This document shows, piece after piece, positions 1-43,072 of a stretch of 43,072 nt of DNA. Numbering within the stretch: the first letter of the stretch is position 1; each line of letters starts with the position of its first letter. This stretch comes from a virus. The stretch spans positions 1-43,072 of the IMG/VR virus record IMGVR_UViG_3300024262_000071, one strand, 5' to 3'. Made by a program: the position numbers and the translations under genes. Below the pieces are notes generated by a model, which was not told the DNA's origin, searched no databases, and saw nothing but the letters and a program-made list of their open reading frames with translations.

Positions 1-105
1 TAACTCTTACGACTTGTGTATGTGATTCTACGACATACCATCTTTTGATTCTAATGAGAACTAAAGATAGAAACCAAAAACAATTTTAACAATCCATTAA
101 CAACT

Positions 106-132
106 AAGCTCTGAAACTTCAGGGCTTTTTTT
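106..132 (+). terminator. Intrinsic terminator at left edge
   Basis: Positions 106-115 pair with 118-127 (AAGC..CTGAA against TTCAGGGCTT, one G-U pair; the innermost pairs must open to form a loop) and run into a seven-T tract. It would end transcription of the gene to the left of the window. Bases 1-105 hold no open frame I can support; they contain two small hairpins (GTATGT/ACATAC near 17-37 and ATCTTT/AAAGAT near 41-70) of unknown meaning. Confidence 0.7.
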
Positions 133-145
133 GTATATTGTCAAT

Positions 146-256
146 ATGGAAAAGAAACATCCTTGCGATGGCTGTCTGTATAAAAAAGAACATGGAAAAA
201 TTCCATGTTCAAAGCCAAAGAGAGCTTGGGATAAAGTAAATTGTTATACAAAATGA
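146..256 (+). CDS. Four-cysteine mini-protein, 36 aa
   Basis: Unrecognised small protein starting MEKKHPCDGCLYKK and ending in NCYTK. It has a CxxC pair near residues 7-10 and two further cysteines, an arrangement suited to one zinc ion. The TGA overlaps the ATG of the next gene (ATGA at 253-256), which supports translation coupling and a real gene. A GTATATTG element ends five bases before the ATG, so the message may be leaderless. Function unknown. Confidence 0.6.
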   Translation: MEKKHPCDGCLYKKEHGKIPCSKPKRAWDKVNCYTK

Positions 257-468
257 AAATAATAGATTCATATTGGTTCACCCCTATGGGTGGAGATATT
301 ATAGGAATAGTCAAGATAGAAACTGAATACTCTGGTATCAAATTCTATATTGGAACTATTAAAAAGTGGCCTGGCGAAGGTGGCCTCGATAAAGAAATTG
401 ATGAAAAAATTATTGCAGAAACAGGAGCTAAATTTCCTGAATATTTAGGAATTCAACTAATGCCATGA
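253..468 (+). CDS. Hypothetical protein, 71 aa
   Basis: No family recognised. A TTG at 241 would extend it by four residues, but the ATG at 253 overlaps the preceding stop as ATGA and is preferred. The protein starts MKIIDSYWFTPMGGDIIG, is rich in beta-type residues and has no signal peptide or membrane segment. Its stop again overlaps the next start (465-468), so it lies inside a coupled run of small early genes. Confidence 0.65.
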   Translation: MKIIDSYWFTPMGGDIIGIVKIETEYSGIKFYIGTIKKWPGEGGLDKEIDEKIIAETGAKFPEYLGIQLMP

Positions 469-656
469 TATACTTACTAATTTATTTAGGAATAGGATTG
501 ATCTGGGCTATTATTGCTCAAATTATCGAATGGAGAGCTACTCCACTATATAGAACCAAACCATTTAAGTATCATTGGAAGACATATCTGCTGGGATACT
601 TTCTGAATCTCTGGCTATGGCCTATTGCCATTACAATTGCAATAATATACAAATAA
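465..656 (+). CDS. Small two-helix membrane protein, 63 aa
   Basis: Two hydrophobic segments (about residues 2-22 and 42-61) flank a short basic, aromatic stretch (EWRATPLYRTKPFKYHWK), so it is probably an inner-membrane protein with a short loop. No family recognised. It overlaps the upstream gene by an ATGA and ends two bases before the exonuclease start, consistent with one operon. Confidence 0.65.
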   Translation: MIYLLIYLGIGLIWAIIAQIIEWRATPLYRTKPFKYHWKTYLLGYFLNLWLWPIAITIAIIYK

Positions 657-658
657 AT

Positions 659-1360
659 ATGAAACCAAAAAAAGAACAATTATTTTATTTCGACTCGGAG
701 TGGGTCCCAGTAGTACAAGATTATTTTAATCTCAAAATGGATTTTCCATTATTAGCTGATGCATTTGAACACCAAGTTGAAAAATGGTTAGACAAAGATG
801 ATCCATATAGATTAGACCCTAAAGGAGCATCTCAATACTGGGATGAAAAAGCTCATATGTATCCTGAATTCTGTCAAATTGTATGTGTATCTTATGGATA
901 TTTCAACAAAGGAAACTTTGTCATAAAATCACTATATGGTAAGAATGAAAGAAAACTTATGGAACCTATTCCGGAGCTTTTTAATAAAGTCGGACAATCT
1001 GGATATTATCTTTGTGGGTATGCTATAAAGAGATATGATATGCCTTGGCTTTCAAAAAGACTCATGGCAAATGGATTCACTCCTCCTTCAAATCTTTGTG
1101 TATATGGAAAGAAACCTTGGGATGTGGAAGTATTTGACTTACCAGAAGTTTGGGGTCAAGGATGCAACCAGGAAAGTTATACACCATTTGAGTTAGCTTG
1201 TGCAGCTGTAGGAATGGAAAGTTCCAAAGATGATCTCTCTGGTCCTATGGTCAAAGAAGCATATTGGAATGGAGAATTGGAAAGAATCAAGAAGTATTGT
1301 GAGAAGGATGTTCTTAAAACTAAGGATTTAGCAGTAAAATTTATTGAACTACTTCCATAG
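659..1360 (+). CDS. DEDDy-type 3'-5' exonuclease (RNase H fold)
   Basis: A 233-residue stand-alone exonuclease of the DnaQ/PolB-exo superfamily, closest in feel to the predicted 3'-5' exonucleases related to the PolB proofreading domain. Exo I is visible as FDSEW (D12, E14), Exo II lies in LCGYAIKRYDMPWL (about residues 120-135), and Exo III as YCEKD (Tyr and Asp four apart) near residue 217, giving the DEDDy set of metal-binding acids. An upstream start at 575 would overlap the membrane gene heavily; ATG 659 directly follows that stop and begins just before Exo I, so it is preferred. The polymerase segment at 14449-15621 has no exonuclease domain, so this protein could supply proofreading in trans. 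That link is inference; processing of host or phage DNA or RNA ends is equally possible. Confidence 0.75.
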   Translation: MKPKKEQLFYFDSEWVPVVQDYFNLKMDFPLLADAFEHQVEKWLDKDDPYRLDPKGASQYWDEKAHMYPEFCQIVCVSYGYFNKGNFVIKSLYGKNERKLMEPIPELFNKVGQSGYYLCGYAIKRYDMPWLSKRLMANGFTPPSNLCVYGKKPWDVEVFDLPEVWGQGCNQESYTPFELACAAVGMESSKDDLSGPMVKEAYWNGELERIKKYCEKDVLKTKDLAVKFIELLP

Positions 1361-1362
1361 TT

Positions 1363-1614
1363 ATGTTTAAAAAGGGATTTTATGAGGGATACAATCCTCA
1401 ATTACATAAAGATCAAACTAGAACTACAGTTCATAATTATATTTTAACTGATGAAGATGAATTTCAATTGATGGAGCTTACGGCTTATCTGGATTTTATG
1501 AATGAGGAGTATAAAATATTCGAGTGGTATGATGGAGATGGATCTTATTTAATTGGAAATTGGGATGAATATCCATCAGAATCCCTTGATTTTTTATATA
1601 TTTGCATGAATTAA
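1363..1614 (+). CDS. Hypothetical acidic protein, 83 aa
   Basis: No family recognised. It starts MFKKGFYEGYNPQLHK two bases after the exonuclease stop and is rich in Asp, Glu and Tyr. No signal peptide, no membrane segment, no cysteine cluster. Last gene of the first small early operon, directly before the promoter of the DUF932 gene. Confidence 0.6.
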   Translation: MFKKGFYEGYNPQLHKDQTRTTVHNYILTDEDEFQLMELTAYLDFMNEEYKIFEWYDGDGSYLIGNWDEYPSESLDFLYICMN

Positions 1615-1645
1615 TGAAAAAATATTGAAAAAAGTTCTTTGAAAA

Positions 1646-1677
1646 TTTTTTTACTTGGGAAATAGTTCGTACATTGG
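1646..1677 (+). promoter_or_regulatory. Candidate early promoter (T-tract/TTCGTACATTGG type)
   Basis: A seven-T tract at 1646-1652 is followed exactly 20 bases from its start by TTCGTACATTGG (1666-1677). The same spacing and sequence recur at 9470 and 39721. The downstream box resembles the Bacteroidota TAnnTTTG -7 element. The transcript would have a roughly 25-30 base leader before the ATG at 1710. Confidence 0.6.
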
Positions 1678-1709
1678 CTGTGTAATTAATAACCAAAAGA
1701 CACAACATC

Positions 1710-2726
1710 ATGAACGAATTAACAACATTAGGTTACAGAGTCAGCTCCAGGGAAGATCTTAAAAATTTCATCCCCGCAGCTTTTTCACCAATTGCACACC
1801 CCGATAGGACCGAAAGATACAGTCATTTTTCAACCGAACAATTTCTGGATGCTTTTGAAAAACTTGGATGGATGCCTTACTCCGCCAAACAGCACGGTGC
1901 AAATCAATTCTCCCGCCACATCATTCGTTTCAACAACGACGATTTTGGCCTGATTAAGGTCAATGGAGATAAAATCAAGCCTCAGCTAATTCTGGATAAC
2001 TCCCACGATGGTTATACACCTGCTCAGATTCACCTTGGCCTTTTTAAGATGGTCGGAGAATCCGGATACGCAATTGCCATTCCCGGTTTCAAAAACACTG
2101 TCAAATTCAGGCACGTTGGTGTTAACCAGGCCGAAATGATGGAAGTCATCGCCGAAACAGCAGAACAGTACAGAAAGGTTGGAGAGCACATTACCAAACT
2201 TCAGGCAGTTCAGGTTACCGAAGATGAGAAAAGGAAATTTGCAATGATTGCACTGGCCATCAGGGATCCTCACAGATTCCTCACAGAGGACAAAAAAGTG
2301 GATGACAAAGCCATCAACGCAGCCCTGGAAATCGAGGACATTTACGAACCCATCCGTCCGCAAGACGAGTCCGATGATCTTTGGACCCTCTTCAGCATCG
2401 TTCAGGAGCGTACCGTAAAAGGCCTTTATGAATCCAAATCCAAAGCCGGAAGAAAAGCCAACCCAAGGGCAATCACCAACGCAGCTCGCCACCTGGAATA
2501 TAACCAGAAACTCTGGGCCCTGGCAGAACAGGCAATGGCCGCTAAAGCTCCCGTAGCTGAAGAGACTTCCACAGGTCTGAGTACCTATACAACTACCAAA
2601 GGGGAATCCAAATTGGTCCAGGTACTGGCCGATCTTGGAAACGGAAGATCCCAGGTAAAAGACGTTCAAGCCAATAGAGTATTTGCCGTAGCAACCGACA
2701 AACTCACAGAGGCTTCACTGGCATAA
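1710..2726 (+). CDS. DUF932 phage/plasmid-like protein
   Basis: A 338-residue protein resembling the DUF932 phage/plasmid-like family (also known as TIGR03299): an N-terminal SREDLKNFIPAAFSP region, a central segment with HIIRFNNDDF and QLILDNSHDG, and a helical C-terminal half with an AGRKANPRAITNAARH stretch. The biochemical role of the family is unsettled; members are common on phages and plasmids. The gene stands alone between a clear promoter (1646) and a strong terminator (2764). Its codon use differs visibly from every neighbour: many C- and G-ending codons (TTC, ATC, CTG, GCC) where the rest of the window favours A and T. This suggests very high early expression, recent acquisition, or both. 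Confidence 0.75.
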   Translation: MNELTTLGYRVSSREDLKNFIPAAFSPIAHPDRTERYSHFSTEQFLDAFEKLGWMPYSAKQHGANQFSRHIIRFNNDDFGLIKVNGDKIKPQLILDNSHDGYTPAQIHLGLFKMVGESGYAIAIPGFKNTVKFRHVGVNQAEMMEVIAETAEQYRKVGEHITKLQAVQVTEDEKRKFAMIALAIRDPHRFLTEDKKVDDKAINAALEIEDIYEPIRPQDESDDLWTLFSIVQERTVKGLYESKSKAGRKANPRAITNAARHLEYNQKLWALAEQAMAAKAPVAEETSTGLSTYTTTKGESKLVQVLADLGNGRSQVKDVQANRVFAVATDKLTEASLA

Positions 2727-2763
2727 GAGTTAGTTTTCATAGTTGTTAAGTTTTGGTTACACT

Positions 2764-2793
2764 AAAGGAGGGGTTTTGTCACCCCTCCTTTTT
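2764..2793 (+). terminator. Strong intrinsic terminator after DUF932 gene
   Basis: A ten-base-pair stem (AAAGGAGGGG at 2764-2773 with CCCCTCCTTT at 2782-2791), an eight-base loop and a T run. It closes the single-gene DUF932 unit. Confidence 0.9.
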
Positions 2794-2808
2794 AACATTT
2801 AAAAAGGT

Positions 2809-3222
2809 ATGAAAAAGAAAGAAAGATTACTTTATAAAATTTGGAATAAGAAGAATGAGTGTTATGAATCTGGTAATGGCAAAACCCATTGGAGATCCAT
2901 GAAGTGGATCGCAGCAAAATTAAGGGATCTTAAAAAATGGAACTGGGAAATGAAAGATTTCGAAGTACATACTTTCGAACTTCAATTAATTGAAACTCAG
3001 CCAGCATCTGATATATTTGATGAAGATGAAAAAATCCAGAAAAATAAAAGGATGAATAAAGAAATTGCAGAACGGATGAAAACCAAAATAGGTCAAGTGT
3101 TTCCGGGTGTTGCAGTTTATCAAATTCGTCAAATGTATAATACCGGAGCTCTTGATTCCAGGTACATGATGGAATTAAAACCTTTGATTGATAATTTAGT
3201 ACAAGCTGAAAGAACTCTATAA
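2809..3222 (+). CDS. Hypothetical protein, 137 aa
   Basis: No family recognised. A basic, helix-rich protein (starts MKKKERLLYKIWNKKNECYE) with no signal peptide or membrane segment. Its TAA at 3220-3222 abuts the ATG of the topoisomerase large subunit, so the two are probably translated from one message. It could be an adaptor for the replication region, but nothing in the sequence shows this. Confidence 0.7.
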   Translation: MKKKERLLYKIWNKKNECYESGNGKTHWRSMKWIAAKLRDLKKWNWEMKDFEVHTFELQLIETQPASDIFDEDEKIQKNKRMNKEIAERMKTKIGQVFPGVAVYQIRQMYNTGALDSRYMMELKPLIDNLVQAERTL

Positions 3223-5037
3223 ATGGCAATAAAAGTCACGCAGAAACACGAAAAAGAAATAATAGCCCTTAATACGTTCGAAGCCGTCCGGCTTCGTCCT
3301 GGTATGTACATAGGGCAGACTTCCATGGCCGAAGAGAAGATTCCAGTCATCCGTGATGGAAAACTTCAGAGTATTGAAAAAGTTTGGTCCCCAGGTTTTA
3401 GACATCTTATTGTAGAAATCTTGGAAAATGCTCTTGATGAAGCCAAAAGAATGAAAGGCAAAATGAAGAACATTCATGTCACAGTGGATCTTGATACAAA
3501 TCGAGTAACCATAACTGACGAAGGCAATGGATTTCATAAAGCTAATTCTAAACATCCGAAAACTAAAAAGAATGTTGTTCGAACAGCCATGGAAGAACTT
3601 CATGCTGGTAGTAATTTCGTAGATTCCTCGACTAATATTTTGGGGACCCATGGGGTAGGATCCGCTGTTGTAAATATTCTTTCACAAGAGTTTTCTGTAA
3701 CTACAATCAATGCTACATCCTATGTCCATTATGAATGGGAAGATTATAAAGTAGTCAAAGAGGAAAGAAGAGGAAAACAGCCAGAGGATAAAAAGGGAAC
3801 TACAATTTCATTTATTCCATCTCCTGATGTTTTTCCAAATTTTAAATGGGACGAAGAAATAATTAAGACTTATCTTTCTTTTAAACATTATCTAATATCA
3901 TTGGATAAGCAATTGAAAAACTTACAGATAAGTGCTAAATTTATACGTGATGGGGTGTCAGAGGACATAGACATTGATACATCTTTTCTTCCAGATGAAC
4001 ATATAGAAATAAAATCAAGTCTTGGTACGGTCCTCCTATGGAAGTCCTACGAGCAGTCTTGTTCTGTATCTTTTGTCAATGGTTCTCAGTGTACTGGAAT
4101 TCATCAAAAAATTGTAAATGATTGGGGTAATGACTATTTTAAGTACAACTTAGCCCATCACTTTTACGAAACTATTGTTGCTTTGGATGTTCCCTCCCAC
4201 TTAATGAGGTTTGGGGGACAAAATAAATCACATTATGATGTCACCAGATTTGAAATAGAAGAACCTATGGAAGAGAGTTTTAAGGGGAAATTGCTAAGGA
4301 CTCTTAAAAATTCCCCAATATCTAAAGCCATAGAATCAGACATTGAAGAAAGACTATATGCAGAAAACATCAAAAAAATCAGAAAATCTCAAAGAAAGTC
4401 GAAAAGAGCAATTTCGCACAAGTATTCTCCTGCTTCTAGAAGAAAGGAATACTTATACATCACAGAAGGCCTTAGCGCAGCAGGATCTGTTAAACAAGCT
4501 CGTGATTCTGAAATCGAAGGTGTGTATGCTCTCAAAGGCAAAATTAAAAATACTAAGAAGCTTAGCGATTTGGCAGAAAATAAGGAGATCTTAGAAATAA
4601 TGTCGGTGCTGGGATTAGATCCATCTCAAGAAGATAATCCTCCAATATATCAAAATATAATTATAGCAGCAGATGAGGATCCTGATGGACAGCATATTGC
4701 TTCATTAATAATTAATTTTTTCTATAAATGGTTTCCAAATATTATACGGGAAGGCAGATTATTCAAAATGACCACACCTTTAGTTGTTTGTGATGGAAAG
4801 CCTGAACGACAGTATTTTTATTCATTAGAAGAATTTCAAAAAGTTGCCGAAAAAAGAAAACTTACTGGAGTGAATTATCTAAAAGGACTAGGATCATTAT
4901 CAATGGATGATTGGAAATGGGTAATGTCCAACAAAGTACTTTTCAATATCAAGGAAGACCGATCAGCCAAGAAGTTTTTGGATATGGCCTTCGGTGATTC
5001 GTCCCAAAAGAGAAAAACATGGCTAGAGGGGAAATAA
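3223..5037 (+). CDS. 39: DNA topoisomerase II large subunit (gp39+gp60 type)
   Basis: ATPase and Toprim subunit of a T4-type type II topoisomerase, which relaxes DNA and supports replication initiation. The GHKL ATPase is clear: N box ILENALDEAKR (66-76), ITDEGNGFH (97-105) and the ATP lid ILGTHGVGSAV (139-149). The Toprim part has ITEGLSAAGS (about 410-420) and ADEDPDGQ (about 482-490), the metal-binding acidic cluster. At 604 residues it combines the parts that T4 itself splits into gp39 and gp60, so it has the unsplit ancestral form. The breakage-rejoining subunit is at 9530. The last 19 bases overlap the AAA+ gene. Confidence 0.93.
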   Translation: MAIKVTQKHEKEIIALNTFEAVRLRPGMYIGQTSMAEEKIPVIRDGKLQSIEKVWSPGFRHLIVEILENALDEAKRMKGKMKNIHVTVDLDTNRVTITDEGNGFHKANSKHPKTKKNVVRTAMEELHAGSNFVDSSTNILGTHGVGSAVVNILSQEFSVTTINATSYVHYEWEDYKVVKEERRGKQPEDKKGTTISFIPSPDVFPNFKWDEEIIKTYLSFKHYLISLDKQLKNLQISAKFIRDGVSEDIDIDTSFLPDEHIEIKSSLGTVLLWKSYEQSCSVSFVNGSQCTGIHQKIVNDWGNDYFKYNLAHHFYETIVALDVPSHLMRFGGQNKSHYDVTRFEIEEPMEESFKGKLLRTLKNSPISKAIESDIEERLYAENIKKIRKSQRKSKRAISHKYSPASRRKEYLYITEGLSAAGSVKQARDSEIEGVYALKGKIKNTKKLSDLAENKEILEIMSVLGLDPSQEDNPPIYQNIIIAADEDPDGQHIASLIINFFYKWFPNIIREGRLFKMTTPLVVCDGKPERQYFYSLEEFQKVAEKRKLTGVNYLKGLGSLSMDDWKWVMSNKVLFNIKEDRSAKKFLDMAFGDSSQKRKTWLEGK

Positions 5038-6332
5038 ATTTTACCATTTTAACTAACGAAGGAAAAGAAATAGAAGCTACTATGAGTACAGACAGCGAAG
5101 GATTTGGAATCCCTGATGATGGTCCAATTTACTATGATGAAGTAGAAGAAAGCGATTATGTTCAGCATTTTTCAAAAATCATTGATTTCAAAAAAATAAA
5201 AGCTTTGAGATTTGATGATGCAGCTTTTGTTGAAAAAATTGTTTTTAAACCATGGAAAGATTTTTATAAATTTAAGGATACAGCTGAAGCTGCATTTGAA
5301 GCTGACTATGGATTAGCTTATGTTCTTTATAAGTATGGACAGATATATGATACTATTCCTACATATTTGACTTTAAGAAATGAAGTCTTATATAGCAAAT
5401 TTTATGATAAATTTTTCGAAAGTGTCTTCATCCCAAAAGATTGTTATGACTTCAATCATACTTTTGATAATAAAGATATGGAGTTAGGACATTTTTATAT
5501 TTCTATGGAAAAGATGGTTCTTTATTTTGATGGGCATACTTCTTTCTTAGTTTATCCCCCCGAATATCTAAAAGATCCAGATAGTCCATTGTGGGCTATT
5601 TTGGGGGTAATTAAAAAATATAAAAATCCGGCTACTGTAAAAAATAAGATTTATGTAGTTTACAAGACACAACACGGATTTCAGAAAAAATCATTTAGCG
5701 TAAATAAAAGAAAAATTAATCTTGATGATAATTATAATGATGATTTTGCTGACGTATCAAAAGATATTATAACTAAGCTAAATGATAAAAAGAAAACAGG
5801 CTTAGTTATTCTTCATGGGGAACCAGGAACTGGCAAAACTACTTATATCCGTTATCTTGCTGGTAAGCTGACCCGAGATATTATTTTCATCTCCCCTGAC
5901 ATGGTTCAATATATTACATCTCCGGAATTTATTCCATTCCTTATGAGCAATAGTAACTGTATTCTTATAATTGAGGATGCAGAGCCTGCTCTTCAAACAA
6001 GGCAAGGAGATGGAAGATCCGGAGCAGTTTCCAATATTCTTAATATGACAGACGGATTACTTTCAGATTGCTTAAATATTTCCATGGTAGCTACATTTAA
6101 TACTACTACTAAGGATATTGACAAAGCTCTTTTAAGAAAAGGAAGATTACTTCAGGAATATGAATTCGGAAAATTGGAATTAGATAAATCCCAAGCTCTC
6201 TTAGACAAAATAGGAAAGAAAGCAATTGCTAAAGAACCAATGAGTTTAGCAGAAATCTATTTCCATGGAGATGAGAATACTAAAAATGAAAATCTTGGAG
6301 TTACAAGAAAAGTAGGATTTGGAAATAATTAA
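5019..6332 (+). CDS. AAA+ ATPase, BCS1/FtsH-like module
   Basis: A 437-residue protein with a C-terminal AAA+ core: Walker A HGEPGTGKTT (about 265-274), Walker B CILIIEDAEP (about 315-325), a sensor-1-like MVATFNTT and an arginine-finger-like LLRKGRL (about 372). The N-terminal 240 residues match nothing I know. AAA+ proteins of this shape remodel protein complexes. Its overlap with topoisomerase and its place at the head of the accessory block suggest a role near replication or head assembly, without direct evidence. The start overlaps the upstream gene by 19 bases; no later ATG gives a better spacing. Confidence 0.8.
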   Translation: MARGEINFTILTNEGKEIEATMSTDSEGFGIPDDGPIYYDEVEESDYVQHFSKIIDFKKIKALRFDDAAFVEKIVFKPWKDFYKFKDTAEAAFEADYGLAYVLYKYGQIYDTIPTYLTLRNEVLYSKFYDKFFESVFIPKDCYDFNHTFDNKDMELGHFYISMEKMVLYFDGHTSFLVYPPEYLKDPDSPLWAILGVIKKYKNPATVKNKIYVVYKTQHGFQKKSFSVNKRKINLDDNYNDDFADVSKDIITKLNDKKKTGLVILHGEPGTGKTTYIRYLAGKLTRDIIFISPDMVQYITSPEFIPFLMSNSNCILIIEDAEPALQTRQGDGRSGAVSNILNMTDGLLSDCLNISMVATFNTTTKDIDKALLRKGRLLQEYEFGKLELDKSQALLDKIGKKAIAKEPMSLAEIYFHGDENTKNENLGVTRKVGFGNN

Positions 6333-6335
6333 GGA

Positions 6336-6710
6336 ATGAAGACAGGAACATTTAGAACATATAAAGGAGACAATGGAGTATCAATTTGTTTATATCCTCC
6401 GTTAGATTATTCGGGGGCTCAATTTCCAAAGTTAGCCCCGGATAAGGATACATTCTTTGCTATAAAAGCTGGAGATATAGATGAGAAACAATACGAAAAA
6501 CAATATCGGGAAAGGGTACTCGCTAAAATAGATCCGCAAGTTGTATATGATTTATTTAAGAAAAGTGTTCTTTTATGTTGGGAACCAGCTGGTGATTTTT
6601 GTCACCGTAGAATAGTAGCTTCTTGGATTCAGGAAAAATTAGGAATCGAAATTGACGAATGGAAACCCGGAGATGATGATCCAAATGATTTTCAGACGCC
6701 ATTATTTTAA
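6336..6710 (+). CDS. DUF488 family protein
   Basis: A 124-residue protein with the DUF488 signature LLCWEPAGDFCHRRIVASW near residues 79-97 (Cys, then CHR). The biochemical role of DUF488 is not established; the paired Cys and Cys-His-Arg suggest a catalytic or metal site. It ends in QTPLF, one of five C-terminal LF tails in the replication region (see findings). The next gene starts five bases after its stop. Confidence 0.75.
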   Translation: MKTGTFRTYKGDNGVSICLYPPLDYSGAQFPKLAPDKDTFFAIKAGDIDEKQYEKQYRERVLAKIDPQVVYDLFKKSVLLCWEPAGDFCHRRIVASWIQEKLGIEIDEWKPGDDDPNDFQTPLF

Positions 6711-6714
6711 GATA

Positions 6715-7317
6715 ATGCTTTATGTAGAAAAATATTCAAGAAAAAGTTTTCCAGAGGATTCAATTGTTATTGATACAACATCTAGATCTAATAATTGGAC
6801 TAAAGGACTATCCCCTTTTATTCTTCCTGGAGGACATCTATATGGAAAATATTATGCAAAAAATGTTGAGAATGCATGGCAAGCTTCCAAAGTTTATTTA
6901 GATTTTGTAGATGTAAATGGGGATCCTAAATCAGAATATTTTGAATGGGCAGAGAAAATATGGAATTCCAATTATGCGTATAGATACCCAATGGGTAAAG
7001 GAGCAGTTCCTGAGTATAGTTGGTGGGACGGAGAAAAATTATCCTATGTTGAAGCTCGAAAAAAGATCTATATTCCAATATACCAGAGAAATATAATACA
7101 ATCCCCTGCTTTTAGAAGATTATTTGAATTATATAAAATCGAAGAAAGAGACATTTATTTAATTGATTTTGATGGGTATAATCATGTCAAGTTAAATAAA
7201 TCTATTGACGAAGTAATAAACGATCCTAAAGAAAAAATGGGTCATGCTTTTGTAATTTACAACCTTTTAACAAAACTATTTAAGAAAGCGGAAGTAAAAA
7301 ACAAAACATTGTTCTAA
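6715..7317 (+). CDS. DUF6939/NADAR-like protein
   Basis: A 200-residue protein whose motifs recall DUF6939 and, more loosely, NADAR proteins: TSRSNNWTKGLSPF (about 22-35), a VENAWQASKVY segment (about 54-64), YVEARKKIYIPIYQ (about 110-123), LIDFDGYNH (about 150-158) and GHAFVI near the end. NADAR enzymes act on ADP-ribosylated substrates, so a role in NAD/ADP-ribose chemistry, possibly against ADP-ribosylating host defence, is possible but inferred. An earlier ATG at 6652 lies inside the DUF488 gene; 6715 is preferred for its spacing. It ends in NKTLF. Confidence 0.6.
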   Translation: MLYVEKYSRKSFPEDSIVIDTTSRSNNWTKGLSPFILPGGHLYGKYYAKNVENAWQASKVYLDFVDVNGDPKSEYFEWAEKIWNSNYAYRYPMGKGAVPEYSWWDGEKLSYVEARKKIYIPIYQRNIIQSPAFRRLFELYKIEERDIYLIDFDGYNHVKLNKSIDEVINDPKEKMGHAFVIYNLLTKLFKKAEVKNKTLF

Positions 7318-7318
7318 T

Positions 7319-7780
7319 ATGAGAAAAATCATAATCTTATTATTTCTAGTATTATTGGGATGTACGCCAACTCAAAATGTTATATCTTATGATTTTAAGG
7401 AAGTGTTTTCTTTATATTCTAAAAATAATATGCTTTTTATAGATGTGACCATAAATGAAAAGTCTGGAAGATTATTGATAGACACTGGATCTAGTAAATC
7501 CCTAATGGATATAAATGCGGCAGAAAAATATGGATATGAATATCTTCTTTTGTCAACGGATCAATATATTGGGCTTGGGGGATTACAGGATATTTATGTT
7601 GTTTTTAATTGTAAACTTGATGAATTTTTTACACCATTCTTAGGAACAGATTTAAGTGAAATAACAGAATATTTTAATAGAGATGGAATGGAGATAGTTG
7701 GAATACTAGGAGCAGATTTTTTAAATATGCACCAGATGATTATTGATTTTAAGAAAAACTTAATGTATAAAAGATTATAA
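7319..7780 (+). CDS. Lipoprotein with retropepsin-like aspartic protease fold
   Basis: 153 residues. The N-terminus is a lipoprotein signal peptide (MRKIIILLFLVLLGC; lipobox LLGC, Cys15). A single retropepsin-type catalytic motif follows, LLIDTGSSKSLMD (about 52-64), with a matching VGILGADFL near residue 131 as the second conserved element of clan AA domains. One domain per chain means an active enzyme would be a dimer. It is predicted to be anchored at the periplasmic side of a membrane. Expressed from the early accessory operon, it could modify the envelope during infection; the substrate is unknown. Confidence 0.7.
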   Translation: MRKIIILLFLVLLGCTPTQNVISYDFKEVFSLYSKNNMLFIDVTINEKSGRLLIDTGSSKSLMDINAAEKYGYEYLLLSTDQYIGLGGLQDIYVVFNCKLDEFFTPFLGTDLSEITEYFNRDGMEIVGILGADFLNMHQMIIDFKKNLMYKRL

Positions 7781-7782
7781 TT

Positions 7783-8346
7783 ATGCTTAAATATTTAAAA
7801 AATAATGGTTTCCCCGTTGATCTGGAGTTTAAAACAGAGCCATATGAAGATGAAGAGACTTCTTTTCATGGTTGGAAAAGTAAAATTTTCGTTGATGGAA
7901 TCTATTATAAGGATTTTATTCATTCTGAATATAGGGGAAATTCCTCCTGGGCGAATGGATTTTTTGCAGCTTATGAATGGGAAGCTACTGGAAAATATAA
8001 ATGGAGAGGAAAAGATAGACCATTTAAAACAAAAGATGGAGAGTTAAATATTGAAGTTGGAGACTGGATTGTCGATGTAAAAGATAAAGTAAGAAAAGTT
8101 AAATACGATGATGATCCTGATATGCCATGGAAAGCTATTAAAAGACATGCAACCGAAGCAGAAGTCGAAAATAAAGATAAAATAAACAATTTAGTCGATA
8201 AGTTAAAAAAAGCTAAAGAACTAAATAAATCAGCATGGGAAACTTATGGGTCGGAACTCTGTGCAGGAGATATGATTGGGGAAGAACAATGTATTGAAGA
8301 ACAAATAGAAGAATTAAGAAGAAATGTGTCTGAAACCAAAATTTAA
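7783..8346 (+). CDS. Hypothetical protein, 187 aa
   Basis: No family recognised. The N-terminal two-thirds is rich in aromatic and charged residues (SFHGWKSKIFVDG, YRGNSSWANGFFAAYEW); the C-terminal third (about 120-187) is a likely coiled helix with KDKINNLVDKLKKAKEL. No signal peptide. Its last 23 bases overlap the membrane HExxH gene. Confidence 0.7.
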   Translation: MLKYLKNNGFPVDLEFKTEPYEDEETSFHGWKSKIFVDGIYYKDFIHSEYRGNSSWANGFFAAYEWEATGKYKWRGKDRPFKTKDGELNIEVGDWIVDVKDKVRKVKYDDDPDMPWKAIKRHATEAEVENKDKINNLVDKLKKAKELNKSAWETYGSELCAGDMIGEEQCIEEQIEELRRNVSETKI

Positions 8347-8698
8347 AAAATTCAATTGGTTTGTAAAATTGATTACATTCAATTGGCCTTTAGCAATTAC
8401 ATTATCTCCATTCGGAATTTATGTTAATCAAAAATATATTACAGTTGAAAATTTAAATAGCCAAACTAGAAATCATGAATCGATTCATTGGCAACAACAA
8501 TTAGAAACACTTATAATATTCTTCTATCTTTTATATTTAGTAGAATTTATATTAAAATTTCTATATTACTGGAATTGGGATAAAGCATATCGAAACCTAT
8601 CCTCTGAAAGAGAAGCTTATTATTTTGATGATGATCTGAATTATCTAGAAACAAGAAAAAGATTCAGATGGATTAAATACATTTTTACAAAACCATGA
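8324..8698 (+). CDS. Membrane protein with HExxH zinc-protease-like motif
   Basis: 124 residues with an HESIH motif (NHESIHWQQQLE, about residues 50-61), a hydrophobic segment at about 65-85 and an EREAYYFDD stretch (about 97-105) that could give the third, glutamate, zinc ligand. This His-Glu-x-x-His...Glu-Ala-Tyr pattern is typical of small membrane zincin-like proteins. Cleavage activity is inferred from motifs only. It overlaps both neighbours, so it belongs to the accessory operon that also encodes the aspartic-protease lipoprotein. Confidence 0.6.
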   Translation: MCLKPKFKKFNWFVKLITFNWPLAITLSPFGIYVNQKYITVENLNSQTRNHESIHWQQQLETLIIFFYLLYLVEFILKFLYYWNWDKAYRNLSSEREAYYFDDDLNYLETRKRFRWIKYIFTKP

Positions 8699-9072
8699 AA
8701 ATTTGCGATAATTATGAAGCCAAAATATGGCTTGGATTAAGAAAGGGCTACACCGATACCTATTATACACACAAAATGGTAGCAGAATTAGTTAGTGCCT
8801 GGTGTACAGAGAAAGGACAATGTGTAACCATCTCTCCAACCCAATTTGTGTATGCAAAGAAAGATGAGGATGGAGAAGGATGCGAGCATGGTGTAATAAT
8901 TGGATTTATAAATTACCCCAGGTATCCGCTTAGTCAAGCAGAGATTAAAAATCGGGCTATAGAGCTTGGAAAAATATTAATGAAAGAATTTAATCAATAT
9001 AGAGTATCTACGACTTTTTATCCTACCGTTCCTGGAGGAACTATGATGTTGGAAAATGAAGAAATGGAATAA
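8695..9072 (+). CDS. Hypothetical protein, 125 aa
   Basis: No family recognised. A soluble protein starting MKICDNYEAKIWLGLRKGY, with cysteines near residues 4, 37, 43 and 63 that are not spaced as a zinc ribbon. Its start overlaps the upstream stop by four bases (ATGA), a sign of coupled translation. Confidence 0.7.
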   Translation: MKICDNYEAKIWLGLRKGYTDTYYTHKMVAELVSAWCTEKGQCVTISPTQFVYAKKDEDGEGCEHGVIIGFINYPRYPLSQAEIKNRAIELGKILMKEFNQYRVSTTFYPTVPGGTMMLENEEME

Positions 9073-9075
9073 AGC

Positions 9076-9276
9076 ATGTATTACAATAGATTAAAAATAG
9101 GAGGGCTAGTTTATGATGAATTTTTTGGTGTCTATGGACATATAATAGATAACAAAGATATTCACAATATATTAGTTGAATATGAAGATGGTGGGAGTGG
9201 ACTGTATTGTTTAGATAAAAGATGTAAAGATTTTGATCCGGATATAAAAATGAAAAATTCAAAAATAGATATATAA
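9076..9276 (+). CDS. Hypothetical protein, 66 aa
   Basis: No family recognised. Short, beta-rich, starting MYYNRLKIGGLVYDEFFGVYG, with a compact VEYEDGGSGLYCLD segment that resembles small SH3-like barrel proteins. It follows the previous gene by three bases. Confidence 0.55.
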   Translation: MYYNRLKIGGLVYDEFFGVYGHIIDNKDIHNILVEYEDGGSGLYCLDKRCKDFDPDIKMKNSKIDI

Positions 9277-9295
9277 GTTAAAGAAACGTTAAAAA

Positions 9296-9469
9296 ATGGA
9301 AGTCAGAAAAGGTGAACAAGTTCAGGTAGATCAGAAATGTCCTGTATGCGGAAATGGATATATGAGGCCAAATGGTATACAATCAGGAAATCAGTATGAA
9401 CATTCCTGCAATTCCTGCGGATATAAGCAGTCATTTCCAGTAAGATATCCCTATTATCCTGCTCAATAA
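9296..9469 (+). CDS. Zinc-ribbon mini-protein, 57 aa
   Basis: A complete short frame: MEVRKGEQVQVDQKCPVCGN and onward, ending YYPAQ. Two CxxC knuckles, CPVC (15-18) and CNSC (38-41), separated by 19 residues form a classic zinc ribbon. Its stop is immediately followed by the T-tract of the next promoter. It may bind nucleic acid or a protein partner; nothing specific can be assigned. Confidence 0.75.
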   Translation: MEVRKGEQVQVDQKCPVCGNGYMRPNGIQSGNQYEHSCNSCGYKQSFPVRYPYYPAQ

Positions 9470-9501
9470 TTTTTTTATCTCGAAAATTTTTCGTATATTG
9501 C
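9470..9501 (+). promoter_or_regulatory. Candidate early promoter (T-tract/TTCGTATATTGC)
   Basis: Seven Ts at 9470-9476, then TTCGTATATTGC at 9490-9501, exactly 20 bases from tract start to box start as at 1646. It drives the topoisomerase medium subunit and overlaps the last base after the zinc-ribbon gene. Confidence 0.65.
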
Positions 9502-9529
9502 ATACATAACTATTATTGTGAGAAATAAT

Positions 9530-10957
9530 ATGCCAAGGAAGAAAGTAGCCAAAAAGGAACAAGTTTATAAATCTATAAACCTACCTATTTCAAAATTAAT
9601 AGATACTAAATTCAGGGACTATGCTGTATACGTCCTGGAATCTCGTGGTATCCCCTCCTTTTATGATGCTTTGACCCCAGTTCAAAGATATATTCTTTCA
9701 AACTCTCCAACTTCTTCTGTTAAAACATTATCCGTAGTTGGAAAATCCATCGAGGATGGATACCATCATGGAGATATGTCTTTAGGCAAAGCTATTTCTA
9801 AATTAGCAAGGCCTTTCGGAAACGCATTACAGATTCTCGAAGGATATGGATTTTTTGGATCTGAAGTTTCCCCAGAGCCTGCTGCTGCAAGATACACTTC
9901 TATTAAGCTTAGTAAGAAGGCTGGAGATATTTTAAGAAAATACAAATATCTTTTTACACGGGAAATAGATGGCCCGCATGATCCTTTCTGGCTAGATTTT
10001 CCAATCGGATTAACTTCCCCAATTGTAGGCATTGCTGTAGGGTATAAAACAACTGTACTTCCAAGAAAATTAGAACACATTAAAGAATATTTCGATGGAA
10101 AACGCCAATCTCTTAAACCATATTTTGAGGGATTTACTGGAAAAGTTCAAAGATATAAGGAGTTAGATAAATCCTGGCTTATATCATCCGAAATAAAGAT
10201 AGTAGACCGAAAAATAGAAATAAGAGAGCTTCCTCCTGTAATGAAATATGCTACTGCTTTAAAAAAGTTAGATTATCTTTTCAATAATTTTGAAGGAAGA
10301 GTCAAAGTTGTAAATAACTCTAATACAAAAGTTCATATTGATATAGTCTACAACGGACGTAGTGATGAGGAATTTAAACAAATACAAAATTATGTTCAAA
10401 AGGTTTTTTCAATGCTGGTCACAGAAACACCTGTATTCATTAAGGATGGCCAAGTTTTAGTTTATAGTAAAATTGAAGAATATCTTGATGATTATAGATG
10501 GCAGATTCTAAGATTGGATGCAAAGGATAAAGAATATCATAAAAATTGGACTACATTTGAGATAAAATTCAATGAAGCTAAAAAATTATTCATAGCTTTC
10601 TTATTACAGAAAAGAAGAACTGTGGCTGAGATAGATGATTGGTTAAAATCTTATGAAAAAGATATAAGAATCCGTTTGGAGGCTATGACAGCTAAGAAAT
10701 TTACAACGGATGAATTAAAAGCTACGGAAGAAAGACTAAAAGAATTAAAGAAAACTTTACAGATCCAGATTAAAGAGTATAAAAAAGCACAGGATCTATA
10801 TGATAAAACCCCAGATCCTACCCTCCAAAGGGGAGTATCCTCAAGGAAAACTACGGTGGATTTATTCGACACAGAAGACATTGGGGAAATAGATGGCATT
10901 ACCATTTGGGATGGGGAAGACCCATATGAAAAAGAACTCAAAATTTTTGATGAATAA
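9530..10957 (+). CDS. 52: DNA topoisomerase II medium subunit (gp52)
   Basis: DNA breakage-rejoining subunit that partners the large subunit at 3223. The family-typical RGIPSFYDALTPVQRYIL (about residues 39-56) and the active-site region PAAARYTSIKLS, whose Tyr makes the DNA phosphodiester, are present near residue 122. A coiled segment (about 340-430) fits the GyrA/gp52 coiled-coil arm. A GTG at 9518 would add four residues; the ATG at 9530 is preferred. Length is about 475 residues, close to T4 gp52 (442). It sits 4.5 kb from its partner subunit and has its own promoter. Confidence 0.93.
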   Translation: MPRKKVAKKEQVYKSINLPISKLIDTKFRDYAVYVLESRGIPSFYDALTPVQRYILSNSPTSSVKTLSVVGKSIEDGYHHGDMSLGKAISKLARPFGNALQILEGYGFFGSEVSPEPAAARYTSIKLSKKAGDILRKYKYLFTREIDGPHDPFWLDFPIGLTSPIVGIAVGYKTTVLPRKLEHIKEYFDGKRQSLKPYFEGFTGKVQRYKELDKSWLISSEIKIVDRKIEIRELPPVMKYATALKKLDYLFNNFEGRVKVVNNSNTKVHIDIVYNGRSDEEFKQIQNYVQKVFSMLVTETPVFIKDGQVLVYSKIEEYLDDYRWQILRLDAKDKEYHKNWTTFEIKFNEAKKLFIAFLLQKRRTVAEIDDWLKSYEKDIRIRLEAMTAKKFTTDELKATEERLKELKKTLQIQIKEYKKAQDLYDKTPDPTLQRGVSSRKTTVDLFDTEDIGEIDGITIWDGEDPYEKELKIFDE

Positions 10958-10967
10958 ATAAAGAAAA
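10953..10967 (+). promoter_or_regulatory. Candidate T4-type late promoter
   Basis: AATAAATAAAGAAAA, 26 bases before the ATG at 10979. It matches the ATAAATAAAAGAAA element found before other virion-type genes in the window and resembles T4 TATAAATA. Confidence 0.5.
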
Positions 10968-10978
10968 TTCATTGAGAT

Positions 10979-11419
10979 ATGCCTTCTAAAAGTAAAAAGC
11001 AACAACGTTTTATGGGAATGGTTCATGCCGCACAAAAGGGCGAGTTAAAAGATCCATCCCCTGAGATAAAAAAAGCTGCTAAAAGTATGAAAAAGAAAGA
11101 TGCTGAGGATTTTGCTGCAACTAAGCACAAAGGACTCCCTGAAAAAGTAAAAGAAAATTTTGTTCCGGAAACATTGGATGCTTTTATGAATGAAGAATCC
11201 AGAGGAAGAATAAACTATGAAGAGCCTAATGAAGAGCTATTTATAGATGCCTTATTGACTGCTTTAATGCAAAAAGGATTGACTGATCAAGAAGCAGATT
11301 TTGCTCTGGGAGAATTACATCCGGATTCAATCAAAGATTGGGCACGAGAATATGAAATGAATCCCGGAACCATTGAACCTATCGCAGACGAGGTAGTTAA
11401 ATTTACGATGTTTAAATGA
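10979..11419 (+). CDS. Conserved phage protein with SKKQQRFMG N-terminus
   Basis: 146 residues. The N-terminal half (MPSKSKKQQRFMGMVHAAQ, then KSMKKKDAEDFAATKHKGLP) belongs to a short basic family widespread in T4-like and marine phages, related to DUF3008-type proteins. The C-terminal half is acidic and looks like a separate small domain. A late promoter lies directly upstream, which suggests a virion or assembly role. Exact function unknown. Confidence 0.65.
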   Translation: MPSKSKKQQRFMGMVHAAQKGELKDPSPEIKKAAKSMKKKDAEDFAATKHKGLPEKVKENFVPETLDAFMNEESRGRINYEEPNEELFIDALLTALMQKGLTDQEADFALGELHPDSIKDWAREYEMNPGTIEPIADEVVKFTMFK

Positions 11420-11823
11420 AACTAGTAAAAGAAAGATTAGATTTTGATAGGGAAGGGGATCCTCGACAGAAGATCGGCATTGGTCATAAAAGACCCGGAC
11501 AACCCAAAACTTTTGAAGAAGCTGAGGTCCATGATGACACTCGAGATTATAATGACGAGCACGGGGAATTAGTCAGCAAATATGAAGCTACTATGCATCC
11601 AGAGCTAGCTAATAATGATGACATTCCATATCTTGATGAAGAAGCTCAGGATTGGCTAAACCAATATGATTCTACTGGTGCTATGGCTGAATTCTTCGTA
11701 TATATGGAAGGATTTGGGCCCGCTGATGGCGAAAAAGTTCAAATGATAGCAGTAAATGATTATGATACAGGAATGACCGTAGTTTTTGAATATGGCCCTG
11801 ATGGAGCAGTTGCAGTTTGGTAA
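11416..11823 (+). CDS. Hypothetical protein with DP-GIG leader, 135 aa
   Basis: Unrecognised. It begins MKLVKERLDFDREGDP followed by RQKIGIG, the leader shared with the gene at 11826 and partly with 39757 and 40127. The rest is acidic. The start overlaps the upstream stop by four bases (ATGA). Together with 10979 and 11826 it forms a short unit behind one late promoter, so a virion-associated role is plausible. Confidence 0.65.
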   Translation: MKLVKERLDFDREGDPRQKIGIGHKRPGQPKTFEEAEVHDDTRDYNDEHGELVSKYEATMHPELANNDDIPYLDEEAQDWLNQYDSTGAMAEFFVYMEGFGPADGEKVQMIAVNDYDTGMTVVFEYGPDGAVAVW

Positions 11824-11825
11824 TT

Positions 11826-12368
11826 ATGAAATTAGTTAAAGAATATATCGAATTTGAAAGAGGGAAAGATCCTAAAAAAGCTTTGGGTATTGGAAAGTTC
11901 TATGAGATTTGGAGAGATGATCATATGAATGAACCAATTCTTTCTGTTTATTTTAGGTTAAAAGATCAGAATTTAAAAGAATACGTTTATATTGCAGATC
12001 TAATGTATGGACAAGAAGAAGCTTGGAAACCAAAATTTCCCGGTGAAATGCTAGATAATGTTTGGTTTGAAGAAGGCCTTTATAAAGCCAAGGGGAATAG
12101 ATTTCGTCAGGATTCTATAGCTAATAAAGCAGATTGGCATTGGTTTCCAACAGAAGAAGAACCAACTTCCTGGACAGATCAGGCAGCATTTAATAAACAA
12201 ATAATAGATAATATAGAGGAAAATCCAGAAGCTGTATTCGAAGATTTAGCATCAGATTGGTTTGAAGCTACCCCAGAGAAAATAGCAGAATCCCTAGTTA
12301 AAGCCTTAGAAAAAAAATTTAATAGAGGATTTATTCTGGAAAATATTAGCTATGAATATCATCCTTAA
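11826..12368 (+). CDS. Hypothetical protein with DP-GIG leader, 180 aa
   Basis: Unrecognised. A TTG at 11817 would add three residues, but the ATG at 11826 gives MKLVKEYIEFERGKDP then KKALGIG, aligning with the leader of the preceding gene, so 11826 is chosen. After the leader come an aromatic-rich middle and an acidic helical C-terminus (ENPEAVFEDLASDWFEATPE). Only two bases separate it from the previous stop. The two leader-bearing genes may be ancient duplicates that share only their N-termini. Confidence 0.65.
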   Translation: MKLVKEYIEFERGKDPKKALGIGKFYEIWRDDHMNEPILSVYFRLKDQNLKEYVYIADLMYGQEEAWKPKFPGEMLDNVWFEEGLYKAKGNRFRQDSIANKADWHWFPTEEEPTSWTDQAAFNKQIIDNIEENPEAVFEDLASDWFEATPEKIAESLVKALEKKFNRGFILENISYEYHP

Positions 12369-12392
12369 TCTAAAAATTTCAAAAAAAGTACT

Positions 12393-12414
12393 GGGGCTTA
12401 AAAACTTAAGCCCC
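12393..12414 (+). terminator. Hairpin, probable terminator before clamp gene
   Basis: A perfect nine-base-pair stem (GGGGCTTAA with TTAAGCCCC) around a four-base AAAC loop. The tail is ATTGTTGTG rather than a T run, so termination may be partial or the hairpin may protect the RNA end. A TGTGTAAAATA string (12420-12430) downstream recurs at 24103 after another terminator, again before a replication gene. Confidence 0.6.
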
Positions 12415-12452
12415 ATTGTTGTGTAAAATAGTCAAACATTAAAAAACATATT

Positions 12453-13256
12453 ATGGCTAAGACCATTACATTTACAGCGAAGAACGTAAAACCTTTTTCA
12501 GCATGGCTTAAAAAGTTCTCTTCAATTGAGCATTCATTGCTAATTGAGGTTGATGAACATTCGAGATGCTTTACTGCAAAATCCTATAATGAAGAAAAAA
12601 GTGTAGTTAAATTTTCTAAGATCTCATTTGAGGATTCTGGATTTACATCAAAACAGGAAACGAAAGATCCTCAATTTGTTAAAGTTGGTATTTATAATAT
12701 CCCAAGACTTATTAAATCATTGGATCATTTTCAATCAGGGGAATTTGAATTCAAAGTACAATACGAAGAAGTTATCGATGGAGAAAATAAAAATTTAGCA
12801 GGAACAGCTCTCTTAATTAAGAGTCCTCTTCTAAAAGTTAAGATCGAATGTACTTCTTTAAACATATTTAAGTATATTTCAGACGAAATGTTTGAAAATA
12901 AAATTGCTGATGTTGAAGCAATAACTAAATTTGATCTGCCAAATGTTACCATTGAAAAGATCAATTCTCTATGTGATTTGGATAAAGAATATAAATTTCT
13001 GGAATTTCTAACTCGGGAAGGAAAAGTATTTTTGCGGGGTAAATCTTTTGAATTAGATATTGCAGAAGCCTTAACAGAAGAAAAAGCTCTTTTATCAATC
13101 TACAAGGAACAATTTGATAAAGTAGATGTTGAAAGCTATGAAGTCCATTTCGGAACAGAAAAATTAGTTTTCAAATCAATGGATAGTAATACAATAACGG
13201 TTACTTCTATGGTAGTAAAAGATGAAAAATATGAAGAAGGATCTATGGAATTTTAA
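12453..13256 (+). CDS. 45: DNA polymerase sliding clamp, gp45-like
   Basis: A 267-residue protein whose length, repeated beta-strand/helix pattern and place in the replication block fit the T4 gp45 clamp (228 residues). The C-terminal part (FLTREGKVFLRGKSFELDI, then a segment ending FGTEKLVFKSMDSNTITVTS) has the alternating pattern of a clamp final subdomain. The ring encircles DNA, tethers polymerase and, in T4, activates late transcription. Motif-level evidence is modest because clamps are poorly conserved. It sits alone between a hairpin and a terminator. Several nearby proteins end in LF tails that could bind it. Confidence 0.62.
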   Translation: MAKTITFTAKNVKPFSAWLKKFSSIEHSLLIEVDEHSRCFTAKSYNEEKSVVKFSKISFEDSGFTSKQETKDPQFVKVGIYNIPRLIKSLDHFQSGEFEFKVQYEEVIDGENKNLAGTALLIKSPLLKVKIECTSLNIFKYISDEMFENKIADVEAITKFDLPNVTIEKINSLCDLDKEYKFLEFLTREGKVFLRGKSFELDIAEALTEEKALLSIYKEQFDKVDVESYEVHFGTEKLVFKSMDSNTITVTSMVVKDEKYEEGSMEF

Positions 13257-13278
13257 TTATAGTCGTTAAAAATATATC

Positions 13279-13307
13279 AAGGTCTGCTGCAGTAGCAGGC
13301 CTTTTTT
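13279..13307 (+). terminator. Intrinsic terminator after clamp gene
   Basis: A ten-base-pair stem (AAGGTCTGCT with AGCAGGCCTT, one G-U pair), a four-base loop and a six-T run at 13302-13307. Confidence 0.85.
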
Positions 13308-13364
13308 GTTTCTGCCTATCCCATACATACTATGAGCCCACACAACTAAAATAAATTTCATGGT

Positions 13365-14123
13365 TTGGCGAGAAAAAAGAATTTAACTCCGCAGGATCTC
13401 GAAGATGTTAGCACCTTCGAAGCCCAAACATACCAATCACAAAAATACAATGGGAAAAATTACATAAGACTACAAGACCAAAAAGTAGTCATAAAGTGCC
13501 TCAATGAAAAACAAAAATTGCTAAGAAGATCTATTGAGGAAAAAGATGTGGTTATATCTACTGGACCAGCTGGGACTGGTAAAACTTACTTAAGTTTAAT
13601 AACTGCACTGCATCTAATGAAAACCCAGCCACGATATAAACGACTAGTTCTAGTCAAATCACTTCAAACGATAAAAGGTGAAGACGTTGGTTATTTACCT
13701 GGTGACTTATGGGAAAAAATGGAACCTTATATGTTCTCATTCACCGGTAACCTAGACAAGATCTTTCAAAACCCATCTACCACTAAGGGGCTCATAGACC
13801 AGGGGACGATTGACATCTTTCCAATCACCTATATTAGGGGAGTGACAATGGACAATTGTATTGTAATCGTGGACGAGGCACAGAATTTATCTATGCATAC
13901 TTTCCGTACTATAATTACCAGAATCGGATATAATTGCAAAATGATATTTCTAGGAGATACAGAGCAAATTGATTTAAAGGATAAAGGAATGTCCTGCTTA
14001 TCTAGAGTTGCTGAATTATTCAGGGATCAAGAATATGCAGGATCTGTCACCTTTGAAGATGAAGACAGTGTAAGAAACCCAGTTATTCCAAGCTTACTAA
14101 AACTACTTAAAAACGAAGAATAG
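13365..14123 (+). CDS. phoH: PhoH-like ATPase
   Basis: 252 residues with a PhoH-type P-loop ATPase: Walker A STGPAGTGKTYLS (about 66-78), VKSLQTIKGEDVGYLPGDLWEKM (given in part: KGEDVGYLPGDL), Walker B IVIVDEAQNLS (about 167-177) and FLGDTEQID. PhoH is a common phage accessory gene whose molecular role, thought to be RNA- or nucleotide-related, is not settled. The frame has no ATG: a stop at 13347-13349 lies upstream and the start appears to be TTG 13365 (MARKKNLTPQ). An out-of-frame ATG at 13360 reads only eight codons. It is bounded by terminators on both sides. Confidence 0.88.
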   Translation: MARKKNLTPQDLEDVSTFEAQTYQSQKYNGKNYIRLQDQKVVIKCLNEKQKLLRRSIEEKDVVISTGPAGTGKTYLSLITALHLMKTQPRYKRLVLVKSLQTIKGEDVGYLPGDLWEKMEPYMFSFTGNLDKIFQNPSTTKGLIDQGTIDIFPITYIRGVTMDNCIVIVDEAQNLSMHTFRTIITRIGYNCKMIFLGDTEQIDLKDKGMSCLSRVAELFRDQEYAGSVTFEDEDSVRNPVIPSLLKLLKNEE

Positions 14124-14127
14124 TGTT

Positions 14128-14152
14128 AAAAGGGGGTTAAATGCCCCCTTTT
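14128..14152 (+). terminator. Intrinsic terminator after phoH
   Basis: AAAAGGGGG (14128-14136) pairs with CCCCCTTTT (14144-14152) around a seven-base loop. The T run also serves as the upstream tract of the next candidate promoter. Confidence 0.88.
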
Positions 14153-14184
14153 ATTTTAATATTAAATAAAAATTCAGTATATTA
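14149..14184 (+). promoter_or_regulatory. Candidate early promoter, abutting the start codon
   Basis: A T-rich stretch (14149-14157) precedes TTCAGTATATTA (14173-14184), the TTnnGTATATT box of the family at 9470 and 39721. The ATG at 14190 follows after only five bases, which would give a nearly leaderless message. Confidence 0.45.
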
Positions 14185-14189
14185 TCTCC

Positions 14190-14402
14190 ATGGAAGACCA
14201 AGCTAAATATATGATGCGTCCTAAGTTAGATGAAAATAAAACAGAACTTTTTAGGATTTATTATAAACCCAGAGAAATATCCTTTGATTTAATGTTGTGG
14301 TTAGAAGATGCTTCTATGAATGAAGCTATTATAAAAGGATGGAAAACCTTCAAAGCTTATTCATCTATTGATATTGGTACCTTTATAGTTTGTAAAAATT
14401 AA
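14190..14402 (+). CDS. Hypothetical protein, 70 aa
   Basis: No family recognised. A soluble small protein starting MEDQAKYMMRPKLDEN, with a candidate promoter box ending five bases upstream of the ATG. It precedes the polymerase fragment by 46 bases, including a pyrimidine run. Confidence 0.55.
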   Translation: MEDQAKYMMRPKLDENKTELFRIYYKPREISFDLMLWLEDASMNEAIIKGWKTFKAYSSIDIGTFIVCKN

Positions 14403-14448
14403 CGAAACCTTTCTCTCCCCCCTATCTAAAAAGGCTAAAATATAATAC

Positions 14449-15621
14449 ATGCACCAATTTGAACTATGTCGAATTGATCCTCAAAATTGTACGGTTGAAG
14501 AATTAAAAGAAGAAATTAAGAGACTTGAGGATTTAAAAGAAGAATATAATGGTCTTCAACATTCCATTAAGATCTTCATTAATTCAGTGTATGGAGCTTG
14601 TGCTTCAATCTATTTCACTGGATATAATGTTTATGTTGCTGAAGCTGTGACATTGCAGGGGCAGGATCTTATTTTCTTTGCAAATGATATATTAGATGAC
14701 TATTTCCTAAATAAATGGCATCTTGATACAGAACTCCATAAAGCTTTGGGCCTTACTCATGTTAATAAAGTATTGGCAAAAACTATAGTGGTTTATAATG
14801 ATACGGATTCTACCTACATGACTTTTCAACCTGTATTAGATTCATGTGATTGGAAAGGAGATCCAAAAGACTTTATTCTTAAAATAAAGCAGCTAAGGAT
14901 TGATAAGTATTTTAAGAAAAAATTTGATGAATATGGAGATAAATTTAATACTCAAAACATACAAAATTTTGAATTAGAAAAAATTGCTTATTCCGGTCTA
15001 ATGATGGCTAAGAAAAAGTATGTTCTTGATGTAGCTTGGGCAGATCCAGGAATTGATTATGAGCCTCAACAAAAATTATCATTTACTGGAGTCGAGATTG
15101 TACAGAGTTCTACCCCAAAATTTGTTAAAAAAACTCTTAAGGAACTTGTAAAATATATCTTTGAACAAGGGAAAAAATTAGATTACTCTGAAGCAGTTAA
15201 GAAGCTAAAAGAATATAAGAGAAATTTTGTAATGCAGGATCCTGATGATATTTGTAAAGGAGTATCTATCGGGGATTATGAAAAGTATGTGCTAAATGAT
15301 AGAAAAGAAATAGTATTGGGTGATAAGTGTCCAATAAACGTTCGATCCGCATCGGTATATAATCACCAACTATTTAATTCAAGGTGGAAGGGTAAATATA
15401 ATCTAATTAAAACAGGAGACAAGATTAAATTTTATTATGCAAAAAGTAATCTAGAAGTATTTGGATTCATACCTGGTAATTATCCATATGAATTTGCTCC
15501 TGAAATTGATTACGATCGTCAATTTGAAAAAATGATCGTAGAACCATTCAACAGATTTATTGAAACTTTAGGATTCAATCCTATTCCCGGAAACCTAATT
15601 TATGCAAGAAGTTTATTTTAA
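14449..15621 (+). CDS. 43: Family B DNA polymerase, C-terminal part (gp43 C-half)
   Basis: 390 residues covering only the end of the palm plus fingers and thumb of a T4-type replicative polymerase. Motif B is KIFINSVYGA (41-50) and motif C is YNDTDSTY (116-123), with the catalytic Asp pair. Motif A (DxxSLYPS) and the proofreading domain are absent and not found elsewhere in the window. The chain starts 40 residues before motif B at a proper ATG preceded by TATAATAC, so it looks like a separate gene and not a sequencing error. Split gp43 genes are known in some T4-like phages. The last residues, IYARSLF, resemble the clamp-binding tail of T4/RB69 polymerase. Confidence 0.9.
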   Translation: MHQFELCRIDPQNCTVEELKEEIKRLEDLKEEYNGLQHSIKIFINSVYGACASIYFTGYNVYVAEAVTLQGQDLIFFANDILDDYFLNKWHLDTELHKALGLTHVNKVLAKTIVVYNDTDSTYMTFQPVLDSCDWKGDPKDFILKIKQLRIDKYFKKKFDEYGDKFNTQNIQNFELEKIAYSGLMMAKKKYVLDVAWADPGIDYEPQQKLSFTGVEIVQSSTPKFVKKTLKELVKYIFEQGKKLDYSEAVKKLKEYKRNFVMQDPDDICKGVSIGDYEKYVLNDRKEIVLGDKCPINVRSASVYNHQLFNSRWKGKYNLIKTGDKIKFYYAKSNLEVFGFIPGNYPYEFAPEIDYDRQFEKMIVEPFNRFIETLGFNPIPGNLIYARSLF

Positions 15622-15845
15622 TGCAAGATATATTCAATATGAGCAAGAAAATACCCGGAAGACGGGGATCGATGAGAAAAGATCCTGGCCCTCCACCTCC
15701 TCCAATAGGTAGATTGATTAAGGAAGGGACTATTGGAGATTGCCCCAAATGTAAAAGCACAACAGTAAAAAGATTCTTTTGGTTTGGAAGATCTATTGGA
15801 TGTATTCAACCCAAATGCACAAATTATTATAAAAGATTTGAATGA
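15621..15845 (+). CDS. Small zinc-ribbon protein, 74 aa
   Basis: A CPKC pair (about 41-44) and a CIQPKC pair (about 61-66) flank a basic, aromatic stretch (STTVKRFFWFGRSIG), a probable zinc ribbon. A proline run (PGPPPPP) precedes it. The start codon overlaps the polymerase stop as TAATG, so it is probably co-translated. An alternative ATG lies at 15639. Function unknown; nucleic-acid binding is likely. Confidence 0.65.
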   Translation: MQDIFNMSKKIPGRRGSMRKDPGPPPPPIGRLIKEGTIGDCPKCKSTTVKRFFWFGRSIGCIQPKCTNYYKRFE

Positions 15846-16258
15846 AGAAATTATGGCAAACTGCATCTAAAGATGCGTTAAAAGCACTTCCTAATCCCGA
15901 AGGAAGTGCATATGAAAATAGAATAAAGGGAACCGAAATTACTTTTTTAGGTGTAGATGAACAACCAGACTTTGGTATTGTTTATCTTGATTTTTACGCA
16001 GATCAAAAAGTAATCGAACTAAAATCATTAAAGAAATATTTTTACCAATTCCGGGATACTATTATTTCCTATGAAAGGCTAATCAATGTAGTTTATGATC
16101 ACTTAATGGAGGTATACGAACCTGCTAGATTAAGAATTACAATGGAATTTAATGTTAGAGGAGGCTTCAACTCCAAATTAACAATAGATTCTGATTGGAA
16201 AATTCGAGGTGGCGAAGAAAAATTTACGGATTGGCAAAATATGAAGGATACTTGGTAA
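15842..16258 (+). CDS. QueF-like T-fold protein lacking the catalytic Cys
   Basis: 138 residues that follow the QueF (7-cyano-7-deazaguanine reductase) pattern: TEITFLGVDEQPDFGIVYLD (31-50), ELKSLKKYFYQFRD (59-72), YERLINVVYDHL (77-88) and FNVRGGFNS (103-111). QueF reduces preQ0 to preQ1; archaeal QueF-like enzymes act on preQ0-tRNA. Here the strictly needed Cys of the CPVTGQPDF motif aligns with Leu36, and the usual His before the conserved Glu (E78) is Tyr77. Asp43 and Glu78 remain. The substrate pocket may therefore be kept while reductase chemistry is lost. No other deazaguanine pathway gene or DpdA is visible. The start overlaps the preceding stop. Confidence 0.78.
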   Translation: MKKLWQTASKDALKALPNPEGSAYENRIKGTEITFLGVDEQPDFGIVYLDFYADQKVIELKSLKKYFYQFRDTIISYERLINVVYDHLMEVYEPARLRITMEFNVRGGFNSKLTIDSDWKIRGGEEKFTDWQNMKDTW

Positions 16259-16407
16259 TGGAAAAACATGAGTTAAAAAGAGCACTAGATGAAGCCTCTA
16301 ATTGGCAAGACCATATGAATCAAGAAGAAAGTACTAAAATTTCTTTTGCAGATGCTAGGCATTCTGTTTTGTATCGAATCTATAAAAAGTTCGAACCTTT
16401 GTTATGA
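16258..16407 (+). CDS. Hypothetical protein, 49 aa
   Basis: A short helical protein starting MEKHELKRALDEASNWQDHM. A longer frame from 16195 overlaps the QueF-like gene; ATG 16258 overlaps its stop as TAATG and is preferred. Its own stop overlaps the next ATG, so the three genes are tightly coupled. No function assignable. Confidence 0.6.
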   Translation: MEKHELKRALDEASNWQDHMNQEESTKISFADARHSVLYRIYKKFEPLL

Positions 16408-17126
16408 TAAGTATTGAAGAAAGATTACAAAATGTAAGTCCTGAAACAAGGAAAGAGATGGAAACAATCTGGTTCACAGCAGATTTACACCACGGACATC
16501 CTAAAATTGTGCCTATTTGTAATCGCCCTGTTTACTTTGAACCTAAGATGCATGACTATTTTTTGAATAAAGAAATGGACGCGGTGGAACTAGATCCCGA
16601 CTTTAAGATCTGGAACGATAGAGAATGGAGAGAAGAGATGACCAAAATCCACGATCAATGGTTAGTAAAAGAGGTCTTCAATAAATGGGTTAAACCAAAA
16701 CATCAGGTTCATATATTAGGGGATCTTTCTCAAGCTAAAAAAGTGATAGCCGAAAAGTTTATCGATAGGCTCAATGGAAATAAATTTTTGATCCTTGGAA
16801 ACCACGATAAAAATATAGATAAGTCTACAAGATTTTCTCAAATAACGCAGATCAAAAATTTTAAATTTAAAAGGTCTGACATAACTATTGAGATTGCTTT
16901 GTGTCACTATCCTATGGCATCTTGGGATAAAAAGCCTCACGGAGCTTGGCATCTTTATGGCCACGTTCATGGAAGATTTAAGAATAAGGATCTTTCTTTG
17001 GATGTTGGGATTGATAATGCTGAGATAGGATGGAGGCCTATAAATTTATGGGAGGTTGCTGAAATAATGGCCGATAAAGAGAAATTATTAGGTTTGGGGG
17101 TTTACTATGATAATGGGGTTGATTAA
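16404..17126 (+). CDS. Calcineurin-like metallophosphoesterase
   Basis: 240 residues with all metal-binding motifs of the family: FTADLHHGH (about 24-32), ILGDLS (about 104-109), ILGNHDKN (about 129-136), CHYP (about 166) and YGHVHG (about 184-189). This resembles small phosphoesterases of the COG4186 type. The substrate is unknown; a nucleotide, 2',3'-cyclic phosphate or RNA end are all possible. Start overlaps the preceding stop as ATGA. It ends just before a late promoter, so it is the last early gene of its operon. Confidence 0.85.
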   Translation: MISIEERLQNVSPETRKEMETIWFTADLHHGHPKIVPICNRPVYFEPKMHDYFLNKEMDAVELDPDFKIWNDREWREEMTKIHDQWLVKEVFNKWVKPKHQVHILGDLSQAKKVIAEKFIDRLNGNKFLILGNHDKNIDKSTRFSQITQIKNFKFKRSDITIEIALCHYPMASWDKKPHGAWHLYGHVHGRFKNKDLSLDVGIDNAEIGWRPINLWEVAEIMADKEKLLGLGVYYDNGVD

Positions 17127-17143
17127 ATCCCATTTTTTCTGTA

Positions 17144-17159
17144 GATAAATATAAAAAAG
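17144..17159 (+). promoter_or_regulatory. Candidate T4-type late promoter
   Basis: GATAAATATAAAAAAG, ending ten bases before the Nudix ATG. It shares the ATAAATA core with the other late elements. Confidence 0.45.
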
Positions 17160-17168
17160 CAGTCTATT

Positions 17169-17672
17169 ATGGGAATCGTAAGAGAATCATTGTTAACAGA
17201 AAAGAAACAATTGCAGTTATCTGCTGGTCTAGCTATAATCCAGAAAGGAGCTATTTTATTAGCTCACCCCAAAGGACAAAAATGGTATGGAACTTATTCT
17301 ATCCCAAAAGGACATGTTGAAGAAGGAGAAGACCTATTGACTGCTGCTATTAGAGAAACTCAGGAAGAAGTTGGATATACAGCTAATCCTGCAGACGTTC
17401 TTTTTCCAGATCCATATTTTATAGACTATAAAGATCAAGAAGGGAATCTCTATAAAAGAGTTTATTATTATGTTGTTAGACCCGAAGAGCATATAAAACA
17501 AGATGCTATTGTTCCAGACGGTAAAGAAGTGGATTGGGCAGGCTTTATTCTTAAAGATGCTGCTGATTCTCGTATTTTCTGGAGGCTAAAACCTATTTTA
17601 GAACACATTGACGAAGTAAAAGATGTGGAAAAAACTAAAGTAGAGATTGACGAAGAACCAAAAATTGAATGA
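17169..17672 (+). CDS. Nudix hydrolase
   Basis: 167 residues with a complete Nudix box: GHVEEGEDLLTAAI then RETQEEVGY (about 58-80), giving the Gx5Ex7REUxEExGU pattern with the metal-binding glutamates. Nudix enzymes hydrolyse nucleoside diphosphates linked to another group; T4 encodes one (NudE). The N-terminus MGIVRESLLTEKK resembles the leader of some late proteins and a candidate late promoter lies upstream, so this enzyme may be made late or packaged. The C-terminal 25 residues are an acidic tail. Its stop overlaps the next start. Confidence 0.88.
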   Translation: MGIVRESLLTEKKQLQLSAGLAIIQKGAILLAHPKGQKWYGTYSIPKGHVEEGEDLLTAAIRETQEEVGYTANPADVLFPDPYFIDYKDQEGNLYKRVYYYVVRPEEHIKQDAIVPDGKEVDWAGFILKDAADSRIFWRLKPILEHIDEVKDVEKTKVEIDEEPKIE

Positions 17673-17872
17673 ACATAATCAAAATCATACTATTTTTATT
17701 TCTAATTAGTTTTTTATATCATTTAGGGATGCTTATTATAGTTCCCAGCTGTAATTTAATAGGATGGAATAGTCATGGACTTATTCATTTATTATCTATT
17801 TTATTTTGTGCAGCAATATCTTATATCTGTTATAGAAGAATTATTAAGAAAAAACCCCCCGAAGAAAAGTAA
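17669..17872 (+). CDS. Small two-helix membrane protein, 67 aa
   Basis: Two hydrophobic segments (about 4-27 and 36-55) with a basic C-terminal tail (YRRIIKKKPPEEK), so the C-terminus is probably cytoplasmic. No family recognised. The start overlaps the Nudix stop (ATGA). Confidence 0.6.
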   Translation: MNIIKIILFLFLISFLYHLGMLIIVPSCNLIGWNSHGLIHLLSILFCAAISYICYRRIIKKKPPEEK

Positions 17873-17916
17873 AACTTTCCCCCTTAAGTCCATAAAATAA
17901 TAAACTAAATTATATT

Positions 17917-19209
17917 ATGGCCAAAAAGAAAACTATCCCAAAAGGGGAGCCTGGATCATTTTCACAATTAAATGATTTTCTGAATACAATTGCTCCTGAT
18001 GGAGAAATCCTTGATATAAATCCTATAGCAAAAATTGATGAGTGGATCAGTACAGGAAACTACATTTTAAATGCAGCTTTATCTGGTTCTTTATTTGGTG
18101 GTCTGCCGAATCGAAGATCCCTTGTTTTAGCAGGGGAAGAAGGAACAGGAAAAACTTTTATTGCTCTTAGCATCTGTAGAAATGCTCAAAAAATGGGATA
18201 CACCCCAATATATTTTGATTCAGAGGGGTCTATAGATGTAGATTTCGTAGCTAAGCTTGGGGTGGATACTTCTAATGTTCGTTTACAACCTGTAAATACT
18301 GTCGAAGAATTTTCTCATATTGCAGCTCAGATTGTTAAACAATTTGAGGAAACAAAAGCAAAAGGAGAGATCCCTCCGAAAGTTTTAGTCGTGTTAGATT
18401 CCCTTGGCAATCTAACCTCTATAAAAGAAGCAGATGATACAGTAAAAGGGGATAACAAAAGAGATATGACCAAGCAGCAAGCTATAAGAAAGCTCTTCAG
18501 AGTTAATGGCTTACAGTTTGCTAAACATGGAATTCCTTTCGTTATAAACAATCACGTTTACGATTCCATGAGTATGTTTACGCCAAAAGAAATCTCTGGT
18601 GGTGGAGGTGTAAAATACAATGCTTCTATTATATTCTCTCTAGGTAAAGGAAAATTAAAAGATGCAGAGGGGGATAAAGCTGCTGCTAAACAAAATGTAG
18701 ATGCAGTAAGAGTAGGAGTTACCATTTATGTTACCCCCATCAAACAAAGATTTGCAAGACCAATCAAGGTTCAAATGCACATTCCTTTTTATAAAAGCCC
18801 GAATCCATTTGTAGGATTAGAAGCTTTTGCGGACTGGGACTCTTGTGGTATTGTAAGAGGAAAACTACACACTGAAAAATCTTATGAAAAATTAACTCCT
18901 TCAGAAAAGAAAAATTGTGTAGAGTGGCAAATGCCAGATACATCATTAGTTGAAGGCTCCACTACTTTAATGTATGTAGAAGCAAGACCTACTGCAAAAA
19001 CACTTGTTTGTAAACATCTTGGAGGAGAAATTCCTTTAGGAGAACTTTTCACAGAAAAAGTTTTCACTGAAGAAGTTTTAAGAGAACTAGATGAAAAGGT
19101 TATTAAACCTACTTTTATGCTTCCTTCAATTGAATCACTAGAAGATTTAGCAGAATTAACTAAAGAATTAGAAGATGAAGGGAATACAGAAGAAGAAGAT
19201 CAAGATTAA
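17917..19209 (+). CDS. uvsX: UvsX RecA-like recombinase
   Basis: A 430-residue RecA/RAD51-family strand-exchange protein. Walker A is GEEGTGKTF (about 72-80), Walker B is VLVVLDSLGNL (about 159-169), and a FVINNHVYDS strand and ISGGGGVKYNAS loop (L2-type region) follow. T4 UvsX drives recombination-dependent replication and repair; gp46/47 and the helicase encoded nearby act in the same pathway. The C-terminus is strongly acidic (TEEEDQD), as in T4. UvsY is not recognisable in the window. Length is slightly above T4 UvsX (391). Confidence 0.92.
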   Translation: MAKKKTIPKGEPGSFSQLNDFLNTIAPDGEILDINPIAKIDEWISTGNYILNAALSGSLFGGLPNRRSLVLAGEEGTGKTFIALSICRNAQKMGYTPIYFDSEGSIDVDFVAKLGVDTSNVRLQPVNTVEEFSHIAAQIVKQFEETKAKGEIPPKVLVVLDSLGNLTSIKEADDTVKGDNKRDMTKQQAIRKLFRVNGLQFAKHGIPFVINNHVYDSMSMFTPKEISGGGGVKYNASIIFSLGKGKLKDAEGDKAAAKQNVDAVRVGVTIYVTPIKQRFARPIKVQMHIPFYKSPNPFVGLEAFADWDSCGIVRGKLHTEKSYEKLTPSEKKNCVEWQMPDTSLVEGSTTLMYVEARPTAKTLVCKHLGGEIPLGELFTEKVFTEEVLRELDEKVIKPTFMLPSIESLEDLAELTKELEDEGNTEEEDQD

Positions 19210-19447
19210 AAACTTAATCGGAATTGTAGATAGCCCTACTATTGAAGATCTTTTATTTGAAATTGTTTCTTTTTTAGAAAAAGAAGATCGGTTGGAAGAT
19301 TTTTTCATCAAACATGAGGTTAATCTTAAAACTCGTTGTAGAATTGAAGAGGATCTTGATAAAGATCTGAAGAAATTACTTGAAGAAGGCTGGATTGAAC
19401 ATCATGGCTGGACAAAATATAAACTTTTAAAACATCCATGGGAATGA
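19175..19447 (+). CDS. Hypothetical protein, 90 aa
   Basis: A charged helical protein (EDLLFEIVSFLEKEDRLEDFF, given in part: FEIVSFLEKEDRLEDFF) that overlaps the uvsX end by 35 bases. The first dozen residues are almost all Lys/Ile and may not be translated; a shorter product from a later start is possible. Its position between uvsX and a head-protease-like gene might suggest a UvsY-like mediator, but no similarity can be shown. Confidence 0.5.
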   Translation: MKGIQKKKIKIKNLIGIVDSPTIEDLLFEIVSFLEKEDRLEDFFIKHEVNLKTRCRIEEDLDKDLKKLLEEGWIEHHGWTKYKLLKHPWE

Positions 19448-19938
19448 AAGGACACGCTAATAACACGCACCATAAAAAAGAAAAAGATAAACCTATATTG
19501 CTAACTGGAAATCTTCTTCATTATGGAGAAAAAAATCTTAATGGTCGTATCTATACTAAAGAAATGGCTGAAAGGATAGTTGAACAATTTGAAAATAGGG
19601 ATGGAGAAATGTTCGGGGAACTTGGCTACCCTGATAGATTTGAAGTATTGCTCACTCAAGTATCTCACAAGGTAGAGGAAATTCATCTGGATGAAGAGAA
19701 TAAATCTGTAGTAGGAACTATTAAAATATTGGACACGCCCAAAGGAAAAATCGTGAAAGCAATGTTAGATACAGATGAATATATTGGGCTTACCTGTAGA
19801 CCTAGAGGAGCTGGAACAGTTAATGAAAATTCAGAAATTGAAAACTATACTCTTTATAGTTTTGATTTAGTTTCTGGCCCAGATGCTTTTGCAAACATAA
19901 AAAAAGATGATCATTTAACAATTTTAGAAGATGAATAA
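19438..19938 (+). CDS. gp21-like prohead protease homologue, active-site residues altered
   Basis: 166 residues matching the S77 (T4 gp21) fold pattern: NLNGRIYTKEMAERIVEQF (33-51), GELGYPDR (60-67), LLTQVSHKVEEI (71-82), VVGTIKILDTPKGK (91-104), YIGLTCRPRGAG (115-126) and SFDLVSGPDAF. In T4 gp21 the catalytic His lies in GELNHP and the Ser in GVSSRG. Here the His is Tyr64 and the Ser pair is Thr119-Cys120. It is therefore a non-catalytic homologue, or a Cys-dependent variant, and it sits among replication genes instead of next to the portal and scaffold. An alternative ATG at 19444 differs by two residues. Role uncertain. Confidence 0.75.
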   Translation: MGMKGHANNTHHKKEKDKPILLTGNLLHYGEKNLNGRIYTKEMAERIVEQFENRDGEMFGELGYPDRFEVLLTQVSHKVEEIHLDEENKSVVGTIKILDTPKGKIVKAMLDTDEYIGLTCRPRGAGTVNENSEIENYTLYSFDLVSGPDAFANIKKDDHLTILEDE

Positions 19939-20467
19939 GAATACTTTAATAGTAAATCTTTTCGCTGGGCCAGGTTCTGGTAAATCCACTATCATGGCCC
20001 ATGTTTTTGCAGAATTAAAATGGAAAGGCATAGATTGTGAAATGGCCACGGAATATGCAAAAGACAAAGTTTGGGAAGGGTCAGAGCATATTTTGGATAA
20101 TCAATATTATGTTTCTGGAAAACAATATCATAAGCTTAAAAGGCTAATAGGAAAAGTGGATGTAATTATTACGGATAGTCCTATTTTATTCGGTCTCATT
20201 TATGGAAATGAAGAGCCTGAAGAATTTCATGGATTGTTAGTAAAATATCATAACAAATTTAATAACTTTAATGTATTTCTCAAAAGGACTAAAGAATATA
20301 ATCCCAATGGACGAGTTCAAAAAAACATAGAAGAAGCTATAGAAAAAGATAAAGAGATTAAAAGGATGCTTCACAATAAGGGAATTAGTTATATTGAAAG
20401 AACTGCTTCAAAAGATAGGATAGATTCTTTAGTAGAAGAAATCTTAAATATTCTTAACAATAGCTAA
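19931..20467 (+). CDS. P-loop ATPase/kinase-like protein
   Basis: 178 residues with Walker A LFAGPGSGKSTI (about 11-22) and a DVIITDSP strand (about 77-84) typical of small nucleotide or nucleoside kinases and AAA_28/NadR-type proteins. The lid region is short (LKRTKEYNPNGRVQKN). The substrate is unknown. The start overlaps the preceding gene by eight bases. It ends just before the operator-like repeat of the helicase gene. Confidence 0.75.
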   Translation: MNKNTLIVNLFAGPGSGKSTIMAHVFAELKWKGIDCEMATEYAKDKVWEGSEHILDNQYYVSGKQYHKLKRLIGKVDVIITDSPILFGLIYGNEEPEEFHGLLVKYHNKFNNFNVFLKRTKEYNPNGRVQKNIEEAIEKDKEIKRMLHNKGISYIERTASKDRIDSLVEEILNILNNS

Positions 20468-20505
20468 TTTTCTTAACAGAACCCAACACAAAGAAAAAAT
20501 TATAA

Positions 20506-20545
20506 AGTTAAAGTTGCACTTTCAAATTGAAGTTGCACTTTAACT
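20506..20545. repeat. Operator-like nested repeat upstream of helicase gene
   Basis: Two copies of AAGTTGCACTTT (20511-20522 and 20530-20541) lie 19 bases apart. Each copy holds an AAGT/ACTT dyad. The whole block is bracketed by a nine-base inverted pair, AGTTAAAGT (20506-20514) and ACTTTAACT (20537-20545). It lies 17 bases before the ATG of the helicase gene, so it could bind a dimeric repressor twice, or form a hairpin in the mRNA that controls translation. Confidence 0.7.
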
Positions 20546-20561
20546 AAAATAATTAAAAATT

Positions 20562-22049
20562 ATGATTCAAGCTTACCAAGAGCAAATATTTTGGCATTAT
20601 ATTCTTGCAAATAGAATATATTTAAACACAACTAAACCTGAGTTTTTTACAAATCAGACATTAAGAGAGCTGTTTGAAATTGCCAAGGATCATTCACTAA
20701 GATATTCAGATCCTCCATCTAAGGATCAGATGTCCGAATTAGTAAGGGTAAAAGGTGTTAATGATAGAATTTCTGAAGATATAATTGGAGCACTTTATAA
20801 TGCAAAAGTACAACTTCAAAACTATGATGATAAATGGCTGGAAGAAAATGTTGGGCCGTGGATTAGAATAAGAAATTTAGATAATGTGATGCGTAAAAGT
20901 ATTGCATTCATGAAAACTTCACAAATAACGGCAGAAAATGCCGCAGAAACTGTAGAAAAAGTAAGAAGCATGCTTACTACGGAAACTGCAATTGATTTTG
21001 ATTTTAATTTAGGATCTGATTTCTTTGATCCTAAATCTCACTTACAAACAAGATTAGCTAGAGCCAGTACTGGATATGATTTTCTTGATATTTGTATGAA
21101 AGGCGGATACTGGAAAGGATCATTAGTTGGATTTTTAGGCGGTCCAAAAAGTGGCAAGTCTTTATGGCTAGCTAACTTAGCAGCAAGATCCGTTGCTATG
21201 GGATATAATACTGCATATATTACTTTAGAATTACAAGAAGAAATCGTAAATATGCGTATCGGTTCTAATTTATTAGAAATTCCATTAGATGAATATGAAA
21301 AAATAGCAGAAGATCAAAGTCTACTAAAACAAAAATTAGGGGATTTTAGAAAAAATTCTTTTAAACCAGTAGGAGCTCTCCATGTGAAAGAATTTCCATC
21401 TTCTACTGCATCCACCAATGATATAACTGATTATCTTAAAAAAGTACAAGAAATATTAGGAATCAAATTTGATAATGTCTTCATTGATTATATTAACATC
21501 ATGAAGAATTGGAGAAATCCTAATACTGAAAATACTTATATGAAGATCAAGCAAATTTCAGAAGATCTTCGTGCAATGGCAATGGAACAGCAATGGGCGG
21601 TAATAACTGTTACTCAAACAAATAGAGGAGGATGGGAATCATCCGATTTAAACATTACGAATGTATCTGAATCTGCCGCTTTAATTCATACAGTAGATAT
21701 GCTCTATGGTATCATAACTAATGCCGAAATGAAAGCAAGATCAGAATATTATTTGAAGTGTCTTGCTAATAGGGTTGCAGGATATGAGAATACTCGAAAA
21801 CGATTTACAGTTGATTGGAAATATGCTAGAATAGATGAAGATAAAAATGCAAAAATTGAGGATATGGATTTCATTATCAATTCAGTTGTTGGCGGCCAAA
21901 CCCATCAAAGGGGTCAAGTTCCATGGAAGAATCCATCTGGGCAAAGTCAAATAGCAGCTGTAGTTGGAAGTGATATTAATCCAGATAAACCAGAAAAAAC
22001 TATAAGTAATCCTCCAGATCCAGGGATTACAGGGGATGGGTTATTTTAA
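20562..22049 (+). CDS. 41: DnaB-type replicative helicase (gp41)
   Basis: 495 residues. The RecA-type core has Walker A LGGPKSGKSLW (about 192-202), an ITLELQEE segment (about 221-228, metal/ATP contact) and a Walker B-like FIDYINIMKNW (about 307-317). The N-terminal 150 residues are helical, as in gp41. Six subunits encircle the lagging strand and move 5'-3', working with primase and clamp-bound polymerase. Length is close to T4 gp41 (475). The C-terminus is proline- and glycine-rich and ends DGLF, one of the LF tails. Confidence 0.9.
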   Translation: MIQAYQEQIFWHYILANRIYLNTTKPEFFTNQTLRELFEIAKDHSLRYSDPPSKDQMSELVRVKGVNDRISEDIIGALYNAKVQLQNYDDKWLEENVGPWIRIRNLDNVMRKSIAFMKTSQITAENAAETVEKVRSMLTTETAIDFDFNLGSDFFDPKSHLQTRLARASTGYDFLDICMKGGYWKGSLVGFLGGPKSGKSLWLANLAARSVAMGYNTAYITLELQEEIVNMRIGSNLLEIPLDEYEKIAEDQSLLKQKLGDFRKNSFKPVGALHVKEFPSSTASTNDITDYLKKVQEILGIKFDNVFIDYINIMKNWRNPNTENTYMKIKQISEDLRAMAMEQQWAVITVTQTNRGGWESSDLNITNVSESAALIHTVDMLYGIITNAEMKARSEYYLKCLANRVAGYENTRKRFTVDWKYARIDEDKNAKIEDMDFIINSVVGGQTHQRGQVPWKNPSGQSQIAAVVGSDINPDKPEKTISNPPDPGITGDGLF

Positions 22050-22091
22050 CTAATTTTAGTGGGATAGATAATCTTAAAACCCCCACAGAAT

Positions 22092-22580
22092 ATGGATCCT
22101 TATAATGAAGAATTAGAAGAAAGCAAAGACATGAAAGAAGATAAAATTATTAACAATTCTTACAATACAGGTGAGATGGAATATGAGGTTTTCTCTGCTA
22201 CGATGAAGATTGATGACAGAGTTTCCTCTCTTTATGAGGATCAATACAGCGAAAATATGTATGAGCTCCGAACTGTTAAAGCTCTTAGTGAAGAGATTTA
22301 TAAGTTATTTCAAGCATCTCCATTCCACGAAAAATATAAAAACCCTAAAAGAGTTGATAAGGGGGATATGGTTAAAATGTATTATTATTTCAAAGAAATA
22401 TTAGTAAAGGAAAGATCTTATTCAAGCGCTCAAATATTTATGGGGTTTGCAGAATTTTTCCAAATTAATTATGATCAACTCTATAATGAAATTGGTGTAT
22501 TGGACAAAGAAGGATTATTGAGAGAACTAAACAGCCATCAAGGTATGAAAAGTAAAATTCAGACTAAAAAACTTTTTTAA
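22092..22580 (+). CDS. Hypothetical; possible gp33-like late coactivator
   Basis: 162 residues, mainly helical and acidic at the N-terminus. The C-terminal segment SYSSAQIFMGFAEFFQINY, then DQLYNEIGVLDKEGLLREL, loosely recalls the region of T4 gp33, which joins RNA polymerase to the sliding clamp on late promoters. It ends IQTKKLF, and gp33 also ends in a hydrophobic clamp-binding tail. The similarity is weak and could be chance; otherwise unassigned. An internal ATG at 22131 could be an alternative start. Confidence 0.5.
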   Translation: MDPYNEELEESKDMKEDKIINNSYNTGEMEYEVFSATMKIDDRVSSLYEDQYSENMYELRTVKALSEEIYKLFQASPFHEKYKNPKRVDKGDMVKMYYYFKEILVKERSYSSAQIFMGFAEFFQINYDQLYNEIGVLDKEGLLRELNSHQGMKSKIQTKKLF

Positions 22581-22610
22581 CTTAGTATTAACAATTTTCA
22601 TTTTTAAAAG

Positions 22611-22997
22611 ATGGGATTATTTCGTACTTTATTCAAAAGAAATGATATGAGAGAATCAGGATACTATCCTCCAGGGGCTGAACATGATCCAATGGCTCCT
22701 TGGAATGAAACTGATGATTCCATAAAACTCGTAGAAATGGAGTATTATGGAGATATAGTATTAATTTGGAGAACTTATATTGCTAAAGATGACTGGGAAG
22801 ACGAAACTGCTAATATAGACCCAGAAGTTTTTGAAGAATTTTGTTCCATAAAGTTAAAATTAGATTATGAAAAACTTCGGATGAATGAAGAAACAATTGA
22901 TCTAAGAAATATTAAAGAAGAAAAAAATCGTTATAGAATTATTACTTCTCATGGGGAATTCACTACCTCTTTTAAAGAATTAGAACGTCTTATCTAG
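22611..22997 (+). CDS. Hypothetical protein with YYPPGAEHDPMAPWNE motif, 128 aa
   Basis: Unrecognised domain, but the GYYPPGAEHDPMAPWNE segment (about 17-33) resembles a short motif I have seen at the edges of unrelated T4-like phage proteins, so it may be a docking sequence. The remainder is a mixed alpha/beta soluble protein. No signal peptide. Confidence 0.6.
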   Translation: MGLFRTLFKRNDMRESGYYPPGAEHDPMAPWNETDDSIKLVEMEYYGDIVLIWRTYIAKDDWEDETANIDPEVFEEFCSIKLKLDYEKLRMNEETIDLRNIKEEKNRYRIITSHGEFTTSFKELERLI

Positions 22998-23022
22998 AAT
23001 TTAACGAAATTTTAACAAATCC

Positions 23023-23054
23023 TTTTTTTGAATTAAAAAACTTTTAAGTATTTT
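23023..23054 (+). promoter_or_regulatory. Candidate promoter for exported-protein pair
   Basis: Seven Ts at 23023-23029 followed about 20 bases later by TTTAAGTATTTTA, a weaker match to the TTnnGTATATT family. It lies in the 101-base gap before the Tat lipoprotein gene, which otherwise holds only AT-rich sequence. Confidence 0.35.
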
Positions 23055-23098
23055 ATCTTAAAATTTTAAATATTTATTTTTACTAAAAAACAGACCTA

Positions 23099-23554
23099 AT
23101 GGAAAGAAGACATTTTTTAAGAGGGCTGGGCGGAATATTTGCTACAGGTGCTCTATTTACAGTATCAGGCTGCACAGAAGATCCTATAATAGAGTCTTGT
23201 CAACGTGATAAAGTCGGAACAGTAACCGTAAAAAACTCAACAGGATATACCATCTATACAGATGTGACCTGGGGAGATTATGTTGATAATTATGAAAAGC
23301 GCCTTTCGAATGGCAGTTCATATAAGTATAATAACGTAGCAGCATCCGGTCATCCGGAATCATACAGCGGACGAATTGAAATTTGGGCTAGCTTTGATGG
23401 AGATGATTGGTATTATGAATATGAAAATCTAACTCCTTGTGAAAACTTAACCTTCACTTGGTATCTCAGTGCTAGTAAATCAACCAGTCCCTCTTTAATA
23501 TTAGCCACTCCTAATGGCGAATTAGTTACACCAACATTAAAACAAAAAAGATAA
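23099..23554 (+). CDS. Tat-type lipoprotein, 151 aa
   Basis: The N-terminus MERRHFLRGLGGIFATGALF carries a twin-arginine motif (RRHFLRG), a hydrophobic core and a lipobox ending at Cys25 (VSGC). The mature part is beta-rich (GTVTVKNSTGYTIYTDVTW) and hydrophilic, with no known catalytic motif. It is predicted to be folded in the cytoplasm, exported by Tat and lipid-anchored. Four bases separate it from the barrel-like gene, so the two probably act together at the cell surface. Phage-borne envelope lipoproteins often block further infection; that role is inferred. Confidence 0.7.
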   Translation: MERRHFLRGLGGIFATGALFTVSGCTEDPIIESCQRDKVGTVTVKNSTGYTIYTDVTWGDYVDNYEKRLSNGSSYKYNNVAASGHPESYSGRIEIWASFDGDDWYYEYENLTPCENLTFTWYLSASKSTSPSLILATPNGELVTPTLKQKR

Positions 23555-23557
23555 GTT

Positions 23558-24043
23558 ATGAAAAAATGGTTATTAGTAATAGCTGTAGTAATTGGTATGC
23601 TCTTTGCTACAACTACAGAAACAAAAGCACAGAGCTCATTATATGTACAAGGAGGATGGTCTTGGTCTGAAGGGGTGGCTGCAGTAGGATATAGCTGGAC
23701 TGGTTTATCTACTTCTTTAGGACTCATGGTAGCACCTATGCCTGGTTCTGGCGATGCTGTATCGGGATTAGTATGGAATATCAAATTCGCCCCCGCCTGG
23801 TATGAATCTGGATATTATCTAGGTTATTCTTATAACTCAGTCGGATATAGATCTCAAATGGATTATGGATCTGGATGGACCGATGATTATGTTGCTGGAA
23901 TGCACATTGTTTCAATAGGATATAAAGTAGGGACTGATACATGGTATTTAGCTGGTGATTTTGGCTATGGATGGGCCCCTGGAATAGCTTCCGGAGTATC
24001 ATATGGCGTAGTAATAGGATTTCCTCTATTCGGAACTTATTAA
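23558..24043 (+). CDS. Exported outer-membrane beta-barrel-like protein
   Basis: 161 residues with a Sec signal peptide (MKKWLLVIAVVIGMLFATTT, cleavage after ETKAQ, a typical Bacteroidota end). The mature protein is Gly-, Tyr- and Trp-rich with alternating strands (SLYVQGGWSWSEGVAAVGYSW given in part: YVQGGWSWSEGVAAVGY) and ends in Phe-Gly-Thr-Tyr, an aromatic C-terminus as in outer-membrane barrels. Expressed with the Tat lipoprotein and closed by a terminator. It may be host-derived and could alter or mask a phage receptor. Confidence 0.7.
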   Translation: MKKWLLVIAVVIGMLFATTTETKAQSSLYVQGGWSWSEGVAAVGYSWTGLSTSLGLMVAPMPGSGDAVSGLVWNIKFAPAWYESGYYLGYSYNSVGYRSQMDYGSGWTDDYVAGMHIVSIGYKVGTDTWYLAGDFGYGWAPGIASGVSYGVVIGFPLFGTY

Positions 24044-24068
24044 GATTTAACAATTCATTAATATACAA

Positions 24069-24103
24069 AAGCTTAAGAGCCTTAAAACTCTTAGGCTTTT
24101 TTT
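24069..24103 (+). terminator. Intrinsic terminator after exported-protein pair
   Basis: An 11-base-pair stem (24069-24079 with 24088-24098, one G-U pair), an eight-base loop and a T run to 24103. It is followed at once by TGTGTAAAATATTC, a string similar to the one after the hairpin at 12414. Confidence 0.85.
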
Positions 24104-24148
24104 GTGTAAAATATTCACGAGGCTTAAAATGAATTAAGAAGCGATAAT

Positions 24149-25267
24149 ATGAATGTAGACCAATTCGAGTACGAAGTACCGGCCCTAAATATATCCTATA
24201 ATAGAATTTTCATGATTTCAGACTTGCACTTTGGTGTTCGAGCTAATTCAATCGAATGGCTGGACAACCATTTGGAATTCTTTTATAAATTCTATATTCC
24301 ATATCTAAAAGAAAATTTAAAAAAAGGTGATGTCCTTTTTGTCCTTGGCGATTGGTTTGACAATCGGCAATTATTAGATATTAATGTGATGAATAAGTCC
24401 ATTGATGTCATATTAGATTTATCAGAAATACTGCCTGTTTATTTCATGACGGGGAATCACGATATTTATAAAAAGAACGATACTGATGTTAATTCTTTAG
24501 CAGCTTTTAGATTTATTCCAAATGTAAAAATATTTGAAGAGCCTGTTATCATAACTAATAAAAAAACTAAAATATTGGTTTTACCATGGATTGGCTCTGG
24601 AGAAAAAGAGGAAGCTATTGCAAAAGCTAATAAAGCTGATTATATTTTTGCTCACACAGATATTGCGGGTTTTAAATATGATAATGGTTTCCATATTAGG
24701 AAAGGGGCAAGACTTAAGAAAATGCCGGGGGTCAAAAGATTATATTCCGGACATATTCATAAAAGGCAGGAACATAAAGATTCAGTTTATATAGGATCCC
24801 CATATTCTACTAAAAGATCCGATATAGGAAATAAGAAGGGTATTTATATGCTGGATACAGATACCAATGAACAGGTATTTACTCCAAATATTTTATCTTC
24901 TATCTTTCAACGAGTTCCACTAGAGGAATTAATGGAAATGACTTTAGAGAAAGCATATAAAGTCCTAGAGAGGAATTATACAGACATAATAGTTCCAGAC
25001 AAATATGTTCACTTATTTAACTTAACGAGATTTATTGATCTCCTTAAAGATTGTGATTATAAACGAATTGAGACAAGAGGAGAGAAGAATAAATTAGATG
25101 ACTCATTTAACGAAATACTAGATGGGGAAGAAATTAAAGATATAATTACGCTTCTGGAGAATAGTATAGAGGATTTAGAGCAAACTCTAGAAGCTATTGT
25201 TAAACTGAAGCTCCTGAACAGGGAATACTATAATAAAGCTTCCCAAGAACAAGAAGAGCTTATCTAA
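24149..25267 (+). CDS. 47: gp47 recombination nuclease subunit (Mre11/SbcD-like)
   Basis: 372 residues with the Mre11 phosphoesterase motifs: MISDLHFGVR (about 28-36), VLGDWFDNRQ (about 66-75), MTGNHDIY (about 106-113), FAHTDI (about 169-174) and YSGHIHKRQE (about 199-208). With gp46 it forms the nuclease that resects DNA ends for UvsX-driven recombination and degrades host DNA. Length matches T4 gp47 (339) with a small C-terminal extension (helical, about 330-372). It precedes gp46 as in T4, with two small genes between. Confidence 0.93.
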   Translation: MNVDQFEYEVPALNISYNRIFMISDLHFGVRANSIEWLDNHLEFFYKFYIPYLKENLKKGDVLFVLGDWFDNRQLLDINVMNKSIDVILDLSEILPVYFMTGNHDIYKKNDTDVNSLAAFRFIPNVKIFEEPVIITNKKTKILVLPWIGSGEKEEAIAKANKADYIFAHTDIAGFKYDNGFHIRKGARLKKMPGVKRLYSGHIHKRQEHKDSVYIGSPYSTKRSDIGNKKGIYMLDTDTNEQVFTPNILSSIFQRVPLEELMEMTLEKAYKVLERNYTDIIVPDKYVHLFNLTRFIDLLKDCDYKRIETRGEKNKLDDSFNEILDGEEIKDIITLLENSIEDLEQTLEAIVKLKLLNREYYNKASQEQEELI

Positions 25268-25277
25268 ATTTAATGTC

Positions 25278-25676
25278 ATGGGAAAAGATCACATTCCGGA
25301 TTACGAACAGTTCCCTTCTGAATTTTTATCAGATGGAGACATTTACCAAATTTTTTCATCTAATGGTCTTATGACCGGAAGAATGATTTGTGGATCTAAA
25401 TCAGCTTACTGGGAGGAACATAAAGAAAACTTAATAGTTTTTAATGCTAATATTATAATTGAAACGAGAGGAAAGATATGGCATGGAGATTTAGATGTGA
25501 CTCTTGATTATGAAAATTTAGAAAAAGTAGCAAAAGTCCTCGAAGAACCTCTTTATATTCTAAGGGAATTTGATGCAAGATTTGAAAATGAGGATGCTGG
25601 AGTTGAATTTTGGAAATCGAGGGCTGTAGCTGTAATAGGAAAAAAAGATGAAGATTCAGAGATACCCTTTAAGTAA
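25278..25676 (+). CDS. Hypothetical protein, 132 aa
   Basis: No family recognised. A soluble mixed protein (starts MGKDHIPDYEQFPSEFLSDG; contains HGDLDVTLDYENLEKVAKV). It lies ten bases after gp47 in the gp47-gp46 operon, so it may assist that nuclease. Its end overlaps the cysteine-rich mini-gene. Confidence 0.65.
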   Translation: MGKDHIPDYEQFPSEFLSDGDIYQIFSSNGLMTGRMICGSKSAYWEEHKENLIVFNANIIIETRGKIWHGDLDVTLDYENLEKVAKVLEEPLYILREFDARFENEDAGVEFWKSRAVAVIGKKDEDSEIPFK

Positions 25677-25827
25677 AGATCAATTTGCTCAAATAGATTG
25701 CAGAAGATCCGATTGCATATTCCAAGACAGAGGAGATTGCAATAATATTAGTCCAGCGATAACACTAAACCCGGCTAAAACCGCCGTTTGCTGGAGTCAT
25801 CAAACTAAAGTAGAAGATGAAGCTTAA
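25648..25827 (+). CDS. Four-cysteine mini-protein, 59 aa
   Basis: A short complete frame (MKIQRYPLSKDQFAQIDC and onward, ending KVEDEA) with cysteines at about 18, 23, 31 and 48. The arrangement suggests a bound zinc. It overlaps the previous gene by 29 bases and the gp46 start by 11 bases, filling the gap exactly, which supports real, coupled translation. No family assignment. Confidence 0.65.
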   Translation: MKIQRYPLSKDQFAQIDCRRSDCIFQDRGDCNNISPAITLNPAKTAVCWSHQTKVEDEA

Positions 25828-27523
25828 AACAATAGAATGGAGAAATATTGGTCCGTATGGGAATAAACTTCAAAAATTAGAGTTATCTGATTCTGGAGGC
25901 CTTTGGATGGTGCTTGGTAAGAATGGTCATGGAAAATCTTTTGTGGTGAATCTGCCAAAGATACTTTATTATGGACGGTTGGATGGTTTCAAAAAAGAGG
26001 AGATTGCTAATAGGCTAAATAAACATGGCTGGGTCAAAGGGGAGATAGAAACAAGTCCGGGGATAAATGTAATGATTGAAAGAAATGTTTCTCCTTCCGA
26101 TCTTATTGTTCATAAGTATAGAAGAGGAGAAGAAGCCAACGAAACGAATGATATTGGTAAGGCCGGAATAAAAAACTACCAGGATTATATAGATCTTGAG
26201 GTTACAGGATTGCCTTATAATATTTTCTCCAATATTATTTCTCTGTCTGTTAATGATTTTAAGTCATTTATTTCCATGACTCCAAGCGATAAAAGAATAA
26301 TTATTGACAAACTTTTTGCAATGGAGATCATCAATAAGATGAATGATTTGATTCGTAAAGACCTAAGGGAAGTCAAAATAAACTTGGACCTTTATGATCG
26401 AGAGATCATGTCTTTAAATAGTTCGATTCAGATTGCAGTTAAGGAATTAGAAAAGGCCAGAACTCGAGTTGAGGCTGATAACACAAAGAGAATTAGAGAA
26501 CTAATAGAAAAAATGAGGTCCTATCAACCAAAGATGGTTGAGGCTAAAGAAAAATTAAAGGGCTATCAGGATAAGAAAAATGAAATAAAAAAGGCCAAGG
26601 AAGAATATCAGAATCAAAAAAGATCCTTGGAATTAGAAATAAAAGGACTACAAAAGAAAATAGATCTTTATAATCAGGATAAATGCCCTACATGTGAAAC
26701 TCCCTTTTCCGAGAAAAGATTTTCATTATTGAAAGAAAGTTTGAATGAAAATTTCTCTAAGAAGCAAACATCTTTCGAAGCATTGGGTCCTTCTGGAGAA
26801 AAATATGATACAGCCCTTTCTAAAGTTAATGAAGCTGTTAACAAATTGAATGACTATATTCTTCAAATAAAAACTGCTTTTAATACTTTAAATAATGAGG
26901 TAGAAAAGCTTAAGAAAGAAAAACCAGCTGAGTTTTCATCTATGGAAAATATAATTTCCAAAAATACTATTTCCGTAAAGAAAAAAGAAGAGGAAAAAGT
27001 AATCACTGATGATAAGCACAAATATCTTTCTATTCTAGAAGATCTTTATTCCGATTCTGGTGTTAAAAAGAAGATTATGGAATCATATCTTCCAACTCTT
27101 AATAAAGAAATTGAATTCACACTTGGGGAACTTCACTTTCCTTACAGCCTGAAATTTAATTCTGAATTTGAACCCAAATTAGAGCATCTCGGGATTGATA
27201 TTAATGTAGAAACTTTATCAACAGGAGAAAAGAAACGAGTGGATTTAGCTGTATTGATCTCTATCATTAGAATGTTAAAAAGAAAATATCCAGCTCTTAA
27301 TATTTTTATGCTTGACGAGGTACTTTCATCTATTGATGGAGATGGTATCTATGACATCATTGGACTTTTACAGAGAACGGCCAAAGAATTAAGAATGAAT
27401 ATCTTTATCATCAATCACTCTCCCCTCCCAATAGAACATTTCTCCTATAAAATAGACATTGTCAAAAACGCAGGATTTTCAGATTTGACAGTTGAAAAGC
27501 TGGATGATGAAGAGGAGGATTAA
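25817..27523 (+). CDS. 46: gp46 recombination ATPase (Rad50/SbcC-like)
   Basis: 568 residues with Walker A GKNGHGKS (34-41), two long coiled-coil arms (about 180-290 and 305-400), a central zinc hook DKCPTCETPF (about 289-298), the ABC signature LSTGEKKRVDLAV (about 467-479) and Walker B IFMLDEVLSSID (about 494-505). It partners gp47. Length is close to T4 gp46 (560). Its stop codon lies in the loop of a terminator hairpin. Confidence 0.95.
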   Translation: MKLKTIEWRNIGPYGNKLQKLELSDSGGLWMVLGKNGHGKSFVVNLPKILYYGRLDGFKKEEIANRLNKHGWVKGEIETSPGINVMIERNVSPSDLIVHKYRRGEEANETNDIGKAGIKNYQDYIDLEVTGLPYNIFSNIISLSVNDFKSFISMTPSDKRIIIDKLFAMEIINKMNDLIRKDLREVKINLDLYDREIMSLNSSIQIAVKELEKARTRVEADNTKRIRELIEKMRSYQPKMVEAKEKLKGYQDKKNEIKKAKEEYQNQKRSLELEIKGLQKKIDLYNQDKCPTCETPFSEKRFSLLKESLNENFSKKQTSFEALGPSGEKYDTALSKVNEAVNKLNDYILQIKTAFNTLNNEVEKLKKEKPAEFSSMENIISKNTISVKKKEEEKVITDDKHKYLSILEDLYSDSGVKKKIMESYLPTLNKEIEFTLGELHFPYSLKFNSEFEPKLEHLGIDINVETLSTGEKKRVDLAVLISIIRMLKRKYPALNIFMLDEVLSSIDGDGIYDIIGLLQRTAKELRMNIFIINHSPLPIEHFSYKIDIVKNAGFSDLTVEKLDDEEED

Positions 27524-27535
27524 CTCCTCTTTTTT
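27510..27535 (+). terminator. Intrinsic terminator containing the gp46 stop codon
   Basis: AAGAGGAG (27510-27517) pairs with CTCCTCTT (27524-27531) around GATTAA, so the stop codon TAA is in the loop, and Ts follow. Ribosomes ending on gp46 would cover the hairpin, which may tie termination to translation. Confidence 0.8.
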
Positions 27536-27540
27536 ATGGA

Positions 27541-27555
27541 GATAAATAAAGAAAA
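27541..27555 (+). promoter_or_regulatory. Candidate T4-type late promoter
   Basis: GATAAATAAAGAAAA, 13 bases before the ATG at 27568 and directly after the gp46 terminator. Nearly identical to the element at 10953. Confidence 0.5.
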
Positions 27556-27567
27556 TGTTGTGCTTCT

Positions 27568-28485
27568 ATGCTTGTCAAAGAAAGTTTACCTGAGGACCTT
27601 CCTAGGATCGATAAAAATAAAATAGCAGAACCCGAAAAATACTGGGCTCTTTATGCTGTTTCTTTTTATGAACGTTTTTTTGCAAAAATCCACAATAAGA
27701 AAAAACTTAAAAAAGCCTATTCTAGAAAATTCAGAGAAATTAGTTCAGATAAAGAAGCTGTCGGGGCTTTAAATTTCTTTTACCGTATCCGAAGAGATGA
27801 ACTTGATGGAATTCCTATCTGGGAGTCTATGCTTTTTGAAAGTCCTGATATGATTGAAGCTAGAAATATTCGCCAAATATTTAGAAATAAAAATACTTTG
27901 GATCTTTCTGATTTTCAAGTCCCATTTGGATATTTTGATGGGGAAATGAAAGTTGGAAAAATAATGAGTACCCATCCGGATATGGACAAAAATTATAAGG
28001 ATCTTCCTCAAGTTAATAGATCAAATCTTAAATATGCTGGAAGGGCTTGGTTAAAAGATAGAGTTATATCCTTCTGGGAATATCCCGAAACCAAGGAAGA
28101 ATTATATAAAGTTCTTAAAGATCTGGAAAAAGAATTTAGAAAAAAATTTAAAAAATTCTGGACTATTAATCCTAAAAACTGGTATATTGAAATTATTGAC
28201 AAGAAGCTACCAAATATGAAGGATAGTTCATCTGACTGGATGGATTGGTCTGATGCAGAAGATGCGATTTTAATTCCAGTTCATGAATATGAAGGCAGCG
28301 GTGAATGGTCCGAAGAAGCCAAAGGAAAAGAACATTTCCAATCCCCAATGAATAAAGAACCAAAAAAAGTCCCGGATGGTGTCGGATCTAGAAAATACGG
28401 ATCTCATAAACCTCTAGCTATGAGGCAAGCTATGTCCGCCTCTGAAAATTTAGTTCCCTCTTTTCGCGAATTCTTAGAACTTTAA
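27568..28485 (+). CDS. Hypothetical late protein, 305 aa
   Basis: No family recognised. It starts MLVKESLPEDLPRIDKNK, echoing the LVKE leader of 11416 and 11826. The middle is rich in Lys and aromatic residues (FAKIHNKKKLKKAYSRKF), followed by an acidic Trp-rich stretch (SSDWMDWSDAED). The C-terminus ends SFREFLEL. A late promoter and a terminator isolate it, so it is probably a virion or internal head protein made late. Confidence 0.65.
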   Translation: MLVKESLPEDLPRIDKNKIAEPEKYWALYAVSFYERFFAKIHNKKKLKKAYSRKFREISSDKEAVGALNFFYRIRRDELDGIPIWESMLFESPDMIEARNIRQIFRNKNTLDLSDFQVPFGYFDGEMKVGKIMSTHPDMDKNYKDLPQVNRSNLKYAGRAWLKDRVISFWEYPETKEELYKVLKDLEKEFRKKFKKFWTINPKNWYIEIIDKKLPNMKDSSSDWMDWSDAEDAILIPVHEYEGSGEWSEEAKGKEHFQSPMNKEPKKVPDGVGSRKYGSHKPLAMRQAMSASENLVPSFREFLEL

Positions 28486-28508
28486 TCCCCCTATTCTGTA
28501 AAAAGGAT

Positions 28509-30227
28509 ATGAATTTAACAGGCGAATTTAAACAATTCGAAAATACCTTTATGCCAGAAGGTTTTGAGTGGCGTAAAGGTCAAAAGGAAGCCATCCAGCA
28601 AATTGTTGAAGCATACTTCGACGAAACTACATCCACAGTTATTTTAGATGCCCCGGTAGGAAGTGGAAAATCTCTTATTGCTATGTGTGCTGCATGGATC
28701 CTAAATATAAAAGGAAAGGAAGGATATGTTTTATCATCTGAAATATCTTTGCAGGATCAATATGAAAAAGATCTTGAAACTTTCAATTTTACACGATGGG
28801 GAAGCATCAAAGGATTAGATAATTACGAATGCATAGATAATTTTGAAAAAGTTTCCATGGGTACCTGTAAAATCCAGAGAAAAAGACCCGTGAAAATGTA
28901 TTGTTATAATGATTGCCCCTATTATTCTGCTAGGGATAAAGCTTCCAGAAGTAAAACATCTATGCTTAATTATGCTTATTGGCTTACTATGATGAATGAA
29001 GTAAATGTTTTTCTAGAGCAAGGAAAACAAATCTTTCCTCCTCGAGATTTTACTGTTTGTGATGAGGCCCATAAAATAATGGATATAATTCAAGGAACTT
29101 ATTCTCCAAAATTTTCAAAAAATACTTTAAAGAAATTAGAAAAAATAGTAGATTTCTTTGTGTCTCATAGTGTAGAAGATCTCAACTCGGAGTATGAATC
29201 AATCAAAAGACACTTAGGACTTATAGATGATGAAGAAAATCAGGATAAACTTTATGGATATTTGTCTAGAATTGCCTTGGACCTAGATTATTTTATGAAT
29301 CCTATTGAAAAGTTAAAAAAGAGAATAGTCAGCGATTATTCAGGCAATCCGCCAAAAGAATGGAAAAAAGCTTTATACTTATCTGATTGGGCAGAAAGTT
29401 TTTTAAGTCGGTTGAAGGATTATTTAAATATTATTAATGAAACTTCTTCAAGAAATATAGTCAAAAACCCGGGCATTGATGAAATAGTGTTCAATTGTTT
29501 AGAAGAAAGCTATATGATGAATAAGTATTTTCATGCTCATACTGGTTTTCGAATCCTTATGAGTGCTACTTTTTCGGACCCAGCTGAATATCTAAAAGGA
29601 ATAGCTTTGAAGGGAGCAAAATACATCAAGCTTGAAAGTCAATTTAATTTTGATAAATCCCCAATACACTTTTATAACAAGCGTAGAATGTCATATAAGC
29701 ACATAGAGAGCAATCTGCCGTGGTTAATAGAGAAAGTTAATACAATCATTAGCAATCACCAAGGTGAGTCAGGATTGATCCATTCGGCGTCCTATAAGCT
29801 GTCCATGGACATTTTCAATGGGTTAACTCCAGAAAATAGGAAGAGGGTTCTGATTTATAATGGAACTGAAGAAAAAAGGTATTTTTTAGAGGATTTAAAA
29901 CAGAGTAAAGACAAGGTATTAATTGGTCCCTCTCTTCTTGAAGGACTTGATATGAAAGACGAGTTTGGAAGATTCCAAATATTTGCAAAAGTCCCATATC
30001 TTTCTCTTGGAGATCGATTTGTCAAAACCAAAATGGGAATTAATCCAGGCTGGTATAGATGGAAAGCTATTGTCAATATTCTTCAGGGTACTGGTAGAAT
30101 TGTTCGAAATGAAAAAGACTGGGGAGTTACTTATATCCTTGATGGATCTCTCGGTGATCTAATTCACAATAATAGAAAATCCTTTCCAGCAGAGTTTATG
30201 AAACGAATTAAAGTAGTACAAGAATAG
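28509..30227 (+). CDS. DinG/XPD-like Fe-S helicase
   Basis: 572 residues, superfamily 2. Walker A APVGSGKSL (48-56), DEAH box VCDEAHKI (about 192), and C-terminal motifs LIHSASYKLS, a DKVLIGPSLLEGLDM stretch and LQGTGRIVRNEKD (motif VI, about 530-542). Between motifs I and II are four cysteines (108, 120, 132, 136), as in XPD/DinG enzymes that hold a 4Fe-4S cluster, so 5'-3' unwinding is expected. T4 itself has Dda and UvsW instead. A role in recombination or replication restart next to gp46/47 is plausible. Confidence 0.85.
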   Translation: MNLTGEFKQFENTFMPEGFEWRKGQKEAIQQIVEAYFDETTSTVILDAPVGSGKSLIAMCAAWILNIKGKEGYVLSSEISLQDQYEKDLETFNFTRWGSIKGLDNYECIDNFEKVSMGTCKIQRKRPVKMYCYNDCPYYSARDKASRSKTSMLNYAYWLTMMNEVNVFLEQGKQIFPPRDFTVCDEAHKIMDIIQGTYSPKFSKNTLKKLEKIVDFFVSHSVEDLNSEYESIKRHLGLIDDEENQDKLYGYLSRIALDLDYFMNPIEKLKKRIVSDYSGNPPKEWKKALYLSDWAESFLSRLKDYLNIINETSSRNIVKNPGIDEIVFNCLEESYMMNKYFHAHTGFRILMSATFSDPAEYLKGIALKGAKYIKLESQFNFDKSPIHFYNKRRMSYKHIESNLPWLIEKVNTIISNHQGESGLIHSASYKLSMDIFNGLTPENRKRVLIYNGTEEKRYFLEDLKQSKDKVLIGPSLLEGLDMKDEFGRFQIFAKVPYLSLGDRFVKTKMGINPGWYRWKAIVNILQGTGRIVRNEKDWGVTYILDGSLGDLIHNNRKSFPAEFMKRIKVVQE

Positions 30228-30397
30228 TGGCAGGCCAAGTTCAATGTGTAGCAAAAACCCGGTTTTTCTCAGAACGTAGTGCTCAATGGAAAGCAGATGA
30301 TATAAATTTAGAACATGGATATGAAAAAATATTCGTTTATAAATGTAATTGCTGCGGTGATTTTCATTTAACTAGAACAAAGCCCGAAGATAAATAG
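30227..30397 (+). CDS. Small C-x-C-C zinc protein (CGDFHLT type), 56 aa
   Basis: A GTG-started frame overlapping the helicase stop as TAGTG: MAGQVQCVAKTRFFSERSAQ and onward to TKPEDK. The YKCNCCGDFHLT segment (39-49) matches a small family common in phages, with C-x-C-C-G-x-x-H-L-T and an upstream Cys7. It probably binds one zinc. Function unknown. No ATG is available, so the GTG start is accepted from the overlap and the conserved motif. Confidence 0.7.
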   Translation: MAGQVQCVAKTRFFSERSAQWKADDINLEHGYEKIFVYKCNCCGDFHLTRTKPEDK

Positions 30398-30407
30398 AAT
30401 AAAGAAT

Positions 30408-30525
30408 GGTCGATGATCGTGCACGGAAGTAGTTGACCCGAATTGGTGTCCGATAGTTTAATCACAGAACCCTGGCAATTGCGGCTAGGAGGTGCCGGTG
30501 GAAGTCTGGCTCGGTACACCAATTC
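30408..30525 (+). ncRNA. tRNA-like structured RNA of unknown family
   Basis: A GC-rich island in AT-rich surroundings. A first hairpin pairs GGTCGA (30408-30413) with TTGACC (30433-30438). Then GAATTGGTGT (30440-30449) pairs perfectly with ACACCAATTC (30516-30525), extended by CCGA/TCGG across one bulged base, 14 pairs in all. Inside are a D-arm-like GTTTAATCACAGAAC, an arm CCTGGC/GCTAGG with the seven-base loop AATTGCG, and a T-arm-like GCCGG/CTGGC with loop TGGAAGT. This is cloverleaf geometry, but U33 and the TTC of a normal T-loop are missing, so it is not an ordinary tRNA. It could be a degenerate tRNA, an RNA decoy or a regulatory leader. Confidence 0.6.
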
Positions 30526-30542
30526 ATAAAAATAAAAATGTC

Positions 30543-30893
30543 ATGGAAAATTATTTAACTTGGGATGAATTATCTCTTGAACAGAAAAGAGCTATAGATT
30601 GGTTTAAAAATAACCCGCCAAAATACTATAAATGGTTTTACAAGTGGTATACTAAATGGATTGGAAAAACCATTTTTTGCGGAATTCTTGTAGTTGGGGC
30701 TCTAATGATAATTTTCAATGACGCTATTTTCGATGTAGTAAGAGGAATGTTTTTCTTTTTATTAGGACTAGTCCTTTGGTCAGCTTCAGCCTCAGTATAT
30801 AAAAAAATTTACACTAAAAGATACGCAAAAAAAATAGGACTAACCCTAAAAAATTGGAATATGCTAACAAAAGGTATGGTCCTTAATGTTTAG
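30543..30893 (+). CDS. Membrane protein, 116 aa
   Basis: Chosen start is ATG 30543 (MENYLTWDELSLEQKRAIDW); an upstream non-ATG extension would run through the structured RNA. Two adjacent hydrophobic segments (about residues 42-58 and 66-84) with aromatic Trp/Tyr-Lys repeats before them (WFYKWYTKWIG) suggest an inner-membrane hairpin protein. No family recognised. Confidence 0.6.
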   Translation: MENYLTWDELSLEQKRAIDWFKNNPPKYYKWFYKWYTKWIGKTIFCGILVVGALMIIFNDAIFDVVRGMFFFLLGLVLWSASASVYKKIYTKRYAKKIGLTLKNWNMLTKGMVLNV

Positions 30894-30899
30894 ATCAAT

Positions 30900-30916
30900 A
30901 TATAAATAAAAGAAAC
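30900..30916 (+). promoter_or_regulatory. Candidate T4-type late promoter
   Basis: ATATAAATAAAAGAAAC, starting 21 bases before the ATG at 30921. It holds the full TATAAATA core of T4 late promoters. Confidence 0.65.
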
Positions 30917-30920
30917 CTAT

Positions 30921-32249
30921 ATGGCATTATTTCAAAGATATAACAATGAAAATGTTTTGATTCGTGCAGTTATTGCAGGCCTTCTTGATGTTTTAAATAA
31001 TCATATACAATATAGTCAAGTCTGGGGTAATGATCCTATTGAAGATTTTGAGAATATAAAAGTTCCTTGGTTCTATAATCAATCCGGGGACGAACGTTTC
31101 ATGCAAGATTTTTATACTCACTATGGAGAATGCCTTCCGCCTCGTCCAGTAGATGGGAACTTTGATATGATACCAAGAGGAATCTTAACTTACGCAGGTT
31201 CTGGTATTAATGCTCAAAGGATAACTTCAAGATATGTTCAAGGGAGATATGTAAGAGAAATTAATGGAAAGTTAGAAGGATTTATATCATATCTTTATTC
31301 TATTCCTTTAAATGTTAGATTTGATCTAGAATTAATAGCAGATACTCAAATAACTGCTTTAAAAATTGAACAAGAAATCCGAGAGGTCTTTTATAAAAAT
31401 GTCACCTATTATGTTTATTATAAGGGAATGAGAGTTGGATGTACAGCTGGTTTTCCTGAAGAAATAGTTGTAGATAAAAATATAAATTATTCATTTGAAA
31501 GTGATAATAAGATTAAATTGACTTTTCAAGTTGAAGTAGAAACATATCAACCCGTGTTTGATCCAACTACTGAAATGTCTGCTAAAAATAGTATAAAAGG
31601 CTTTACATATAGACTTTATGATAAGGATGAAAAAGATGATGGTGTTATAGAAATCATTTCTCCTCAAACCGGATTGACTTTTCCAAAAGGAAATCCTCTA
31701 TGGATTGATTGGTCTTTTACCGAAGAAGGCGGTATCATGAGAAACGTAGATATCTCCTGGGTATTCTCAGGATCTAATGAAAGACAAGAAATTGAAAGGA
31801 CCCAGCCTAATCATGAATATTATATTTGGAATATACCAGAAACATTTACAGCATATAAAGAACCTGATATAATTTGGGAAGAAGATTCCGCTATATCAGT
31901 TAGCAGATCACCGCTTCTTAAAATTATACCGGATATAAACACCGGTCAAATAACTAATAGTTCTTTCTTAGCATATTCTGAAGGCTATTTTCTTACAGCA
32001 TCCGATGATGCTAGTATTGGTTTGCAATTGGAAATGAGAGATGATAATGGAGTTATATCTTATACAGAAGAAGGAGCTATGTATGCTAATATTAAATGGA
32101 ATAAGTTGGATAAAAGTAATCCAGTTACTGTAGTGGATCCTTCAATTTTCTTTCCAGGAACTGTAGATTATAAAACTATTGATCTTTTTGTTTCCAATAG
32201 TGTTAATCCAGATGTGTTTGGAGTTGTAACAAATTTAACAATAGTTTAA
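30921..32249 (+). CDS. Conserved T4-like virion structural protein, 442 aa
   Basis: A long beta-rich protein with conserved-looking blocks: VWGNDPIEDFENIKVPWFYN, NQSGDERFMQDFYTHYGECL and PRPVDGNFDMIPRG near the start, then TALKIEQEIREVFYKNVTYY and GMRVGCTAGFPEEIVVDKN. I have seen this pattern in structural proteins of T4-like phages of aquatic bacteria, probably of the neck or tail, but cannot name the T4 counterpart with confidence. The last 200 residues (from about 240) look like added Ig-like or beta-sandwich domains. It has a strong late promoter. Confidence 0.7.
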   Translation: MALFQRYNNENVLIRAVIAGLLDVLNNHIQYSQVWGNDPIEDFENIKVPWFYNQSGDERFMQDFYTHYGECLPPRPVDGNFDMIPRGILTYAGSGINAQRITSRYVQGRYVREINGKLEGFISYLYSIPLNVRFDLELIADTQITALKIEQEIREVFYKNVTYYVYYKGMRVGCTAGFPEEIVVDKNINYSFESDNKIKLTFQVEVETYQPVFDPTTEMSAKNSIKGFTYRLYDKDEKDDGVIEIISPQTGLTFPKGNPLWIDWSFTEEGGIMRNVDISWVFSGSNERQEIERTQPNHEYYIWNIPETFTAYKEPDIIWEEDSAISVSRSPLLKIIPDINTGQITNSSFLAYSEGYFLTASDDASIGLQLEMRDDNGVISYTEEGAMYANIKWNKLDKSNPVTVVDPSIFFPGTVDYKTIDLFVSNSVNPDVFGVVTNLTIV

Positions 32250-32273
32250 AAAAGGAATAAAATTAGCGAGAAC

Positions 32274-32290
32274 CATAAATATATAGAAAA
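32274..32290 (+). promoter_or_regulatory. Candidate T4-type late promoter
   Basis: CATAAATATATAGAAAA, about 38 bases before the ATG at 32313, longer than the usual 20-26. Confidence 0.4.
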
Positions 32291-32312
32291 ATACAATTTA
32301 TCAAATAATTGA

Positions 32313-34424
32313 ATGGCAATGATAGAAAAAATTAAGGTCTTAATGAGCGAGACTAAAAACAATGACGTTAGAGTTTTATTAGAAAAAGCTACTTCTACTC
32401 TCAATTCAGCGATGTATCAAAATATTCCACCTGATGCAAGGGTAGAACTTGAAAAAGCTGTGATTGAAAATCTTTTCGAAGGGCTATCTTCTATTAAAGA
32501 TAAGGAAACTCAAGAATGGCTAAAGAATTCAAAAAGAAATTGGGCTGTAAAGAACTTAGGTGTTCGTGAAGCTATCAATACTCTTTCTGCATCTGAAGCA
32601 GGAGATAACTTAAGTCTTATGCAAGTTCTTGAACATTATAAAGCTCAGTTAGCAATTAAACCAGAAGCTCTTCTATATGAAGGATTCATTTCAGCTATGC
32701 AATCTTTTCACTATTTTCCAAAAGTAGGCAATGCTGTACAAGCAATTAAAGATAGAGTTGATAATTATGAAGCTGATGTTTCCATAACTAAGATCATGGA
32801 AACCATGAAGAAAACTAAGAGCCATTATCTAGTTCCTCTCATTGAAGATCTTGTTCAAAATTATTTAGATGATAAAAACATGCAGACCAAAAGCTCATTA
32901 AAAGAAGGTCTCATGAAATTTTCTTATGACAACTTTGTAAGAGATATTATTAATATAGTCTCTGTCGATGCTACAGAACTACAACTAGAATACGCAAATG
33001 CTAAATGTGATATTGAAAAAGTATATTCTCCAGTTCTTTATTTAGGAGAAAATGAAGCTGTATTTGGCGTGCGTGGATCCTATTATGTTAAAAAAGGAAA
33101 TACTCTTTCTAAATTACAGAGGGAGCATATCGAAAAACTAGATCCGGAATTTACTTCATTATGTGAAATTCTCAATAGTCCTAACGTGGTTATTGATGGA
33201 AAATCTATAGTTCTTTATGAAGGAAGCGATAAAGCAGTTATTACGGAAAAAGGAATTACCGTAAATGATAAAGCTTTTACTAATGAGGAATATAAAAATT
33301 CCGCAACTGTTGCATCCTGGACCGGAAAAGCACATTTTCTTATGTTAGTAGAAACTTTAAGAAAGAATTTTCTTGAAATTGCCGAAATTGATTTTGCAAA
33401 GAGAGTGTTTTTAAAAGAAGATTATGGTTATGCAGCTGATGTATTTAAGCTTAGAGGAAATATTTCAGTAGCAACATATAACCCAGCAATGGGTAAAGGT
33501 ACATTTTATAGAAATATTAATCCAATCCAGGCTAAAAACCTTATGATGGAGCATTTAAGATTTGATGTATCTAAAGCATTTGAAGATCTTCTTCCTAATG
33601 AAGAAAAGATTAATGAAGAAATAAAAGGAACTAAGAAAGCTTATTCCGATTATATTTTAGAGCTTCAAACAAAAATTAGTGAATTTAAGCTAAATCCTTA
33701 TGCTAAGGAAACTACTAAAGAAGTAATTGTTGCTTTAGAAGAGGAAATGGAAGAAGTTAAAAATGAATACAAGGATTATTTAAATCTCGTCGAAGATTAT
33801 ATGAGACCTGTAAGCGAAGCTACTGTTGAATTAGAAATTGATGGTCCTCTAAATCTTACAATAGGCGGACAAAAATTTACAGTTCCTATTCCTCAAGTTG
33901 AAGGACCTGAAGGAGCAGAAGGAACTGAAACTGAATTTGGAGAATTTGGATCCGAAGTAGGAGCAGAAGATATAGCAGGAGAACCTGCATCAGCTGTAAC
34001 CTTTGATGATATGAGTTCCGAATTACTTGGTGACTCCCCATCAATTCAAGCAGACGAGGTTAACTTAGGTGCTGATGAAGTTGAAGCAGATGCTGATGCA
34101 GCAGAAGCAGAAGCAGAGCTTGATATGGATCCAGAAGCAGAAGCTGAAATGGGTGGAGCAGAAGGAGAAGGAGGAGAAGGAGATCTAATGGGAATGGAAG
34201 GCGGAACTGAAGAAGGAGGAGATGTTGATTTAGAAGATGGCGAAAGTGGAGAAGAGGATGAAATCAAAATCGAAGATGAGTCTGACTTAGACCTTGATGA
34301 TTTAGATGCTGAAGAAGGAGATGAAAAAGAAGAAGTTGAAAAGGTAGAAGATAGTGCTGGAGATGCTAAGCCCAAAGGTACTAAGAAAAAAGTATATTTA
34401 AAGAAGAAAAAGAAAGCTGAATAA
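32313..34424 (+). CDS. Large late protein with acidic low-complexity tail, 703 aa
   Basis: Residues 1-540 are mostly helical with a central mixed region; no family recognised. Residues about 550-690 are an Ala/Glu/Gly/Asp-rich tail (for example EAEAELDMDPEAEAEMGGAE), ending in a basic KKKVYLKKKKKAE. Such acidic tails occur in phage scaffold and internal head proteins, but this is longer than T4 gp22 (269) and not next to a protease, so an internal or head-decoration role is only a guess. One base separates it from the next gene. Confidence 0.65.
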   Translation: MAMIEKIKVLMSETKNNDVRVLLEKATSTLNSAMYQNIPPDARVELEKAVIENLFEGLSSIKDKETQEWLKNSKRNWAVKNLGVREAINTLSASEAGDNLSLMQVLEHYKAQLAIKPEALLYEGFISAMQSFHYFPKVGNAVQAIKDRVDNYEADVSITKIMETMKKTKSHYLVPLIEDLVQNYLDDKNMQTKSSLKEGLMKFSYDNFVRDIINIVSVDATELQLEYANAKCDIEKVYSPVLYLGENEAVFGVRGSYYVKKGNTLSKLQREHIEKLDPEFTSLCEILNSPNVVIDGKSIVLYEGSDKAVITEKGITVNDKAFTNEEYKNSATVASWTGKAHFLMLVETLRKNFLEIAEIDFAKRVFLKEDYGYAADVFKLRGNISVATYNPAMGKGTFYRNINPIQAKNLMMEHLRFDVSKAFEDLLPNEEKINEEIKGTKKAYSDYILELQTKISEFKLNPYAKETTKEVIVALEEEMEEVKNEYKDYLNLVEDYMRPVSEATVELEIDGPLNLTIGGQKFTVPIPQVEGPEGAEGTETEFGEFGSEVGAEDIAGEPASAVTFDDMSSELLGDSPSIQADEVNLGADEVEADADAAEAEAELDMDPEAEAEMGGAEGEGGEGDLMGMEGGTEEGGDVDLEDGESGEEDEIKIEDESDLDLDDLDAEEGDEKEEVEKVEDSAGDAKPKGTKKKVYLKKKKKAE

Positions 34425-34425
34425 C

Positions 34426-35088
34426 ATGGCTAAAGAAAGATTCCGTAAAAATACAGTTGAATTCAAAATTGTTGAGAAGAAAAAAGCTCAATCATTGAAT
34501 GAATCAGCTCAAGTGGGTGACAAAGTTACCTATGCTGGCAAAAGAGGCTATATCATTGGTCAGGCACAAAATGGAGATTGGCTTGTTCAAGTCCAAGGGT
34601 CTGCTGATTTTGTAAGCCCAAAAAATGTGAAAGTTGTTGGGATGAAAGCCAAAACTATGGAACTTCCTTATAAGTTTGACGAAAAAACTCAGAAAGTTCT
34701 TTTCGAACAATTTGTAAGATGCGGAATTTATATGAGGAATACTCCTATCAAACTTAATAATTGTTATGTAAAATATTCTCAGTGGAAAGCTGCAGGACTT
34801 AATGAAAATGTTAATGTTATTTCTGATGGAGTATTAAATCAATTACCAAAAGAACAAGTTAGAGTATTAGAAGATCCTAATGATTTTGCAAATCCTGATG
34901 ATTATGTTGAAGGAGTTATAGTAGATAAAAATTCAGGGGAAGCTATGGAAAATATTCTAATTAATGCAATAGATTATTCTGGAACCATCGGGGATGCTGA
35001 TGGTTGTAGAGTTATCAGACATCCGGAAAGCCCAGAACCAGAGTTAACTAACCTGCCAAAAGGTATGTTAAGAACGCTGTCAGTTTAA
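34426..35088 (+). CDS. Hypothetical late protein, 220 aa
   Basis: Starts MAKERFRKNTVEFKIVEKKK, with an SH3-like KVTYAGKRGYIIGQAQNGDW segment (about 29-48) that could bind nucleic acid or protein. The rest is mixed alpha/beta, no known motif. It follows the 703-residue protein by one base, so the two are probably co-translated and may assemble together. Confidence 0.65.
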   Translation: MAKERFRKNTVEFKIVEKKKAQSLNESAQVGDKVTYAGKRGYIIGQAQNGDWLVQVQGSADFVSPKNVKVVGMKAKTMELPYKFDEKTQKVLFEQFVRCGIYMRNTPIKLNNCYVKYSQWKAAGLNENVNVISDGVLNQLPKEQVRVLEDPNDFANPDDYVEGVIVDKNSGEAMENILINAIDYSGTIGDADGCRVIRHPESPEPELTNLPKGMLRTLSV

Positions 35089-35123
35089 AAATGATACAAA
35101 ATATAAAGTAATAAGAATGATCC

Positions 35124-35636
35124 ATGTCAGCCATACCGCTAGAAAAATTCAACATTAATCGTTTCTGGGAGAGAACGCCAACCGTTCTCAAGTATATTCT
35201 TGTATTTGCAATTTTCATCGTAGTTTCTTACTTTTTATTTTCCAAAAGAATGGATGATAATCATGTAAGGGAAATTGAGACCATGAAAGTTGGTATTAAA
35301 GCAACTTATGAACTAATTGATAATTTTGATGATTTCAGAGTAGAACAAGAAAAATACAATGAAGAAATTCTCGAATATTTAAATAATTTACATGCTTTAG
35401 TCGAAGAACTTAATATCAATACTAATAGAAAATTAGATATGATTCTTAATTCAGGAGATGAAAATTCGGAACAAATTATAGAAAAAATTATGTTATTAAA
35501 TGAGTCTTATGAAAAGTTATTAAAAGCTTATTCTAAAGATATAGAGAGTCCTAGATATAAAGGAGATGCTCAATTTTATCCAATAGATGAAAAGGGCAAT
35601 CGTATCTTAATAGATTCACCAGATGCTAAAAAATAA
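35124..35636 (+). CDS. Membrane-anchored coiled-coil protein, 170 aa
   Basis: One hydrophobic segment (about 22-40, VLKYILVFAIFIVVSYFLF) followed by a long charged coiled coil (about 45-145). This is the shape of an inner-membrane spanin or an envelope-tethered virion protein. No lipobox or outer-membrane partner is visible nearby, so the spanin idea is weak. The start codon of the next gene overlaps its stop. Confidence 0.6.
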   Translation: MSAIPLEKFNINRFWERTPTVLKYILVFAIFIVVSYFLFSKRMDDNHVREIETMKVGIKATYELIDNFDDFRVEQEKYNEEILEYLNNLHALVEELNINTNRKLDMILNSGDENSEQIIEKIMLLNESYEKLLKAYSKDIESPRYKGDAQFYPIDEKGNRILIDSPDAKK

Positions 35637-35929
35637 TGAGAACAATGGATAATAAGAAAAAGTGGACGACTCCTCAATCGCTAATTATTATGGCTATTGT
35701 TCTGTTGATATTTGTTTATATTGCAATTGATATGACTCGAACAAAACCGTCTATCAAAGCTGATATAAAGGAAGTAAAAGGAGAATATGTAGAATTATCT
35801 CTTTTTTTGGATGCAAAAATTCCAGAGATCGATTCAACATTAAAAATTCAGGCAGATCAAATATCCAATCAGGGCAAAGACATAAATTCCCTTAATGAAA
35901 GGGTAAGTGATTTGGCAAAAACCGAATAG
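35636..35929 (+). CDS. Single-pass membrane protein, 97 aa
   Basis: A hydrophobic segment (about 15-31) followed by a coiled-coil region (about 40-95). Its shape repeats that of the upstream gene at shorter length; the two may pair in the envelope. The ATG at 35636 overlaps the upstream stop as TAATG; ATG 35645 is an alternative start. A terminator follows. Confidence 0.6.
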   Translation: MRTMDNKKKWTTPQSLIIMAIVLLIFVYIAIDMTRTKPSIKADIKEVKGEYVELSLFLDAKIPEIDSTLKIQADQISNQGKDINSLNERVSDLAKTE

Positions 35930-35952
35930 CAATTACTCCTCAAGGTATTCCC

Positions 35953-35983
35953 GGGTGCAATAAAACTTGTTGCGCCCTTTTTT
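35953..35983 (+). terminator. Intrinsic terminator before gp55
   Basis: GGGTGCAA (35953-35960) pairs with TTGCGCCC (35970-35977), one G-U pair, nine-base loop, then six Ts. It separates the late structural block from gp55. Confidence 0.85.
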
Positions 35984-36017
35984 GTATAACTTAAAACAAC
36001 TATAAAACTCAGGAAGT

Positions 36018-36365
36018 ATGGCAGCTTATGTAAAAAACCGTGATTTAAGAGAAGAGCTAATTAAATCTAAAGCTCAAGACGAATTAACACCAATAGCATT
36101 AGATATGTTTATGCTAATGGCCGAAAAATTCTCAACTAAATTTAAGTACATCTACCCAGAAGATCGAGAAGATTGTATCTCTTTTGCAGTCATGGATTGT
36201 TACCAATATTGGAGAGGCTATAATCCAGAGAAATCTGCAAATGCTTTTGCTTATGTTACTCAAATCATTAAAAATGGTTTTGCAAAAGGATGGAGAAAAC
36301 TCTATGGAAATATGCCAAAATCAAAAAAGATTTCTGTAAGTCATAATAAAATATATAGTTTGTAA
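36018..36365 (+). CDS. 55: Late sigma factor gp55
   Basis: 115 residues that follow T4 gp55 closely in pattern: IALDMFMLMAEKFSTKFKYI (27-46), EDREDCISFAVMDCYQYWRG (48-67), then YNPEKSANAFAYVTQIIKNG (68-87). These match the gp55 region (IGLAIMLIAEGLSKRF, then FDETKYKNPHAYITQA) that recognises TATAAATA and binds host RNA polymerase. The protein is shorter than T4 gp55 (185) and lacks a clear clamp-binding tail after residue 105, so coupling of late transcription to the clamp may depend on another protein. Its gene has no obvious late promoter of its own. Confidence 0.8.
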   Translation: MAAYVKNRDLREELIKSKAQDELTPIALDMFMLMAEKFSTKFKYIYPEDREDCISFAVMDCYQYWRGYNPEKSANAFAYVTQIIKNGFAKGWRKLYGNMPKSKKISVSHNKIYSL

Positions 36366-36380
36366 ATCAAACTAATAGTC

Positions 36381-37031
36381 ATGAGTGCGAATGACGCTTA
36401 CAAAAGGTGGCATAAACCCACTAAAATGAAATACAATGATAATGGCACCCTGAAAAAAGGACACACCTATCAGGGCTATTATATTGTTTCTCATAAAGAG
36501 AAGTATGTAGGAGATCCCCTTCTAGCAGTTTTTCGTAGTGCTTGGGAATTTTCTTTTTGTATGTGGGCAGATTATTCTCCATCTATAAGAAGATGGTCCG
36601 TGGAGCCTGTGAAAGTTCCATATTATGATAAAATTTCTAAATTAGAAGAATGCAAAAAATTAGGATTGAATCCTAATAATCCAGCTAATTGGGTAAAGAA
36701 AAATTACAATACGGATTTTTGGGTGGAAGTTCAGAAACCTGATGAAACCATAGAAAAATGGTTCATTGAAGTTAAGCCCAAACATAAATTATCCAAACCC
36801 AAACCGGTTTCTAAAGATGCTCTACTTCGGGAACAAAAAAGATTCAATCATTTAGCTAAGGAATATCTAATAAATGAAGCCAAATTTGAAGCTATGAAAT
36901 CTTGGGCGGACCGGGCCGGAGCAAAATTTTACATCTTTACAGAGGACCAGCTAAGAAGATTTGGCATAATAGATAACCCCCGTTTTGATATAAAAAATAG
37001 GAATAATCGAGTTAAATATAGAACACTATAA
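36381..37031 (+). CDS. 4: Head completion nuclease gp4-like (TnsA/PD-D/ExK type)
   Basis: 216 residues with the gp4 pattern: VFRSAWEFSFCMWADYSPSI (about 51-70), RRWSVEPVKVPYYD, TDFWVEVQ (about 111-118) and KWFIEVKPKHKLSKPK (about 125-140), giving Glu, Asp and ExK of a PD-(D/E)xK nuclease core, and a C-terminal AKFYIFTEDQLRRFGI. T4 gp4 (150 residues) acts in head completion after packaging; the nuclease assignment is from homology. This version has N- and C-terminal additions. Start follows gp55 by 15 bases. Confidence 0.8.
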   Translation: MSANDAYKRWHKPTKMKYNDNGTLKKGHTYQGYYIVSHKEKYVGDPLLAVFRSAWEFSFCMWADYSPSIRRWSVEPVKVPYYDKISKLEECKKLGLNPNNPANWVKKNYNTDFWVEVQKPDETIEKWFIEVKPKHKLSKPKPVSKDALLREQKRFNHLAKEYLINEAKFEAMKSWADRAGAKFYIFTEDQLRRFGIIDNPRFDIKNRNNRVKYRTL

Positions 37032-37711
37032 TGAATTCTCCAAAAGATGACTATAAATATTTGAAGAATTTAGACAATATCTTTGATATTGCTTATTTTA
37101 CACTCTTTGAAAAATATATGAAATATAAATTTAGAGGGGATGATAAAGTCATTGAGATCGATGACACAGATCAGGAAAGTCTTCTTTGGTCCCAAAATGG
37201 AGGGTTCCCATTGCCTGGTATTATATACACTTTTGTTTATAAGGGAGCATTAGATTCTATAGAAACAGGAAAGGGAAACCCTAAAAAATATATGGATCTA
37301 GTTCCATTATTATTTTGTATGGGATCTGGAAGGACTTCTTTTAAAGGTATTAATCTAAACTTACTTCCCCCTCTTACAAGATTACAATTTTTACAATCTT
37401 TTTACGAAACTTTTGAAGATTTTCTAAAAGCAGAAGTAGATGTATTAGCAGAAAATGATAAGATAGCCTTAAATAAAAGATTTATAAGTTATATTGCCGG
37501 GGGTAAAGCACAAAAAATGATTCAACTATTTAGCCGAAAGGATAATGAAAATTTTAAATTTGCATTTCGTCAATATTCCATAGTGAAAGTAGATCAATTA
37601 CGTATGATAGAATACAATGAGTGGAAGTACATACCATTCTATGAGCCCAAGGATGCTTTTAGAAAACTATCTCAATCTCAAATCTATAAATTATACGGAA
37701 GAACGAAATAA
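37031..37711 (+). CDS. Hypothetical virion-region protein, 226 aa
   Basis: No family named with confidence. It contains blocks that look conserved (LPGIIYTFVYKGALDSIETG, LLFCMGSGRTSFKGIN, LPPLTRLQFLQSFYETFEDF, YIPFYEPKDAFRKLSQSQIY). It lies between the gp4-like and portal genes, so a head or tail assembly role is likely. The start overlaps the gp4-like stop (TAATG). Confidence 0.65.
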   Translation: MNSPKDDYKYLKNLDNIFDIAYFTLFEKYMKYKFRGDDKVIEIDDTDQESLLWSQNGGFPLPGIIYTFVYKGALDSIETGKGNPKKYMDLVPLLFCMGSGRTSFKGINLNLLPPLTRLQFLQSFYETFEDFLKAEVDVLAENDKIALNKRFISYIAGGKAQKMIQLFSRKDNENFKFAFRQYSIVKVDQLRMIEYNEWKYIPFYEPKDAFRKLSQSQIYKLYGRTK

Positions 37712-37713
37712 GA

Positions 37714-37730
37714 TATATAAATAAAAGAAA
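37714..37730 (+). promoter_or_regulatory. Candidate T4-type late promoter before portal
   Basis: TATATAAATAAAAGAAA, about 22 bases before the portal ATG. Nearly identical to the element at 30900, so these two best define the late motif. Confidence 0.65.
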
Positions 37731-37737
37731 ATAAGAT

Positions 37738-39540
37738 ATGGCGGGATTCACGCTCAAAAGAATGGACCAATCTCAAATGGGTTGGGCTAAAAACATTCAA
37801 AGAAATATAAGGTACCTTGCTCAATTAGGTATGAGATGGGAAGACAAGCTTATCAAGCAGTCTAAATCCATAGGTATTGCTGAAGCCCAGTTAGATTCAA
37901 TGTATGGCCTTTATTATCAAGGTAATTACATGGGAACTGACTATGGACAGAAAGAATTTATTGCATTCTATGATAAAGAATATCCTACACGTAGGGATTT
38001 CTTACGTAAATTTGCAATGAATGGAGAGATCGAACACGTATTAGAAGTTATTGCGGACGAATCTATTATCTATGACAAAGGTAACTATTTTGCATATCCA
38101 GCCACTCAAAATCTTAAAGCAGTAATAAAAGCAGAAAAAGCCAAAGAAATTGTTGATGATTTAAATGCAGCATTCAAAAAAATATATTATGCCTTTGGGT
38201 TTAACGAAGGTCATGATGCATGGCACTATTATAAAAAATTCCTAATTGATGGATTCCTTTCTTTTGAAATCATTTATGATGGAGAAGGAGATAAGAAAGC
38301 AGAGAATGTTATTGGATTGAAAGAATTAGATCCAGTTTCATTAGAGCCCGAAATTAGAATTGATGAAAAAACAGGAAAAGAATATCGAGTATGGATCCAA
38401 TATAGAGGGGATACTCAAAAACAAAGAGAATTACTTGATTCCAACTTAATTTACATCTCATGGGCGCGCGGTAACTTCATTTCCAGACTATCATATGTCG
38501 AGAGACTCGTTCGTTCATTTAACATGCTAAGAACACTTGAGAACTCACGTATTATCTGGAACGTATGGAATGCTCAGATGAGGGTTAAGATCTTGGTCCC
38601 TATAGGATCTCAATCAGAAGCAAAAGCAAGGACAAGGCTTTCTGAATTACGTGGTATGTACAAGGAAGAATTGAACATTGATGATCAATCAGGTGAAGTA
38701 ACTTATAATGGGTCTCCACAGTTCAACTTTGCAAAGACCTTTATCATTCCTACTAAGAATGGAGAACAAACTGAAATTGGCGGATTCCAACCAGAAGGAT
38801 ATGATCTTTCTAATGTAGATTCCCTTAAATATTTTTGGTTAAGATTTGTAATTGAAACAAAAGTACCTCAGTCAAGATTCTCTAATCAGTTAACAGGAGA
38901 GTCTACCAGTAATCCATGGAGTTCTGGATCGGAATCAGCAGATCGTGATGAAATAAGATTCTCATATTTTATCAATAGAATCCGAGCAATATTCCAAGAA
39001 ATACTTTTGAAACCTTTGTGGCTTCAGTTTGTTTTAGCACATCCCGAGTTTGAAACTGATCAAGCATTAAAAGGTGCTATTGGCCTAAATTTTAATGAGG
39101 AGAATTTATTTAAACTTATTAAGGAAAGGGATATGGCTGAAAAAGGAGCCAGCACAGTATCTACAATGATGGGTATTATGGAGCCTACTGTTAATCCAGA
39201 TGGAACTCCAGGCGAAACCCCATATTTTGATGCTAAATTCCTTGTAGAGAAATATATGAGTTTCAACGAAGAAGATGTTAAACTCAATGCTAAATATAAG
39301 AAAGAAAGAGCCGATGAAGTTAAAAAATTAGCTAAGGCTTATGCTAGAATGATGCCACAGCAAGAAGAAGGTGGCGGAGAATTTGGAGAAGGTCTTGGCG
39401 GCGGAGGATTTGATGCAGGCGGCGGAGACTTTGGCGGTGGTGGATTTGATACCGGTGGAGGGGAGGACCTTGGAGGCGGAGAAGATCTTGGAGGTGGAGA
39501 TGAAGGAGGAGAATCAGCCGAAGGTGATATTGAACTATAA
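37738..39540 (+). CDS. 20: Portal protein gp20
   Basis: 600 residues matching T4-type portals: a KEFIAFYDKEYPTRRDFLRK region (about 82-101), VLEVIADESIIYD (about 111-123), DLNAAFKKIYYAFGFNEGHD (about 138-157), then the stem-like IETKVPQSRFSNQLTGES (about 370-390) and the DRDEIRFSYFINRIRAIFQE helix (about 400-420). Twelve subunits form the ring through which DNA is packaged and ejected and that nucleates the head. Length is above T4 gp20 (524); the extra part is a glycine-rich C-terminal tail (about 545-600) made of GGG, FDxGGG and EDLGGG repeats, unusual for a portal. Confidence 0.93.
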   Translation: MAGFTLKRMDQSQMGWAKNIQRNIRYLAQLGMRWEDKLIKQSKSIGIAEAQLDSMYGLYYQGNYMGTDYGQKEFIAFYDKEYPTRRDFLRKFAMNGEIEHVLEVIADESIIYDKGNYFAYPATQNLKAVIKAEKAKEIVDDLNAAFKKIYYAFGFNEGHDAWHYYKKFLIDGFLSFEIIYDGEGDKKAENVIGLKELDPVSLEPEIRIDEKTGKEYRVWIQYRGDTQKQRELLDSNLIYISWARGNFISRLSYVERLVRSFNMLRTLENSRIIWNVWNAQMRVKILVPIGSQSEAKARTRLSELRGMYKEELNIDDQSGEVTYNGSPQFNFAKTFIIPTKNGEQTEIGGFQPEGYDLSNVDSLKYFWLRFVIETKVPQSRFSNQLTGESTSNPWSSGSESADRDEIRFSYFINRIRAIFQEILLKPLWLQFVLAHPEFETDQALKGAIGLNFNEENLFKLIKERDMAEKGASTVSTMMGIMEPTVNPDGTPGETPYFDAKFLVEKYMSFNEEDVKLNAKYKKERADEVKKLAKAYARMMPQQEEGGGEFGEGLGGGGFDAGGGDFGGGGFDTGGGEDLGGGEDLGGGDEGGESAEGDIEL

Positions 39541-39562
39541 AAAATAAAAATAAAGATATATT

Positions 39563-39721
39563 ATGAAATTTTTAAAAGTATTGAAAAGTAAGTGGTGGGA
39601 TGCATTCCCTGCAGTAGCATTTTTAGCCATAGCTGGTTTAGAAGGTAAAGGTTTTTGGATCGGCGGAGTAGCAATAGTTTGGTGGGGCTTCGTTATGGCT
39701 ATAAGATATTTAGTAAAATAA
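39563..39721 (+). CDS. Tiny membrane protein, 52 aa
   Basis: MKFLKVLKSKWWDAFPAVAF and onward to YLVK. Two hydrophobic segments (about 13-26 and 30-48) with a basic N-terminus. An AT-rich string at 39543-39555 (ATAAAAATAAAGA) resembles a weak late promoter. Possible holin-like shape, but too small and unsupported to assign. Confidence 0.5.
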   Translation: MKFLKVLKSKWWDAFPAVAFLAIAGLEGKGFWIGGVAIVWWGFVMAIRYLVK

Positions 39722-39752
39722 TTTTTTCTTAAAGAATTTATTCGTATATTTG
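39722..39752 (+). promoter_or_regulatory. Candidate early promoter (TTCGTATATTTGC), abutting the start codon
   Basis: T-tract at 39722-39727 and TTCGTATATTTGC at 39741-39753; TATATTTG (39745-39752) fits the Bacteroidota TAnnTTTG box exactly. The ATG at 39757 is only four bases on, so the transcript would be leaderless or nearly so. Confidence 0.6.
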
Positions 39753-39756
39753 CTAT

Positions 39757-40149
39757 ATGAATGATTTCACAAGAGGAGAAGATCCCATGAAAGCTATGGG
39801 GCTTGGTGATTTTTCTTTTAATACTCTAAAGGATGGAGCTATTATTAGATCAACCAGATGGTTTGGAATTTCTGAATCATCGGGAAATCTTGGAGGATAT
39901 AATTCCTCAAAAATTTCTGTAAAACCAGGTAACTATTTTCTGGTTTATAAAATTGTCCGAAAAGACAATAAGATGACATTTCATTTTTTAAAATCTAAAG
40001 AAGAAAATGTCAGAACAGCAAGAGAACAATTAAAACAAGGACGAGTTCCTCGAGATATGTGGGCTCTAAAAGGATTTATAAACCAGCTAACTAAAAAAAG
40101 ATTCGATTATCGTTTTGAGGTAATTGATGCTGGAATACGTGAAAGCTAA
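39757..40149 (+). CDS. Hypothetical protein with DP-GLG leader, 130 aa
   Basis: Starts MNDFTRGEDPMKAMGLGDFS, the leader seen at 11416 and 11826 (F-x-R-G-x-D-P then G-x-G). The remainder is a beta-rich domain (DGAIIRSTRWFGISESSGN) resembling small domains in other T4-like phages. The leader match supports ATG 39757 as the start even though the promoter box ends four bases before it. It overlaps the next gene by 23 bases. Confidence 0.6.
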   Translation: MNDFTRGEDPMKAMGLGDFSFNTLKDGAIIRSTRWFGISESSGNLGGYNSSKISVKPGNYFLVYKIVRKDNKMTFHFLKSKEENVRTAREQLKQGRVPRDMWALKGFINQLTKKRFDYRFEVIDAGIRES

Positions 40150-40567
40150 ATTTGTATTTGAATTCTACGATAGAGACGATCCCAATATTTATAAAAAATT
40201 AGGTATTGGTAAGAAAACGTGGGAAAAACTTCAGCCCGGGGATATCCTAAAACCCAAGAAAGAAGTAAAAGTTTCTGGAAATGGATTATTCAAAGCTCCT
40301 TCTTATAAGAATGGAATAAGTTTCTACCCCGAAGATTATGTTGTGATTATTACTCATAAAAAGGGTGTATTAGGATATAGACGAAGCATGGATATGGGAT
40401 ATATCATGCATCTTCGTAGATGTTGGGATTTAGAGGAAGCTATGAATGTTAGATCCATGTTAGAAAAAGGAACATTTAAAATGCCTCGAGAACACGATGC
40501 TTTTAATAGGACTACTCGAGGATCCTATAAACAATGGGAAAATAGGTTTGAGATATATCAAGGATAA
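40127..40567 (+). CDS. Hypothetical protein with DP-GIG leader, 146 aa
   Basis: A TTG at 40124 precedes, but ATG 40127 is preferred (MLEYVKAKFVFEFYDRDDPN, then YKKLGIG near residue 24, the shared leader). The body is a basic, mixed alpha/beta domain (KKTWEKLQPGDILKPKKEVK) with no known motif. Coupled to 39757 by overlap. Bases 40568-40600 after it are AT-rich and contain the palindrome TTAACGTTAA. Confidence 0.6.
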   Translation: MLEYVKAKFVFEFYDRDDPNIYKKLGIGKKTWEKLQPGDILKPKKEVKVSGNGLFKAPSYKNGISFYPEDYVVIITHKKGVLGYRRSMDMGYIMHLRRCWDLEEAMNVRSMLEKGTFKMPREHDAFNRTTRGSYKQWENRFEIYQG

Positions 40568-40592
40568 CTTTAACGTTAAGTTAACCTATTTC

Positions 40593-40624
40593 ATTTTTAT
40601 TTTCAATATAAATACAGTATATTA
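40593..40624 (+). promoter_or_regulatory. Candidate promoter of the tmRNA gene
   Basis: A T-rich tract (40594-40603), then about 20 bases to TACAGTATATTA (40613-40624), a member of the TTnnGTATATT family. Transcription would start near 40630, just before the first pairing of the acceptor piece. Confidence 0.55.
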
Positions 40625-40631
40625 AAGACAT

Positions 40632-40919
40632 TAGGTTCGTCCTTCATTAGAGGGACTAGTTGCGAGAGACAACTGTGTGGACCGGGGTTCGACTCCCCGC
40701 ACCTCCACAAATCAGCTATGGGATGGAACGCCATTTATGGTACATGGCTATAGATCTTAAAAGATTCCACAATGGGGGTGACTGGATTTGACAGCAGTGA
40801 GTAAGTAGTAATGATACCTGATAACCGCACCTAAACGGCGCAAATAAACAAACATTTGCTATGGCTGCGTAGTACGCACTCAGAGTAACGAGACTGGACA
40901 TCCTGCGAAAGTGGATGTC
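40632..40919 (+). ncRNA. ssrA: Permuted two-piece tmRNA (ssrA)
   Basis: Acceptor piece first: hairpins GTCCTTC/GAGGGAC (40640-40657) and AGTTG/CAACT (40658-40674), then T-stem CGGGG/CCCCG (40683-40699) with loop TTCGACT, then CACCTCC (40700-40706) and discriminator A. CCA is not encoded (ACAA). After an intervening segment (40711-40773) with its own hairpin AGCTATG/CATGGCT, the coding piece begins GGGGGTGACTGGATTTGACA at 40774. GGGGGTG pairs with CACCTCC as seven pairs with G-U at the third pair, the alanine identity element. The tag frame starts at GCA 40840: ANKQTFAMAA, stop TAG 40870-40872, the stop lying in a TGCG/CGCA hairpin. It would rescue stalled ribosomes and mark their products for proteolysis. 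Exact ends are estimates. Confidence 0.88.
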
Positions 40920-40927
40920 TTTTTTTT
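40897..40927 (+). terminator. Intrinsic terminator of the tmRNA gene
   Basis: GACATCC (40897-40903) pairs with GGATGTC (40913-40919) around a nine-base loop, then eight Ts (40920-40927). It ends the tmRNA precursor. Confidence 0.88.
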
Positions 40928-40958
40928 GTGATATATAGAAAAAGAAATATTCATCATA

Positions 40959-40978
40959 GATATATAAAATAAAATACC
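40959..40978 (+). promoter_or_regulatory. Candidate late promoter after tmRNA
   Basis: GATATATAAAATAAAATACC begins 26 bases before the ATG at 40985. A second similar string lies at 40929-40946 (GATATATAGAAAAAGAAA). Either could be the late element of the next gene. Confidence 0.4.
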
Positions 40979-40984
40979 ACCGAT

Positions 40985-41482
40985 ATGAAAGCTGGAAACT
41001 TTAACATAAATGATTATTTAAACAAGCTCAACGAAAATGCTGAAGGAAACTTAAAAGGCGATCCTATTGCTGGAATGATTCCTGCTGAGAACAAGAAGTC
41101 ATATGATTGGATCAAAAAAGAATATGATAAGGAAAAAGTTGAAGTAAAAGTGGAAATTAAAATGGGTGGATCCAAATTTGAACCAGGATATGAGATGCAA
41201 ACTGATCTTAAATCTGTAAAAGACTTCAAGCCAGGCATGTTTGGTGATGTTAAAACTTCTGATAGTCCTGGCGCTAAAAAAGAGACCAAGGACACTGCTC
41301 AGACAACTGCAGAAATAGAAGGAAAAAAGCCAGAGGCTGAGAAAAAAGCTGAAGCTTCCACAGGAGATAAAGGACCAAAAAATCCAATCTCTGCTAAAAT
41401 AAAAACTGCAGACGAATCAGAGGAGAAGGAGCCAAAAGAAGACAAAAAAGACAAGAAAGAAAAAGAAGATGATAAAACATAA
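40985..41482 (+). CDS. Disordered charged protein, 165 aa
   Basis: Starts MKAGNFNINDYLNKLNENAE. From about residue 95 it is a Lys/Glu/Asp-rich unstructured tail (KKDKKEKEDDKT at the end), probably an internal or scaffold-type head protein. Only the N-terminal 90 residues look folded. Behind a candidate late promoter; it overlaps the next gene by 14 bases. Confidence 0.65.
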   Translation: MKAGNFNINDYLNKLNENAEGNLKGDPIAGMIPAENKKSYDWIKKEYDKEKVEVKVEIKMGGSKFEPGYEMQTDLKSVKDFKPGMFGDVKTSDSPGAKKETKDTAQTTAEIEGKKPEAEKKAEASTGDKGPKNPISAKIKTADESEEKEPKEDKKDKKEKEDDKT

Positions 41483-41786
41483 TTCATTAGAAGAAAGGCT
41501 AAATGCGGTTAAATTAGGGAATCCAATCCCTCATCCCCCTACGATGCCCGAAATGAATTTTCAACAATCCCAATCTGCTACCTCAATTAAGCCAATAACT
41601 GCTAAACAATTCTTCATTTCTGAAGGATATAAATTGTTTAATATAGTTTCTGCATCCATTCTTTATGGTTTTGGTATTAAAGCTATATTTTCTACAGATT
41701 GGAATTTTTTAGGAATACTTGGGGTAGGATTTTTATTAAATCATGCACTAACAATTTTACTAAAATCGAAACTTTTCAAAAAGTAA
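41469..41786 (+). CDS. Small membrane protein, 105 aa
   Basis: A soluble N-terminal 50 residues, then two hydrophobic segments (about 55-70 and 77-97) joined by IKAIFSTDWNF. Shape recalls phage holins or envelope proteins, with no family match. Overlaps the charged protein gene by 14 bases. Confidence 0.6.
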   Translation: MIKHNSLEERLNAVKLGNPIPHPPTMPEMNFQQSQSATSIKPITAKQFFISEGYKLFNIVSASILYGFGIKAIFSTDWNFLGILGVGFLLNHALTILLKSKLFKK

Positions 41787-41819
41787 TTTCTATAAAATTA
41801 AATTCCTAACAAAATAGTT

Positions 41820-42521
41820 ATGCTTAATAAATTAGTGGTGCTTGAAGGTACTGATGGCGCTGGTAAAAGTACACAAATTGAAAAGGTCAAAGAATATTTC
41901 AATCTAAATTCCCTTAAATATGAATATTTTCATTTCCCTATGTATGGGCACAATGAATTTAGCGAAGTAATTGCCTCTTTTTTAAGAGGAGAGTTTGGTA
42001 ATGTTGACGAAGTAGATCCATATTTTGTAGCTAATATCTACGCAATGGATCGTTTTATGTTTTTACCCGAATTGGAAAAAGCTATTGCGGAAAATGATGT
42101 GGTATTATTAGATCGATATGTATTTTCGAATTTAGGGTATCAAGGGGCTAAATTAAAAGGAGAGGAAAGCCAGAAAATAAAAAATTGGATTCACCAATTA
42201 GAATTTGGATTTCTAAAACTTCCTTATCCTGATTTAAATATTTTCTTTGATGTTCCAATGGATGTAGTAAAGGAAAGATTAGAAGCAAAAAGAACTGGAG
42301 AAGATAGAGATTATCTACAAGGAAAACAAGATATTCATGAAGTTGATATGGATTTCCAAAGTCGGGTACGAGATAATTATCTTGGCCTAGTTGGTGCAAC
42401 TAATTATAACATTGTTCTCTGTGCAGAAAAAGTTGGATGGGCATGGAATATATTTTCACCTGAAGATCTTTTTGAAAGATATAAACCTTCATTAGATTAT
42501 GTTTTAGCAAAGGCTTTATAA
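41820..42521 (+). CDS. tmk: Thymidylate kinase
   Basis: 233 residues phosphorylating dTMP to dTDP. Walker A LEGTDGAGKST (8-18), LLDRYVFSNLGYQG (about 98-111, the DRY motif), FFDVPMDVVKERLEAKR (about 143-159) and a lid ending GEDRDYLQGK. It raises the dTTP pool for AT-rich phage DNA synthesis. The C-terminus is longer than the usual 210 residues. Its stop overlaps the next ATG as TAATG. Confidence 0.93.
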   Translation: MLNKLVVLEGTDGAGKSTQIEKVKEYFNLNSLKYEYFHFPMYGHNEFSEVIASFLRGEFGNVDEVDPYFVANIYAMDRFMFLPELEKAIAENDVVLLDRYVFSNLGYQGAKLKGEESQKIKNWIHQLEFGFLKLPYPDLNIFFDVPMDVVKERLEAKRTGEDRDYLQGKQDIHEVDMDFQSRVRDNYLGLVGATNYNIVLCAEKVGWAWNIFSPEDLFERYKPSLDYVLAKAL

Positions 42522-42775
42522 TGGCATATAAGAAAAAAGATAAAACTATACAAAACATTTCTGAGTTTTCTGCATATAAGGAATTGCTCCGAATGAAAAA
42601 GAAGAGATCCCCTCACAGTGTTTTATTTTGTATAGAGGAAAAAGAGGATTGGTTTGTTAACTGTATTGAGTATAGAACAAAATCAGGAGTCATTATTCAT
42701 GATGATTGTATCAATGTAAAATCCATGCCTGGCTGGATCTCATGGCATAAAAATTTAGGATGGGAAGAAGTTTAA
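42521..42775 (+). CDS. Hypothetical protein, 84 aa
   Basis: No family recognised. A charged soluble protein starting MAYKKKDKTIQNISEFSAYK with cysteines near 38, 49 and 63. Its ATG overlaps the thymidylate kinase stop, so the two are co-translated. Confidence 0.6.
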   Translation: MAYKKKDKTIQNISEFSAYKELLRMKKKRSPHSVLFCIEEKEDWFVNCIEYRTKSGVIIHDDCINVKSMPGWISWHKNLGWEEV

Positions 42776-42906
42776 CTAAATGCAGACAATTTTGATAAAC
42801 TATAACGCAAATTTGACCTTATATTAGATAAAACTTAATTTTTTAGAAGACTATAATATATAAGAATAAATATTTTAACTTAAAATAAATCTAAACAACA
42901 GAAATT
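42776..42906 (+). promoter_or_regulatory. AT-rich gap with possible promoters
   Basis: No open frame. It contains TTGACCTTATATTAGAT (42813-42829) and TATAATATATAAGAATAAAT (42852-42871), the latter close to the late motif and about 35-50 bases before the next ATG. I cannot decide which is used. Confidence 0.35.
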
Positions 42907-43072
42907 ATGGCAGACCCAAAAACTCCCGTAGTAAAAGAAGAGGCTCCACAAGTGGATCCAAATCAAAAAGTAGAAACCGACGCTTATGTTCCAACATATA
43001 AGGTAAAGCCCGAACTCAAAGGAGCAGTTCTTAAGGCAATCGGAAAATATCCCTTCAATCAGATTGCTTCTA
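42907..43072 (+). CDS. Unidentified gene, 5' part only
   Basis: An open frame running off the right edge. It begins MADPKTPVVKEEAPQVDPNQ and continues with YVPTYKVKPELKGAVLKAIG. The opening is Pro/Glu-rich and disordered, the later part helical. Preceded by a possible late promoter. The family cannot be judged from 55 residues. Confidence 0.6.
   Translation, partial: MADPKTPVVKEEAPQVDPNQKVETDAYVPTYKVKPELKGAVLKAIGKYPFNQIAS

Follow-up and report, generated by a model that had tools for sequence, protein, structure and literature searches.

The 43-kb fragment of viral DNA analysed here (an IMG/VR record, hereafter the window) carries a complete, circularly permuted tmRNA gene at about 40,632–40,927. 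Comparison of 31 distinct sequences from its clade, on which the consensus fold and all pair counts were made, established the gene's anatomy at the level of sequence: pairing between the two pieces, an invariant G3-U70, a coding tag and a fixed position. From these features we consider it very likely that the gene encodes a functional two-piece tmRNA that would be processed by the host, charged with alanine and used with host SmpB to rescue stalled ribosomes in infected cells. A phage-borne permuted tmRNA is not in itself a novelty: such genes have been published (PMC9004378) and are present in GenBank for crAss-like phages. As far as the open literature shows, the new element is a conserved permuted lineage in huge phages of the Bacteroidota type, with a fixed position among late genes. 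A two-piece tmRNA that covaries, is conserved and keeps one late-gene site, in phages whose presumed hosts have the one-piece form, shows that viruses can keep a gene form absent from their host.

Anatomy of the gene in the window

The permuted gene and its coordinates, both proposed earlier, were upheld by ARAGORN and by Rfam. ARAGORN called a permuted tmRNA (tmRNA*) at 40615–40963 with the tag GANKQTFAMAA, and model RF04321 (tmRNA_permuted) matched 40659–40872 over its full length (1–213) with 68.3 bits (gathering score 47, E 3.4e-11). The gene belongs to RF04321 by a permuted tRNA-like domain above this curated score, by an acceptor stem of 7 bp that contains G3-U70 and is followed by discriminator A, and by a tag reading frame that ends in a stop codon and shows coding-type variation. 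The window did not pass the standard one-piece model RF00023 (25.4 bits vs 47), which matched the acceptor piece only.

All parts lie on the plus strand. The acceptor piece begins with a 5' hairpin (GUCC...GGAC, 40639–40656), which most relatives share at this site, with different letters in the stem. It is followed by the 3' strand of P2 (40656–40682), which in the consensus fold pairs with the coding piece and joins the two RNAs, and by the T arm (40683–40699), seen on direct reading and in the RF04321 match, whose stem pairs form in 27–31 of the 31 loci with compensatory changes. The 3' acceptor strand CACCTCC (40700–40706) and the discriminator A (40707) complete this piece; CCA is absent, the letters there being A-C-A-A. 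An intervening segment (40709–40773), predicted to be removed, is ~65 nt long here and about 15–186 nt among relatives. The 5' acceptor strand GGGGGTG (40774–40780) opens the coding piece, and direct reading gave 7/7 pairs between the two strands with G-U at pair 3, the alanine-identity pair that had been pointed out in the initial annotation. The D-like loop and 5' strand of P2 (40781–40812) follow, as placed by the RF04321 match and the consensus fold. Downstream of these are the tag frame with its stop (40837–40872), a P5-type hairpin with a covarying stem around the stop codon (40866–40878), and a PK2-like pseudoknot (40889–40919) in which CG at 40889–40890 pairs with CG at 40906–40907 in the loop of a hairpin (40897–40903/40913–40919) whose stem covaries across loci. 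No canonical PK1 was identified, and the distance from the 5' acceptor strand to the resume codon is 55–69 nt in the clade versus about 90–113 nt in host genes.

The tag had been read as ANKQTFAMAA. Its frame is indeed coding (GCA..GCG at 40840–40869, then TAG at 40870–40872), but alignment with relatives (TAAACGGCGAA; GEN.. tags) indicates that translation probably resumes one codon earlier, at GGC (40837), giving GANKQTFAMAA. A promoter belonging to the gene itself, also proposed, was not recovered: a sigma-70 scan upstream of the tmRNA found nothing. A weak T4-late-promoter-like box, TATAAATA (40607–40614, plus strand), was rejected as a conserved T4 late promoter; within the window the octamer is no commoner than chance predicts (9 observed vs 8.7 expected), and of the 31 loci just the window and its closest relative have an exact copy. 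The proposed terminator fared better. A simple scan misses its hairpin (40897–40919), but the stem covaries strongly, and the hairpin and the T-run that follows (eight T, 40920–40927) are kept in relatives as an intrinsic-terminator-like element.

Conservation, carrier phages and hosts

All seven acceptor pairs were formed in 31/31 loci, with compensatory changes and up to four pair types per position. Pair 5 was G-C in 9 loci, A-U in 12, U-G in 3 and C-G in 7, and pair 4 was G-C in 24, G-U in 3 and C-G in 4; pair 3 was G-U and the discriminator was A in every locus. The acceptor halves belong to separate pieces once the RNA is mature, so their covariation is evidence for the split molecule itself. 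Between the pieces, P2 (column pairs 56–60/148–152 and 69–74/131–137 of the consensus fold) showed many two-sided changes, and covariation was likewise seen in the P5 hairpin and in the terminal hairpin. Positions of the post-tag pseudoknot co-change among C-G, G-C and A-U, with four rows needing a one-base register shift and eight rows unmatched. Non-canonical T loops were seen in five or six relatives: L024, L029, L032, L121 and L123 (and L118) have loops without UUCGA (e.g. GGCGGAA, GGCAGAA, GATCATA) in tmRNAs that are otherwise conserved.

The tag frame was open in 31/31 loci and ended in Ala-Ala in 30. The last codon was GCN throughout, with all four third bases used; the penultimate codon was GCN in 30/31, with a single Ala-to-Val change and otherwise third-position variation only; and the antepenultimate codon was Met, Ile or Leu in 30/31. 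Judged by the third-position variation in these last Ala codons over 31 loci, the tag of the clade is under coding selection. Clade tags are mostly G-initial and mostly end in [M/I/L]AA, often with K, R or Q before MAA; their bodies vary freely among relatives. They differ from tags of the sampled Bacteroidota hosts (..YALAA, ..SYRLAA).

The window also encodes topoisomerase II, UvsX-like, DnaB-like helicase and portal genes. Its portal protein is nearest to those of Prevotella Lak megaphages and a 462-kb uncultured huge phage (40–44% identity), and by this marker the carrier is a T4-type huge phage near the Lak megaphages. The upstream neighbour of the tmRNA is this portal gene (gp20-type, 37738–39540, plus strand; phrog_213, E 3.4e-49), and the downstream neighbour is the MKAGNFNINDYL.. 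ORF (40985–41482, plus strand), called scaffold-like by position only, with no family match. The order portal, tmRNA, scaffold-like ORF held at every examined clade locus having the gene and both neighbours.

A portal-alignment scan yielded 71 viral contigs; its only cellular match lay in a Bacteroidales MAG. Of the 17 closest records 14 had permuted tmRNA, as did another 20 clade records (34 viral records in total) and the MAG contig, whereas no record with portal identity ≤47% had it; clade records without a detected permuted tmRNA were mostly short fragments. Five clade contigs (L069, L074 and the near-identical L080, L081 and L084) have DNA past the locus and no detected tmRNA between portal and scaffold-like ORF, so the gene is not essential to all clade members. 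On the portal tree the permuted label needs 3 changes versus a shuffled mean of 15.4, which fits a single gain with a few losses. The closest sister of the clade on this tree is Lak, but on a long branch. Going by description, the clade plausibly corresponds to the 'moraphages', large aquatic phages near Lak with predicted Bacteroidota hosts (PMC12619734), a paper that does not mention tmRNA.

Bacteroidota use one-piece tmRNA, as the initial annotation had supposed: it passed the cut-off in 277/296 genomes from a spread sample of the phylum. Permuted tmRNA passed in 2/395 Bacteroidota genomes, and both cases are phage- or prophage-like. The first is a phage contig in the Bacteroidales MAG, with the portal end and downstream ORF adjoining; this MAG also has a one-piece tmRNA (157.7 bits) and SmpB. 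The second, L145, lies beside two tRNAs in genome G301 (contig 1, 986035–986308; tag GKVIQMNNAPVRLAA), which has its own one-piece tmRNA as well, and is probably a prophage locus. The Prevotella-infecting relatives and the only cellular match, in the Bacteroidales MAG, point indirectly to Bacteroidota as hosts of the clade, binning being no proof of host. SmpB was not detected in any of 18 clade records searched (window included, ≤405 kb; records may be incomplete), so the clade would rely on host SmpB that co-evolved with one-piece tmRNA.

Known tmRNAs and the origin of the permutation

Two-piece tmRNA has been described in three bacterial lineages (alpha, beta and cyano), some organelles, and phages sharing those lineages. 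The clade resembles the bacterial forms in part order, split acceptor stem, tag and few pseudoknots, but the window falls below all three gathering scores. It scored 21.3 bits with alpha_tmRNA RF01849 (best of clade 49.8, gathering score 50; alphaproteobacterial phage controls 82.6 and 113.3), 48.0 with cyano_tmRNA RF01851 (gathering score 70; cyanophage S-CAM1 control 128.2) and 37.3 with beta_tmRNA RF01850 (84 bits, in a set without a positive control).

In a pattern search of viral sequences, a strict T-arm/acceptor pattern with a 50–80 nt gap gave no matches and a looser pattern gave 91. Altogether 89 tmRNA genes were called in viral contigs from the permuted-order or clade-specific pattern, most with AN.. 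tags and encoded CCA; a minority, clade included, had mostly GE.. tags and CCA not encoded. Another viral permuted group (L193, L233, L265, L273) has the tag (G)EQVELAMAA, lacks CCA and differs in the post-tag region.

The 53 unique two-piece phage tmRNAs already described are mostly marine or aquatic (PMC9004378). These genes (Methylophilales phage Melnitz, Pelagibacter phage Mosig, cyanophages) are, like those of the clade, complete with tag and carried by T4-type and other phages. They group with alpha-, gamma/beta- or cyanobacterial genes, whereas the clade does not reach the cut-offs of the alpha, beta and cyano models. Viral genes of this similar kind recovered in the present analysis have encoded CCA and AN.. 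tags, whereas the clade genes mostly lack encoded CCA and mostly have G-initial tags; unlike the marine-phage genes, they also sit between the portal and scaffold-like genes. A 2025 tmRNA database created RF04321 and lists 79 phage sequences (PMC11915505). Translation-rescue genes in huge phages, tmRNA with SmpB, have likewise been published (PMC7162821), and the available part of that report does not mention gene form, the window clade or synteny. In the open-access literature we found neither a permuted tmRNA described for Lak-related or crAss-like phages nor any account of the portal synteny.

Permuted 'SsrA' genes of crAss-like phages (Burzaovirus, Chuhaivirus, Cacepaovirus, Buhlduvirus) are also carried by Bacteroidota-type phages, also do not encode CCA and, by eye, have a post-tag pseudoknot similar to that of the clade, but their tags read ..VDYT.VA and the phages are unrelated, with no common synteny. 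Five genes of crAss-like Oafivirinae (L048, L176, L180, L181, L182) are annotated plainly as SsrA and are actually permuted tmRNAs, with tags including ..VDYTNVA, ..VDYTHVA and ..VDYTGLQEAA.

Related phages carry one-piece genes. One-piece tmRNA scored above cut-off in Lak-A1, Lak-B4, LR756500, LR756504 and two 374–482-kb contigs, and each of them apart from LR756500 encodes SmpB as well. The Lak gene lies directly upstream of the portal, and its tags, by reading, end in ..RMAA; the gene order is standard, unlike that of the clade. Lak-A1 (L137, MK250016, 223026–223421, minus strand) and Lak-B4 (L138, MK250023, 416686–417095, plus strand) have genes missed by ARAGORN, with tags read as ..DDEI[DE]FRMAA. 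ARAGORN made no call for L140 and L141 either (G059, 482 kb; G062, 374 kb), whose tag, read from GGCAAC, runs for about 35 codons versus the usual 10 and ends in ..EELEIA or ..EELEFA. The tag end FAPVEMAVAA is common to LR756504 (L136, a 636-kb huge phage, one-piece) and to the permuted gene of the unrelated Ruegeria phage RpAliso (L047).

We give an even chance to the clade having acquired an already permuted gene, for example a proteobacterial-type phage tmRNA or one from crAss-like phages, and having adapted it to Bacteroidota hosts; this would be compatible with a functional two-piece tmRNA. Over the 77-nt tRNA-like domain, a proteobacterial-type permuted viral profile outscored a Bacteroidota one-piece profile for 26/31 clade sequences, but the one-piece genes of sister phages show a slight lean that way too, so base composition may bias this score. 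The similar pseudoknot can be read in proteobacterial-type as well as crAss-like genes, and the permuted genes of crAss-like phages allow for a common or transferred permuted ancestor. Against acquisition stand the failure of the alpha, beta and cyano models, the Bacteroidota-style Gly-Glu tag start, and CCA being possible in 1/31 clade genes versus nearly all proteobacterial-type viral genes. Somewhat less probable, in our estimate, is that the permutation arose inside a lineage of Bacteroidota phages, starting from a one-piece tmRNA such as the one beside the portal in Lak. The sister one-piece genes, the Bacteroidota-like tag start, the scarcity of CCA and the failure of known models all suggest this origin. 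If true, two-piece tmRNA would have one more independent origin, separate from the three known bacterial lineages and found in viruses only. Plasmid-borne bacterial permuted genes, sought as outgroups, gave weak partial matches only.

Predicted role in infected cells

From this anatomy we infer expression, processing, charging, use of host SmpB, timing and benefit as follows. Host tRNA-processing enzymes would cleave a single transcript to release an acceptor piece, with P2', T arm and 3' acceptor, and a coding piece made up of the 5' acceptor, D-like loop, P2, tag and pseudoknot; the ~65-nt intervening segment would be lost. The host enzyme would supply CCA, and the acceptor and P2 helices would hold the two pieces together. 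AlaRS would charge the molecule with alanine via G3-U70, and host SmpB and EF-Tu would bind it; SmpB in the putative host MAG suggests that this partner is available. Stalled ribosomes would then be rescued in infected cells and a degradable tag added, so that the phage may keep translation going during particle-protein synthesis. Fitting this role less well are the lack of detected SmpB in the clade records, the five contigs without the gene, the non-canonical T loops, the short stretch from 5' acceptor to resume codon and the missing canonical PK1. The clade is also a natural experiment on whether a split tmRNA is accepted by the SmpB, AlaRS and processing enzymes of the host. The role of phage tmRNA can be tested by comparing relatives that have one-piece tmRNA plus SmpB, those that have permuted tmRNA without SmpB, and clade members that have no tmRNA at this locus.

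A different main role, retagging and degrading chosen proteins (e.g. host proteins, for amino-acid recycling) and not freeing ribosomes, has been proposed for Melnitz (PMC9004378). It would suit clade tags unlike those of sampled Bacteroidota, with K, R or Q often before MAA, but we think it improbable since tag bodies are free to vary and conservation is limited to the common C-terminal degradation signal, and since the fixed place among structural genes suggests use in particle assembly. More improbable still is a decoy that binds SmpB, AlaRS or ribosomes and so inhibits host tmRNA. The tRNA-like-only RNA like that of mycobacteriophage DS6A is a precedent (PMC4131195; PMC11915505), and the clade has no detected SmpB, but a decoy needs no tag, and coding selection here maintains the tag frame together with its stop codon and Ala-Ala end. 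A relic or chance sequence, that is a decaying hitch-hiking gene, would fit the five contigs without it but can practically be dismissed, given compensatory helix changes and coding selection on the tag across 31 diverged loci.
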